Origin: Nitrososphaerota archaeon
GTDB lineage: Archaea; Thermoproteota; Nitrososphaeria; Nitrososphaerales; Gagatemarchaeaceae
Assembly: GCA_016193005.1 (NCBI GenBank)
Contig: JACPTA010000032.1
Location: forward strand, 1 to 42,033
Direction of reading: 5' to 3'
Length of the DNA stretch: 42,033 nt
Below, piece by piece: positions 1 to 42,033 of this stretch. How positions within the stretch are numbered: position 1 is the stretch's first letter; every line of letters begins with the position of its first letter. A program made the position numbers and the translations under genes. The notes below the pieces were generated by a model. The model did not search any database, was not told where the DNA came from, and saw only the letters and a program-made list of their open reading frames with translations.

Positions 1-3000
1 CTCCATGAGTTGCCGCGCCTTGTCCAGCATCAGTCTCGCATCTTCAAGCCTCTGTTTGTTTCCAATTTTCTCGAGTACGGCGACTTCGGCTAGGAGGTCC
101 TCAAACCTGGGCAGGAACTCGTGGAGTGGCGGGTCGAGCAGCCTGATGATCACAGGGAGCCCTTCCATCACCTTCAGTATGTTCTTGAAATCAGTCTTCT
201 GCAAAGGTTCGAGCTTCCTAAGTTGGGATTCACGCTCACCTTCGCTCGAGGCCATTATCATCGAGACGACGAGCGGGAGCCTATCCGAGGCGTTGAACAT
301 CCGTTCCGTTCGCGCGAGCCCTACGCCCTCCGCTCCCATCTTCCTCGATCTTGCGGCCGCCTCAGGCGTATCGGCGTTCGCCCATACGCCTAACTTCCTG
401 CACTGGTCTGCCCAGTCCAGGAGTTCAAAGACTTCGTCCTTTATCTCGGGCTCAAGGAGCGGTATCGCTCCCAGGTAAACGAAGCCTGAAGAACCGTCGA
501 TTGTGATCAGGTCGCCCTCCTTGACCTTCGCCCCCTCAGCAAGGAACGTCCTCGCCTTCTGGTCTATTGCGATGGAGGAGCAGCCCACGATACACGGCTT
601 GCCTATCCCTCTCGCGACGACGGCTGCATGGGAGTTTGAGATTAAGAGTGGTGTGTAGAGCGAGGTGAACGCGACGTAGTTCTTGTCAAGTTCGTGCTCC
701 GCATCAACCTCGAAATTGTAAATGTAGTCTTCACCTTCATTTCCCAACACCTTTACGCGATGCATTCTGAGGTCCGAATCGAGAATTCTCTCGAGCTGGT
801 ATCTGACGACCCCGCTCGACCTCGGCAATATCGACTGCTCTATCTTCCTAGCGTCGATCAAGCGCGCTAGTTTCACATAGCTCTTGACCTTCCCGCCGCG
901 GTTCACGGAGTCGATAACGTCGCACAGGAGCTGGCGCGCTGAGAAAAGGCGTGTGCCGTACATTCGTTGATGTGCGGAGCCTCGTGCTCGCTTCGTCCTC
1001 GAGAGAAACTCGGAAACACTTTCCACGATCTGAATATTGAAGATCGTGCGGTTGCGAACCACCTGTGGCACTATTCCGAGCTTGAGACATGCTACTATGA
1101 TAGGCTCGAGCAGATCCGCCGAAGTGTAAATGTGTATCCGGCCGGTTCGCTCTGCATAGTGACCGTCACCATCAATGGCTCCTGCCAAGAACTGAAGCGT
1201 GGATTCCTCGTCGAGGTCCAAGATCCAACGCACCAAGTCTTTCTTAATATCAAGTAACGAAAGGGCAGGAGCTCTTCTCGTGCAAATTAGGTCGAGTGCT
1301 TGTCCAACTATCTTACGACCTTGGAAATAGCCGCTACTGTACTTCATTCTCTCTTGGGTGAACTCTGTTGAGAAGATCTCCGCAAAATTCCGCCTAACTG
1401 TGTCGATGAAGACCCTGTTTCTGGGGTGCTGGGTAAAGGTAACACTGCCCCTTGTTCTTGTGAGTCTGACATGGCCATCTGTCACTATTGCACCGACGAG
1501 ATAAGCTAGGCACGTGTCGCCTACCGGATTTTCAGTGAAAGGAATCTTTTGAACTACGCAGACCCCATCGCCATCCTTTAGTACCTCACTCAGAGGCTTC
1601 TTGATCAGTTCCCTATCGCGGAACGTGTACATCTTGTGATCCTTCGTTATCCTAATCGTATATGCCCTTGAGTTGCCAGTTTGGGAACATGCGACCGAAG
1701 CAAGGAGTCCTCTACTCCTTGACGCATCGATGACTCTTCTCCACAAGGTTCGACCGCTCTTGTGATCGTATGACAGGATGGTAAGCTGTTCTCCTCTTGA
1801 GAACAAGTCGTGAGCGTGATTGGCTTCCAAGAAGCCTTTGTTAGTCAAGATTTTCGTTTCGGCGCCTACGCAGGTCTTCCCTCCCCTGCTTGTCAGTATG
1901 CCACGGGCAGCGAAAAACCCGTGAACGTCCTCCGGTTTCGTCTCCTCTCTCACGAGAATTACCTTCTCCCCTCCTTTCGACCACTCGACGGCCGTATCGG
2001 CGTCGAAGACGGCCTTGCCCGCCGCAGCCCCCGGCGACGCTGGGACCCCTTGAACCATCGGCCTCTTCGCGTTTGAAGGATCTACTCGGGGATGAAGAAG
2101 CTGTTCGAGCTGCTCTGGTGCGACGCGGAGGACGGCCTCCTCCTTTGAAATGACACCCTCCCGGACCAGATCGACCGCAGCCTTGACAGTGGCAGCAGGG
2201 CCCATCTTCGCCGCTCTCGTCTGTAACACGTACAGTTTTCCGCGTTCAACCGTGAACTCGATATCTTGAGGTTCCCGGTAGTGCTTCTCGAGGAGTTTGG
2301 CCGCGTTCTCGACCTCTCGATATACGCCCGGCATCTCTCTTTGCAGCTCTGCTAGCGGCTTTGGCGTGCGAGTCCCAGCGACCACATCCTCTCCCTGGGA
2401 ATTGGCGAGATAGTCGCCGTAGAGACCTTGCGTCCCCGTCTCTGGACTCCTTGTGAACAGCACCCCCGTAGCGCTTTCGCCCCCCATGTTCCCGAACACC
2501 ATCGTGCCTACGGTCACGGCAGTTCCCGGCGCCATCTCAGGAGTGATCCTGTACTGTTTTCTGTACTCCAAAGCCCTCTTCCCGTTCCAGCTCTGGAAGA
2601 CAGCCTTGATGGCCGCCTCGAGCTGCTTGATTGGGTCTTGAGGCAGAGACTTGCCAGAGTGCTCGATAATCGACTTGAACGAGGAGATTAGTCTTTTGAG
2701 CGATGCGAGGTCCAGGTCACCATCGGCGAGGACTCCGGCCCTCTTCTTCTCGCCTTCGAGCCTGGCGGAAAATTCGGGCTCGCCCATGCCGAGCACAATC
2801 TTCCCGAACATCTGAATAAATCGCCTGTAGGTGTCATACGCGAACCAATCATTGCCAGTCAGTGCTGAAAGGCCCTCCACGACGGAATCATTGAGACCGA
2901 GATTCAGAATCGTGTCCATCATCCCTGGCATCGAGATGGGGGCCCCCGATCGGACGGAGACGAGCAGCGGGTTTTTGGGAGTCCCGAATTTCTTGCCCGT

Positions 3001-3240
3001 TCTTGTCTCAAGGTTAGTCACGGCTGACTTTACGCTTTCCATTAGACCCGCCGGGAGCTCTTCTCCGTTCCTGTAGAATTCCTCGCAGACATCGGTGGTG
3101 ATCACAAAGCCGGGGGGGACAGGAAGGCCGAGGGATGTCATCTCGGCGAGCCCGCTTCCCTTGCCTCCCAGAAGCTTCTTGTCAGAAATACCCTCGTCGA
3201 AAAAGTAGATTTTCTTCTTGCTAGTGTTGCTCTCTTGCAT
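1..3240 (-). CDS. ppdK: pyruvate phosphate dikinase with intein (3' end outside window)
   Basis: Reversible conversion of pyruvate, ATP and phosphate to PEP, AMP and PPi in the cytoplasm, an entry to gluconeogenesis. The frame is open from the ATG at 3240 to the window edge (1080 codons). The N-terminal ATP-grasp part has LLGGKGSGLAEM (near residue 23) and SVRSGAPISMPGMMDT (near residue 95), typical of PPDK rather than PEP synthase. The swivelling phosphohistidine domain is split: TSRGGKT ends at residue 456 and SHAAVVARG resumes at residue 870, with an intein between. After splicing the catalytic His would be about residue 458, close to the usual position. The PEP-binding barrel begins with GAEGVGLARTERMF and continues outside the window. 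Without splicing the active site would be disrupted. The start is supported by a TATA-like box 35 nt upstream. Confidence 0.95.
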   Translation of the reverse strand, partial: MQESNTSKKKIYFFDEGISDKKLLGGKGSGLAEMTSLGLPVPPGFVITTDVCEEFYRNGEELPAGLMESVKSAVTNLETRTGKKFGTPKNPLLVSVRSGAPISMPGMMDTILNLGLNDSVVEGLSALTGNDWFAYDTYRRFIQMFGKIVLGMGEPEFSARLEGEKKRAGVLADGDLDLASLKRLISSFKSIIEHSGKSLPQDPIKQLEAAIKAVFQSWNGKRALEYRKQYRITPEMAPGTAVTVGTMVFGNMGGESATGVLFTRSPETGTQGLYGDYLANSQGEDVVAGTRTPKPLAELQREMPGVYREVENAAKLLEKHYREPQDIEFTVERGKLYVLQTRAAKMGPAATVKAAVDLVREGVISKEEAVLRVAPEQLEQLLHPRVDPSNAKRPMVQGVPASPGAAAGKAVFDADTAVEWSKGGEKVILVREETKPEDVHGFFAARGILTSRGGKTCVGAETKILTNKGFLEANHAHDLFSRGEQLTILSYDHKSGRTLWRRVIDASRSRGLLASVACSQTGNSRAYTIRITKDHKMYTFRDRELIKKPLSEVLKDGDGVCVVQKIPFTENPVGDTCLAYLVGAIVTDGHVRLTRTRGSVTFTQHPRNRVFIDTVRRNFAEIFSTEFTQERMKYSSGYFQGRKIVGQALDLICTRRAPALSLLDIKKDLVRWILDLDEESTLQFLAGAIDGDGHYAERTGRIHIYTSADLLEPIIVACLKLGIVPQVVRNRTIFNIQIVESVSEFLSRTKRARGSAHQRMYGTRLFSARQLLCDVIDSVNRGGKVKSYVKLARLIDARKIEQSILPRSSGVVRYQLERILDSDLRMHRVKVLGNEGEDYIYNFEVDAEHELDKNYVAFTSLYTPLLISNSHAAVVARGIGKPCIVGCSSIAIDQKARTFLAEGAKVKEGDLITIDGSSGFVYLGAIPLLEPEIKDEVFELLDWADQCRKLGVWANADTPEAAARSRKMGAEGVGLARTERMFNASDRLPLVVSMIMASSEGERESQLRKLEPLQKTDFKNILKVMEGLPVIIRLLDPPLHEFLPRFEDLLAEVAVLEKIGNKQRLEDARLMLDKARQLME
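634..1872 (-). mobile_element. LAGLIDADG intein inside pyruvate phosphate dikinase
   Basis: In-frame 413-codon insertion (codons 457-869). It starts with Cys1 (CVGAETKILTNKGF, splicing block A). A block-B-like ITKDH follows near intein residue 60. Two LAGLIDADG helices are visible: LAYLVGAIVTDGH and LQFLAGAIDGDGH, each ending in a metal-binding Asp, so the homing endonuclease looks intact. The C-terminal block contains YIYNFEVDAEHEL and ends in ISN, followed by Ser as the +1 extein residue. The penultimate residue is Ser instead of the usual His. Boundaries are set by comparison with the uninterrupted PPDK motif TSxGGxTSHAAVVARG. From memory, an intein of about the same size sits in Methanocaldococcus PEP synthase, probably at the same site. 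Confidence 0.93.
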
Positions 3241-3270
3241 CGGGGTCAGAACTTTCCCCCGAGATTTGCG

Positions 3271-3279
3271 ATTATAAAC
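3271..3279 (-). promoter_or_regulatory. TATA-like box for ppdK
   Basis: GTTTATAAT on the minus strand, centred about 35 nt before the ATG at 3240. With the usual archaeal spacing of about 26 nt, transcription would start near 3249 and leave a leader of about 9 nt. Inferred from sequence and spacing only. Confidence 0.5.
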
Positions 3280-3318
3280 GTAAAGCCGGCGGTTGGTGGG
3301 GAATCTTGGGACGACGGC

Positions 3319-3720
3319 TCAGGTTCGCCCTCTGGTGAGCTTGAGAGCGACGAGAGCTCTCCTTATCTCCGGAACGCAATTGTAGTCCTTTAGCTCGTGG
3401 AGACTGACCCACTTGTAGTCGGTGTGCTCTGAGAGTGCTACCCTGCTGGAACCGGCTTGGAGAAGGAAGGGGATCCCGACGGCCCTTCCGTATTTGTCCA
3501 AGTATTCGAAGACGGGGCCGTGGCCCTTGATCCTCACGTCCAGTCCGGTCTCCTCCTTTGCCTCGCGCAAGATACACTCTTCAGCCGACTCCTCCGCCAG
3601 GAAGTGACCACCCACGCAATCCCACCTGTCAGGATTTCTTTCATCATCCGGCTTCCTCTTGAGGATGAGCATCTTCCCGCGGTGCATCAATATGCCCGAG
3701 GTAAAGATTCTGGTCCTCAT
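3319..3720 (-). CDS. Nudix hydrolase
   Basis: A 133-residue Nudix-fold protein that should hydrolyse a nucleoside diphosphate linked to another group; the substrate cannot be read from sequence. The Nudix box is complete: GGHFLAEES followed by REAKEETGL (about residues 38-61) fits GX5EX7REUXEEXGU. WDCVGGHF resembles the IPP isomerase/MutT-like subgroup. The ATG lies one base after the pyrC stop, so it is probably the last gene of the pyr operon, and a housecleaning or nucleotide role is a reasonable inference. The length is normal for a single-domain Nudix enzyme. Confidence 0.9.
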   Translation of the reverse strand: MRTRIFTSGILMHRGKMLILKRKPDDERNPDRWDCVGGHFLAEESAEECILREAKEETGLDVRIKGHGPVFEYLDKYGRAVGIPFLLQAGSSRVALSEHTDYKWVSLHELKDYNCVPEIRRALVALKLTRGRT

Positions 3721-3721
3721 C

Positions 3722-4951
3722 TCAATCTCCTTTCTTCGCCGCGGGTGGTACGGCTGTCACACCTTGCTTGCGGAACCTATTCGTCTCGTAGGCGACTCTC
3801 CCTGCTTTGAATACGATATCAACGGCGTAGTCGAGGGTGTCACCTTCGAATGGTGTAACCCTGCCTTTGGAGACGAATTTTGAAGGATCGATGGGCCAGC
3901 TCCGCCTCGAAAAGATGACGAGGTCGGCCTCGTACCCTCTTTCGACAAGGCCCTTTCGGATGCCCAGATGCTTCGCCGGGTTCTCGCAGTACAGCTTGCA
4001 TGCTCGTCCCGGTCCCTCCCTAGCGAGCAGGAGCGGGAATGCGAACTCAAGCCCACTGAATCCTGGCGCAGGGTTCTCGCTGGATTTTTCCTTCCGAGAA
4101 TGGGGCGCATGATCGGTGGCGTAGAAGTCGAATACGGAACGCCTTAGGAGAGATCTCACCTTTCTCACGTTCCCGCCGCTCCTGAGGGGTGGCCGCACTG
4201 AAGAAGCGAGACCAATTCGCGATTCAGAGAGCAATCTCGTCATGAAAAGATGGTGAGGGGTCACCTCCATCCTCATGTTGAATCCCTCCCCTCTCTTGCG
4301 ATTGATGAGCGCAGCTGCAGCAACCGTGGAGATGTGCGCGAATCTGACATTCATGCCTCTCCCTACAAGGGAGAGCAGGCCCTTCACGCAATCTACTTCG
4401 GCGAGCGGCTCGCCACTAGTCCCAATCATCGCGCCCACTTCGGCGTGAATCGCTATCTTCATGCCTAACCTTTCTGCTGTTAGTGCAACTTCGCGAAACC
4501 TTGGCATCTCTTGAGGGTAGATTTTCACTGCGAACGAGCCGGCGGCCCGCATCCGTTCGAGCTCGCTTACCCTTTCGGGCACGCCGGCGTGGACCGCAAA
4601 ATCGACGTAACTTCTCTCCCTGAGCAACTTTATCCTTCGTCGGACATTCTCCGCCGTGTCCAGTCTGGGGTCGGTATTCGGCATCTCTGCGATAGTGGTG
4701 ATCCCCCCCGAGAGCGCAGCTTTCGTACCACTCTCCACCGTCTCCTTGTAGGCCTGGTTCCAGTCGCGCAAGTGAACATGCAGGTCGGTAGCCGCCGGGA
4801 GGAGGAACTGGTTCGGGCGCAGTAGAACTCTTCTCTCCGCCCTTTCCGAGTCGTCAGCGGTGACCCTGGCTATCTTCCCATCTTTGATGTACACGCTTCC
4901 CTGACGGAGATTCCCCGAGAATACCCTTCCACGGACAACTAGGTCAAACAA
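3722..4951 (-). CDS. pyrC: dihydroorotase
   Basis: Cyclises N-carbamoyl-aspartate to dihydroorotate, third step of UMP synthesis. It is an amidohydrolase TIM barrel of 409 residues. Visible zinc ligands are DLHVHLRD (His58, His60), the carboxylated Lys in AVKIYPQE (Lys143), AIHAE (His169), RFAHIST (His206) and YATDHAPHS (Asp280). EMPNT near residue 90 is also typical of dihydroorotases of this class. The start is TTG at 4951, placing the metal motif where the family expects it; no clear ribosome binding site precedes it. It is the third gene of pyrB-pyrI-pyrC and lies about 40 nt after pyrI. The other possibility is an allantoinase/hydantoinase, which the operon makes unlikely. Confidence 0.95.
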   Translation of the reverse strand: MFDLVVRGRVFSGNLRQGSVYIKDGKIARVTADDSERAERRVLLRPNQFLLPAATDLHVHLRDWNQAYKETVESGTKAALSGGITTIAEMPNTDPRLDTAENVRRRIKLLRERSYVDFAVHAGVPERVSELERMRAAGSFAVKIYPQEMPRFREVALTAERLGMKIAIHAEVGAMIGTSGEPLAEVDCVKGLLSLVGRGMNVRFAHISTVAAAALINRKRGEGFNMRMEVTPHHLFMTRLLSESRIGLASSVRPPLRSGGNVRKVRSLLRRSVFDFYATDHAPHSRKEKSSENPAPGFSGLEFAFPLLLAREGPGRACKLYCENPAKHLGIRKGLVERGYEADLVIFSRRSWPIDPSKFVSKGRVTPFEGDTLDYAVDIVFKAGRVAYETNRFRKQGVTAVPPAAKKGD

Positions 4952-4992
4952 GGGCGAGGCCGGTTTGTGCGGGGTTCGTGGGCCGATGTTCC

Positions 4993-5448
4993 CTAGCCAA
5001 GTTGTGAGAGAATGTCCTGCTCAGCGAGCTTTCTGCCACAATACTTGCACTGATACGAGAGAGGCGAAATCTCAGCTAGCGAGAAGATCGGCGAGACAGA
5101 GTCCTTTTCCTTGACCGAGACACATGTGGGATTGTTACAATTCAAGACCCCCGAAAGTAACTTGGGTGGAACTGCGTTTTTCTTATCGACCACGCGATAG
5201 GATCTGATTATATTGACGCTGGCCTGCGGTGCGATGAGGGCAAGCTTCTGAACCTGCTCCTCGCTGATCTCGACCCCCTCGACCTTGACGATATCCTTTC
5301 TCTTCATCTTGGAGCTGCTCACGTTCATTACTAGCGCGACTGTGTCTCCCCTCGCCTGTGGATTTCCGAGAAGCCGGAGGACGGAGAGGGCCTTGCCTGC
5401 TGCTATGTGGTCAATGACCGTGCCATCGCTTATCTTTTGGACCAGCAT
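4993..5448 (-). CDS. pyrI: aspartate carbamoyltransferase regulatory chain
   Basis: Regulatory subunit that binds nucleotide effectors and assembles catalytic PyrB trimers. The N-terminal allosteric domain has DGTVIDHIAAGKAL. The C-terminal zinc domain has CNNPTC and CKYC, giving the four Cys ligands. I chose the ATG at 5448, which gives 151 residues, matching the family length of about 150, and begins 15 nt after the pyrB stop. The open frame extends to an ATG at 5523, but that adds 25 charged residues overlapping pyrB and absent from typical PyrI proteins. The pairing of pyrB with pyrI suggests feedback control by CTP or another nucleotide. Confidence 0.94.
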   Translation of the reverse strand: MLVQKISDGTVIDHIAAGKALSVLRLLGNPQARGDTVALVMNVSSSKMKRKDIVKVEGVEISEEQVQKLALIAPQASVNIIRSYRVVDKKNAVPPKLLSGVLNCNNPTCVSVKEKDSVSPIFSLAEISPLSYQCKYCGRKLAEQDILSQLG

Positions 5449-5462
5449 GGTCTGCTTCTCGC

Positions 5463-6398
5463 TCAGCCTTTTGCGCCTCCGATCACTAGCTCCAGAATTG
5501 CCATTCTCATTGGGACCCCCCATTCAGCTTGCTTCATGTACGCCGCATTCGGTAGCGTGTCTACTTCGGAAGGGAGCTCGTTAGTGCGCGGCAGTGGATG
5601 CAACACGATGCTTCCCCTCTTGGCCTTCACAATCAGGTTCCTGGTAATCTCGTAGCTCCCCCTTACCTTTTCATATTCCATGACATCAGGGAATCTCTCC
5701 TTCTGGATGCGGGTCAGGTAGATCACATCGATCTCTGGTATGATCTCTTCGAGGTCCTCAAGCTTCTCCGTTCTGAGGCCGAGCTCATCGATCTTGGTCT
5801 TGATTTCAATCCTTGGCTGCAAGCTCTCTGGCGAGACAAGGTACACCTTCTTCGGCTTGAATTTGGATAGCCCATAGAGCAGGGACGCTGCGGTTCTAGC
5901 ATACCTGGTGTCACCTACTATCGCATAGTTCAGGCCGTCAATATGCCCCTTCAGTTTTGTTATCGTGAAGAGGTCCAGCATGGCTTGGGTCGGATGGTGT
6001 TGTGAACCATCACCACCGTTGATGACAGGGCTCTCACTGATCTCAGAGGCGAGGAGGGCAGCCCCCTCCGACGGATGCCTTATGACTATCAGGTCAGAGT
6101 AGCTCTCCAGCATTCGGACAGTATCCGGGAGACTCTCCCCCTTCATCACAGATGAGGCTTCGGGAGAGAGGTCTATCACCTTACCACCTAGCTTCAGCGC
6201 CGCAGTTGTGAAACTCAGCCGCGTGCGCGTGCTCGCTTCGAAGAAGGCCGTTGCGACAATCTTCTCGTTGAGCGACCTTCGAATTGAATTCGGCCTGTCC
6301 GAAATCTTTCCCGCGAGTTCGAACAGTGACTCTAAATCCGACCGCGAGAAGTCGAGGATGTTGATTACGTCCCTCCGGCTCCATCCGGACCTTCTCAT
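5463..6398 (-). CDS. pyrB: aspartate carbamoyltransferase catalytic chain
   Basis: Condenses carbamoyl phosphate and aspartate, the committed step of pyrimidine synthesis. The carbamoyl phosphate loop FEASTRTRLSF, the motif HHPTQAMLDLF and HPLPRTNE near the C-terminus are all present. The frame opens at an ATG at 6431, but the ATG at 6398 gives 311 residues, the usual length, and is preceded by GAGGGCGA. A TATA-like box at 6438-6446 predicts a transcript start near 6416, downstream of the first ATG, which also favours 6398. First gene of pyrB-pyrI-pyrC-Nudix. Confidence 0.95.
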   Translation of the reverse strand: MRRSGWSRRDVINILDFSRSDLESLFELAGKISDRPNSIRRSLNEKIVATAFFEASTRTRLSFTTAALKLGGKVIDLSPEASSVMKGESLPDTVRMLESYSDLIVIRHPSEGAALLASEISESPVINGGDGSQHHPTQAMLDLFTITKLKGHIDGLNYAIVGDTRYARTAASLLYGLSKFKPKKVYLVSPESLQPRIEIKTKIDELGLRTEKLEDLEEIIPEIDVIYLTRIQKERFPDVMEYEKVRGSYEITRNLIVKAKRGSIVLHPLPRTNELPSEVDTLPNAAYMKQAEWGVPMRMAILELVIGGAKG

Positions 6399-6437
6399 CT
6401 GCTCGCCCTCACGCGCAAGGATACACTCCATTCGTTC

Positions 6438-6446
6438 GTTAATAAG
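6438..6446 (-). promoter_or_regulatory. TATA-like box for the pyr operon
   Basis: CTTATTAAC on the minus strand, centred near 6442. The predicted transcript start is near 6416, giving an 18-nt leader with a GAGGG ribosome binding site before the ATG at 6398. Confidence 0.5.
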
Positions 6447-6476
6447 AGTGCGGATACTCTAGGCAGGCAAAATGTT

Positions 6477-6485
6477 CATAATAAG
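6477..6485 (+). promoter_or_regulatory. TATA-like box for the archaeosortase-like gene
   Basis: CATAATAAG centred near 6481, with a predicted transcript start around 6507, just before the GTG start at 6512. It is separate from the divergent pyr promoter box about 40 nt away. Confidence 0.4.
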
Positions 6486-6511
6486 TTCGGCGAGGGAGCT
6501 TCAAGAGTGAA

Positions 6512-7453
6512 GTGGCTAAATTCCTAACTCGGCCGCGTGTTCTTACCTTCTTCATCCTCCTCGTAATCGCCGCGTTCGTCGCTGAGCCTCCCAGTTTCGC
6601 GAGGGCGTGGAATGAGGGGAGGTCTGCCATGCTGGCGATCGTTCCTCTCGTGGGGTTGGAAATGTGGAAGAACGCAATCAAGCCGGTAGAGAGGAAAAAG
6701 GCCCTGCTCTGCTACTCTGTAGTAGTCGTCGCCCTGGCGTATTACGTCTCGACCAGTCTCCAGGCAATCAGGGAGTCTCTCATCGCTTGGGGAGTTAAGC
6801 TCGGGGTCGACCCTCTCATCGCACAATACAGCTGGGTTTGGGGGTTGGACTACGCGGTTACTTCCGCGTTTCTGTTGGCGCTCGTCATGCTTCTCTCGAA
6901 GCCGAGGGTAATCACTCCCCTCATCTACACCGTGGGAATGGCGTGCTTTCTCTACATCGATGTTGTCCTTCCCTACAACTCTCTCGGGCCATTTCAGGAT
7001 GTTGTGCCTCCACTTTTGGGATTCGTTGTTCTGGTCCTGAACGCAACCGGGCTGGGGTACTCATCTGCGGCTGGAAACATCCTTCATCTTACGACGCCCG
7101 CGGGTAGCATGAACCTTCAGGTCTTCTGGCCGTCCGCGGGTCTCCAAGGGATTGTAATAGGTCTCCTGGCCATTGCGACAATATCGGTAAAGATGGGTTC
7201 GGGATGGATGCGAGGCTCGATATACCTGCTCATCGGGGCGGTGGGCTCATTTCTCGTGAACGTCCTAAGAATCGTTTTGCTCGCTGTGTACGCAATGGGG
7301 GCAATCAACGACCCCAAGGGTTTCGAGCGGTTTCACTCGGTTGCAGGAGAACTCGTCTTCATTCCTTGGATCTTGATCCTCATCGTGCTGCTGGTCAGGC
7401 ATGAATTGAAGATAAAAACTACGAGTGTGACATTGCCGGCCGAACGAGTCTAG
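6512..7453 (+). CDS. exosortase/archaeosortase-family membrane protein lacking the usual Cys
   Basis: Predicted polytopic membrane protein of 313 residues with about eight hydrophobic segments. In the C-terminal half the order of motifs fits exosortases/archaeosortases, intramembrane transpeptidases that cut C-terminal sorting signals. FWPSAGLQG stands where CSGL-type motifs carry the catalytic Cys, FLVNVLRI matches the N-x-x-R motif, and FERFHSVAGE matches the His motif. The Cys position is Ser here, so it may use a different chemistry or be inactive. Start is GTG at 6512, with a GAGGGAG 13 nt before it and a TATA-like box upstream. It converges with a glycosyltransferase gene, the two stops abutting. 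Family assignment is from motif order and hydrophobicity. Confidence 0.72.
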   Translation: MAKFLTRPRVLTFFILLVIAAFVAEPPSFARAWNEGRSAMLAIVPLVGLEMWKNAIKPVERKKALLCYSVVVVALAYYVSTSLQAIRESLIAWGVKLGVDPLIAQYSWVWGLDYAVTSAFLLALVMLLSKPRVITPLIYTVGMACFLYIDVVLPYNSLGPFQDVVPPLLGFVVLVLNATGLGYSSAAGNILHLTTPAGSMNLQVFWPSAGLQGIVIGLLAIATISVKMGSGWMRGSIYLLIGAVGSFLVNVLRIVLLAVYAMGAINDPKGFERFHSVAGELVFIPWILILIVLLVRHELKIKTTSVTLPAERV

Positions 7454-9040
7454 TCACCGGATGGTTCTCGAAGATCGGAGAGATTGAAGGAGGGTGAGTG
7501 CGAAGACAAGGACATAACCTGAGGCGTAGACCGCGAGAATGGGGATGATTCCCAAGTTGCTGGTCGCGAACGCTTTGGTAATCGCTAGGGCCGAGATAGC
7601 GACAGCCACACCTTCCAGAAGACTAACCTTGTTCAACGGAAGCTGGTACTTCTTCTCCCTCCAGCTTTGGTCTTTCCTAGTGATGGCGTACTTTGGAGTC
7701 CGCAGGAATGTGCCCGTCTTGTTCGAGAAGAGGCCGGATAAGACGTTTACCGAATTGCTGATACTTATCCCATAACCCAGAACAACGAGGAGGAAGATCT
7801 CTTTGATGTTTCTGACGAGTCCCATCTTCTGGACTCGCACGGCCTCGGCACAGTAGTACAGGACTGCTATCGTCGAGAGCACCACCAAGGCCGAGAAGAC
7901 GAGCCAAGGCGCGACCTGAAAAGTGAGGTAGGTCACATTCCTCAGGGTTAAGCCCCTTAGGAGGTCACTAGGAGTCAGAATTGCCGGAAGTGAGACGGCC
8001 ACTGCGTACTTGATTACGTCTATGTTGAGGAAGGTTGCGATGACGGCGAGTAGGAAGGAGGCGACCATCAGCGGGTGGACAAGATAATAGGTCAAGTGCA
8101 TCACCGCCTCGAACTTCTGACTGTAAGAGAGAGATCCCGAATGAATAATTGAGGGCATGACCTTGCGCGCCGTCTGAATCGAGCCACGAGCCCATCTCCC
8201 TTGTTGTCTCTTCAAGCTGGTAATGGTGGGGGGAAGTTCGGCAGGGACGTTCAAGTCTCTCAGGTAGACCGCTGCATAGCCTGCAAGCTGCATCCTGTAG
8301 CTCAGGTCGAGGTCCTCCGCGAGCGTGTCCGACTGCCACCCTCCTGCCTTTAGAATCGCCTCCCTTCTCAATAGGCCGGCACTCCCGTTGAAGTTCATCA
8401 GGTAGCCGCTCCCCCATCGCCCCGGCTGCTCGAGCAGGAAGTGTGCGTCAACGCCGATGGCAAGAGTTTCAGTAATCATGTTGTAGTTCCTGTCGAAGTG
8501 GCTCCACCTGCACTGGACGAATCCGACCTTCTCGTCTCTGATTAAGCATGGGACCGTCCTATCCAGAAAGTTGGCAGGGGGGCAGAAGTCGGCATCGAAG
8601 ACGGCGATGAATGGCTCCTTCGTTCTCTCCAAAGCTGCCTGCAGAGCGCCGGCCTTGAATCCTGCTCTGGTCCCCCTTCGTATGATCTCTATATTGTACC
8701 CGGCTGAAGCGAACCTCGATGACAAGCCGTCAATCTCTTCGCGGGTTTCGTCGTCCGAATCATCAATGATGTAAATCTTGACGAGGTCCTTCCCATACTG
8801 TTCGGCCATTGAGACGCAGGATTCTACCAGTCTTCCTGCGACGTAGAATTCGTTGTAGACAGGCAGATGAACCGCAACGGCGGGCTTCTCGGAGGGCTCG
8901 TCTGAAATTGGCTCTCTGTACTTCTTCGCTCTCCTCGTAAGGTGCAGGATATTTAGCCCATAGAGAACGAACGAGATGCTCAGTACTATCGATGACGCGA
9001 ATATCACGTTCGCGACGGGAAAGACAGCAATGATTGACAA
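7454..9040 (-). CDS. membrane-bound processive GT2 glycosyltransferase (cellulose synthase-like)
   Basis: Predicted integral membrane enzyme of 528 residues that polymerises or transfers sugars from nucleotide-sugar donors at the membrane. It has an N-terminal membrane helix, then a GT-A catalytic domain with IIDDSDDET (near residue 93), the metal-binding FDADF, the acceptor-side AEDLDLSYRM and QQGRWARGS (the QxxRW motif of processive enzymes). At least five hydrophobic segments follow. All four catalytic motifs of the cellulose synthase/hyaluronan synthase group are intact. The start is TTG at 9040, preceded by GGTGAGG. Product and donor are unknown; an extracellular polysaccharide or glycolipid is plausible. 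Confidence 0.88.
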   Translation of the reverse strand: MSIIAVFPVANVIFASSIVLSISFVLYGLNILHLTRRAKKYREPISDEPSEKPAVAVHLPVYNEFYVAGRLVESCVSMAEQYGKDLVKIYIIDDSDDETREEIDGLSSRFASAGYNIEIIRRGTRAGFKAGALQAALERTKEPFIAVFDADFCPPANFLDRTVPCLIRDEKVGFVQCRWSHFDRNYNMITETLAIGVDAHFLLEQPGRWGSGYLMNFNGSAGLLRREAILKAGGWQSDTLAEDLDLSYRMQLAGYAAVYLRDLNVPAELPPTITSLKRQQGRWARGSIQTARKVMPSIIHSGSLSYSQKFEAVMHLTYYLVHPLMVASFLLAVIATFLNIDVIKYAVAVSLPAILTPSDLLRGLTLRNVTYLTFQVAPWLVFSALVVLSTIAVLYYCAEAVRVQKMGLVRNIKEIFLLVVLGYGISISNSVNVLSGLFSNKTGTFLRTPKYAITRKDQSWREKKYQLPLNKVSLLEGVAVAISALAITKAFATSNLGIIPILAVYASGYVLVFALTLLQSLRSSRTIR

Positions 9041-9090
9041 AATTCCTCACCCAGAACCTCTGCGCTTGCAATTACAGCGGAAATGCTTGG

Positions 9091-9100
9091 CGTTATAATG
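9091..9100. promoter_or_regulatory. shared divergent TATA-like element
   Basis: CGTTATAATG lies in the 88-bp gap between two divergent genes and reads as a TATA-like box both ways. On the plus strand it predicts a start near 9122 for the gene at 9129. On the minus strand it predicts one near 9071 for the glycosyltransferase at 9040. Confidence 0.4.
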
Positions 9101-9128
9101 GTTTGGCTAGACACCGACTCTCGAAAAT

Positions 9129-10529
9129 GTGTATAAGGGCACCTCGGCCCATACGGAAGAGGTGAGCTCTCCTCTAGAGAAGGTCTACAGGTTCGTCGAT
9201 AGCCACAGGGACGAATTTCTTCAAGGACTGAGCAAGCTACTAGCACAACCCTCAATCAGCACACTTGGAGTCGGAATCAACGAGACGGCCAAGATGCTCA
9301 TGGATGTAATGGAGGAGTCAGGGCTAAGAACGCGCAAGATAGAGACGTCTGGCCATCCATTAATTTACGGCGATGCGGTCGTAGGTCCGGACAAGCCCAC
9401 GGTCCTGATATACGGGCACTACGACGTCCAACCTGTTGAGCCGATAGACGCATGGGCTACGCCCCCGTTTCAGCCCACGATCCGTGATGGGAGGATCTAT
9501 GCGAGGGGTGCCGGAGACAACAAGGGTCAGCTCTACGCTCAGCTGATGGGCATCAGGTCACTCACGGAAATATTGGGAAACGTACCCGCCAACGTGAAGT
9601 GTATCTTCGAAGGCGAGGAGGAGAACGGGAGTCCCCACCTTGAGCAGGTTGTGATGGATAACAAATCGCTGCTCAAGGCGGACCTCGCCATTACTGCAGA
9701 CGGCCCCCTTCACGAGAGCGGGAGACCGCTAATCGTCTTCGGAGTCAGAGGCATGGTGTACGTCGAGCTGACTGCGCGTGGGGCCAATCGAGACCTCCAC
9801 TCTGGGAACTGGGGCGGACCTATAGCCAATCCGGTCTGGAGGCTCGTGAGGCTTCTCAACTCGATGAAGGATGTCAAGGCCGGGAGGGTGAACGTCAGCG
9901 GGTTCTACGATCGCATCAAGCCTATCACGGTAGAAGAAATGAAGGCACTCCGCGCGATTCCCCTTGACAGAGAAGGGATTTCGCGGGAGCTTGGAATCCG
10001 TCTCTCCGAGCTTCCGGAGGGAGAGGATTACTACACCAAGTTGATGACGGAGCCAACATTGAATATCTGCGGGATCTACGGTGGATATACCGGCGCGGGG
10101 ACGAAGACAATCATCCCGTCCAAGGCGACTGCAAAACTTGACGCGAGACTGGTCCCCGACCAAGACCCTGGTGAAGTATTTGGAAGGCTGGAGAAGCACG
10201 TGGCCGAACACGGCGAAGGCATCGAAATCAAGAAACTCGGATCAATGAGACCCTCCAGGACGCCTCTCGACAATCCGTTCAGCAGCGTAATCGCGGACGC
10301 GATGAGGAGCGCGACGAAAAAAGAACCGATAATCTATCCTTCTCTGGGGGCAAGCCTACCAGACTACATATTCACTCGAATTCTCGGGATCCCGTCATTC
10401 ATAACGCCGTACGCCAACCATGATGAGAGTAATCACGCGCCCAATGAGAACTTGAAGATCGAGAATTTCATCCAAGGAACCAAGTGCTGTGCCTCCATCC
10501 TAACGCACCTCGCCGGAGATAGAAGGTAG
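9129..10529 (+). CDS. M20-family dipeptidase/metallopeptidase
   Basis: Zinc-dependent peptidase of the M20 (CPG2/carnosinase/DapE-like) family, 466 residues. Metal-ligand and catalytic motifs are YGHYDVQPVE (first His and catalytic Asp), GAGDNKGQ (bridging Asp), EGEEENGS (catalytic and metal-binding Glu) and ITADGP. The dimerisation domain includes LHSGNWGG, and a late SNHAPNE supplies the last His. The length and WATPPFQP fit the CNDP-like dipeptidase subgroup. The start is GTG at 9129, supported by the TATA-like element, with a second GTG at 9162 also possible. The substrate is likely a short peptide or N-acyl amino acid. Confidence 0.92.
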   Translation: MYKGTSAHTEEVSSPLEKVYRFVDSHRDEFLQGLSKLLAQPSISTLGVGINETAKMLMDVMEESGLRTRKIETSGHPLIYGDAVVGPDKPTVLIYGHYDVQPVEPIDAWATPPFQPTIRDGRIYARGAGDNKGQLYAQLMGIRSLTEILGNVPANVKCIFEGEEENGSPHLEQVVMDNKSLLKADLAITADGPLHESGRPLIVFGVRGMVYVELTARGANRDLHSGNWGGPIANPVWRLVRLLNSMKDVKAGRVNVSGFYDRIKPITVEEMKALRAIPLDREGISRELGIRLSELPEGEDYYTKLMTEPTLNICGIYGGYTGAGTKTIIPSKATAKLDARLVPDQDPGEVFGRLEKHVAEHGEGIEIKKLGSMRPSRTPLDNPFSSVIADAMRSATKKEPIIYPSLGASLPDYIFTRILGIPSFITPYANHDESNHAPNENLKIENFIQGTKCCASILTHLAGDRR

Positions 10530-10570
10530 CGCGGAGAGCTTCAGGTTGCGGTCGTCAGCCTTCCTAATCC

Positions 10571-10577
10571 TATATAT
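10571..10577 (+). promoter_or_regulatory. TATA-like box for the cupin gene
   Basis: TATATAT centred near 10574. It sits only 13 nt before the first ATG pair at 10587. Normal spacing would put the transcript start near 10600, at a GTG codon (10602) in the cupin frame, so the true start may be five codons further in. Confidence 0.4.
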
Positions 10578-10586
10578 CGATGGAAG

Positions 10587-10991
10587 ATGATGGAATCGAA
10601 CGTGAAATCAGGCCGCAAGCCTCTAGACTATTCCAGACCCGCTCTCTGGAGAGACAGACCTTCTGCTTGGCATGAAGTGATGCCCGGGGTGCATCGCCGA
10701 ATCCTTTCACATTCCCTGACGGGAATGCTCGTCTTGTACAAGATTGAGACGGGTAAGGTCTTTCCGCTTCACGACCACGCCCACGCACAGTTCGGGGTGT
10801 TCTTGGAGGGAGGGGGGACCTTCAAGGTGAGCAACTCGGCCTGGAAGGTCAAGAAAGGGGACGCATACTACATCCCACCGGGGGTGAAACATGAGTTGAG
10901 GATAGACTCCAAACAACCGAGCGTAGTCATCGACTTCTTTACACCGAGGAGGGAAGATTATCTCGCCGAGGCTCTCCCTCCGGACAACTGA
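10587..10991 (+). CDS. small cupin-domain protein
   Basis: A 134-residue single-domain cupin. The first cupin motif is HDHAHAQFGVFLEG, with the metal-binding His residues and a possible Glu. The second is KKGDAYYIPPGVKHEL, with PPGVKH supplying the third His. Such small cupins may be enzymes, sugar- or metal-binding proteins, or sensors; nothing here identifies the ligand. The start is ATG at 10587 or, from the promoter position, GTG at 10602. It converges with the SDR gene, with one base between stops. I see no partner domain such as a DNA-binding helix-turn-helix. Confidence 0.88.
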   Translation: MMESNVKSGRKPLDYSRPALWRDRPSAWHEVMPGVHRRILSHSLTGMLVLYKIETGKVFPLHDHAHAQFGVFLEGGGTFKVSNSAWKVKKGDAYYIPPGVKHELRIDSKQPSVVIDFFTPRREDYLAEALPPDN

Positions 10992-10992
10992 G

Positions 10993-11781
10993 TTACCCCA
11001 CAGACTTGAGCAGCGCACCGTCGACCGGGATGACGGTACCGGAGACATATGAAGAGACTTCGCTCCCCAGAAAGAGGATCACCCTCGCGAGTTCCTCGGT
11101 GGTGCCAATCCTCCCGAGGGGTATCGTGTTCTCTATCTCTGCCAGGGCTTGAGCACGTGATATCCCCTTCCTTCTGACGTTAGCCTCTACAACCTGGTCT
11201 ATTCTGTCCGTCTGGATGTAACCTGGCATGATTCCATTCACCCGTATCCCTCTAGGGGCCAATTCCCTGGCGAGGGTCCTGACGAGGGAGGCACTCGAAA
11301 TGCGACAGACGTCGGAGAGGGCGAGCGAGGGGACTGGTTCACGGATGACGTAAGATGAAAGGAAGACCATCCTTCCCTTGGTCTGGGCCCTGATCATGTG
11401 CTCCGCGACTCTCTTCGCCATGTAGGCAGGTCCAACAACCAAGGACGTGGCACCGCTCATCCAGTCGTCGTAATCGAGCTCTAGGAATGTCCCAGGTTTT
11501 GGCGGACCCGTAACGTGGACGAGGACATCCAAACCGCCTAGTCCCGATATTCCCCCATCCACCAGCTTGTCTATCTCAGCATGAAGGCTGATGTCAGCAG
11601 GCAGGGCGTGAATCTCCCCTATGGATTTCAGGCGGTCTTTGGCGTCATTGAGGCGCTTGGCATTTGAAGAGTTGATCACGACTCTCGCCCCCTCTTCGAG
11701 GAACGCCTTCGCTGCGCCGAAACCGATTCCCTTGCTGGCTGCAGTGACAAGGACCCGCTGGCCCTCCAGCTTCAAGTCCAA
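10993..11781 (-). CDS. SDR-family protein with degenerate catalytic motif
   Basis: Short-chain dehydrogenase/reductase fold, 262 residues. TAASKGIGFG near residue 13 is the nucleotide-binding Gly motif, RELAPRGIRVNGIMPGYI is the usual post-active-site segment, and YVSGTVIPVDGA is the C-terminal signature. The YxxxK motif is missing: LSDVCRISSASL puts Ser and Arg where Tyr and Lys should be. This pattern matches the BKR-like SDR subgroup that lacks the standard tetrad, so the catalytic activity is uncertain. The start is TTG at 11781. It follows the D-threonine aldolase-like gene by about 40 nt on the same strand and is probably co-transcribed with it. Confidence 0.88.
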   Translation of the reverse strand: MDLKLEGQRVLVTAASKGIGFGAAKAFLEEGARVVINSSNAKRLNDAKDRLKSIGEIHALPADISLHAEIDKLVDGGISGLGGLDVLVHVTGPPKPGTFLELDYDDWMSGATSLVVGPAYMAKRVAEHMIRAQTKGRMVFLSSYVIREPVPSLALSDVCRISSASLVRTLARELAPRGIRVNGIMPGYIQTDRIDQVVEANVRRKGISRAQALAEIENTIPLGRIGTTEELARVILFLGSEVSSYVSGTVIPVDGALLKSVG

Positions 11782-11821
11782 GGGCAGGTCATACCCCTAA
11801 TGACTCGAATGAGAGGCTGTG

Positions 11822-12925
11822 CTACTTCATCTTTCCGCGCGCGACCACGGGCCAAACCTTCTCCACCCTACCGCTTCGAATACCGACGAGCTCGTCGTGC
11901 TGGTTTATGCATGTGCAGCAATGCTGAGGGATGAACTCAAGTCTGTCCCCGACCCTGAGGCCCTTACCCTTCCCGCTTAGCTGGAGCCAACCGTGCTCCT
12001 CCGAGAACTTCACCATCTTGACTCCGGGACTCCTAGTGCGGGGGAAGATTCCCTGGTCCCACTGAAACGCCTTCGAACCCGCGTCGACGACCGCATGATC
12101 GTCCGAAGTCTTGCTCATGACGGTTGTGAGTACTGTGAGTGCGCAGTCTGCCAATGTAGCGACATCATTGTCAACGAGTCCCCCATCGTTGAAAAGATAC
12201 ATCCCTGGCTGCACCTCGGTTACGGCGGGATGTTTTGCGGTTACCCACGTAGAGGTCGATGAGCCGACGCTCACCACTTCGACGTTGATACCCTTCCGCT
12301 CGATTGACCTCTTGGCTTCGGTCACGGTCCTCATCGCCTCGTTGGCGAGTCTGAGCCTCTCTGCCTTCGTCTTCCCGCTTCCGACGTGACCTTCGTATCC
12401 CATCAATCCCTTCAAAATCAGGTTCTTCTCACCAGAAACCTCCTTGGCGAGGGATGCCGCACGTTTGGGGTCGACGCCGCACCTATGCATCCCCACGTCG
12501 ATGTCAACGTACACGTCAAGCTCTGACCCCTCATTCCGACAAGCTTTACCCATCTGCTTGACGACCTCTGCGTTGTCTGTTGCCACCCCTAGGTGTATCT
12601 TGTCCGCCAGCTTGGCCAGGCGCTCGTACTTCTGATCTCCCACAATTTCGTTCGTAATGAAGATGTCATCTATGCCGTGGGCAGCAAACGCTTCGGCCTC
12701 GCTCACCTTCTGCAAGCAAACTCCTTTCGCGCCTGCCGCGAGCTGCTTCTTTGCAATATCGGGAACCTTGTGAGTCTTGACATGCGGTCTCAGGTTGACG
12801 CCGCACTCACGCGCGAACTTGGCCATCCTGTTCATGTTCTTCTCCATTAGGTCGAGCTCAACCAGGAGCGATGGAGTGTCGAGATCGTTCTTCTTCAAGT
12901 AAATCGTCTCGTCAGTCGGATACAT
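11822..12925 (-). CDS. D-threonine aldolase/D-serine dehydratase-like PLP enzyme
   Basis: Fold-type III PLP enzyme of 367 residues with an N-terminal alanine racemase-like barrel and a C-terminal zinc-binding domain. The PLP Lys is in RPHVKTHK (near residue 50). DVDVGMHRCGV, GYEGHVGSG and SVGSSTSTW line the cofactor site. The C-terminal PQHCCTCINQHDE carries the His and Cys metal ligands seen in eukaryotic-type D-serine dehydratase and D-threonine aldolase. It should cleave or deaminate a D-hydroxy amino acid; which one cannot be told. The ATG at 12925 gives a full-length protein. First gene of a pair with the SDR. Confidence 0.9.
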   Translation of the reverse strand: MYPTDETIYLKKNDLDTPSLLVELDLMEKNMNRMAKFARECGVNLRPHVKTHKVPDIAKKQLAAGAKGVCLQKVSEAEAFAAHGIDDIFITNEIVGDQKYERLAKLADKIHLGVATDNAEVVKQMGKACRNEGSELDVYVDIDVGMHRCGVDPKRAASLAKEVSGEKNLILKGLMGYEGHVGSGKTKAERLRLANEAMRTVTEAKRSIERKGINVEVVSVGSSTSTWVTAKHPAVTEVQPGMYLFNDGGLVDNDVATLADCALTVLTTVMSKTSDDHAVVDAGSKAFQWDQGIFPRTRSPGVKMVKFSEEHGWLQLSGKGKGLRVGDRLEFIPQHCCTCINQHDELVGIRSGRVEKVWPVVARGKMK

Positions 12926-12990
12926 GGTTTATATCGATTACTTGATTCTCCGTCGAGATGTCGATGACAGTTCTATCTCCGGCTCCAAAC

Positions 12991-13000
12991 TCTTAAAATC
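12991..13000 (+). promoter_or_regulatory. TATA-like box for the LLM oxidoreductase
   Basis: TCTTAAAATC centred near 12995 predicts a transcript start around 13021, 6 nt before the ATG at 13027. Confidence 0.45.
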
Positions 13001-13026
13001 AGAAGCTAGGCCATGGGGAACAGGCG

Positions 13027-14016
13027 ATGTCGGTGCCGAAGGTTGACATTCAGCTTGATATTGGGGAGAACTATTACGAACCGACTGAGTTTGTTGATGC
13101 GGCGGCCTACGCAGAGGAGTTGGGCTTCAGGACAGCTTGGTTAGGCGACCACTTCGTTCCCTGGTTCCATTCGGGCAGGCGGTCGGCCTTCGTCTGGTCG
13201 GTGCTTGGTGTAGCTCTTGAGAGGACGAGCAAGATCAAGCTCGGTCCCCTCGTGACGACCCCAATCGGGGCGCGTTACCATCCCGCGATAATTGCACAGG
13301 CAAGTGCAACGCTCAACAACATGTATCCGGGAAGATTGCTGCTCGGTGTGGGGACGGGAGAGGCGCTCAACGAGAGGCCCTTCTGGCATGACCGGTGGCC
13401 CGAGTGGGAGGAGAGGATTGCCAGACTGACGGAAGGGATAACCCTGATCAAGAGACTCTGGAAGACCAAGGACCCGTTCAGCTTCAACGGGAAGTTCTTC
13501 CCCTCCAAATTTTACCACCTGTACACGAAGCCCAAGAACAAGATACCAATCTACTTCTCTGCAATCGGAAGGCGAGCCGCATACTACGCCGGGTTGCACG
13601 CGGACAACTTGGTGACGATAAGTCCGCGCAATACGATCGAGAAGCTCCAGAGAGAGATCCTGCCGGAGTTCGAACGCGGGTGCAGGGAAGCGGGCAAGAG
13701 GAGGGGAGGGATTGTCATTCACATGGATTTCAGCCTTGACACCCCATCAGCACTTGTGAAGAATTCGTGGAGGACGCTGGGTTGGATGCTCAAAGATTCT
13801 TGGAGCATTGAGAATCCGGTGGCCGTCGAGAAGGCCGGGAGGAAGGTGGGCATCGAAGACGTGAAGAAAGCGGTACATTTCTGCAAGAGCTGGAGAGCCG
13901 TCATAAAAATAATTGATGACTACATCGCTGTGGGTGCGAACGCCATAGTGCTGATAACGGAAGCAGACAAGAAGAAGATTCGTGATGTCGCTCATAATGT
14001 GCTGAACGTGCTGTGA
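13027..14016 (+). CDS. F420-dependent LLM-class oxidoreductase
   Basis: Luciferase-like (beta/alpha)8-barrel oxidoreductase of 329 residues, most like F420-dependent glucose-6-phosphate/alcohol dehydrogenases and Mer. Telling segments are WLGDHFVPWFHSG (near residue 38), RTSKIKLGPLVTTP, YPGRLLLGVGTGEALNE (near residue 99) and a later IPIYFSAIGRRAAYYAG. The GTGEALNE loop is characteristic of the Fgd-like group that binds coenzyme F420, implying F420 is made by this organism. The substrate is not determined. The ATG at 13027 fits the promoter. An amidohydrolase starts 25 nt downstream, so the two probably act together. Confidence 0.87.
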   Translation: MSVPKVDIQLDIGENYYEPTEFVDAAAYAEELGFRTAWLGDHFVPWFHSGRRSAFVWSVLGVALERTSKIKLGPLVTTPIGARYHPAIIAQASATLNNMYPGRLLLGVGTGEALNERPFWHDRWPEWEERIARLTEGITLIKRLWKTKDPFSFNGKFFPSKFYHLYTKPKNKIPIYFSAIGRRAAYYAGLHADNLVTISPRNTIEKLQREILPEFERGCREAGKRRGGIVIHMDFSLDTPSALVKNSWRTLGWMLKDSWSIENPVAVEKAGRKVGIEDVKKAVHFCKSWRAVIKIIDDYIAVGANAIVLITEADKKKIRDVAHNVLNVL

Positions 14017-14041
14017 TGATTCGGCTGGAGTCCATCGGTAC

Positions 14042-14881
14042 TTGATTATCGATTGCCATTCCCACGTCTGGGATGTAAGAAGGCACCTCTCTAGGGGATT
14101 CATCAGGGACTTCACCAGCGTCTACGGGAAGGGTGAAGATGCTCTGAAGGCAACTCCGGACAAACATTTCGACTCGATGGATGGCGTCGACAAGGTCGTT
14201 GTCGTTGCTTTCAGGAGTCGTGTGTTGAGGGTGAACGTGCCGAACGAGTACGTTTCAGAGTACGCATCCAAACACCCTGAGAAGGTCATCCCGTTCTGTT
14301 GCGTGGACCCGAACGACGAGGACGCTCCGATGGAACTGAAGAGGTGCGTGAAGGCGATGGGGATGAAGGGCCTGAAGCTCGGACCAATCTACCAGCACTT
14401 CGACCCCACGTCGGAGAGGGCGGGAAGGGTCTTTGAGGTAGCGCAGGACCTGGAGATCCCAGTGCTCATACACCAAGGCACAACGTTCGTGAGGGATGCA
14501 CCTCTGGAGTTTGCAAATCCAATTCTGCTCGACAAGGTCGCAAGAGACTATCCTGACCTGAGGATGATCGTCGCCCATCTGGGCCACCCCTGGGAAGACG
14601 AGACCGTTGCTCTGATCAGAAAGCAACCGAACGTCTTCTCTGACGTCTCCGGTCTGACTTACAGGCCGACCAGGCTGTACCTCAAGCTACTCTCATGCTT
14701 GGAGTACGGTGTCATGAAGAAGCTGGTCTTCGGGAGCGATTTTCCGTTCGGTGTCCCCAAGCTTGTCATTCGCGACCTGAGACGGGTCAATAGGCTGGCC
14801 AAGAGCTCCGGGCTTCCGATGATACCGGAGGAGTTGATTGAGGATGTAATCGCCAAGAACGCAGGTCAGATATTCCTGTGA
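14042..14881 (+). CDS. amidohydrolase-2 family metal-dependent hydrolase/decarboxylase
   Basis: TIM-barrel enzyme of 279 residues of the ACMSD/amidohydrolase-2 family, which hydrolyses or decarboxylates small carboxylated compounds. It starts with the metal motif IDCHSHVWD at the very N-terminus, then has LIHQGTT, VAHLGHPW and FGSDFPFG, which supply the remaining His and Asp ligands. The start is TTG at 14042, preceded by CTGGAG about 10 nt upstream; this puts the HxH pair at the expected position 6-8. It follows the LLM oxidoreductase by 25 nt and is probably in its operon. Specific substrate unknown. Confidence 0.88.
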   Translation: MIIDCHSHVWDVRRHLSRGFIRDFTSVYGKGEDALKATPDKHFDSMDGVDKVVVVAFRSRVLRVNVPNEYVSEYASKHPEKVIPFCCVDPNDEDAPMELKRCVKAMGMKGLKLGPIYQHFDPTSERAGRVFEVAQDLEIPVLIHQGTTFVRDAPLEFANPILLDKVARDYPDLRMIVAHLGHPWEDETVALIRKQPNVFSDVSGLTYRPTRLYLKLLSCLEYGVMKKLVFGSDFPFGVPKLVIRDLRRVNRLAKSSGLPMIPEELIEDVIAKNAGQIFL

Positions 14882-14916
14882 AGACCGTGACTCGGCAATT
14901 CGAGAATATCCACGTC

Positions 14917-15741
14917 CTATTCGGCGAAGATGTTGGTGGGGAGCGGGACCTTCTTGAGGAGATACGAGAAGCCACCGGTCCGCTCCAGAAGCCTCACGGC
15001 AGTGAATCCTTTGTCGAAGTAGGTCTGGAATACCTCCCTGGTGGCCAGCCTCCACCTCTCGGCCTCCTCCGTGTGAGAACTCTTTATCGCTAAGACGTCC
15101 TTGGGAATATCCACCAAGACTGATGGTGCTTTGAGGTCGATAGACCAATCGAGGCATTTCAGATACGCACCTGTTTGCCTTGACTTGATTACCGAGTGAG
15201 CTGCGGACGTTGGATTCCCTGACACGCGAATCATGCGCATGATCTTCCTGTCCAGAAACTGCTCGGCCAGGAATCTGTCGGTCTCCCACCCGAAGTTTAT
15301 TGAGTCGTTCATCGAACCGTAGTAGTTCGCGAAATACGTCCGAGACACTACGCCGAGCCTCACGAAATTGAAGTATGCGTTGCGGGCGATGATCGGGTCG
15401 AATGTCCATGCGACGAGCTTGTACCCACGCTCAGCTGACAGCTCCCTCTGCTTCTCCTTCAAGATGCGACCAATCCCCCGGGACTGCCACTTTCTTGAGA
15501 CGCCTGTTATGTGTGAATACATGTACATTCTTCCGTGCCTCCTCCCCGGCAACGCGACGCTGACTCCTATCATGGCCTCACCATCAAAAGCTCCTAGGAC
15601 GATACCTCCGTTCGAGGCAATCGCAATCATGATCTCCTTCGGCGTCACCATGAGGTCTTCCAGCCCCCAGGCTTTCTTCTGAACCCGCTCGGCTTCCGCG
15701 AACTCCGCATGACTTGTCAGCTTACGGACGGTGATGGTCAA
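14917..15741 (-). CDS. GNAT-family acetyltransferase-like protein
   Basis: Protein of 274 residues with an N-terminal GNAT acetyltransferase domain. SHITGVSRKWQSRGIGR (near residue 80) matches the acetyl-CoA pyrophosphate-binding loop, followed by a helix and AWTFDPIIARNAYFNF, where GNAT proteins have their last conserved strand and helix. The C-terminal half (from about residue 150) is a separate domain with no motif I recognise. It resembles the uncharacterised conserved proteins grouped with predicted GNAT enzymes (COG3375-like, from memory). The start is TTG at 15741, 2 nt after the predicted transcript start, so the message looks leaderless. Converges with the amidohydrolase gene. Confidence 0.83.
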   Translation of the reverse strand: MTITVRKLTSHAEFAEAERVQKKAWGLEDLMVTPKEIMIAIASNGGIVLGAFDGEAMIGVSVALPGRRHGRMYMYSHITGVSRKWQSRGIGRILKEKQRELSAERGYKLVAWTFDPIIARNAYFNFVRLGVVSRTYFANYYGSMNDSINFGWETDRFLAEQFLDRKIMRMIRVSGNPTSAAHSVIKSRQTGAYLKCLDWSIDLKAPSVLVDIPKDVLAIKSSHTEEAERWRLATREVFQTYFDKGFTAVRLLERTGGFSYLLKKVPLPTNIFAE

Positions 15742-15763
15742 CTGGTCGATAGCCTGTACTCGA

Positions 15764-15773
15764 TTTTCTTAAG
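15764..15773 (-). promoter_or_regulatory. TATA-like box for the GNAT gene
   Basis: CTTAAGAAAA on the minus strand, centred near 15769. The predicted start at about 15743 coincides with the TTG start codon at 15741, a leaderless arrangement. Confidence 0.5.
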
Positions 15774-15814
15774 GATTGAGCATCGGATTCGAATCCCGAG
15801 GCTGTTCGACGACT

Positions 15815-16675
15815 CTATCCATCCTGCATGAGCTTTGACGCCCTAGACATCTTCTCCAGCACCCTGTGAGAAGCAATGTCGTCACGATAGAACCCCGATG
15901 CACTTGTGAAAAACTCCTCAAACCGTTTCCGATCCTCGGATCGTACGATCTCACTAATCCTTCCTATCTCCTGAACAAGCGTTTTCACGACATCTCTCGA
16001 GTGTTCATTTCCAATTTGTATGTATGAACAAAGCGATGGGTTCTGGGCGAGGACTCCCTCGGCCAGGGTCAATTGGAGCAGCGAATTTGGACTCGACAAC
16101 CTTCTGAAATCTGACGGTGAGATATACTTGGCCAGCGTCTTCGCGTATGCGAGATTGATAAGATGGTGCAGCGAGAGAGCTAGGGCCATCAGCCTGTCAT
16201 GATCTTCCTCGCGGATGGCAATCATGTTTGCTCCCCGTAAGAGTCTCCGGGCGACCTTCATCTCGGAAGCCCCATTCTTGGTGACGACGGCAACCTTCAT
16301 CCTGTGGAAGGACTCGATGGACGGTCCGAAGAGCGGATGAATCGAGAGTAATCTCCTCCCACTCGAGGAGACCATCCGCCTTAGAGAAGGGAGTATCTTA
16401 TCCTTGACGGAACATATCTCGACGAGGGTGCAGCCTTTGTCGGTCATGGGTAGAACCTCCCTAGCCGCCCGAAGAGTGTCGTCAATCGGCGTTGCCAGGA
16501 CGACGAACTCCGCCCCTTGAACTGCCTCGGAGTTTGAACGAAAGTACTCGAAGCGGGAGGACCTCAGTCCAGTTCTCTTGAGGTCTGAACCAGCGACTTT
16601 GAATTTCCTGCTCAGAAAGTATTTCACAAGTAATGAGCCCATCCCTCCTGAGCAGCCTATCACCGCTACCCTCAA
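15815..16675 (-). CDS. tyrA: prephenate (or arogenate) dehydrogenase
   Basis: NAD(P)-dependent oxidative decarboxylation of prephenate or arogenate in tyrosine synthesis. The Rossmann motif is VIGCSGGMGSLL at the N-terminus, and LATPIDDT, the catalytic-region SIHPLFGPS (near residue 115) and a helical C-terminal domain follow, as in TyrA proteins. The length of 286 residues fits a single-domain TyrA without ACT or chorismate mutase fusion. The TTG start at 16675 overlaps the upstream TGA as TTGA. Last gene of the aspartate-to-tyrosine operon. Because the preceding gene is an aminotransferase, arogenate is a possible substrate. Confidence 0.93.
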   Translation of the reverse strand: MRVAVIGCSGGMGSLLVKYFLSRKFKVAGSDLKRTGLRSSRFEYFRSNSEAVQGAEFVVLATPIDDTLRAAREVLPMTDKGCTLVEICSVKDKILPSLRRMVSSSGRRLLSIHPLFGPSIESFHRMKVAVVTKNGASEMKVARRLLRGANMIAIREEDHDRLMALALSLHHLINLAYAKTLAKYISPSDFRRLSSPNSLLQLTLAEGVLAQNPSLCSYIQIGNEHSRDVVKTLVQEIGRISEIVRSEDRKRFEEFFTSASGFYRDDIASHRVLEKMSRASKLMQDG

Positions 16676-18069
16676 GAGATGAGCTCCCCAATGGCCCGTA
16701 TGCCTTCGATAATCGTCTCCTTCGATTGCCCCAAGGAAATTCGGAAGCAGTTGTTGTAGTCTCCGAATCCTGAGCCTGGAGCGAGCGTGACATTCTTCTC
16801 CTCGAGCAATTTCATCGCAAAAGTCGAGGAGTCGAACCCAGCCCTCTTTGCCCGCGGGAAGACGTACATCGCCCCGTCAGGCTTGTAGTATTCCAGTCCG
16901 CCAATCTTGTCGAGCTCTTTGCTCGCTGCCTCGATCCTCTCCTTCATGGCCTGAGAGTTCCTCCTGATCTCGGCTTCGCTTTCAATTGCCTTGAGGGCTC
17001 CAAACTGGACAAACTCTGGAACGCAGGTGATCATCAGCGATTGCATCTTCATCATCTTTGAAATTACATCTTCCGATGAGACGGCGTATCCCACCCTGAA
17101 GCCGGTCATCGCCCAAGTCTTGGAGAAGGAACTCGTCAGAATGAATCTGTTGGCCTTCGACTCGAGGATGCTGGCGCAACTCTTGTACGCATAGTCCGTG
17201 TATATCTCGTCGCTTATCACGGTAAGGCCGTAATCGTTGGCCAGCGCGACCAAGTCTGAGAAGACCCTCGGGTCGATTATCTTCCCGGTCGGATTGACCG
17301 GGTAGCTCAGGACAATTGCCTTTGTGTTCGACCGAATCGATTCCTTCACAGTCTCGACATGAGGCTCCCATCCTTCCTCGAGGGTCGTGTGAATCGTGGT
17401 TGGCCTTGCCCCGATGAACTGAATTCCTTCCTTGTATGCTGGCCAGTTCGGCTCGATGACGATGCATCTGTCACCCTCCTTCAGGATGCTTGCCAGAGCG
17501 GTGTAGACCGCGTATCTACCCCCGGGGGTTACTATGGTCTCCCTTGCCTTCGCATCGTAGCCGTGCCTCTTCTTCAGATGCCGAATCAACCCCTCGATCA
17601 GCTCAGGAATACCCCTCGTCTCGGAGTATCTCGTTCGGAGGTCGAAGAGGGCCTTCGAGCAGGCTTCTAGGACTGCCCTTGGAGGCTCGAAGTTTGGTTC
17701 ACCGATGTCGAGCCTGACGAGTCTCTTCCCCTTCCTTTGAAGCTCCATGGCCTTGGAGGCGATGGTCATCGGGGTGACGAGGACGGGTTGAATGGTATTC
17801 TGCCCCTGTATTCGTTTCGATTCGGATACGAGAATGTTGAAGATCTTGTTTCCTACCTCCCTGTCCACTCCCGCTCTCTCGCAGTCTGCGAGGACCTCCT
17901 TCAGGAGCGTGTCTTCGACCCCTTCGTCCTCGATGGGGAGCGAGCCCTCCGTCTTTATGTGGCCGATTTTCCGTGCGACATCATTCCTCTCTGCTATGAG
18001 ACTGATGATCTCCTTCGTGACGCGTGACACTTCATCCCGCAGACCCTGCAATTCTGCCTCCCTCTTCAA
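16672..18069 (-). CDS. chorismate mutase-aminotransferase fusion protein
   Basis: Two enzymes in one chain of 465 residues. Residues 1-95 are an AroQ-type chorismate mutase helix bundle, with LRDEV, LIAERNDVARKIG and HIKTEG supplying the expected Arg, Arg and Lys, and a Gln at SKRIQ. The usual Arg before the catalytic Glu is Val (DEGVED). Residues from about 100 form a fold-type I PLP aminotransferase with DIGEPNFEPP, SYPVNPTG, SDEIYTDYAY, the PLP-Lys in SFSKTWAMTGFRVGY and a late FRISLG. It would turn chorismate into prephenate and transaminate prephenate or 4-hydroxyphenylpyruvate. The TTG start overlaps the aroC stop as TTGA, and the stop overlaps tyrA. Confidence 0.9.
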   Translation of the reverse strand: MKREAELQGLRDEVSRVTKEIISLIAERNDVARKIGHIKTEGSLPIEDEGVEDTLLKEVLADCERAGVDREVGNKIFNILVSESKRIQGQNTIQPVLVTPMTIASKAMELQRKGKRLVRLDIGEPNFEPPRAVLEACSKALFDLRTRYSETRGIPELIEGLIRHLKKRHGYDAKARETIVTPGGRYAVYTALASILKEGDRCIVIEPNWPAYKEGIQFIGARPTTIHTTLEEGWEPHVETVKESIRSNTKAIVLSYPVNPTGKIIDPRVFSDLVALANDYGLTVISDEIYTDYAYKSCASILESKANRFILTSSFSKTWAMTGFRVGYAVSSEDVISKMMKMQSLMITCVPEFVQFGALKAIESEAEIRRNSQAMKERIEAASKELDKIGGLEYYKPDGAMYVFPRAKRAGFDSSTFAMKLLEEKNVTLAPGSGFGDYNNCFRISLGQSKETIIEGIRAIGELIS

Positions 18070-19181
18070 GGCGGGTTCCCCTCTTTTCTCAGGACGGGTG
18101 GGATGATGCCCGCTCTGAGGGCATGGTCCGCCAGGACCAGCGCCGTGACGCTCTCAACCACGGGGACGGCGCGAGGAACGACCGTTGGGTCATGCCTGCC
18201 GGGAACGACGAGCTCCGTCTCCTCCTTTTTTGAGACATCAACGGTTCCCTGCTTCGCGGCAATCGATGAAGCAGGTTTGAAGGCTATCCTGTAGACTAGA
18301 GGCATCCCGTTGGACAGTCCTCCTAGTATGCCGCCCGCGTTGTTGGTAGGCGAGACTATCTTTCCGCCCGCGAGACGATACTGGTCATTGTTCTCGGTTC
18401 CCCTCCTTCTTGCGGAACCGAAACCTGATCCGAACTCCACCCCCTTCACAGCGGGGATGGAGAGCGCAATCTTCGCGAGGTCCGAGTCGAGCGATGAGAA
18501 CACTGGTTCGCCCAGTCCTACTGGAAGGTTGAGCGCTACGCATTCCACAATCCCTCCCAAGCTATCGCCCTGACCCCTCACCTCAATTATCCTCTTCCTG
18601 AGCTTCTCGGCAACCTCAGGATCAGGACTTCTTACCTCGTTCGAGTACCTGTTCCTTCTGGCATCTTCGATTGAGAAGTTCTCAGCCTTTATTCCTCCAA
18701 TCTCTAACGTGTAAGCTACAATTTCTATTCCCAGCACGTCGGCGAGCAACTTCTTCGCGAGGGCGCCTCCCATGACGAAGGAAGCCGTAATCCTCCCCGA
18801 GAATCTTCCCCCACCCCTGTAATCGTTGAACTCCCCGTACTTTATCCTAGCAGTGAGGTCTGCATGCCCAGGCCTCGGAGTATTCAGGATGGCCTCGTAC
18901 GCCCTCGAATCCTTGTCTGCATTGCGTATCAGCATCCCGATTGGAGCACCTGTGGTGCGTCCGTTGAAGACGCCGGAGAGAATCTCCACGATGTCCTCCT
19001 CTCTCCTCTGCGTCGTGACGATTGACTGTCCTGGTCTTCGGAGGTCGAGCTCCTTCTGCACGTCAGCCTCTGAAAATTCTAGGCCCGCGGGGCAGCCGTC
19101 AACGACGGCACCGACGCATTTGCCGTGGCTCTCTCCGAAGCTAGTCAGGACGAACCTTTCTCCGATCGTGTTTCCTGGCAA
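18066..19181 (-). CDS. aroC: chorismate synthase
   Basis: Makes chorismate from EPSP using reduced FMN. Family signatures are LTSFGESHG, DLRRPGQS, NTPRPGHADLT and GGRFSGRITA, with a C-terminal PGRHDPTVVPRAVPVVE. I start at TTG 19181, giving 371 residues beginning near PGNTIGERF, as in other AroC proteins, and placed 5 nt after the aroA stop. The frame opens 26 codons earlier at 19259, but that extension lies inside aroA and is not typical of the family. The stop overlaps the chorismate mutase fusion gene. Confidence 0.95.
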   Translation of the reverse strand: MPGNTIGERFVLTSFGESHGKCVGAVVDGCPAGLEFSEADVQKELDLRRPGQSIVTTQRREEDIVEILSGVFNGRTTGAPIGMLIRNADKDSRAYEAILNTPRPGHADLTARIKYGEFNDYRGGGRFSGRITASFVMGGALAKKLLADVLGIEIVAYTLEIGGIKAENFSIEDARRNRYSNEVRSPDPEVAEKLRKRIIEVRGQGDSLGGIVECVALNLPVGLGEPVFSSLDSDLAKIALSIPAVKGVEFGSGFGSARRRGTENNDQYRLAGGKIVSPTNNAGGILGGLSNGMPLVYRIAFKPASSIAAKQGTVDVSKKEETELVVPGRHDPTVVPRAVPVVESVTALVLADHALRAGIIPPVLRKEGNPP

Positions 19182-19186
19182 GATAG

Positions 19187-20476
19187 TCAGTCGCTCCTCA
19201 TGCGCGCACCGAGAGACTTCAGGTCGGTCAAGAATGATGGATAGGAGACGTCGAGACACTCGGCCCCAAGCACTGGTGTCCCCCCAGGGGTCAACATGGA
19301 CGCCAGCGAGAATGCCATGAACATTCGGTGGTCGTCGTGCGCATCCAGCCTCCTCGGGGAGAGCTTTGAGGGGGGATATACCTTCAGTCCGTCGCGCCGC
19401 TCCTCAATCCGGACCCCGAGCTTGGAGAGTTCCTTTGCGACTATCGCTATCCTGTCGGTCTCTTTGAACCTCGCGTGTGCCACGCCGACGATCTCGACAG
19501 GGGTATCACACTTTAGCGCGAGGGCAGAGACTACAGGGAGTAGGTCTGGGGTATCGCCGAGGTTGAACCTTCCTCCCCTCAGGACTGAACCACTGGCGCT
19601 GACGGAAAGAGAGTCCCTCCGCGCCTCTATCTTCACCCCCATCCCGCGCAATATGTCAACGACCGCCGAATCACCCTGTGGTAGGGCAGGGTTGAGACCT
19701 CTAATCCTAACCGCACCTCCGACCAGTGCGACCGCTGCCATGACAAATGACGCTGAGCTGAAGTCGCCTGGTACTGTGAAGTTGACTTGAGTGTAGCTCT
19801 GACCGCTTGGAATCTCGAACCTTTCGTAGCCATCCCTATCTATCTTCACGCCGAACAGCTTCGAGAGGGTGAGCGTGGCCTCGATGTAAGGCCTGGAGAC
19901 CGCCCCCGCGACTTGAAGAGAACTGTCGCTCATCGCCTTCGGGGTTGAGATGAGCAGAGAGGAGACGAACTGGGAGGAGACGTCGCCCTTCATGGTCGAC
20001 CTCCCACCTCTCATCCCCCCGCCCTTCACGACCACAGGAGCGCACCCGTTATTCCTCGTGGTCCACGCTTCGACCCCCAACCTGCCGAGAGCGTCAAGGA
20101 GAGGTTCCATAGGCCTGCGGCGAATGCTCGAATCTCCCGTGAGTACCGAGTGACCTCTCGGGACGAGGCTGAGTATGGAAGTCATGAACCTCAGAGTCGT
20201 GCCCGAGTTCTCCACGTTCACGACGTCGTCCGGCGTCCTCGGATCAGTTCCATCAATCAATAGGGAGGAGTCGGTCTGGGTAATCTTTGCGCCGAATGCC
20301 CTGCATGCTGCGATGGTGGCGTTGGTATCCCGCGAGAGAAGGGGATTCTTGATTCTGGATCTCCCGGTCGCCAAGGAGGCCATCGCAACGGCACGGTGAG
20401 TGTAACTCTTGCTCGGCGGAACAGTCACCTCGCCGACCAAGCCTCTCCGCGGCGCCAGAACTCTTGTGCTAGTCAT
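19187..20476 (-). CDS. aroA: 3-phosphoshikimate 1-carboxyvinyltransferase (EPSP synthase)
   Basis: Adds enolpyruvate from PEP to shikimate 3-phosphate. The protein has PPSKSYTHRA near the N-terminus, ENSGTTLRFM (the phosphate/PEP loop, usually GNAGTxxR), SSQFVSSLL, and ARFKETDRIA with the late HDDHRMFMAF motif. About 429 residues, normal length. ATG at 20476 overlaps the aroK stop by 8 nt; the frame also allows a TTG three codons earlier. Note ENSGT in place of GNAGT, a common archaeal variant. Confidence 0.96.
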   Translation of the reverse strand: MTSTRVLAPRRGLVGEVTVPPSKSYTHRAVAMASLATGRSRIKNPLLSRDTNATIAACRAFGAKITQTDSSLLIDGTDPRTPDDVVNVENSGTTLRFMTSILSLVPRGHSVLTGDSSIRRRPMEPLLDALGRLGVEAWTTRNNGCAPVVVKGGGMRGGRSTMKGDVSSQFVSSLLISTPKAMSDSSLQVAGAVSRPYIEATLTLSKLFGVKIDRDGYERFEIPSGQSYTQVNFTVPGDFSSASFVMAAVALVGGAVRIRGLNPALPQGDSAVVDILRGMGVKIEARRDSLSVSASGSVLRGGRFNLGDTPDLLPVVSALALKCDTPVEIVGVAHARFKETDRIAIVAKELSKLGVRIEERRDGLKVYPPSKLSPRRLDAHDDHRMFMAFSLASMLTPGGTPVLGAECLDVSYPSFLTDLKSLGARMRSD

Positions 20477-21353
20477 CCTCAACAATCCTAGCCCTGTCGT
20501 TGTTAGCCCGCGTGCAGATCACCGAACCTCCGAGCGCTCTCCACCGTCTAATTAGAGTCTTAACCGATGACCTCTTGTCTTGGCGGAAGGCTGAAGCGAT
20601 GGCAGGGCCGGTGCCGGAGAGGCCTGCTCCCAGCGCCCCAGCGCCTATCGCGACCAGTGCCGGCGAGGGATCATACCCGTAGACCGCCGAGTAGATGAGT
20701 CCGTTGAGCGTCATCGCCTGCCAGTGGTCACCCTTCAAGCTGGTGCTGAAGGCGACCTCCGCCAACCCCGAGAACCTTCGCACACTGTCAACCCCTATGG
20801 AAGCCCTCCGACTACGTTGTCTGGGAACGAGGATGACCATGTTGACTGGCTCTTCGAACCTGACGGAGTTGACCAGCCTTCGCTGAAGGTTATGGGTGTG
20901 GTTTATTCCGCCGAAGAGACATGAAGCAGCATCGTCGAAGGCGCCAGTGACGCTCGCTCCACTCTCAAGTGACGCCTCTGCGCTCAGTTTCAAGACCTGG
21001 TCATCTTCAAACTCCTTCTCTCCGAGAGATGCGATGGAAGCAAGGGCAACCGCTATCGAAGCGGATGACGAGCTCTTCAGCCCGACTCCAATCGGGATTT
21101 CTGTCTTGGTGCTTATCAGGCCGCCGAATCTCTCTGGTTCCCGGCCAAAGTACTTCAAGACTTTCCTCACGGTCTGGATGGCGAGATTTGACTGGGATTC
21201 TCTTCCATTGATCTTCACCCGCCACCTGTCATGTCCATTGTCGATTCGGACCTCTGCACTTGTTGTGAGTCTCACTCCTGCGGTGGCACCCTTCCCCGAG
21301 GCGATGGCGTTGACTATGCTCACGGCTCCGAATGCTATCGCCCTGCCTTTCAA
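20469..21353 (-). CDS. aroK: shikimate kinase, archaeal GHMP type
   Basis: ATP-dependent phosphorylation of shikimate by a GHMP-superfamily kinase, unrelated to the bacterial AroK fold. FGAVSIVNAIASGKGAT at the N-terminus and the phosphate-binding loop VGLKSSSSASIA (near residue 75 from the chosen start) are diagnostic, and GLSGTGPAIAS near the C-terminus is the third GHMP motif. The start is TTG at 21353, overlapping the aroE stop as TTGA and giving 294 residues. The frame extends to 21425, but the extra residues lie inside aroE and are not family-like. Confidence 0.95.
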   Translation of the reverse strand: MKGRAIAFGAVSIVNAIASGKGATAGVRLTTSAEVRIDNGHDRWRVKINGRESQSNLAIQTVRKVLKYFGREPERFGGLISTKTEIPIGVGLKSSSSASIAVALASIASLGEKEFEDDQVLKLSAEASLESGASVTGAFDDAASCLFGGINHTHNLQRRLVNSVRFEEPVNMVILVPRQRSRRASIGVDSVRRFSGLAEVAFSTSLKGDHWQAMTLNGLIYSAVYGYDPSPALVAIGAGALGAGLSGTGPAIASAFRQDKRSSVKTLIRRWRALGGSVICTRANNDRARIVEDD

Positions 21354-22216
21354 TGTCCCTCGGCCCCCAACGAACGAAGCAGCCTCTCTTCCATCACGCC
21401 GAGGGGCGCCTCGCGTCCCGTCCACAGTTCGAATGAGGCTCCGCCTTGGTGAAGTAACATCTGGTAGCCGGAGATTGCCTGGGCGCCTGACCTTTCTGCC
21501 TCCGCGATAAGCTCAGTCCGCATCGGTCTGTAGACAGCATCAAACACGGTTGCTGAACTCCGCACAATCGCTCGAACAGGTTCTGGGAGAGGAATTCCTC
21601 CGGAACCGATGGGTGAGGCGTTGAAGAGAAGGTGGAACGATGAACGCGTCAAAGGACCGGACTCGGAGAAGGAGTGCAACTCGACTTCGATGCCGCCGAA
21701 CCTTGACTTCATTTCGCTTGCGAATCGAGACGCCCTTGACTTGTCCCTGACGAGGATTGAAACCCGTTTGCAACGAAAGCGGCTCATCGCCTCGAAGAAT
21801 GCTCTGGCCGCTCCTCCCGAACCGATCACAACGACCCTGCCTATCTGCCCCTCATCGAAGAACTTCTCGAGGGGGCGGACTATTCCCTCGACATCGGTGT
21901 TATGACCCATGAACCTCTTCCCTTCCTTCTTCACTGTGTTGACGGCTCCGATCCTAGCGGATAGCGCATCAAGTCCGTCGAGGAGCGGAATTATCGCTGA
22001 CTTGAAAGGAATTGTTACGTTCATCCCCTTCAACCTGTTCCCCTTCAGCTCCGTGAAACGATCCTCAAGAGCGTCATCATCGAGACTTATCGCTACGTAT
22101 AGCGCATCTATCGAGAGTTCAGAGAAAGCTGCGTTCATCATCGAAGGAGAGGGCGATTCTGTTACATCCCTCCCGATGAGGTAGTAGAGGTCCTTCTCCA
22201 CACTAGGAGATGGCAT
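21350..22216 (-). CDS. aroE: shikimate dehydrogenase
   Basis: NADPH-dependent reduction of 3-dehydroshikimate. Visible parts are NVTIPFK with the catalytic Lys, GAVNTVKK, NTDVEGIV with the catalytic Asp, the nucleotide-binding GSGGAARAF (near residue 130), FNASPIG, and the C-terminal GYQMLLHQGGASFELW. 288 residues, normal. ATG at 22216 overlaps the aroD stop by 14 nt. The N-terminal IGRDVTESPSPSMMNAAF replaces the more usual GxPVxHSxSPxxHN, with Ser and Pro kept. Confidence 0.95.
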   Translation of the reverse strand: MPSPSVEKDLYYLIGRDVTESPSPSMMNAAFSELSIDALYVAISLDDDALEDRFTELKGNRLKGMNVTIPFKSAIIPLLDGLDALSARIGAVNTVKKEGKRFMGHNTDVEGIVRPLEKFFDEGQIGRVVVIGSGGAARAFFEAMSRFRCKRVSILVRDKSRASRFASEMKSRFGGIEVELHSFSESGPLTRSSFHLLFNASPIGSGGIPLPEPVRAIVRSSATVFDAVYRPMRTELIAEAERSGAQAISGYQMLLHQGGASFELWTGREAPLGVMEERLLRSLGAEGH

Positions 22217-22865
22217 TCAAAATTCCCTTCATGGTCTCGATTGATACCTGACCGGGTGCCACGGCCTCGTCGGGTAGGGAAGCGTAGGTGAACGGACTTC
22301 CGGCGAAGAGGCACATTATTCGCGAGATGACTCCGTGGTCGCCCATACAGAAGGCAATCAGATCGCCCCTAGTCGAATATTTGTAGAGGGAGAGGACCAG
22401 GGCGTTGTCTTCGACTGACCTCGCGGTCGTTACCGCCTTGGCGATGTCTCCTAGAGACCTGGCCTTTCTGAAGAGGTTGAGTAGCGTGGAGGTGCTGGGA
22501 GTGGATTCGAAGTCGTGCCACGAGATTATCACCTTCCCGGAATTGGCTCTTATCTGCTCCATCTCCGGCTGAAACTTCCTCGCGGTCTCCAGTTCGACAT
22601 CTGCGTATGCCGGCTCGAGCTCGGAGACCTCCAGGAGGAGTCTGATACGGTTCGAGTCGCTTCCTTTGAAGTCCCCTCCCTCGCTTCTCGCGCGTAGCGT
22701 TAGAACGCACCTGTCTGCGAATTTGGAGAGCGAGTGGATTACGATCTCTGGTCTCACGACATTCAAAGAATCGAGTCTGAACTCTACTAGGTCAGAACCA
22801 AGGGAGAGGGCGCGCTCTGCCTTGCGACTCATCTTCGCAGCAGAGGCTTGTGGCGACTGGCTCAC
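22203..22865 (-). CDS. aroD: 3-dehydroquinate dehydratase, type I
   Basis: Schiff-base dehydratase making 3-dehydroshikimate. LVEFRLDSL, the catalytic His in SWHDFESTPS, the Lys in DIAKAVTTARS and the C-terminal SLPDEAVAPGQVS fit type I AroD. The start is GTG at 22865, overlapping the upstream TGA as GTGA and giving 220 residues. The frame runs on to 23045, but that part is Arg-rich antisense-of-motif sequence inside the preceding gene. The usual N-terminal first strand is shortened or divergent. Confidence 0.93.
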   Translation of the reverse strand: MSQSPQASAAKMSRKAERALSLGSDLVEFRLDSLNVVRPEIVIHSLSKFADRCVLTLRARSEGGDFKGSDSNRIRLLLEVSELEPAYADVELETARKFQPEMEQIRANSGKVIISWHDFESTPSTSTLLNLFRKARSLGDIAKAVTTARSVEDNALVLSLYKYSTRGDLIAFCMGDHGVISRIMCLFAGSPFTYASLPDEAVAPGQVSIETMKGILNAIS

Positions 22866-23884
22866 CGCTCGACAATGAACTCGTCGACCTCTCCCCCGAA
22901 GTGCCTCCCACCGCCAGTCTCCAGATGGACGAGGACCTTGTCCCCCTCCCTGAGCTCCGTGACTGGCACGGGAGACCCGTCGCTGCTCACCAGCCTGATC
23001 GTTTCTGCATTTTGAAGCATGACGGACCCGTCTAGTCTCTCGCACTCTGCGATGACCATTAGCAGGGGCCTTCGCTCGATTTTCACCCTGCCAACCGTGG
23101 CAGGCCTTGAAGTGCCACTCCGGGTGACGACTTGAACCTTGTCACCGCTCTGAATCTCTGAGAGGTATCTGGTCTTGCCTTCGGCCCCGAGGACGTAGGA
23201 ATGGATTGCTCCGGCGTTTACTCTGAAGGGGCGAGTCGGAATGTACTCCGATGGAATCGTCTCGCTGTGCACTAGAAAGAAGAAACTCGACTTGCTTCCG
23301 ATGAGGAGCCCTTCACCCACGGAGAGCTGGGAGGCAGTATCGATGCAGGCCCGTTCGCCCACACCTGCGTCCACAATCTTCTTCACGGTCGCCACGGCGG
23401 TAGGGAAGACAGAGGGATTGAGCGAGGAGACCAAGTCCTTGGCCTCCTTGAGGGACTGCGCAGGGATGACGATTCCGTCCACTCCCTTCTCCAGGATGTT
23501 GAATGCGAGTTCAATCTCGCCCTTCTCCTTCATGTATGCGTAGAGTCGCTGTTTCCTCCGCTGAAAGTCAGCGACCAAATTCTCGAGCGGGATGACCTTC
23601 CAGTTGTTACACTGTACCACTACGAACGAGTGCCCCTTCTTCGAGGCTTCGACCGCTGCGTCAACGTCCTTTGGACCGTTGATCTGAACCCAAGCCGCTG
23701 TATTTCCATCCCCCTCTTTCGATGAAACCTGCACAATCGAGAGGCCGTCCACCAGCTCTGCCTTGATCGGGGCACCCCTAGACAGAAGCCTCTTGACGCC
23801 TATCTCCTTCGCGTCTCTCGCGAGTGTTTGAAGTTCGTTGGCGCCTGTCGCATCAATCACGATCTCCTTCTCAGCGAGGACCAC
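22862..23884 (-). CDS. 3-dehydroquinate synthase II (archaeal)
   Basis: NAD-dependent oxidative deamination and cyclisation of 2-amino-3,7-dideoxy-D-threo-hept-6-ulosonate to 3-dehydroquinate, the archaeal replacement for AroB. The 340-residue protein has WKVIPLENLVADFQ, DTASQLSVGEGLLIGS, HSETIPSEYIPTRPFRVNAGA and SYVLGAEGKTRYLSE, all characteristic of DHQ synthase II. The start is GTG at 23884, overlapping the ADH synthase gene by 14 nt. It works directly with the upstream gene product. Confidence 0.95.
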   Translation of the reverse strand: MVLAEKEIVIDATGANELQTLARDAKEIGVKRLLSRGAPIKAELVDGLSIVQVSSKEGDGNTAAWVQINGPKDVDAAVEASKKGHSFVVVQCNNWKVIPLENLVADFQRRKQRLYAYMKEKGEIELAFNILEKGVDGIVIPAQSLKEAKDLVSSLNPSVFPTAVATVKKIVDAGVGERACIDTASQLSVGEGLLIGSKSSFFFLVHSETIPSEYIPTRPFRVNAGAIHSYVLGAEGKTRYLSEIQSGDKVQVVTRSGTSRPATVGRVKIERRPLLMVIAECERLDGSVMLQNAETIRLVSSDGSPVPVTELREGDKVLVHLETGGGRHFGGEVDEFIVER

Positions 23885-24674
23885 GTTTCAACGCCTCCAA
23901 CGCCTTCTCTGCAGTCTCTCCCTCGATGACCACCTTGTGAAGCGCCCTCACTATCTCAGTAGGGTTGCTGTGCTGGAAGACATTCCTGCCGAAAGTTACT
24001 CCCATGGCACCAGCCTTGATGACATCCTCCGCCATCTTTAGCACGTCCAGTTCATTATCCGATTTCGGCCCTCCCGCGAGGACCACGGGGACAGGGCACT
24101 TTCTCACGACCTCCCTGAAGCTTTCCCGGCTTCCGGTGTAAACGGTTTTCACCACATCTGCACCCGCCTCCGCTCCGACTCTCGCCACATGGGCGACGAT
24201 TTGTGGGTCAGAAGGGTTCTTGATATTCTCTCCACGCGGGTACATCATGGCGATGAACGGCATCTGAAATTCGTCGCAAGAATCCGCCACGCTTCCAAGT
24301 AACTCCAGCATGGCTGGCTCCTCTTTAGAGCCAATGTTTATGTGGACAGATATCGCATCTGCTCCCAGCCTGATTCCCTCCTCGACGGACGAGAAGAGGA
24401 CCTTCCCGTTCGGCGCGGGACCCAACAATGTGCTCGCAGAGATGTGAAGGATTAGCCCGGTGGGAGGTGGTGAGGCAAGCGATTTTATTATTCCTTTGTG
24501 AGTTAGCACCGCCGTCGCACCGCCCCTGGCAACCATCTCGATCATCTTTCCCGGCTCCTCCAGACCTTTGATCGGCCCGTCGGAGACACCGTGGTCCATT
24601 GGTATGCACAGCATTCTTCCACGGCTTGTAATCCGGCTGAGCCTCACTTGCTTTCCAAAGACCATTTCGTTCAC
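23871..24674 (-). CDS. 2-amino-3,7-dideoxy-D-threo-hept-6-ulosonate (ADH) synthase
   Basis: Class I aldolase of the DhnA/FbaB family that condenses aspartate semialdehyde with a 6-deoxy-5-ketofructose phosphate, first step of the archaeal aromatic pathway. CIPMDHGVSDGPIKGLEE at the N-terminus, MYPRGENIKNPSDP (Tyr general acid) and ADVVKTVYTGS with the Schiff-base Lys are clear. 267 residues, family length. The start is GTG at 24674, overlapping the asd stop as GTGA. Position between asd and DHQ synthase II supports this role over fructose-bisphosphate aldolase. Confidence 0.94.
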   Translation of the reverse strand: MNEMVFGKQVRLSRITSRGRMLCIPMDHGVSDGPIKGLEEPGKMIEMVARGGATAVLTHKGIIKSLASPPPTGLILHISASTLLGPAPNGKVLFSSVEEGIRLGADAISVHINIGSKEEPAMLELLGSVADSCDEFQMPFIAMMYPRGENIKNPSDPQIVAHVARVGAEAGADVVKTVYTGSRESFREVVRKCPVPVVLAGGPKSDNELDVLKMAEDVIKAGAMGVTFGRNVFQHSNPTEIVRALHKVVIEGETAEKALEALKRGPR

Positions 24675-25732
24675 CCGAGGTATCCCTTCGCCGCCATCAG
24701 CTCGGCGGTCAATATGGCTGTGCCTGCGGCTCCCCTCACGGTGTTGTGAGAGAGAAGAGTAAGCTGAAGCGACTTGTCGTCGACACCCCTTCTGACCCTG
24801 CCCACAACTGCGCTCATGCCAGGAACCGAGCCGGAGAGTCTGTCAAGTCTCGGTTGGGGCCTGTCATTCTCCCTTCTCACGATGATCGGTTGGTCTGGTG
24901 CGGTGGGCAACTTTAGCTTCTGAGGCATTCCGCGGAACGTCTCCATCGCTCGAATGGCCCCTTCCGGGCTGACCTTCGTAGAAAATTCGCAGTAGAGAGT
25001 CTCCATGTGGCCGTCGATGACTGGCACCCTGTTGCAAGAGACTCCCATCAATATCCCATTCGGCTTTACCGCACCGTCCCTCAAGCTCCCAAGAATCTTC
25101 TTCGCCTCATTCGCGACCTTCTCCTCTTCGTTCTTGATGTAGGGGATGACGTTCTCAATGATTGAGAGCGAGGCAACCCCGGGAAAGCCAGCTCCGGACA
25201 ACGCCTGCATGGTTGTCACTATCGCCTTCTCGGCTGGGAACGCATCGAGCAGCGGCTTCATCACGAGCGCGAGCCCCGTGACCGTGCAGTTTGGGGTCGT
25301 CGCGATGCCCTTCTTCCACCCCCGTCTCTTCCTTTGCGAATTGAGCAGATCGAGATGGTCTGGGTTGATCTCAGGGATCATCAGTGGAACATCTGCGTCC
25401 ATTCGATGGGCGCTGGCCTCGCTGATGACGGCATGGCCCGCTGCAGCGAACTTTGGTTCGATATCCTTCGCCGCTTCCGAGGGTAGCGCTGAGAATATCA
25501 AGTCGCATCCCTTCGCTGCGGTTGGGTTTGCGGCCTGCACCGTCGTCCTCGCGAACTGTTCTGGTATTGGGTCTGAGAAGAGCCAGTGTGCCGCCTCACC
25601 GTACTTCTTCCCTGCTGATTCGCCTCCCATGAGGACCTCGAGATGGATGAAAGGATGGTGTCCGAGCATGTTGATGTACCGTTGCCCCACCGCTCCGGTT
25701 GCGCCGAGCAGACCCGCCCTGATCTCTCTCAT
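24671..25732 (-). CDS. asd: aspartate-semialdehyde dehydrogenase
   Basis: NADPH-dependent reduction of aspartyl phosphate to aspartate semialdehyde, which feeds lysine, threonine and methionine and also ADH synthase here. The Rossmann motif GATGAVGQRY is at residue 10, the catalytic Cys is in ATTPNCTVTGLA (near residue 148), and the catalytic His is in VIDGHMET. 353 residues, archaeal/fungal-type length. ATG at 25732 directly abuts the lysC stop. Placement at the head of the aro genes links aspartate metabolism to aromatic synthesis. Confidence 0.95.
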   Translation of the reverse strand: MREIRAGLLGATGAVGQRYINMLGHHPFIHLEVLMGGESAGKKYGEAAHWLFSDPIPEQFARTTVQAANPTAAKGCDLIFSALPSEAAKDIEPKFAAAGHAVISEASAHRMDADVPLMIPEINPDHLDLLNSQRKRRGWKKGIATTPNCTVTGLALVMKPLLDAFPAEKAIVTTMQALSGAGFPGVASLSIIENVIPYIKNEEEKVANEAKKILGSLRDGAVKPNGILMGVSCNRVPVIDGHMETLYCEFSTKVSPEGAIRAMETFRGMPQKLKLPTAPDQPIIVRRENDRPQPRLDRLSGSVPGMSAVVGRVRRGVDDKSLQLTLLSHNTVRGAAGTAILTAELMAAKGYLG

Positions 25733-26950
25733 CTATGTCACCATCAGGGCTGTCCTGATGAGTTGCTTCGCCTTCTCCGCCTGCTCCCGAGTAACAAATA
25801 CTCTGATTGAAGATCGAATCGTCACAATTCCGAACAGGTTGATTCCGGCCCTCGCGAGGGGCTGTGTGACTCTCTGAATCAACCCCGATTCTGTCTCGAG
25901 GGCGCTGCCCTTGATTGTCACCATCCCCAGCCCCTCAAATGAGGAGACGGCCTTACCGACTCCCTGCTTGATCAGCGTCTGATGAACCGTATCGAGCACG
26001 TTCTTCCCTCCCGACACGTACAGAAGGGCGGCAGAAGATTCGAGAGACAAGGCAATCAGCGTTCCTCCGGCCTTCTTGACCGCCTCTGCTAGTCGAGTTA
26101 TCGAATCGGTCTTGGATGAGTCAATACCAACCATGGTAATCATGATGACCTTCTCCTCCGACCGCTCGACCTGAATCTCTGGAAACTCTCCCTGTATGAT
26201 CGTACCAGAGTCCAGTCTGTCCAGGCTCGTCACTCGAATTCTGCCTCCGCTTGCTTTGTACCTCAAGGCCTTCGCATGGAGGAACTTTGCACCTCCAACT
26301 GCTAGCATCTCTGCTTCCTCCCCTTCGAGCGACTCTATCAGATTCGGGTCGGTGACCTTGTCCGGGTCGCTCGAGAAGACGCCTTCGACATCTTTTATCA
26401 GGACGACCTCCTTTGCGTTGAGGCAGTTCCCGAGGACTACCGCAGTGGTGTCGCTACCCCCCCTGCCGAGGGTCGTGGTCCGACCAGACTTCGTCTTCCC
26501 CAAGAAGCCGCAAACGATGGGTATCTTCCCTTCTTTGATGAGGGGGAGGAGGAACTCCTCGGACCTCCTTCGACTGTCTTCCATTATCGGGTTAGCGTCA
26601 AGATGGTTCTCGTCAGTAATTATCGGCCATATCGGCGAGTCGGTGTCGACAATGATGGGTCTGAGTCCGTGAGCGGAGAGCGCTGCCGAGACAAGCCTGG
26701 CGCTCGTCTTCTCGCCGAGAGCGAGAACGTCATCGAGCATCTCCGGGGCTACATCAGGGTTGACCTTCTTTGTCATAGCGAGGAGGTTGTCGGTCACGCC
26801 TTTCATGGCCGATACAACGACTACTATCCCCAACCCTCGCTGGTGAGTGTCGCGAACCAGCGCCGCGGCCTGCGCTATGGCGCCGTCATTTTCTAGGACG
26901 GAGCCGCCGAATTTGGCGACGATGATTTCCTGAAGAACGCTGCTCTTCAC
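25733..26950 (-). CDS. lysC: aspartate kinase
   Basis: Phosphorylates aspartate. The catalytic amino acid kinase domain (to about residue 265) has VAKFGGSVL, VVVSAMKGVTD, FLGKTKSGRTTTLGRGGSD and VEGVFSSDP. The C-terminal part carries two ACT domains for amino acid feedback, one starting at VIMITMVGIDSSK. 405 residues. The start is GTG at 26950, preceded by CTGGAGG nine bases upstream, an unusually good ribosome binding site for this window. First gene of the eleven-gene operon. Confidence 0.95.
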   Translation of the reverse strand: MKSSVLQEIIVAKFGGSVLENDGAIAQAAALVRDTHQRGLGIVVVVSAMKGVTDNLLAMTKKVNPDVAPEMLDDVLALGEKTSARLVSAALSAHGLRPIIVDTDSPIWPIITDENHLDANPIMEDSRRRSEEFLLPLIKEGKIPIVCGFLGKTKSGRTTTLGRGGSDTTAVVLGNCLNAKEVVLIKDVEGVFSSDPDKVTDPNLIESLEGEEAEMLAVGGAKFLHAKALRYKASGGRIRVTSLDRLDSGTIIQGEFPEIQVERSEEKVIMITMVGIDSSKTDSITRLAEAVKKAGGTLIALSLESSAALLYVSGGKNVLDTVHQTLIKQGVGKAVSSFEGLGMVTIKGSALETESGLIQRVTQPLARAGINLFGIVTIRSSIRVFVTREQAEKAKQLIRTALMVT

Positions 26951-27019
26951 GCGATAATGCCTCCAGAGACTTTTTGCGAGCTTTCGAGAGAGGAGGCTAG
27001 CCTAGAAATAATAGCGGAA

Positions 27020-27046
27020 GCCGAATCGGCGATAAACTAAATCGCC
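27020..27046. promoter_or_regulatory. overlapping inverted repeats upstream of lysC, possible operator
   Basis: Two perfect inverted repeats share bases: GCCGA-A-TCGGC (27020-27030) and GGCGAT-AAACTAA-ATCGCC (27028-27046). The loop of the second reads TTAGTTTA on the minus strand, a possible weak TATA box about 87 nt before lysC. A repressor bound here could control the operon. A second TATA-like CATATATAAT lies at 27096-27105. Function is inferred only. Confidence 0.3.
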
Positions 27047-27142
27047 CCGTACTGCGTGTCCTCTCAAGTTCACTCGTCAGCCGAATTCGAGTGACATTAT
27101 ATATGCATTTGGTTCAACTTGTTCGTAATCGCCAGAAGGGCG

Positions 27143-28228
27143 CTAAGCTGCCCAGGAGCGTATCGTCATCTTCTCGAGGAATCGCTCATCAATCTCGCTG
27201 CCGATTCCAGGCCCGGTGTTCGGTCTGATGATCCCAGAATCCATGACGAAAGGATTCTTCACGATATCGCGCTCGAAGTACTTCTCGTTGGGGGACGTAT
27301 CTCCTGCGTAGTCCACAAGCCTGTGACTGGCGAGAGCGATGTTGAAACTCCTTCCAATCCCCGTTTCCAGCATCCCCCCTATCCAGACGTGGCCCTTGTT
27401 CTTCCGGACGATACGGATTACCTCGAGCGAGTTGGTCAGGCCACCTATTCTACCCGGTTTGATGTTTACCACATCAGCAGCGCCGACCTCGAAGGCCTTC
27501 AGTGCCTTGTCGACTGACGAAATCGATTCGTCTAGACATATTGGGGTGGAAATCTCCTTCCTTAATCTCGCGTGGTAGATCAAGTCATCGTGGTCGAGCG
27601 GTTGTTCCAGGTAGAGAAGGTTGAACCGGTCAAGCCTCCTCAAGAGATGCACATCCCTCACGGAATAACATGCATTCGCGTCCGCGCTGAGGGGAATCTC
27701 TGGGAAAGACGCTCTGACCGCTCTGACTATGTCGTACTCCTTTCCCTTTTCTATCTTTACCTTTATTCTCTTGTATCCTCTCTTCAGCGCCTCACCCACC
27801 CGCTTGACCATGAGACCGGTTCTGTCTATCCCGAGTGATATTCCGACGTCGGCGTGGCCCTTCGATTCACCGAGCATCCTGTGGAGGGGTTTCATCTTTC
27901 GCTTGGAGTGAAAGTCCCACAGCAGCATCTCCACAGCGGCCTTGGCCATGTTGTGCCCCTTTACGGTCGAAGCTCGTTCGAGAAACTCACCGGGAGAAGG
28001 GAGACCACGTGCCACCTTGCCCAAGTGATCTCTGATGATGTGGAGCGCCGTGTCGTTGTCCTCGTAGCTGTAGTACGGATTCGAGGAAGCGACGCACTCG
28101 GAGTATGCGGCGATGCCGTCGCCTCGGAGGCGAAGGATCAGACCGCACCTCTGAGTCTCCGTCCCAAAGCTAGTTTTGAACCGGCTGAGTAACGGGAGTC
28201 TTACGAGGTTGATCGTCAGGGTTGACAT
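27143..28228 (-). CDS. enolase-superfamily enzyme (o-succinylbenzoate synthase/N-acylamino acid racemase-like)
   Basis: 361-residue protein of the muconate-lactonising enzyme subgroup. The barrel motifs are IKVKIEKG (KxK with the general-base Lys, near residue 155), SADANACY, YLEQPLDHDD, CLDESISS (three metal ligands) and NIKPGRIGG (second catalytic Lys). The best overall match by eye is the OSBS/N-acylamino acid racemase group, though dipeptide epimerases are similar. The ATG at 28228 has a TGGAGG eight bases upstream. It follows trpA by 52 nt on the same strand, so it may be in the trp operon. No other menaquinone gene is in the window. Confidence 0.87.
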   Translation of the reverse strand: MSTLTINLVRLPLLSRFKTSFGTETQRCGLILRLRGDGIAAYSECVASSNPYYSYEDNDTALHIIRDHLGKVARGLPSPGEFLERASTVKGHNMAKAAVEMLLWDFHSKRKMKPLHRMLGESKGHADVGISLGIDRTGLMVKRVGEALKRGYKRIKVKIEKGKEYDIVRAVRASFPEIPLSADANACYSVRDVHLLRRLDRFNLLYLEQPLDHDDLIYHARLRKEISTPICLDESISSVDKALKAFEVGAADVVNIKPGRIGGLTNSLEVIRIVRKNKGHVWIGGMLETGIGRSFNIALASHRLVDYAGDTSPNEKYFERDIVKNPFVMDSGIIRPNTGPGIGSEIDERFLEKMTIRSWAA

Positions 28229-28280
28229 CTGACCGGCCTCCAGTTTTCGGTCCTTCCCAACATTTTTTCAATGCTCCCGG

Positions 28281-29096
28281 TCAGCCACTGCCCTTCGAAG
28301 CCGACTTTAGCGAACTTACATATCGCTCGATCTCCGCCAGCATTCTCTCGGTGTCATCCTTGTAGCTCTGTACTTGGTTCACAATCCCGCTCCCCACGAT
28401 CGCTCCTTCAGCACCCGCTTCAAGGACCGCCTTTACTTGCTCAGGCTTGGAGATGCCGAAACCAACTGCGAGGGGGATCTTTCCACGAGTGTACTTCTTC
28501 GCATACTTGACCAGAGAGACGGCACCCGCTTGGAGGCTCTCTCTTGCGCCTGTCACACCCATCAACGAAACGAGGTAGAGGAAGCCCGAGCTGTGAGAGG
28601 CTAGAAGCTTCATCCTGTTCGGAGTGGTCGTGGGCGCTGCCAGCAATATCGTGTCGAGAGCATTCTTTCTCGCGGTAACCGAGTAGGGGCCAACCTCGTC
28701 AACGGGGAGGTCGGGCACTATCATCCCGTCAACCCCACTCTCTCGCGAATGCCTCATGAAGTTGTCAACGCCCTGGCTGAACAGGATGTTGAAGTAGGAC
28801 ATTATGATAATCGGAAGGCCGTGTTTCTCTTTCGCCTTCTTGGCAATCTCAAGGACATCTCCGGGACGGGTCCCTGCGGAGAGTGCCCTCACGCCTGCGG
28901 CCTGGATTGACGTTCCATCGGCGATTGGGTCAGAGAAAGGAATTCCGAGCTCAACGATATCCGCGCCTCCCTTGGCGACCGCGTCGACAATCGAGTAGGT
29001 GTCCTCTGGCGTCGGGTCGCCTCCCATAACGTAGGCAATGAGCGCACCCTCTTCTCTCCTCGCTAGCTGACTGAACTTGTCTGCTATCAGGCTCAT
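28281..29096 (-). CDS. trpA: tryptophan synthase alpha chain
   Basis: Cleaves indole-3-glycerol phosphate to indole and glyceraldehyde 3-phosphate. [12 protein letters not shown] with the catalytic Glu just before it and Asp within it, [19 protein letters not shown] and [11 protein letters not shown] are all family motifs. 271 residues. The ATG at 29096 overlaps the trpB stop as ATGA, consistent with equimolar synthesis of the alpha-beta complex. Confidence 0.96.
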
Positions 29097-30241
29097 ATTG
29101 AGAACCCCGATTGCTTGGCGATGATATCCACGTCCTTGTCGCCTCTCCCCGAGAGCGTCACTACGATGCTTTGATTCCTCTTCATCTTCGAAGCCAGTTT
29201 CAGCGCAAAGACGACGGCGTGGGCCGATTCGAGGGCGGGAATGATTCCTTCTAGCTTCGACGTAAGATGAAACCCTTCGACAGCCTCTTCATCTGAGACC
29301 ATAAAATACTCTGCCCTGCCAAGGTCCTTGAGGTACGAGTGCTCCGGACCCACGCCAGGGTAGTCCAGTCCGGCAGCAATGCTGTGTGTGCTGCTTACCT
29401 GGCCGTCAGAATCTTGCAGCACGTAGGTGAGCATTCCGTGGAGGACTAGCCCGCCTGCCTCGACCCCATAGAGCTTCACACCCTTGTCATTGATGAAGGG
29501 GTAGAAGCTACCCATCGCGTTGCTCCCGCCTCCGACACAGGCGACAACGGCATCCGGGAGAGAATGTGCTAGCTTCCGAGACTGCGCCTTGATCTCCCTT
29601 CCGATTATGCTTTGGAAGTCTCTAACTATCATGGGATATGGATGCGGACCGACGACTGAGCCGATGAGATAGTACGTCGTATTAAGGTTCGTCACCCAGT
29701 CTCTCAGCGCCTCGTTTATCGCGTCCTTCAACGTCTTGGAGCCGCTGTCGACGGGATGGACAACGGAACCCAAGAGTTTCATTCGGTAGACGTTCAGCTT
29801 TTGCCTCTCGATATCTTCTGTCCCCATGTAGACCTCTGCGTTCAACCCGAGCGCGGCACACGCCATCGCGGTCGCCACCCCGTGCTGGCCCGCCCCTGTC
29901 TCGGCGATTATTCTCCTCTTCCCCATTCGTCTCGCAAGTAAGGCCTGACCAATAGTGTTGTTGATCTTGTGGGCGCCTCCATGAAGGAGGTCTTCGCGCT
30001 TGAGGTAGATCTTCGCACCACCGGCCCTCTTCGTGAGGTTGGGTGCGAAGTAGAGAGGGGTCGGCCTTCCAGCGTACTCCTCGAGGTAGTGGTCCAGCTC
30101 CTTTCTGAAAGCATTCTCCTTGCTGATGGAGAGGTAGGCTTTCTCCAGTTCTTGCACGGCAGGCATGAGTGTCTCAGGGATAAACTGGCCGCCATACTTA
30201 CCGAACCTTCCGCCCTCCGGGTAGCCCTTCATGTTATCCAT
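29093..30241 (-). CDS. trpB: tryptophan synthase beta chain
   Basis: PLP enzyme joining indole and serine. [15 protein letters not shown], the PLP Lys in [37 protein letters not shown] and a C-terminal TLSGRGDKD are standard for the TrpB1 type that pairs with TrpA. ATG at 30241 or three codons later at 30232 are both possible; GGGGAGG lies just upstream. The frame also runs to a TTG at 30259. About 382 residues. Overlaps the trpF stop. Confidence 0.96.
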
Positions 30242-30875
30242 CTGCCTCCCCTTTCGCAAGTCTCACGAACTCTACTATCTTGCGGGCATCTTTAACTCCG
30301 GGAGCAGACTCCACACCGGATGATGCATCAACTGCGAAGGGTCGTACCATTGCGATCGCTTGGACAACGTTGCCAGGGCCCAGCCCTCCCGAGAGTATCA
30401 GGGGTAGCGGATGAATCCTGTCCCTTAGTGCCGAGCACTCATCCCAGTCAGAGACCAATCCGGTCCCACCGTCGTAACCCTTCTTGTACGTGTCCGTGAG
30501 CAGGGCATCGTATCCTCGTACATTGGCATTAAGACTAGTGTGGATGCCACTCTTCACCTGTACGACCTTGATGAGAGAAGAGCGGAGCCGCTCCCGCGCC
30601 CTTACCTGATCCAGCAGCTCTCCATGAAGTTGGATCGCGTCTGGACTTATCCTCAGGACTCGCTCCATCTCACGCGACAGGGTACCGGAGTTTGTCACGA
30701 GTACGGAGTCGACAAACGGGGGGACGCGCTTGACCAGCTTCTCCGCGGTTTCGAGAGAGAGGTTCCTTGGTGACTTTGGGAAGCCGACTATGAAGCCTAT
30801 GGCATCGGCGCCCGCATCTACCGCCATGGTCAGATCCTCTCTCCTCGTTATCCCACAAATCTTCACTCTAACCAT
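30234..30875 (-). CDS. trpF: phosphoribosylanthranilate isomerase
   Basis: Amadori rearrangement of phosphoribosyl anthranilate. [11 protein letters not shown] at the N-terminus carries the catalytic Cys, [13 protein letters not shown] follows, and the Asp and phosphate-binding motifs are [15 protein letters not shown] and [10 protein letters not shown]. The C-terminal [15 protein letters not shown] is diagnostic. 213 residues. ATG at 30875 begins 3 nt after the trpC stop. Confidence 0.95.
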
Positions 30876-30878
30876 CGT

Positions 30879-31661
30879 TCATGCCCCTGTAAATGACTTG
30901 ACTGCGGACTCTATGTCGTTGGATTTCATTATGCTCGAACCGATAAGAAAGCCATCAGCGCCGAAGGACCGAAGGTTCCGAACTTCCCGCGGACTCGTGA
31001 ATCCACTCTCGCAGATGACGGTCTTCGAGTGCTTGTACCTTCGGAGGAGAGAGACCGAGGTCTCAACCGAGACTTGGAGGCTCTTCAAGTCTCTGTTGTT
31101 GATTCCTATGATGTCGGCCTTGGTCGCTAGCGCATTCTTGAATTCGCTCGCCGAGTGCGTCTCGAGGAGGACTTCGAGACCGAGGGCATGCGCATGTTCG
31201 ATCATCTTTCGCAGGTCACGCTTGGCGTGCCGTTCGTCGAAGACGGAAGAGATGAGAAGAACGGCGTCAGCACCCGCGGCCCTGCCGGCCTCAATCTGAA
31301 CTGGGTCGACAATTATGTCCTTCATCAAGATGGGAAGTCTTACGGCCTCCTTGGCCCTGCTCAGGTAGACGAGGTTCCCCTTGAAGTACTTCGGCTCAGT
31401 GAGGACGGAGATTCCTGAAGCGCCTCCCCTCTCCATCGCCTGAGCTATGCTCCTGACATCGCCATCGTCGCGAATCCTGCCAACCACGGGTGATGCGAAC
31501 TTGATTTCGGCAACCACAGGAATATGCTGCGAGTTCTTTATGGCCTGCTGAAGGCTCCTGTGAACGAACCTCCTAGGCTTGACCTTGTAATAACCATCAC
31601 GTATGGACTCCTCGGCCCCGTGAACCAGAGACTCCAGTACGTCCCTACGCTCTCTTGGCAT
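30879..31661 (-). CDS. trpC: indole-3-glycerol phosphate synthase
   Basis: Ring closure and decarboxylation to indole-3-glycerol phosphate. Catalytic residues sit in VAEIKFASP (Lys), ILMKDIIVDPVQI (Lys), VLLETHSASE (Glu), IGINNRDLKS (Asn) and ICESGFTS (Glu). The family motif EIKRxSPS is FASP here, a mild change. I start at ATG 31661, preceded by GAGGAG and overlapping trpD by 17 nt (260 residues); a GTG at 31688 opens the frame earlier. Confidence 0.95.
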   Translation of the reverse strand: MPRERRDVLESLVHGAEESIRDGYYKVKPRRFVHRSLQQAIKNSQHIPVVAEIKFASPVVGRIRDDGDVRSIAQAMERGGASGISVLTEPKYFKGNLVYLSRAKEAVRLPILMKDIIVDPVQIEAGRAAGADAVLLISSVFDERHAKRDLRKMIEHAHALGLEVLLETHSASEFKNALATKADIIGINNRDLKSLQVSVETSVSLLRRYKHSKTVICESGFTSPREVRNLRSFGADGFLIGSSIMKSNDIESAVKSFTGA

Positions 31662-32670
31662 GCTCCTCGATCCTTGACAGGTCCCCACCGCTGAATCTTA
31701 TTAGTTCTTCGAGCTTCTTCTCGGCTGCACCCGTCGTTATGGACTCTCTGGCCAAAGTCATTCCTTCGCGGAGCTCTTCCGCCTTCTTGCCCAGGACTAT
31801 TGCGGATGATGCATTGGCCAAGACCATGTCCGTCGCTGCACCCTTCTTCCTGCCGCTCAGGATGTCCAGCGCAACACGTGCTCCTTCTTCCTCGTTTGCC
31901 ACCTCGACCGAGCCGTCTGCCACTCGCTCTATTCCAAAATCTCTGGGCTGGTACTCTCTAGTAGTTATCTCTCCCTCCCTGAGCCAGGAGACCAGAGTCC
32001 TCCCTGTCACCGAGATTTCGTCCATTCCCTCAAGCCCGTGGATGACGATAGCTTCCTCCTTCCCGAGCCTCTGAAGCGCCTTCGCCATTTGGGAGGTTAG
32101 GGAAGGCGCGTACACGCCCACGAGCTGCGCGTTGACGTTTGCCGGGTTCATCAGCGGGCCGATAAGGTTGAAGACCGTACGGACTCCCAACTCCTTCCTG
32201 ATGGGTGCAACTCTCTTCATCGCAGGGTGGAAGACGGGAGCGAACATGAAGCCAATTCCGACCTTCTCTATGGATTCCTTTACCCGGCCGGGTTCCATGC
32301 CTAGGTTGAAGCCGATCTTCTCCAGCAGATCTGCACTTCCGCACCTGCTACTGACCGACCTGTTGCCGTGCTTTGCGACAACGACTCCGGCACCGGCGGC
32401 CACGAAGGCAGCTAGTGTGCTCACGTTGAATGTCTTCACCTTGTCGCCTCCTGTCCCGCAGGTGTCAACCATCCTCCCGTTGACGTTTGGCCGTATCTGA
32501 AGTCCGTGGCTCTTGACTGAAGAGGCGAATGACGCTATCTCGTCGGGAGACTCTCCCTTCATGCGAAGGGCCGTCAGAAACGCGCTGAGCTGTGCGGGAG
32601 TTGCTTCCCCCTGGACTATCTCAACGACGACCCGCCTTATCTCTTCTGGAGAGAGTTCTCTCCGTTCCAC
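31645..32670 (-). CDS. trpD: anthranilate phosphoribosyltransferase
   Basis: Transfers phosphoribosyl from PRPP to anthranilate. DTCGTGGDKVKTFNVST and KHGNRSVSSRCGSADLLE are the PRPP and anthranilate site motifs. The first canonical start is the GTG at 32670, giving 341 residues, but this lacks about nine residues of the usual N-terminal helix and has no ribosome binding site. A CTG at 32695-32697 overlaps the trpG stop as CTGA, restores LIQECISAL at the N-terminus, and has GAGGGGG at good spacing. The gene may therefore start at 32697. Confidence 0.94.
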   Translation of the reverse strand: MERRELSPEEIRRVVVEIVQGEATPAQLSAFLTALRMKGESPDEIASFASSVKSHGLQIRPNVNGRMVDTCGTGGDKVKTFNVSTLAAFVAAGAGVVVAKHGNRSVSSRCGSADLLEKIGFNLGMEPGRVKESIEKVGIGFMFAPVFHPAMKRVAPIRKELGVRTVFNLIGPLMNPANVNAQLVGVYAPSLTSQMAKALQRLGKEEAIVIHGLEGMDEISVTGRTLVSWLREGEITTREYQPRDFGIERVADGSVEVANEEEGARVALDILSGRKKGAATDMVLANASSAIVLGKKAEELREGMTLARESITTGAAEKKLEELIRFSGGDLSRIEEHAKRA

Positions 32671-32693
32671 GAGGGCCGAGATGCATTCCTGAA

Positions 32694-33284
32694 TCAGCGG
32701 CGTACCCCCTCTGCGAGAAAGTTCCTGACTATCTTCATCCCTTCGTTTGTAATAATCGATTCCGGGTGGAACTGTACGCCTTCTATGGGATATGCGTTGT
32801 GCCTGAGCCCCATTATCTCAGCGTCATCGAGCGACAGCGCAGTAATCTTCAGAGACGAGGGCAAGGTCTCCTTGTCGACTACCAGGGAGTGGTACCGCGT
32901 TGCCTCGAACGGGCTGTTCACCCCTTTCAGCACCCCTTCCCCGTCATGGACGATCCTGCTCGTCTTCCCGTGCATGATTCTTGAAGCACGCTTGATCCTC
33001 GCGCCGAAGACGTGCCCGATACCTTGGTTCCCTAGGCATACGCCCAGTGTTGGGACCTGCCGACTGACCTTCCGCAGTATGTCGTCACAGATCCCGAAGT
33101 ACTTTCCATCCTCAGGGTTTCCTGGGCCCGGTGAGATTATGATCCTTTCAGGTCTCAGTCGGCGGACCTGAGCCAACGTGATCTTGTCGTTGCGATATAC
33201 GAGGGGTTCTCCACCAAGCGCTCCGACATATTGGGCCAGATTGTACACAAATGAGTCGTAGTTGTCGATTATCAGAACTCTCAT
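32694..33284 (-). CDS. trpG: anthranilate synthase glutamine amidotransferase component
   Basis: Releases ammonia from glutamine for TrpE. Class I amidotransferase with IDNYDSFVYNLAQY at the N-terminus, IISPGPGNPEDG, the nucleophile Cys in LGVCLGNQGIGHVFG and the His/Glu pair in GVQFHPESI. 196 residues. ATG at 33284 overlaps the trpE stop by 4 nt. The His of the usual CLGHQ is Asn here. It could also serve p-aminobenzoate synthase, but its operon fixes the main role. Confidence 0.95.
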   Translation of the reverse strand: MRVLIIDNYDSFVYNLAQYVGALGGEPLVYRNDKITLAQVRRLRPERIIISPGPGNPEDGKYFGICDDILRKVSRQVPTLGVCLGNQGIGHVFGARIKRASRIMHGKTSRIVHDGEGVLKGVNSPFEATRYHSLVVDKETLPSSLKITALSLDDAEIMGLRHNAYPIEGVQFHPESIITNEGMKIVRNFLAEGVRR

Positions 33285-34678
33285 CTTCTTGCCCCCGAAG
33301 AAATTTCGAGGGACCGCATCAGTGCTGCGGCCTTCGATTCAGTCTCCAGCCACTCCCTCTCAGGCGATGAGTCGGCGACGATACCCGCACCGGTCTGGAT
33401 TGAGCATCGCTTCCCGTCTGCGACCAGAGTGCGAATCGTAATCGCAAAGTCTGCGTTGCCGTTGAATGAAAAATACCCTACAGCACCTGCGTAAGGGCCG
33501 CGGCGGACCGGCTCGAGTTCTTCGATAATCTCCATGGCCCTTGGCTTCGGCGCTCCTGATACTGTCCCCGCGGGGAAGAGCGCCCTCAAGGCGTCAAAGG
33601 AATCGTGCTCGCTTCGTAGGTCTCCGATGACATGTGAGACTATGTGTTGGACATGGCTGAACTGTTGAACAGTTATCAGCTCGGGCACTTTGACCGACCC
33701 GAACTTCGACACTCTCCCAACGTCGTTTCTCGCCAGGTCCACGAGCATCACGTGTTCTGCCCTCTCCTTGGGGTCAGAGAGGAGCTCCTGCGTCAGCTGG
33801 GCGTTCTTGTTGGGGTTAGAAGCGTGCGGTCTCGTCCCAGCGATAGGAAATGTCTCAATTCTTCCCTTCTCGACCCTGGCCAGCATCTCTGGGCTCGACC
33901 CGATCACTCTCCTCTCCCCAAACTTGAGGAAGTACATGTACGGTGAGGGATTGACTCTGCTCAGCGCGCTGTAGAACTTCATCCAGTCTCCCTGGAGTTC
34001 GAATTCGTAGCGTTTGGACAAGACTACCTGGAAGATATCACCCGAGGCGATGTATTCCTTGGCGCGGACTACCATCTCCCTAAACTTCTCTTCCCTGATA
34101 CTTGACGTGGGAGTTGTCTTTTCCACGACCCCACTCTGGTGGTCATTCTTGGAGGCGAGAAGAACCGATTCTAACCTATTCTCTCCTATCCAGTAATAGA
34201 ATATCTGGCCGCTCGCGTGGTCGAAGACTATTCCGTCGTTGAAGAGCCCGAACTCCAGATCGGGAAGATGCAGATCATCGTTGGCGACATGAGGAAGCTT
34301 CTCCCAGTAGCGGATAGCGTCATACGAAACGAATCCCACGGCACCACCGATGAACCTGAATGGTCCAGTAAAGTGCTTTGAATTGACGAGTCTCCTCAGT
34401 TCATGAAAGGGTTCGCGCGTGGCCATCTTGGCCCTCTCCCCAGTCACGGTATCGAGTAGATCTACCATTCCGTCTTTCACGCTTATCAGCTTCGATGGTT
34501 CGAATCCTATGAAAGAGTACTCAGCCAGTCGGCTTTCTCCCTTTGCCGATTCGAGGAGGAACGTTTGGTCGAATTCTGACTCGAATTTCGAGAACAGTTC
34601 TCGGGGTGTGGTTTTGATGTCTAGTCTCTTGGCTCTAACCACGAGCTTGGGTTCTGCCTTGAGCCCAAAAGCGACCAC
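33281..34678 (-). CDS. trpE: anthranilate synthase component I
   Basis: Makes anthranilate from chorismate and ammonia. The N-terminal LLESAKGESRLAEYSFIG contains the LLES element of the tryptophan feedback site. The catalytic half has VVLSKRYEF, GSSPEMLARVE, PIAGTRPHA, VMLVDLARNDVGRV, GTVSGAPKPRAME and GPYAGAVGYFSFNG. 465 residues. The start is GTG at 34678, about 12 nt after a predicted transcript start. First gene of the trp operon. Enzyme-level feedback by tryptophan is likely from the LLES motif. Confidence 0.96.
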   Translation of the reverse strand: MVAFGLKAEPKLVVRAKRLDIKTTPRELFSKFESEFDQTFLLESAKGESRLAEYSFIGFEPSKLISVKDGMVDLLDTVTGERAKMATREPFHELRRLVNSKHFTGPFRFIGGAVGFVSYDAIRYWEKLPHVANDDLHLPDLEFGLFNDGIVFDHASGQIFYYWIGENRLESVLLASKNDHQSGVVEKTTPTSSIREEKFREMVVRAKEYIASGDIFQVVLSKRYEFELQGDWMKFYSALSRVNPSPYMYFLKFGERRVIGSSPEMLARVEKGRIETFPIAGTRPHASNPNKNAQLTQELLSDPKERAEHVMLVDLARNDVGRVSKFGSVKVPELITVQQFSHVQHIVSHVIGDLRSEHDSFDALRALFPAGTVSGAPKPRAMEIIEELEPVRRGPYAGAVGYFSFNGNADFAITIRTLVADGKRCSIQTGAGIVADSSPEREWLETESKAAALMRSLEISSGARR

Positions 34679-34712
34679 CCATCTCTATCGGTGGGGGTGG
34701 CAGAATGGCTGA

Positions 34713-34719
34713 TTTTAAG
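34713..34719 (-). promoter_or_regulatory. TATA-like box for the trp operon
   Basis: CTTAAAA on the minus strand, centred near 34716, predicts a transcript start near 34690 and a 12-nt leader before the trpE GTG. A TGTACA hexamer lies 20 nt further upstream (34736-34741). The 137-bp gap 34679-34815 holds nothing else I can identify. Confidence 0.5.
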
Positions 34720-34735
34720 CATTTGTGACCGTTTC

Positions 34736-34741
34736 TGTACA
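34736..34741. promoter_or_regulatory. TGTACA hexamer, possible TRP-box-like operator
   Basis: Palindromic TGTACA upstream of the trp promoter. From memory, TrpY in Methanothermobacter binds TGTACA boxes in front of trp genes. One hexamer could occur by chance, and no trpY gene is in the window. Confidence 0.2.
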
Positions 34742-34815
34742 CTGTCGCTTTAAGGGTTGTCTTGAACGGTTGTCGCCGTTTGGTTGGTGTTATTCTTGCC
34801 CAGATTTTGCGGTGG

Positions 34816-35142
34816 TCAATCCTTCTTGAGCCTCCATATTGCACTTGCGCTTACTGGTTCAGCTCCCACTGCAACTTTTAGCTTTGGCTCGTCTGGCCTG
34901 ATTCTGTTCCATGCTCTTTCCCATGCGCTTTCGTTTGGAAGTTTGAAAGAAAAGAATGGTTTACGCGGATTTGGTTTTTCCACATCTACTAACGGCATCC
35001 CACCCATCGGCCTTATCTTCCCATTTCTCAGTCTAACACTTAGCAACAGGCAGATGTTGTCATCAATCCTCTCGGTTGAAATCTCGATGCTGACAATGTC
35101 CTTGAGCTTGAGAGTTCCTTTGATCGCACTAATCTGGGGCAT
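34816..35142 (-). CDS. hypothetical protein
   Basis: A 108-residue open frame with a believable amino acid mix: a beta-rich N-terminal half (KGTLKLKDIVSIEIST, then ICLLLSVRLRNGKI) and a charged C-terminal part (ESAWERAWNRIRPDEPKL). I do not recognise the family; there is no signal peptide, membrane segment or metal motif. A TATA-like GTTTAAG at 35166-35172 is placed exactly for a leaderless message starting at the ATG. The opposite frame is also open but hydrophobic and Ser/Leu-rich, typical of an antisense shadow. The surrounding sequence is AT-richer than its neighbours, which suggests acquired DNA. Confidence 0.55.
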   Translation of the reverse strand: MPQISAIKGTLKLKDIVSIEISTERIDDNICLLLSVRLRNGKIRPMGGMPLVDVEKPNPRKPFFSFKLPNESAWERAWNRIRPDEPKLKVAVGAEPVSASAIWRLKKD

Positions 35143-35165
35143 AAGTGAGATTCGTTCAAATCAGG

Positions 35166-35172
35166 CTTAAAC
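35166..35172 (-). promoter_or_regulatory. TATA-like box for the hypothetical gene
   Basis: GTTTAAG on the minus strand, centred near 35169, 26-27 nt before the ATG at 35142. This predicts a leaderless transcript. Confidence 0.4.
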
Positions 35173-35225
35173 CTTTGTTCAATAAATATTCAAATAAGAA
35201 ATCCAATAGCAAGCCGAGGAAGAAG

Positions 35226-35375
35226 GTGCCTTTCGCCAACCGTATTGTCGAAGCTTTGATTCTGATCACTGGACTGTATCTCTACACTCAGAATCCCGAC
35301 TAAAACATCTGGCTACTCATTGGCTTCGGCTTGATTGGTGGGTACCTCTTGACTAGGCGAGAGCATGGCGGATGA
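35226..35375 (+). pseudogene. small two-helix membrane protein broken by an in-frame stop
   Basis: Reading from the GTG at 35226, the frame codes VPFANRIVEALILITGLYLY then NPD, meets TAA at 35301-35303, and continues in the same frame as NIWLLIGFGLIGGYLLTRR to a TGA at 35375. Both halves look like a hydrophobic helix, and the second ends in a positive cluster, so this was probably a single small two-helix membrane protein. An earlier in-frame GTG at 35145 is possible. The next ORF overlaps its 3' end, as in an operon. No family recognised. Confidence 0.4.
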
Positions 35376-35598
35376 TGGTCGTAAGCCTGACAAGGTTGAT
35401 CGAATCGTGGGAGGTGGAGTCATGATTACTGACTTGGGGCAATTCTTCAACGTCTACTTCACTCATCCCTTGCCCGCAGGATTTCCAGATTTGATAGCTG
35501 GATGGGTTCTGCCAGTGGTCATCTTCATTATTGGTGCTGGAGTATTCACTGGCAAGCTTACTATCCGCGCGTCTGTTTCTCCATCAGCGACTTCTTGA
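35365..35598 (+). CDS. short hypothetical membrane protein, probably truncated
   Basis: A 77-residue frame with a charged N-terminus, a Gly-rich turn and one clear hydrophobic segment (LIAGWVLPVVIFIIGAGVF, about residues 43-61). The last 12 or so residues are translated from the antisense of the transposase remnant, so the original C-terminus seems to have been lost. It overlaps the preceding broken ORF by 11 nt. Function unknown; it may not be expressed. Confidence 0.4.
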   Translation: MADDGRKPDKVDRIVGGGVMITDLGQFFNVYFTHPLPAGFPDLIAGWVLPVVIFIIGAGVFTGKLTIRASVSPSATS

Positions 35599-35816
35599 GC
35601 AGTTCCATCCACCTGTTTTCTCCCTCGATTCGGATCCCAGCACCTTCTGCAGATGCTTTGTTTTCCAGAGCCATGTGCGGTCTTCCGAAGTTGCAGTAAA
35701 AGCTTGCCGGCCCATCCCAAACTCTTCATCATTATCTAATCAGATTTTTCAGGCCCTGATCTTGGAAGCGCGTAGAGGCTTATCGAACGTGGCATACCTG
35801 CGCTCAAATCGGCCAG
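35561..35816 (-). pseudogene. remnant of a DDE transposase C-terminus
   Basis: On the minus strand the segment ending at a TAG (35561-35563) codes FYCNFGRPHMALENKASAE, then GAGIRIEGENRWMELL, which fits the end of archaeal IS transposases (YYNFxRPHxxLxxKTPAExAGI...NxWxxL). Upstream, in another frame, FERRYATFDKPLRASKIR resembles the ERxHGTxxxRxKxMRG segment, followed by two stop codons and LDNDEEF. At least one frameshift and several stops separate the parts, so the element is dead. No terminal repeats were found. Confidence 0.6.
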
Positions 35817-35819
35817 CAA

Positions 35820-36434
35820 TCATGAAATCGCCGCTTGGAACTCTTCGACGGTCTTCACCAAGTGATAGCTGCCCCCGCCTGTCGCAGCGATGTCCTGCAT
35901 GATCTTGGTAGAAACATCTGAAATCTCTAGAGAGTTCAATACTATCCCTGCGCTGCGAATCTTCTCAGCTACTGGGGTTGCACTTGGACCTTCCGGCGTC
36001 CCGTCGCTTATGAAATCTATCCGCTTCACCTTGCGAAGGGATTCGCTCACCGTCATGTAGGCGTACTCCAAGCCATCGACGAACCAGCTTCCACCCTTCG
36101 GTCCGAGGTCATCCAGTCTGTAAAGCTCGAGCGTAGGGGGCGTGGGGTAAAGCGGAACGATCACCTCATAGACCGTCTCGCCAGGAGTGCCTAGCAGCCT
36201 GAAGGCCACGATGCTAATACGCAGCGGCCGATCATAGTATGATACGGGCCACCTCTCGAAACAGAATGTTTTCAATCCTTCTCTTACGATATCAAAGCGT
36301 CGAGCTTTGGTGCCTCGAACCTTATGGTTCATGCTCCCGGAGGCATCAACAAGAAAGAGTCGGTCTTCGACGCCGATATCGGAGTCTCTCAACGCGGCGG
36401 AGGACTGCCGCTTCCTAAAGATTATTAAAGTCAT
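35820..36434 (-). CDS. VWA-domain protein divergent from the tubulin-like gene
   Basis: Von Willebrand A domain protein of 204 residues from the ATG at 36434. The MIDAS motif is LFLVDASGSM (Asp30, Ser32, Ser34), followed by a region where the third MIDAS Thr position seems to be Ser (GGSWFVDGLEYA), and DFISDGTPEG supplies the second Asp. No signal peptide or membrane segment; it looks cytoplasmic and consists almost wholly of the VWA domain. The frame opens at 36521, but the first 29 residues are Cys/His-rich, overlap the divergent gene and look non-coding. Such proteins usually bind a partner through the metal ion; the tubulin-like protein is the likely one. Confidence 0.85.
   Translation of the reverse strand: MTLIIFRKRQSSAALRDSDIGVEDRLFLVDASGSMNHKVRGTKARRFDIVREGLKTFCFERWPVSYYDRPLRISIVAFRLLGTPGETVYEVIVPLYPTPPTLELYRLDDLGPKGGSWFVDGLEYAYMTVSESLRKVKRIDFISDGTPEGPSATPVAEKIRSAGIVLNSLEISDVSTKIMQDIAATGGGSYHLVKTVEEFQAAIS
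36421..36430 (+). promoter_or_regulatory. TATA-like box for the tubulin-like gene
   Basis: ATTATTAAAG centred near 36426, 27 nt before the ATG at 36453, predicts a leaderless message. It lies inside the first codons of the divergent VWA gene, so the two promoters must overlap. Confidence 0.5.
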
Positions 36435-36452
36435 CAAAGTGGCAGAAGGCAT

Positions 36453-37820
36453 ATGGCATTCAGGGGGGCACTGCAGGCACCACTGGCCCCCAATCCGGTC
36501 ATCATGGCAAGCATGGGACACGCGGGGGTTGGAATCGGAGCGGAAGCCTACAGATGGGTACTCATGGATGTGGGTGCAGATCCAAAGGCTCCGACTGTTA
36601 GAGGGGAGAAGGAACAGCTCGAAGTACTAAGAAGGTACGGCAGTACGATTCTCAGGTTCGGCACCTCGATAAGAAGGGGAGAGACTCCTCTCGTTCCCAG
36701 GGCTCTGCTGGTTGATTTGGACCCGCGCTCCGCCAACTTGATCCTTCAATCTTATCCTGAACTTTTTGCCATGCGTGACAAGCATGCGCTCTACGGGCTT
36801 GGCGGTGCAGCGCGCAACTGGGCCGAGGGAAGAGTTCGGTTCAGGCAGGAGATAGAGAAGAAACAAGACATCATGAGCCGCATCACGGCCATCTCACCAG
36901 AACCGGTCAGGGGTTTCATCATTCCGTTTAGCATGGGAGGAGGAACGGGCGGTTCGTTCTCGTCCGAGTTCATGCGCTATGCGAAGACTGCCGAGGACTT
37001 CGGGGCATCCACTGTCGCCGGATTCGGAATCCTGCCCGAGTTTGGATGGGACCCAGTGATTCCAGGTCCAGCACACATAAGCATAGTCATGAATCTGGCC
37101 CACCAGATCAGGTATTGCGACACTCCAGTCCTTGTGGAGAACAAGGCGATGAGGATGCAGGCTGAGAGACTCAAGGAACTCTTCGCAAAGAGGGGTTCGA
37201 TTGTTGACGAGCTACCGAAGCAGATTCAGGTCGGCTGGAAGGAGTACAGGAACGTCAATCTCATCGCAGCCCATGCGATCGCAGAATTCATGTCATCTTT
37301 CATCCGTGAGACAGAGTGGGACATGTCGAACTACAGGACTTGGCTCGCCGCTTCGAAACCAAAGTTCGTGGTACCATGGTTGATGCCGATCGCTCCTCAG
37401 GGTGCGCCGACTCTCAAGTCGCTCGAGGAGCAGCTCAAGCAAGGGAACGAGGGTGTTCTCTTCGACCTCGGCGAGGAGGATGGCCAAGTCAAGCCAGGGC
37501 CGAGAGATTCCGCCTGCGTGCTCGTGAAAATCAAGGGAACTCTGGGAGCTGAGGATAGGGAGTTTCTGAAGAAGATCGTGAAGGACAGGTTTGAGATTCA
37601 GGATAGCAGAATCATCTTCATCAGGGTACCTGCGTTGGATAACGAGGCGGCTTCTGCGATGGTGCTCCTGAACCTGAAGGCTGCCGGCCAAAGATTGCTA
37701 CCCCTTATCAAGGAGGCAGAAGAGTCGTGGGATGCATACAAGGACGAGTACCAGAAGAGAGGACTCTCGACCGAAGAATTCAAGCAGGCCGTGCTTGATA
37801 CGACTGGTCACATAGGGTAG
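36453..37820 (+). CDS. tubulin/FtsZ-superfamily GTPase (FtsZ-like, not canonical FtsZ)
   Basis: A 455-residue protein with the landmarks of the tubulin fold in order. GHAGVGIGAEAYRW (residues 22-35) sits at the first nucleotide loop, VDLDP (87-91) at the T3 region, LGGAARNWAEG (116-126) matches the tubulin GAxNNWAxG segment, and FSMGGGTGGSFSSE (159-172) is the signature loop, GGGTGG in place of GGGTGSG. VLVENKAM (226-233) matches the ribose-contacting DNEAL, and NVNLIAAHAIAEFM (267-280) is helix H7 with its guanine-contacting Asn. In the T7 loop, EWDMSNY (288-294) has Asn at 293 where catalytic Asp/Glu is expected. The C-terminal domain (from about 305) has no FtsZ peptide tail. It probably polymerises; partners would be the VWA and coiled-coil proteins. 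Confidence 0.82.
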   Translation: MAFRGALQAPLAPNPVIMASMGHAGVGIGAEAYRWVLMDVGADPKAPTVRGEKEQLEVLRRYGSTILRFGTSIRRGETPLVPRALLVDLDPRSANLILQSYPELFAMRDKHALYGLGGAARNWAEGRVRFRQEIEKKQDIMSRITAISPEPVRGFIIPFSMGGGTGGSFSSEFMRYAKTAEDFGASTVAGFGILPEFGWDPVIPGPAHISIVMNLAHQIRYCDTPVLVENKAMRMQAERLKELFAKRGSIVDELPKQIQVGWKEYRNVNLIAAHAIAEFMSSFIRETEWDMSNYRTWLAASKPKFVVPWLMPIAPQGAPTLKSLEEQLKQGNEGVLFDLGEEDGQVKPGPRDSACVLVKIKGTLGAEDREFLKKIVKDRFEIQDSRIIFIRVPALDNEAASAMVLLNLKAAGQRLLPLIKEAEESWDAYKDEYQKRGLSTEEFKQAVLDTTGHIG

Positions 37821-37828
37821 GTACTCTA

Positions 37829-38386
37829 TTGGACCTCTCGGAACTTGAGGTTATAGCGGCGCAACTGCTGGAAGAACAGAAGCGGCACAGACAGTTGATG
37901 GCCGAACTGACACGGATACGAAACGAGCTGAGAGAGAAACCTAGACGGGACGAGAAGGACAAGAAATTCCATACGCTCATAGGCGTGCATTGGGAGCAGC
38001 CACGGGAACTTGAAGAGAAGGCAAAGGTCCTAACTTTGGAGGATGAGCAGTTGATGAAATCTACGAGGGCTCTGACAGAGAAGATCGTCGAGGCGTTCTC
38101 CTCAGGCGCGCTGACAGTGCCCCTTGACCCTACTCAGGTGAAAGTTGCCGGCAATAGTCACTTCCGCTACCGCTCGAACGCCACCTTTCCAAAGTCCGTC
38201 CAGGCTCTTTCCGAGTTGCTCGGACTTCCGATTCCCTTGACCGTCGACGACGTCGTGATCGAGCCAGACCGGATCCAAGTGGCTGAGTCCGACCCATACT
38301 ATGCGAAGGAGAAGATCGTCGAGGCCTTCGATAAGATCAGGAAAACTGTAGCGCTGAAGCTGGCCACGACAAAGACCTGGCCCTGA
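37829..38386 (+). CDS. coiled-coil protein of the tubulin-like module
   Basis: A 185-residue protein whose first 60 or so residues are highly charged and helical (ELEVIAAQLLEEQKRHRQLM, then AELTRIRNELREK), a likely coiled coil. The rest alternates helices and strands and has no motif I recognise. No signal or membrane segment. The start is TTG at 37829, 8 nt after the tubulin-like stop, so it is co-transcribed and possibly an adaptor, regulator or membrane linker for the filament. Function is inferred from position only. Confidence 0.75.
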   Translation: MDLSELEVIAAQLLEEQKRHRQLMAELTRIRNELREKPRRDEKDKKFHTLIGVHWEQPRELEEKAKVLTLEDEQLMKSTRALTEKIVEAFSSGALTVPLDPTQVKVAGNSHFRYRSNATFPKSVQALSELLGLPIPLTVDDVVIEPDRIQVAESDPYYAKEKIVEAFDKIRKTVALKLATTKTWP

Positions 38387-38401
38387 AGAAATCTAGCCGG
38401 C

Positions 38402-38418
38402 CGTCGGGCCAACCGACG
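38402..38418. terminator. hairpin between convergent genes
   Basis: CGTCGG-GCCAA-CCGACG is a perfect 6-bp GC-rich stem with a 5-nt loop, in the 37-bp gap between two convergent stops. It lacks a T tract, so its role in termination is only suggested by position. Confidence 0.3.
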
Positions 38419-38423
38419 TTCGC

Positions 38424-39155
38424 TCACCCGATGTAAGTGGGCTTTTCACCTTTCTTCTCCTCTCCTTCGAGCCCGGGGGCCTCTTGTGATTCTTGGCCTA
38501 GACTCTTCATCGTTCCGAGCTTCGAGGTGTCTAGGCTTATTCCAAGCCTCTTCTCGATGACCTTGAGCAGGGCGGTAGCAGCCTTTGGGTCGGGGAGGTC
38601 GCCCTTGGTCTCGCCAGAGAGGCAGACGGCTTTCATGCCTACTTTGACTGCCTCTCCGAGGATGAGGCCGTGCATCCAAGTGATCGAACCGGTCCCTGTC
38701 TTCCTTACGCCAAGTGAAGTATATTCATCGAGGTGCTTCGAACTTTCTGCGGAGGCAACGACTTGTGGGTCCTCTACTGCCGCACCCTTGATCAGGGCAG
38801 CCAGAATGATTATCTCCCTCGCCCTGTACTGCATTGCGAGTTTGACGATGAACTCTGACAGTTTGTACGCTCCCTCACCATCTACTGGCTGAGAATCTCC
38901 GGTGTAGATTACCAAATCCTCTTTCCCGGCGTAATACACTTGATGCCCCGTCAGCTCCGAGACGCCATTATCTCTGACCAGCACCTGCGGTGGGAGATAG
39001 GGACTGTAGACGTCAGCAACCCGAGACGCCTTCAGGAGCTCGATTACATGGTCTACAGCTATCTTTGCGACAAGTCCACTGTCTGGGAGACCGCAGATGA
39101 AGACGGGTCTTCTCGCCATTACCCTCTTCCTTTGCTTGAAAGAGTAGTCACGCAT
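38424..39155 (-). CDS. PAC2-family protein (proteasome assembly chaperone-like)
   Basis: Protein of 243 residues in the PAC2 family, whose archaeal members are relatives of proteasome assembly chaperones and of unknown detailed role. Diagnostic segments are CGLPDSGLVAKIAVDHVIE (residues 21-39), IYTGDSQPV, YKLSEFIVKLAMQY and GSITWMHGLILGEA, with AVCLSGETKGDLPDPKAA near the C-terminus. The tail is acidic and probably disordered. ATG at 39155, with a second ATG 12 codons later at 39119. Converges with the tubulin module. Confidence 0.9.
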   Translation of the reverse strand: MRDYSFKQRKRVMARRPVFICGLPDSGLVAKIAVDHVIELLKASRVADVYSPYLPPQVLVRDNGVSELTGHQVYYAGKEDLVIYTGDSQPVDGEGAYKLSEFIVKLAMQYRAREIIILAALIKGAAVEDPQVVASAESSKHLDEYTSLGVRKTGTGSITWMHGLILGEAVKVGMKAVCLSGETKGDLPDPKAATALLKVIEKRLGISLDTSKLGTMKSLGQESQEAPGLEGEEKKGEKPTYIG

Positions 39156-39241
39156 GTGTCTCTAGTCCCCGCTTCTGAAGCTGGGCTCCATGGCCGCGAA
39201 CCTGGGTCGCACTTCTGGCTTGAAGACGAGTTGCCAAAAGG

Positions 39242-39247
39242 TTAAAC
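39242..39247 (+). promoter_or_regulatory. TATA-like box for the LysE-family gene
   Basis: TTAAAC centred near 39245 predicts a transcript start around 39271, six bases before the TTG at 39277. It lies inside the open frame that begins at 39190, which is evidence against that upstream start. Confidence 0.4.
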
Positions 39248-39276
39248 TTTTCTTCCGAGGGATAGCTGAGAATTCA

Positions 39277-39903
39277 TTGCCCCTCCCCGAGCTCCTTCAA
39301 GCCGTTGGCACGGGAGTCCTCCTGGGGCTTTCGATCGCCGCACCTCCTGGTCCGATTAACGCGACGATAGCCACACAGGTTGCCACCAGATCATGGTTCG
39401 CCGGATTCCTTGTGGGACTCGGTGCGCTGACGGCTGACGCCACATTCTTCCTCATCACCTTCTACGGTCTCACGAGAGCAATCGTGGGCAATGAGTCAGG
39501 GATCATTCTCTTCGCAGCTGGCGGCGTGATGATGCTGTTCATGTCATTCTCGACTTTCAAACACGCAAGGTCGAAGGCTGGAATGAAAACTGGTCGGCAA
39601 GCGCGTTTTCCCTACCTGATTGGGCTCTCGATTGGGCTGACTAACCCGTTCCAAATCGGGTGGTGGGTGACTGTGGGTCTGGGCGTGCTTGCCACGTTTG
39701 GGCTGAGAATCCTTGTTGGCTTCTTCGCAGGGATTTCATTATGGGTTCTCGCGTACACAACGTCTCTGGCCTGGGCGGTGTCGAAATACTACAGGCTGTA
39801 CCCATACATAACCTACTCGTCTGCGATCGCTCTGGCAGCCTTCGGACTCTGGTTCCTACTTACGGCGTCCCTGAGGCTCGTCCAAGTCCTTCTCATGTTG
39901 TAG
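39277..39903 (+). CDS. LysE/RhtB-family exporter
   Basis: Predicted six-helix membrane exporter for amino acids or similar small molecules. LGLSIAAPPGPINATIATQ (near the N-terminus) is the LysE signature with the PGP motif, and IGLTNPFQIGWWVTVG in the second half is the inverted repeat of it. I start at TTG 39277, which gives 208 residues, the family's usual length, and fits the promoter. The ATG at 39190 adds 29 polar residues upstream of the first helix. The 3' end overlaps the convergent phosphatase gene by 48 bp. Confidence 0.9.
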   Translation: MPLPELLQAVGTGVLLGLSIAAPPGPINATIATQVATRSWFAGFLVGLGALTADATFFLITFYGLTRAIVGNESGIILFAAGGVMMLFMSFSTFKHARSKAGMKTGRQARFPYLIGLSIGLTNPFQIGWWVTVGLGVLATFGLRILVGFFAGISLWVLAYTTSLAWAVSKYYRLYPYITYSSAIALAAFGLWFLLTASLRLVQVLLML

Positions 39904-40371
39904 GAGGAACTTCTCCTGAAGAAATTCTACCGAGCCGGGCCTCTTCCTTCTAAGAAACTGTATTGCCTCCCTTATCGAGAGCCCTCTGTTCTCCGCGAGG
40001 AAGACGGCGAGCACAGTTCCCGTCCTCCCCTTTCCTGCCAAGCAGTGGACGTGGACTGCCCTCCCAGAACTTAGCTCACTCTTGATCAAAGCAACCGCCT
40101 CTTTCAGTTCATTGATGCTGGGGCCTAGGTGGTCGCTCATTGCAACGTGTACCCCCTTGATTCGATTCCTCTCGAGCCATTCCATCGGCAGGGGGTCCTC
40201 GGTCAAGGTGAGGATTGTTTTCACGCCACTCCTTGCCAACCATGCCACCTGTTTCTCGGATGAGGGCAGACTGGAAGCCGAGAGGACTCCGTCGTCAATC
40301 CATGTGAAGAATGCGGGCCGGTCGACGAAACCTGCGCGGAGCTTTCTGTAGATCCTTCCTGCTCGTCCCAA
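39856..40371 (-). CDS. dual-specificity protein phosphatase
   Basis: Cys-based phosphatase of 171 residues. The P-loop VHCLAGKGRTGTVLA (near residue 108) contains the CX5R signature, and the general-acid Asp is probably in SDHLGPSI (near residue 79). Compact archaeal DSPs of this length act on phospho-Tyr/Ser/Thr or on other phosphate compounds. The start is TTG at 40371. The stop lies 48 bp inside the convergent LysE gene. Confidence 0.92.
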   Translation of the reverse strand: MGRAGRIYRKLRAGFVDRPAFFTWIDDGVLSASSLPSSEKQVAWLARSGVKTILTLTEDPLPMEWLERNRIKGVHVAMSDHLGPSINELKEAVALIKSELSSGRAVHVHCLAGKGRTGTVLAVFLAENRGLSIREAIQFLRRKRPGSVEFLQEKFLLQHEKDLDEPQGRRK

Positions 40372-40395
40372 TCCAGTTACCCCTACTGGCTGGTA

Positions 40396-41547
40396 TTAAG
40401 GAGGTACGTAATTTCTCCCTCTCCAGCCGACTTCGTTGCCTCCAAGAACCTGTCTTGCAATCGCAAGCATCACAATGACACCTCCCAAGGTCGCAAGGAA
40501 CGCGTATCTGTACCTTGGTGGCGTCGTCCCTGAAGCATCATAGCTCACAATTGCGACGGGAGCAGACAGGGACACCGCCGCTATCAGAAGTTCGGTCGAG
40601 GGCTCACCGATCATGAGGCTGACCAGAAGAAATGCCGCAGGGAAGAGTAGGAGCAAGAGCCCCACGAACGCGATGACCAGTTTCGACCATCTGGCCCTCT
40701 TCAAGGGGTTTGTGACGACGCGTCTCAGCGAGTTCCATAACCCCTGTTCCCCCGTGAATAACCCGATCACCGCGTATTCTCTCCCGATAAGCAATCTGTA
40801 CGGAATCCCGTGCGCCTTGAGGTTCATGCCAATCTCCTTGTCCTCTACAAGCTCACCTTTGACAGCCTCGTGACCTCCAATCTCAATGTATGCGCTTCTC
40901 TTGATCAATAGGAAACCGCCGATCACGAGTCCGATTTTTTCGGATGGGTCGTTGACCTTTCTCAGCGGATACGCAAGTCTAATGAGCGATGTAAGGGTCG
41001 GGCCTACCGCCCTAGCTAGGAATCCGGAGTATTCGGCGAGGGTGACCAACGAGAGAGCGTCCAATCCCCGCTTCCTTGCGTACTCGAGTGAAGAGGCGAC
41101 GGCTGATCTCTCCAGCCGGGTATCCGAATCGACAAAGAGGATCCAGTCGTGGTGAGATTGCTCGAAGCCCTGATGGCACGCCCAGTTCTTTCCTACCCAC
41201 CCCGATGGGAGCTCCCTCCCCCGTACGAGCTCTATCCTGGAATCCTTGCGTTGAATGTCCTGAGTTATCTGACTCGTCCTGTCAGTAGAGCGGTCATCCA
41301 CCACGATGACTTCAAGTCCCGTCTCGCTCTGACTCAGCACAGACTCGATGGTCGATGCAATCCTCCTCTCCTCGTTTCGAGCGGGGATAATGACGCTTAT
41401 GGTGTGCTCACCCGTCGCCTCCGCAGGCTCGAGCTTGTACTTCTTGTAAGAACTCACCTCCCGAAAGTTCACGGCAAGAAGGAGGAGCCAGCCTACGCAA
41501 ATGATAATGTCAAGTGACTGAAAGAAGAATTGTAGCGCTTCTTGCAT
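40396..41547 (-). CDS. membrane GT2 glycosyltransferase
   Basis: GT2 family enzyme of 383 residues with an N-terminal membrane helix. The GT-A domain has VIIPARNEERRIAST, VIVVDDRSTDRT, the metal-binding LFVDSDTRLE and a VEDKEIGMNL in place of the usual ED acceptor motif. About three hydrophobic segments follow near the C-terminus. Similar to carotenoid- or lipid-modifying CrtQ-like transferases; the QxxRW motif of processive enzymes is absent. It lies 14 nt after the OB-fold gene on the same strand. Donor and acceptor unknown. Confidence 0.88.
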   Translation of the reverse strand: MQEALQFFFQSLDIIICVGWLLLLAVNFREVSSYKKYKLEPAEATGEHTISVIIPARNEERRIASTIESVLSQSETGLEVIVVDDRSTDRTSQITQDIQRKDSRIELVRGRELPSGWVGKNWACHQGFEQSHHDWILFVDSDTRLERSAVASSLEYARKRGLDALSLVTLAEYSGFLARAVGPTLTSLIRLAYPLRKVNDPSEKIGLVIGGFLLIKRSAYIEIGGHEAVKGELVEDKEIGMNLKAHGIPYRLLIGREYAVIGLFTGEQGLWNSLRRVVTNPLKRARWSKLVIAFVGLLLLLFPAAFLLVSLMIGEPSTELLIAAVSLSAPVAIVSYDASGTTPPRYRYAFLATLGGVIVMLAIARQVLGGNEVGWRGRNYVPP

Positions 41548-41561
41548 CGGCTTGAGAGCGC

Positions 41562-41939
41562 CTATAGTACTTCCAACTTTCCGTAGCGCCCCACATTGAG
41601 CTGCCTCTCGCCGCGGAATGTATTGATGTACCCGTTCGTGATTCGAACCTTCGCTCCCTTCCTGACTGTGTCAATCTGATCGTCCCAGAGGGACAGCTTG
41701 ATTGAACCCGATTCATCCGTAAGCGTAGCATCTGCCACCCGTGCTTGGTCACCGGTTCGCAGCGATACCTCACGGGGAGCGGAAACGTCCGTGACCTCTC
41801 CTTCAGCGTCAACCCTCCTCATCCCGTCCCTTAGATCCTTGATGTTCAATCTGAACTCATCCGAGTTCGAGCTGGAGTATTTAACGTTAGAGATTCGACG
41901 AGTTATCTCAGTTGCCTCCGTTGGCGAGATTAGAACCAT
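41562..41939 (-). CDS. OB-fold nucleic acid-binding protein (RPA/SSB-like)
   Basis: A 125-residue protein with one OB fold. FRLNIKDLRDGMRRVDAEG, then GEVTDVSAPREVSL, DATLTDESGSIKLSLWDDQ and VRKGAKVRITNGYINTFRG follow the strand order of archaeal RPA/SSB OB folds, including the SIKLSLWD strand. About 35 N-terminal residues precede the fold. It probably binds single-stranded DNA or RNA. No zinc finger is present. Upstream it faces a divergent possible gene at 41973. Confidence 0.85.
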   Translation of the reverse strand: MVLISPTEATEITRRISNVKYSSSNSDEFRLNIKDLRDGMRRVDAEGEVTDVSAPREVSLRTGDQARVADATLTDESGSIKLSLWDDQIDTVRKGAKVRITNGYINTFRGERQLNVGRYGKLEVL

Positions 41940-41946
41940 TTAAATC
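41938..41946 (+). promoter_or_regulatory. TATA-like box for the gene at the right edge
   Basis: ATTTAAATC centred near 41942 predicts a plus-strand start around 41968, five bases before the TTG at 41973. It overlaps the start of the divergent OB-fold gene. Confidence 0.3.
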
Positions 41947-41972
41947 GAGAAACAAGGTCGGACGAGTCTGGA

Positions 41973-42033
41973 TTGCAACCCGGGGAGTCAGACCTGCTCT
42001 CCATCCTCGTCACTGCTATTGTTCCGTTCGCTG
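41973..42033 (+). CDS. start of a possible membrane protein gene, cut by window edge
   Basis: Open frame from TTG at 41973 to the window end, coding QPGESDLLSILVTAIVPFA (after the start residue). The run of hydrophobic residues suggests a signal or membrane helix. The TATA-like box at 41938 supports the start. Only 20 codons are visible, so family and even reality are uncertain. Confidence 0.35.
   Translation, partial: MQPGESDLLSILVTAIVPFA

Follow-up and report, generated by a model that had tools for sequence, protein, structure and literature searches.

The window analysed here, a stretch of 42,033 nucleotides from a Nitrososphaerota archaeon, contains a gene for a tubulin-like protein with a small gene directly behind it and a VWA-domain gene facing away from it, and this raises the question of which tubulin-superfamily protein is encoded and what the two neighbours have to do with it. 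A sequence-only reading had taken the three genes for an archaeal version of an FtsZ-like/VWA membrane-remodelling system. Its gene layout was found to be right: the 455-aa protein is encoded on the forward strand, its stop codon is followed after 8 nt by the TTG start of the neighbour, and the VWA gene starts 18 bp away in the divergent direction (counted from the ATG at 36434, the first in-frame ATG of a full ORF at 35820-36521 (-)). The features are as follows.

35820..36434 (-): VWA-domain gene, 204 aa from the ATG at 36434, motif DASGS; PF00092, E = 2.2e-5; family-specific member
36421..36429 (+): TATA-like box ATTATTAAA, about 27 bp 5' of the artubulin start and within the first VWA codons; consensus reading
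36453..37820 (+): artubulin gene, 455-aa tubulin-superfamily GTPase; PF00091, E = 1.4e-11; orthologues 53-72% identical in the same order; PDB profile matches
36936..36950 (+): T4 GTP-binding glycine loop GGGTG, artubulin residues 162-166; near-invariant across artubulins
37305..37346 (+): T7 loop RETEWDMSNYRTWL, artubulin residues 285-298; aligned by profile with alpha and gamma tubulin
37829..38386 (+): artubulin partner gene, 185 aa, TTG start; in tandem with artubulin in relatives; AlphaFold pLDDT 87

Since orthologues were found in the same arrangement in other genomes, these three genes are not chance ORFs.

The tubulin landmarks of the 455-aa protein are GHAGVGIGAE (T1), GGGTG at 162-166 (T4), N230 (T6), and the T7 loop at 285-298. 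Its sole Pfam match is Tubulin (PF00091, E = 1.4e-11, 45.4 bits against a cut-off of 33). In a PDB search, Asgard AtubB ranked first with the single sequence (2.4e-16) and with the family profile (2.4e-22), followed by other Asgard tubulins, gamma-tubulin (4e-14 by profile), and beta-tubulin. The best 60 PDB matches were all tubulins, and FtsZ was absent from them. Furthermore, profile comparison by hhalign gave a clear match to human alpha and gamma tubulin (probability 98.7, E = 3.8e-16, 402 columns, reaching the C-terminal helices; both human sequences were verified against their PDB copies) and a probability of 6.4 (E = 0.0057) against FtsZ of the same archaeal order. An AlphaFold model built from 15 sequences was poor (pLDDT 51); thus, the evidence for the fold is the sequence, and the Foldseek tubulin matches of that model carry little weight.

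The closest known relatives are the artubulins of Nitrosotalea, Nitrosotenuis, and Nitrosarchaeum (53-57% identity; for the last two, 53-55% across residues 9-451), genera of the same order as the window's family, which may correspond to the soil/acid lineage of group I.1c. Orthologues (53-72% identity) were found in 34 of 121 relatives and at 80 named loci, including Candidatus Nitrosotalea devanaterra, Nitrosotenuis chungbukensis, and Nitrosarchaeum. Two further weak matches among the 121 relatives, both to FtsZl1-type proteins about 900 aa long, are not counted in the 34. In a 398-genome sample of the phylum, strong artubulin matches were confined to this one order. The Nitrosarchaeum orthologue adjoins Snf7, CMP/dCMP deaminase, DNA polymerase, and TIM genes, which is the published artubulin locus. 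In addition, the maximum-likelihood tree placed all artubulins, the window protein within them, in one clade (99/97), and grouped artubulins with eukaryotic tubulins apart from FtsZ (100/100, with long branches). Because it is orthologous to these proteins and the Nitrosarchaeum gene lies in the published locus, the 455-aa protein is, judged by sequence, an artubulin, a member of an archaeal clade of the tubulin family. Artubulin itself is already known.

Artubulins were described by Yutin and Koonin in 2012 with a Snf7/ESCRT-III neighbour (PMC3349469). No Snf7/ESCRT-III gene lies beside the window artubulin, and among the genera examined Snf7 is adjacent in Nitrosarchaeum only, where it lies upstream of artubulin. 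As the Nitrosotenuis artubulin also has no adjacent Snf7 (PMC3835317), this neighbour does not define the family. The position of artubulins relative to Asgard and eukaryotic tubulins has been called unresolved (PMC13394414), and the literature we found holds no biochemical data on any artubulin.

The results of the neighbourhood survey showed that the gene behind artubulin is its constant companion. At 29 of 29 loci in relatives, and at all 74 of the named loci that extend far enough, it follows artubulin directly and in the same orientation, the spacing between the two ranging from -20 to +18 nt (L078, L090, and L092 end too early, and L107, L109, and L111 are cut within artubulin, so these six were left out of the 74). 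All 34 artubulin genomes among the relatives carry the partner. Meanwhile, the window's family (f1) includes 23 genomes with both genes and 23 with neither. The surroundings of the loci fall into nine context groups besides the window (about ten in all), so the artubulin-partner tandem survives changes of context. One genome, G057, records a joint loss: it has no artubulin, and all that is left of the partner is a pseudogene, interrupted by four stops, beside a thioredoxin reductase gene, the same gene that flanks the intact pair in a relative of G057 (L052). The pair has thus been gained, moved, and lost together. The pair statistics together with this co-loss are good evidence that the two genes depend on each other functionally. 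We also observed two artubulin-partner pairs in G047 (G047:C7 and G047:C69), each still paired.

The partner has no match among Pfam and NCBIfam families. Its TTG start is backed by homologues that begin with M(N/D)L(T/S)ELE. The AlphaFold model (pLDDT 87) consists of a helical hairpin (3-50 and 60-91), a small alpha/beta domain, and a C-terminal helix. Since the hairpin is limited to the N-terminal part, the coiled-coil label first given to this protein fits its N-terminal half and fails for the C-terminal half. The suggestion that it is an undescribed component has stood up, in that no description of the partner turned up in the literature search. No structural relative was found in the PDB by sequence search or Foldseek, nor among viral models, so any role given to it is a guess. 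Snf7/ESCRT-III was tried as an identity and rejected: PF03357 is not among the 25 Pfam families listed at E <= 1 for 23 partner proteins, out of 26 matched in total, and the 26th was matched by a single member at most. As a positive control, Snf7 of the Nitrosarchaeum locus matches PF03357 at 3.3e-7. Homologues of the partner also exist apart from artubulin. Family f2 has full-length divergent homologues without artubulin (hhalign 99.7), and family f8 has the C-terminal domain alone, with no artubulin at that locus (hhalign 98.9). Thus, the partner fold has artubulin-independent uses. At the f2 loci L169-L174, the homologue adjoins a radical SAM gene and an archaellin/pilin-like gene.

The VWA gene is distributed differently. 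The window protein matches PF00092 at 2.2e-5 (25.2 bits, cut-off 23.8) and its L035 orthologue at 2.3e-8; the MIDAS motif DxSxS reads DASGS in the window and DGSRS in relatives, and orthologues share 37-42% identity. The gene is divergent to artubulin at 18 of 18 named f1 loci and at none of the artubulin loci outside f1, being absent at those of f10, f13, and f3. The earlier expectation of a conserved neighbourhood was thus borne out for the artubulin-partner pair wherever it could be seen, and for VWA inside f1 only. Of the 23 f1 artubulin genomes, 21 have VWA, and the loci of the remaining two are cut at contig ends; VWA is kept in at least four surroundings (the window, L050, L034, and the main g7 site); and it is missing alongside artubulin in nearly all congeners without artubulin. 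It should be noted that a family-wide VWA HMM was tainted by a 714-aa read-through ORF (L004/L034) running antisense through artubulin, and secondary matches to antisense ORFs were discarded. On this distribution, VWA is an independent, family-restricted associate of artubulin; as the window protein is an artubulin and not an FtsZl1, the VWA link is not derived from the FtsZl1 system. Joint control of VWA and artubulin is plausible because a TATA-like box stands before artubulin and at the start of the VWA gene in the window. This box, ATTATTAAA, is the positional counterpart of GTATAAAAAAG, which is found 5' of artubulin in nearly all related-genus loci.

The GTP site is highly conserved. The T4 residues GGTG are invariant in all 77 artubulins with letters there, and the first G is present in 76 of 77; T1 (GHxGxGxGAE), T4 (GGGTG), and T6 (N230) are kept in 75-77 sequences. 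In tubulin, GTP hydrolysis is triggered by the T7 loop of the adjoining subunit, which in alpha-tubulin acts through E254. In the profile-profile alignment, alpha-tubulin D251 corresponds to artubulin D290, and the catalytic E254 corresponds to N293. Asparagine occupies this position in 77 of 78 artubulins, and the position is never acidic. By established tubulin biochemistry, polymers with this replacement would be expected to hydrolyse GTP slowly and to be stable, or else to depend on help in trans. Hydrolysis may nonetheless persist with N293, because E286, E288, and D290 are close by.

Considering these results together, we favour as the probable reading a cassette with an accessory role, in which a GTPase filament and its dedicated partner would be made from one transcript and a VWA adaptor would be added in f1. 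Artubulin would bind GTP and assemble into tubulin-type protofilaments. With asparagine in place of E254, it would hydrolyse GTP slowly and form stable filaments, or would need a factor; the partner would be that dedicated factor, most likely a subunit from the same transcript that binds, crosslinks, or nucleates filaments. The VWA protein would be an adaptor specific to this lineage, probably metal-dependent, that links the filament to something else. FtsZ and Snf7-type proteins are mostly kept in genomes with and without the cassette. As congeners without it keep FtsZ and ESCRT-III-type proteins, its role is most likely accessory and cytoskeletal (organisation of shape, membrane, or cargo) and not obligatory in division. 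A bolder form of this reading, which we put forward tentatively, is that of an obligate two-component filament in which the partner would make up in trans for the deficit of T7, through nucleation, lateral bonds, or GTPase activation, and the cassette would move as a unit. If true, this would be an archaeal system of a tubulin plus an associated protein, independent of or earlier than eukaryotic microtubule-associated proteins.

Several other explanations bear on the same evidence. Instead of being a filament component, the partner could be an artubulin-specific folding or assembly chaperone, functionally comparable to tubulin cofactor A or stathmin. The obligate tandem and the co-loss are no less to be expected of a dedicated chaperone, and the small size and helical hairpin of the partner point the same way; however, it resembles no known cofactor, and the occurrence of its C-terminal alpha/beta domain alone in a family without artubulin there would be unusual for a client-specific chaperone. 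We regard this as a serious but somewhat unlikely explanation. A little less likely still, in our opinion, is that VWA is just a frozen neighbour with no functional tie to the pair. The restriction to one family, the opposite strand, and the low identity among orthologues would fit such a neighbour; they are to be set against its retention in all but the two truncated f1 artubulin genomes, in several different surroundings, and its absence together with artubulin in nearly all congeners that have no artubulin.

Mobility has to be considered too. The ribosomal-protein genes rps28e and rpl24e are 13-140 bp apart in G004, G014, G022, and G025 (block-lacking congeners and a sister genus), and at L035, the main-genus site, they are split by a block of VWA, artubulin, partner, and a hypothetical gene. 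The operon is uninterrupted in some genomes and split in others, so the block has been gained or lost as a unit. This behaviour, and the differing surroundings of the block, would be expected of a mobile-element segregation or defence cassette, in which a TubZ-like filament with an adaptor was moved between chromosomal sites. Nevertheless, several genomes have the block on long or complete chromosomes, neither an integrase nor a DNA-binding adaptor was seen within it, the clade structure of the tree is near-vertical, and artubulin is as conserved across families (53-72%) as a host gene would be, which makes such an origin improbable. The least probable explanation, and one we hardly credit, is the FtsZl1-VWA membrane-remodelling system proposed at the outset. 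FtsZl1 genes typically have VWA genes as partners (Makarova and Koonin 2010, PMC2875224), and here a VWA gene does adjoin a tubulin-superfamily gene. However, FtsZl1 proteins are about 1000 aa long, with an internal extended coiled coil (PMC2875224), and carry a Tubulin_2 domain. The window protein is half that length, aligns along its length with tubulin, has a recognisable T6-H7-T7 region, and shows neither an internal coiled coil nor a Tubulin_2 (PF13809) match; a true FtsZl1 from a relative (L185, 902 aa), used as a positive control, does match PF13809 at 1.4e-11. In addition, VWA is on the opposite strand and missing at the f10, f13, and f3 artubulin loci, and the ORFs beside the window module included no recognisable kinase, P-loop GTPase, or OmpA gene. 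The similarity to FtsZl1/VWA is one of superfamily and VWA neighbour, and the difference is one of family and partners.

Compared with the named artubulins of Nitrosarchaeum, Nitrosotenuis, and Nitrosotalea (PMC3349469; PMC3835317), the window protein is orthologous over its full length, has the same T1, T4, T6, and T7 motifs, and is followed by the same partner, which was found here and is unreported in those two papers. It differs in coming from a new archaeal family, without the adjacent Snf7 and with an extra divergent VWA gene. Asgard AtubA/AtubB and OdinTubulin (PMC13394414, PMC9871819) share the tubulin-family GTPase domain and gave the best PDB profile match (2.4e-22). The Asgard tubulins form an A/B pair, unlike the single tubulin on a long branch in the window. 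OdinTubulin is flanked by coiled-coil genes too, and such neighbours of archaeal tubulin-like genes have been mentioned in general terms (PMC9871819). In Prosthecobacter, the prokaryotic tubulin BtubA/B likewise has an accessory gene of its own next to it (bacterial kinesin-light-chain-like; PMC3349469), but there are two tubulins and a TPR accessory protein, whereas the window partner is coiled-coil plus alpha/beta. Eukaryotic gamma-tubulin shares the GTPase-domain motifs (GGGAGNNWASG versus GLGGAARNWAEG) and a full-length profile alignment at only about 20% identity to the window artubulin. To our knowledge, no gamma-tubulin complex proteins are known in these archaea.

Since 2012, the literature has pointed to artubulins as possible relatives of the tubulin ancestral to that of eukaryotes. 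In the non-subscription literature, we found no paper on an obligate partner, its co-loss, the family-wide T7 substitution, the VWA association, or an artubulin in the window's family. An obligate, co-lost partner gene offers a specific experimental handle on artubulin function, and it replaces as a functional clue the Snf7 neighbourhood, which is peculiar to one genus among those examined. Furthermore, as artubulins almost invariably lack the T7 residue that triggers hydrolysis, a sharp, testable prediction on filament dynamics follows.

Some further observations were made around these loci. The window has a dual-specificity phosphatase gene 1.5 kb downstream of the module (39856-40371 (-), PF22784, 5.9e-25), and in f8 such a gene is directly beside the short partner homologue twice (L175 459-1013; L179 5592-6152). 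Phosphatase and partner-type domain are possibly an old neighbourhood. The hypothetical protein of 314 aa (L035 11952-12896), which follows the pair in most family loci and has a weak PaaX-like match (0.03), is unlinked in the window's genome (L202; 33% identity).

The FtsZl1 gene mentioned above (L185 2205-4913, G051:C9), from the same order, is followed by genes for membrane-anchored and coiled-coil proteins; it is a system separate from artubulin. The other PF00091 protein of the window's genome (L001 961-2007 (-), G000:C235) is a divergent FtsZ on a very long branch (3.8), with the T4 loop GGAVGSG instead of GGGTGSG. Finally, L093 (BMAH01000059.1) and L034 (DAIDAO010000036.1) are typical thaumarchaeal artubulin loci titled Gammaproteobacteria bacterium and bacterium, respectively; these titles look wrong, or the assemblies look mixed.
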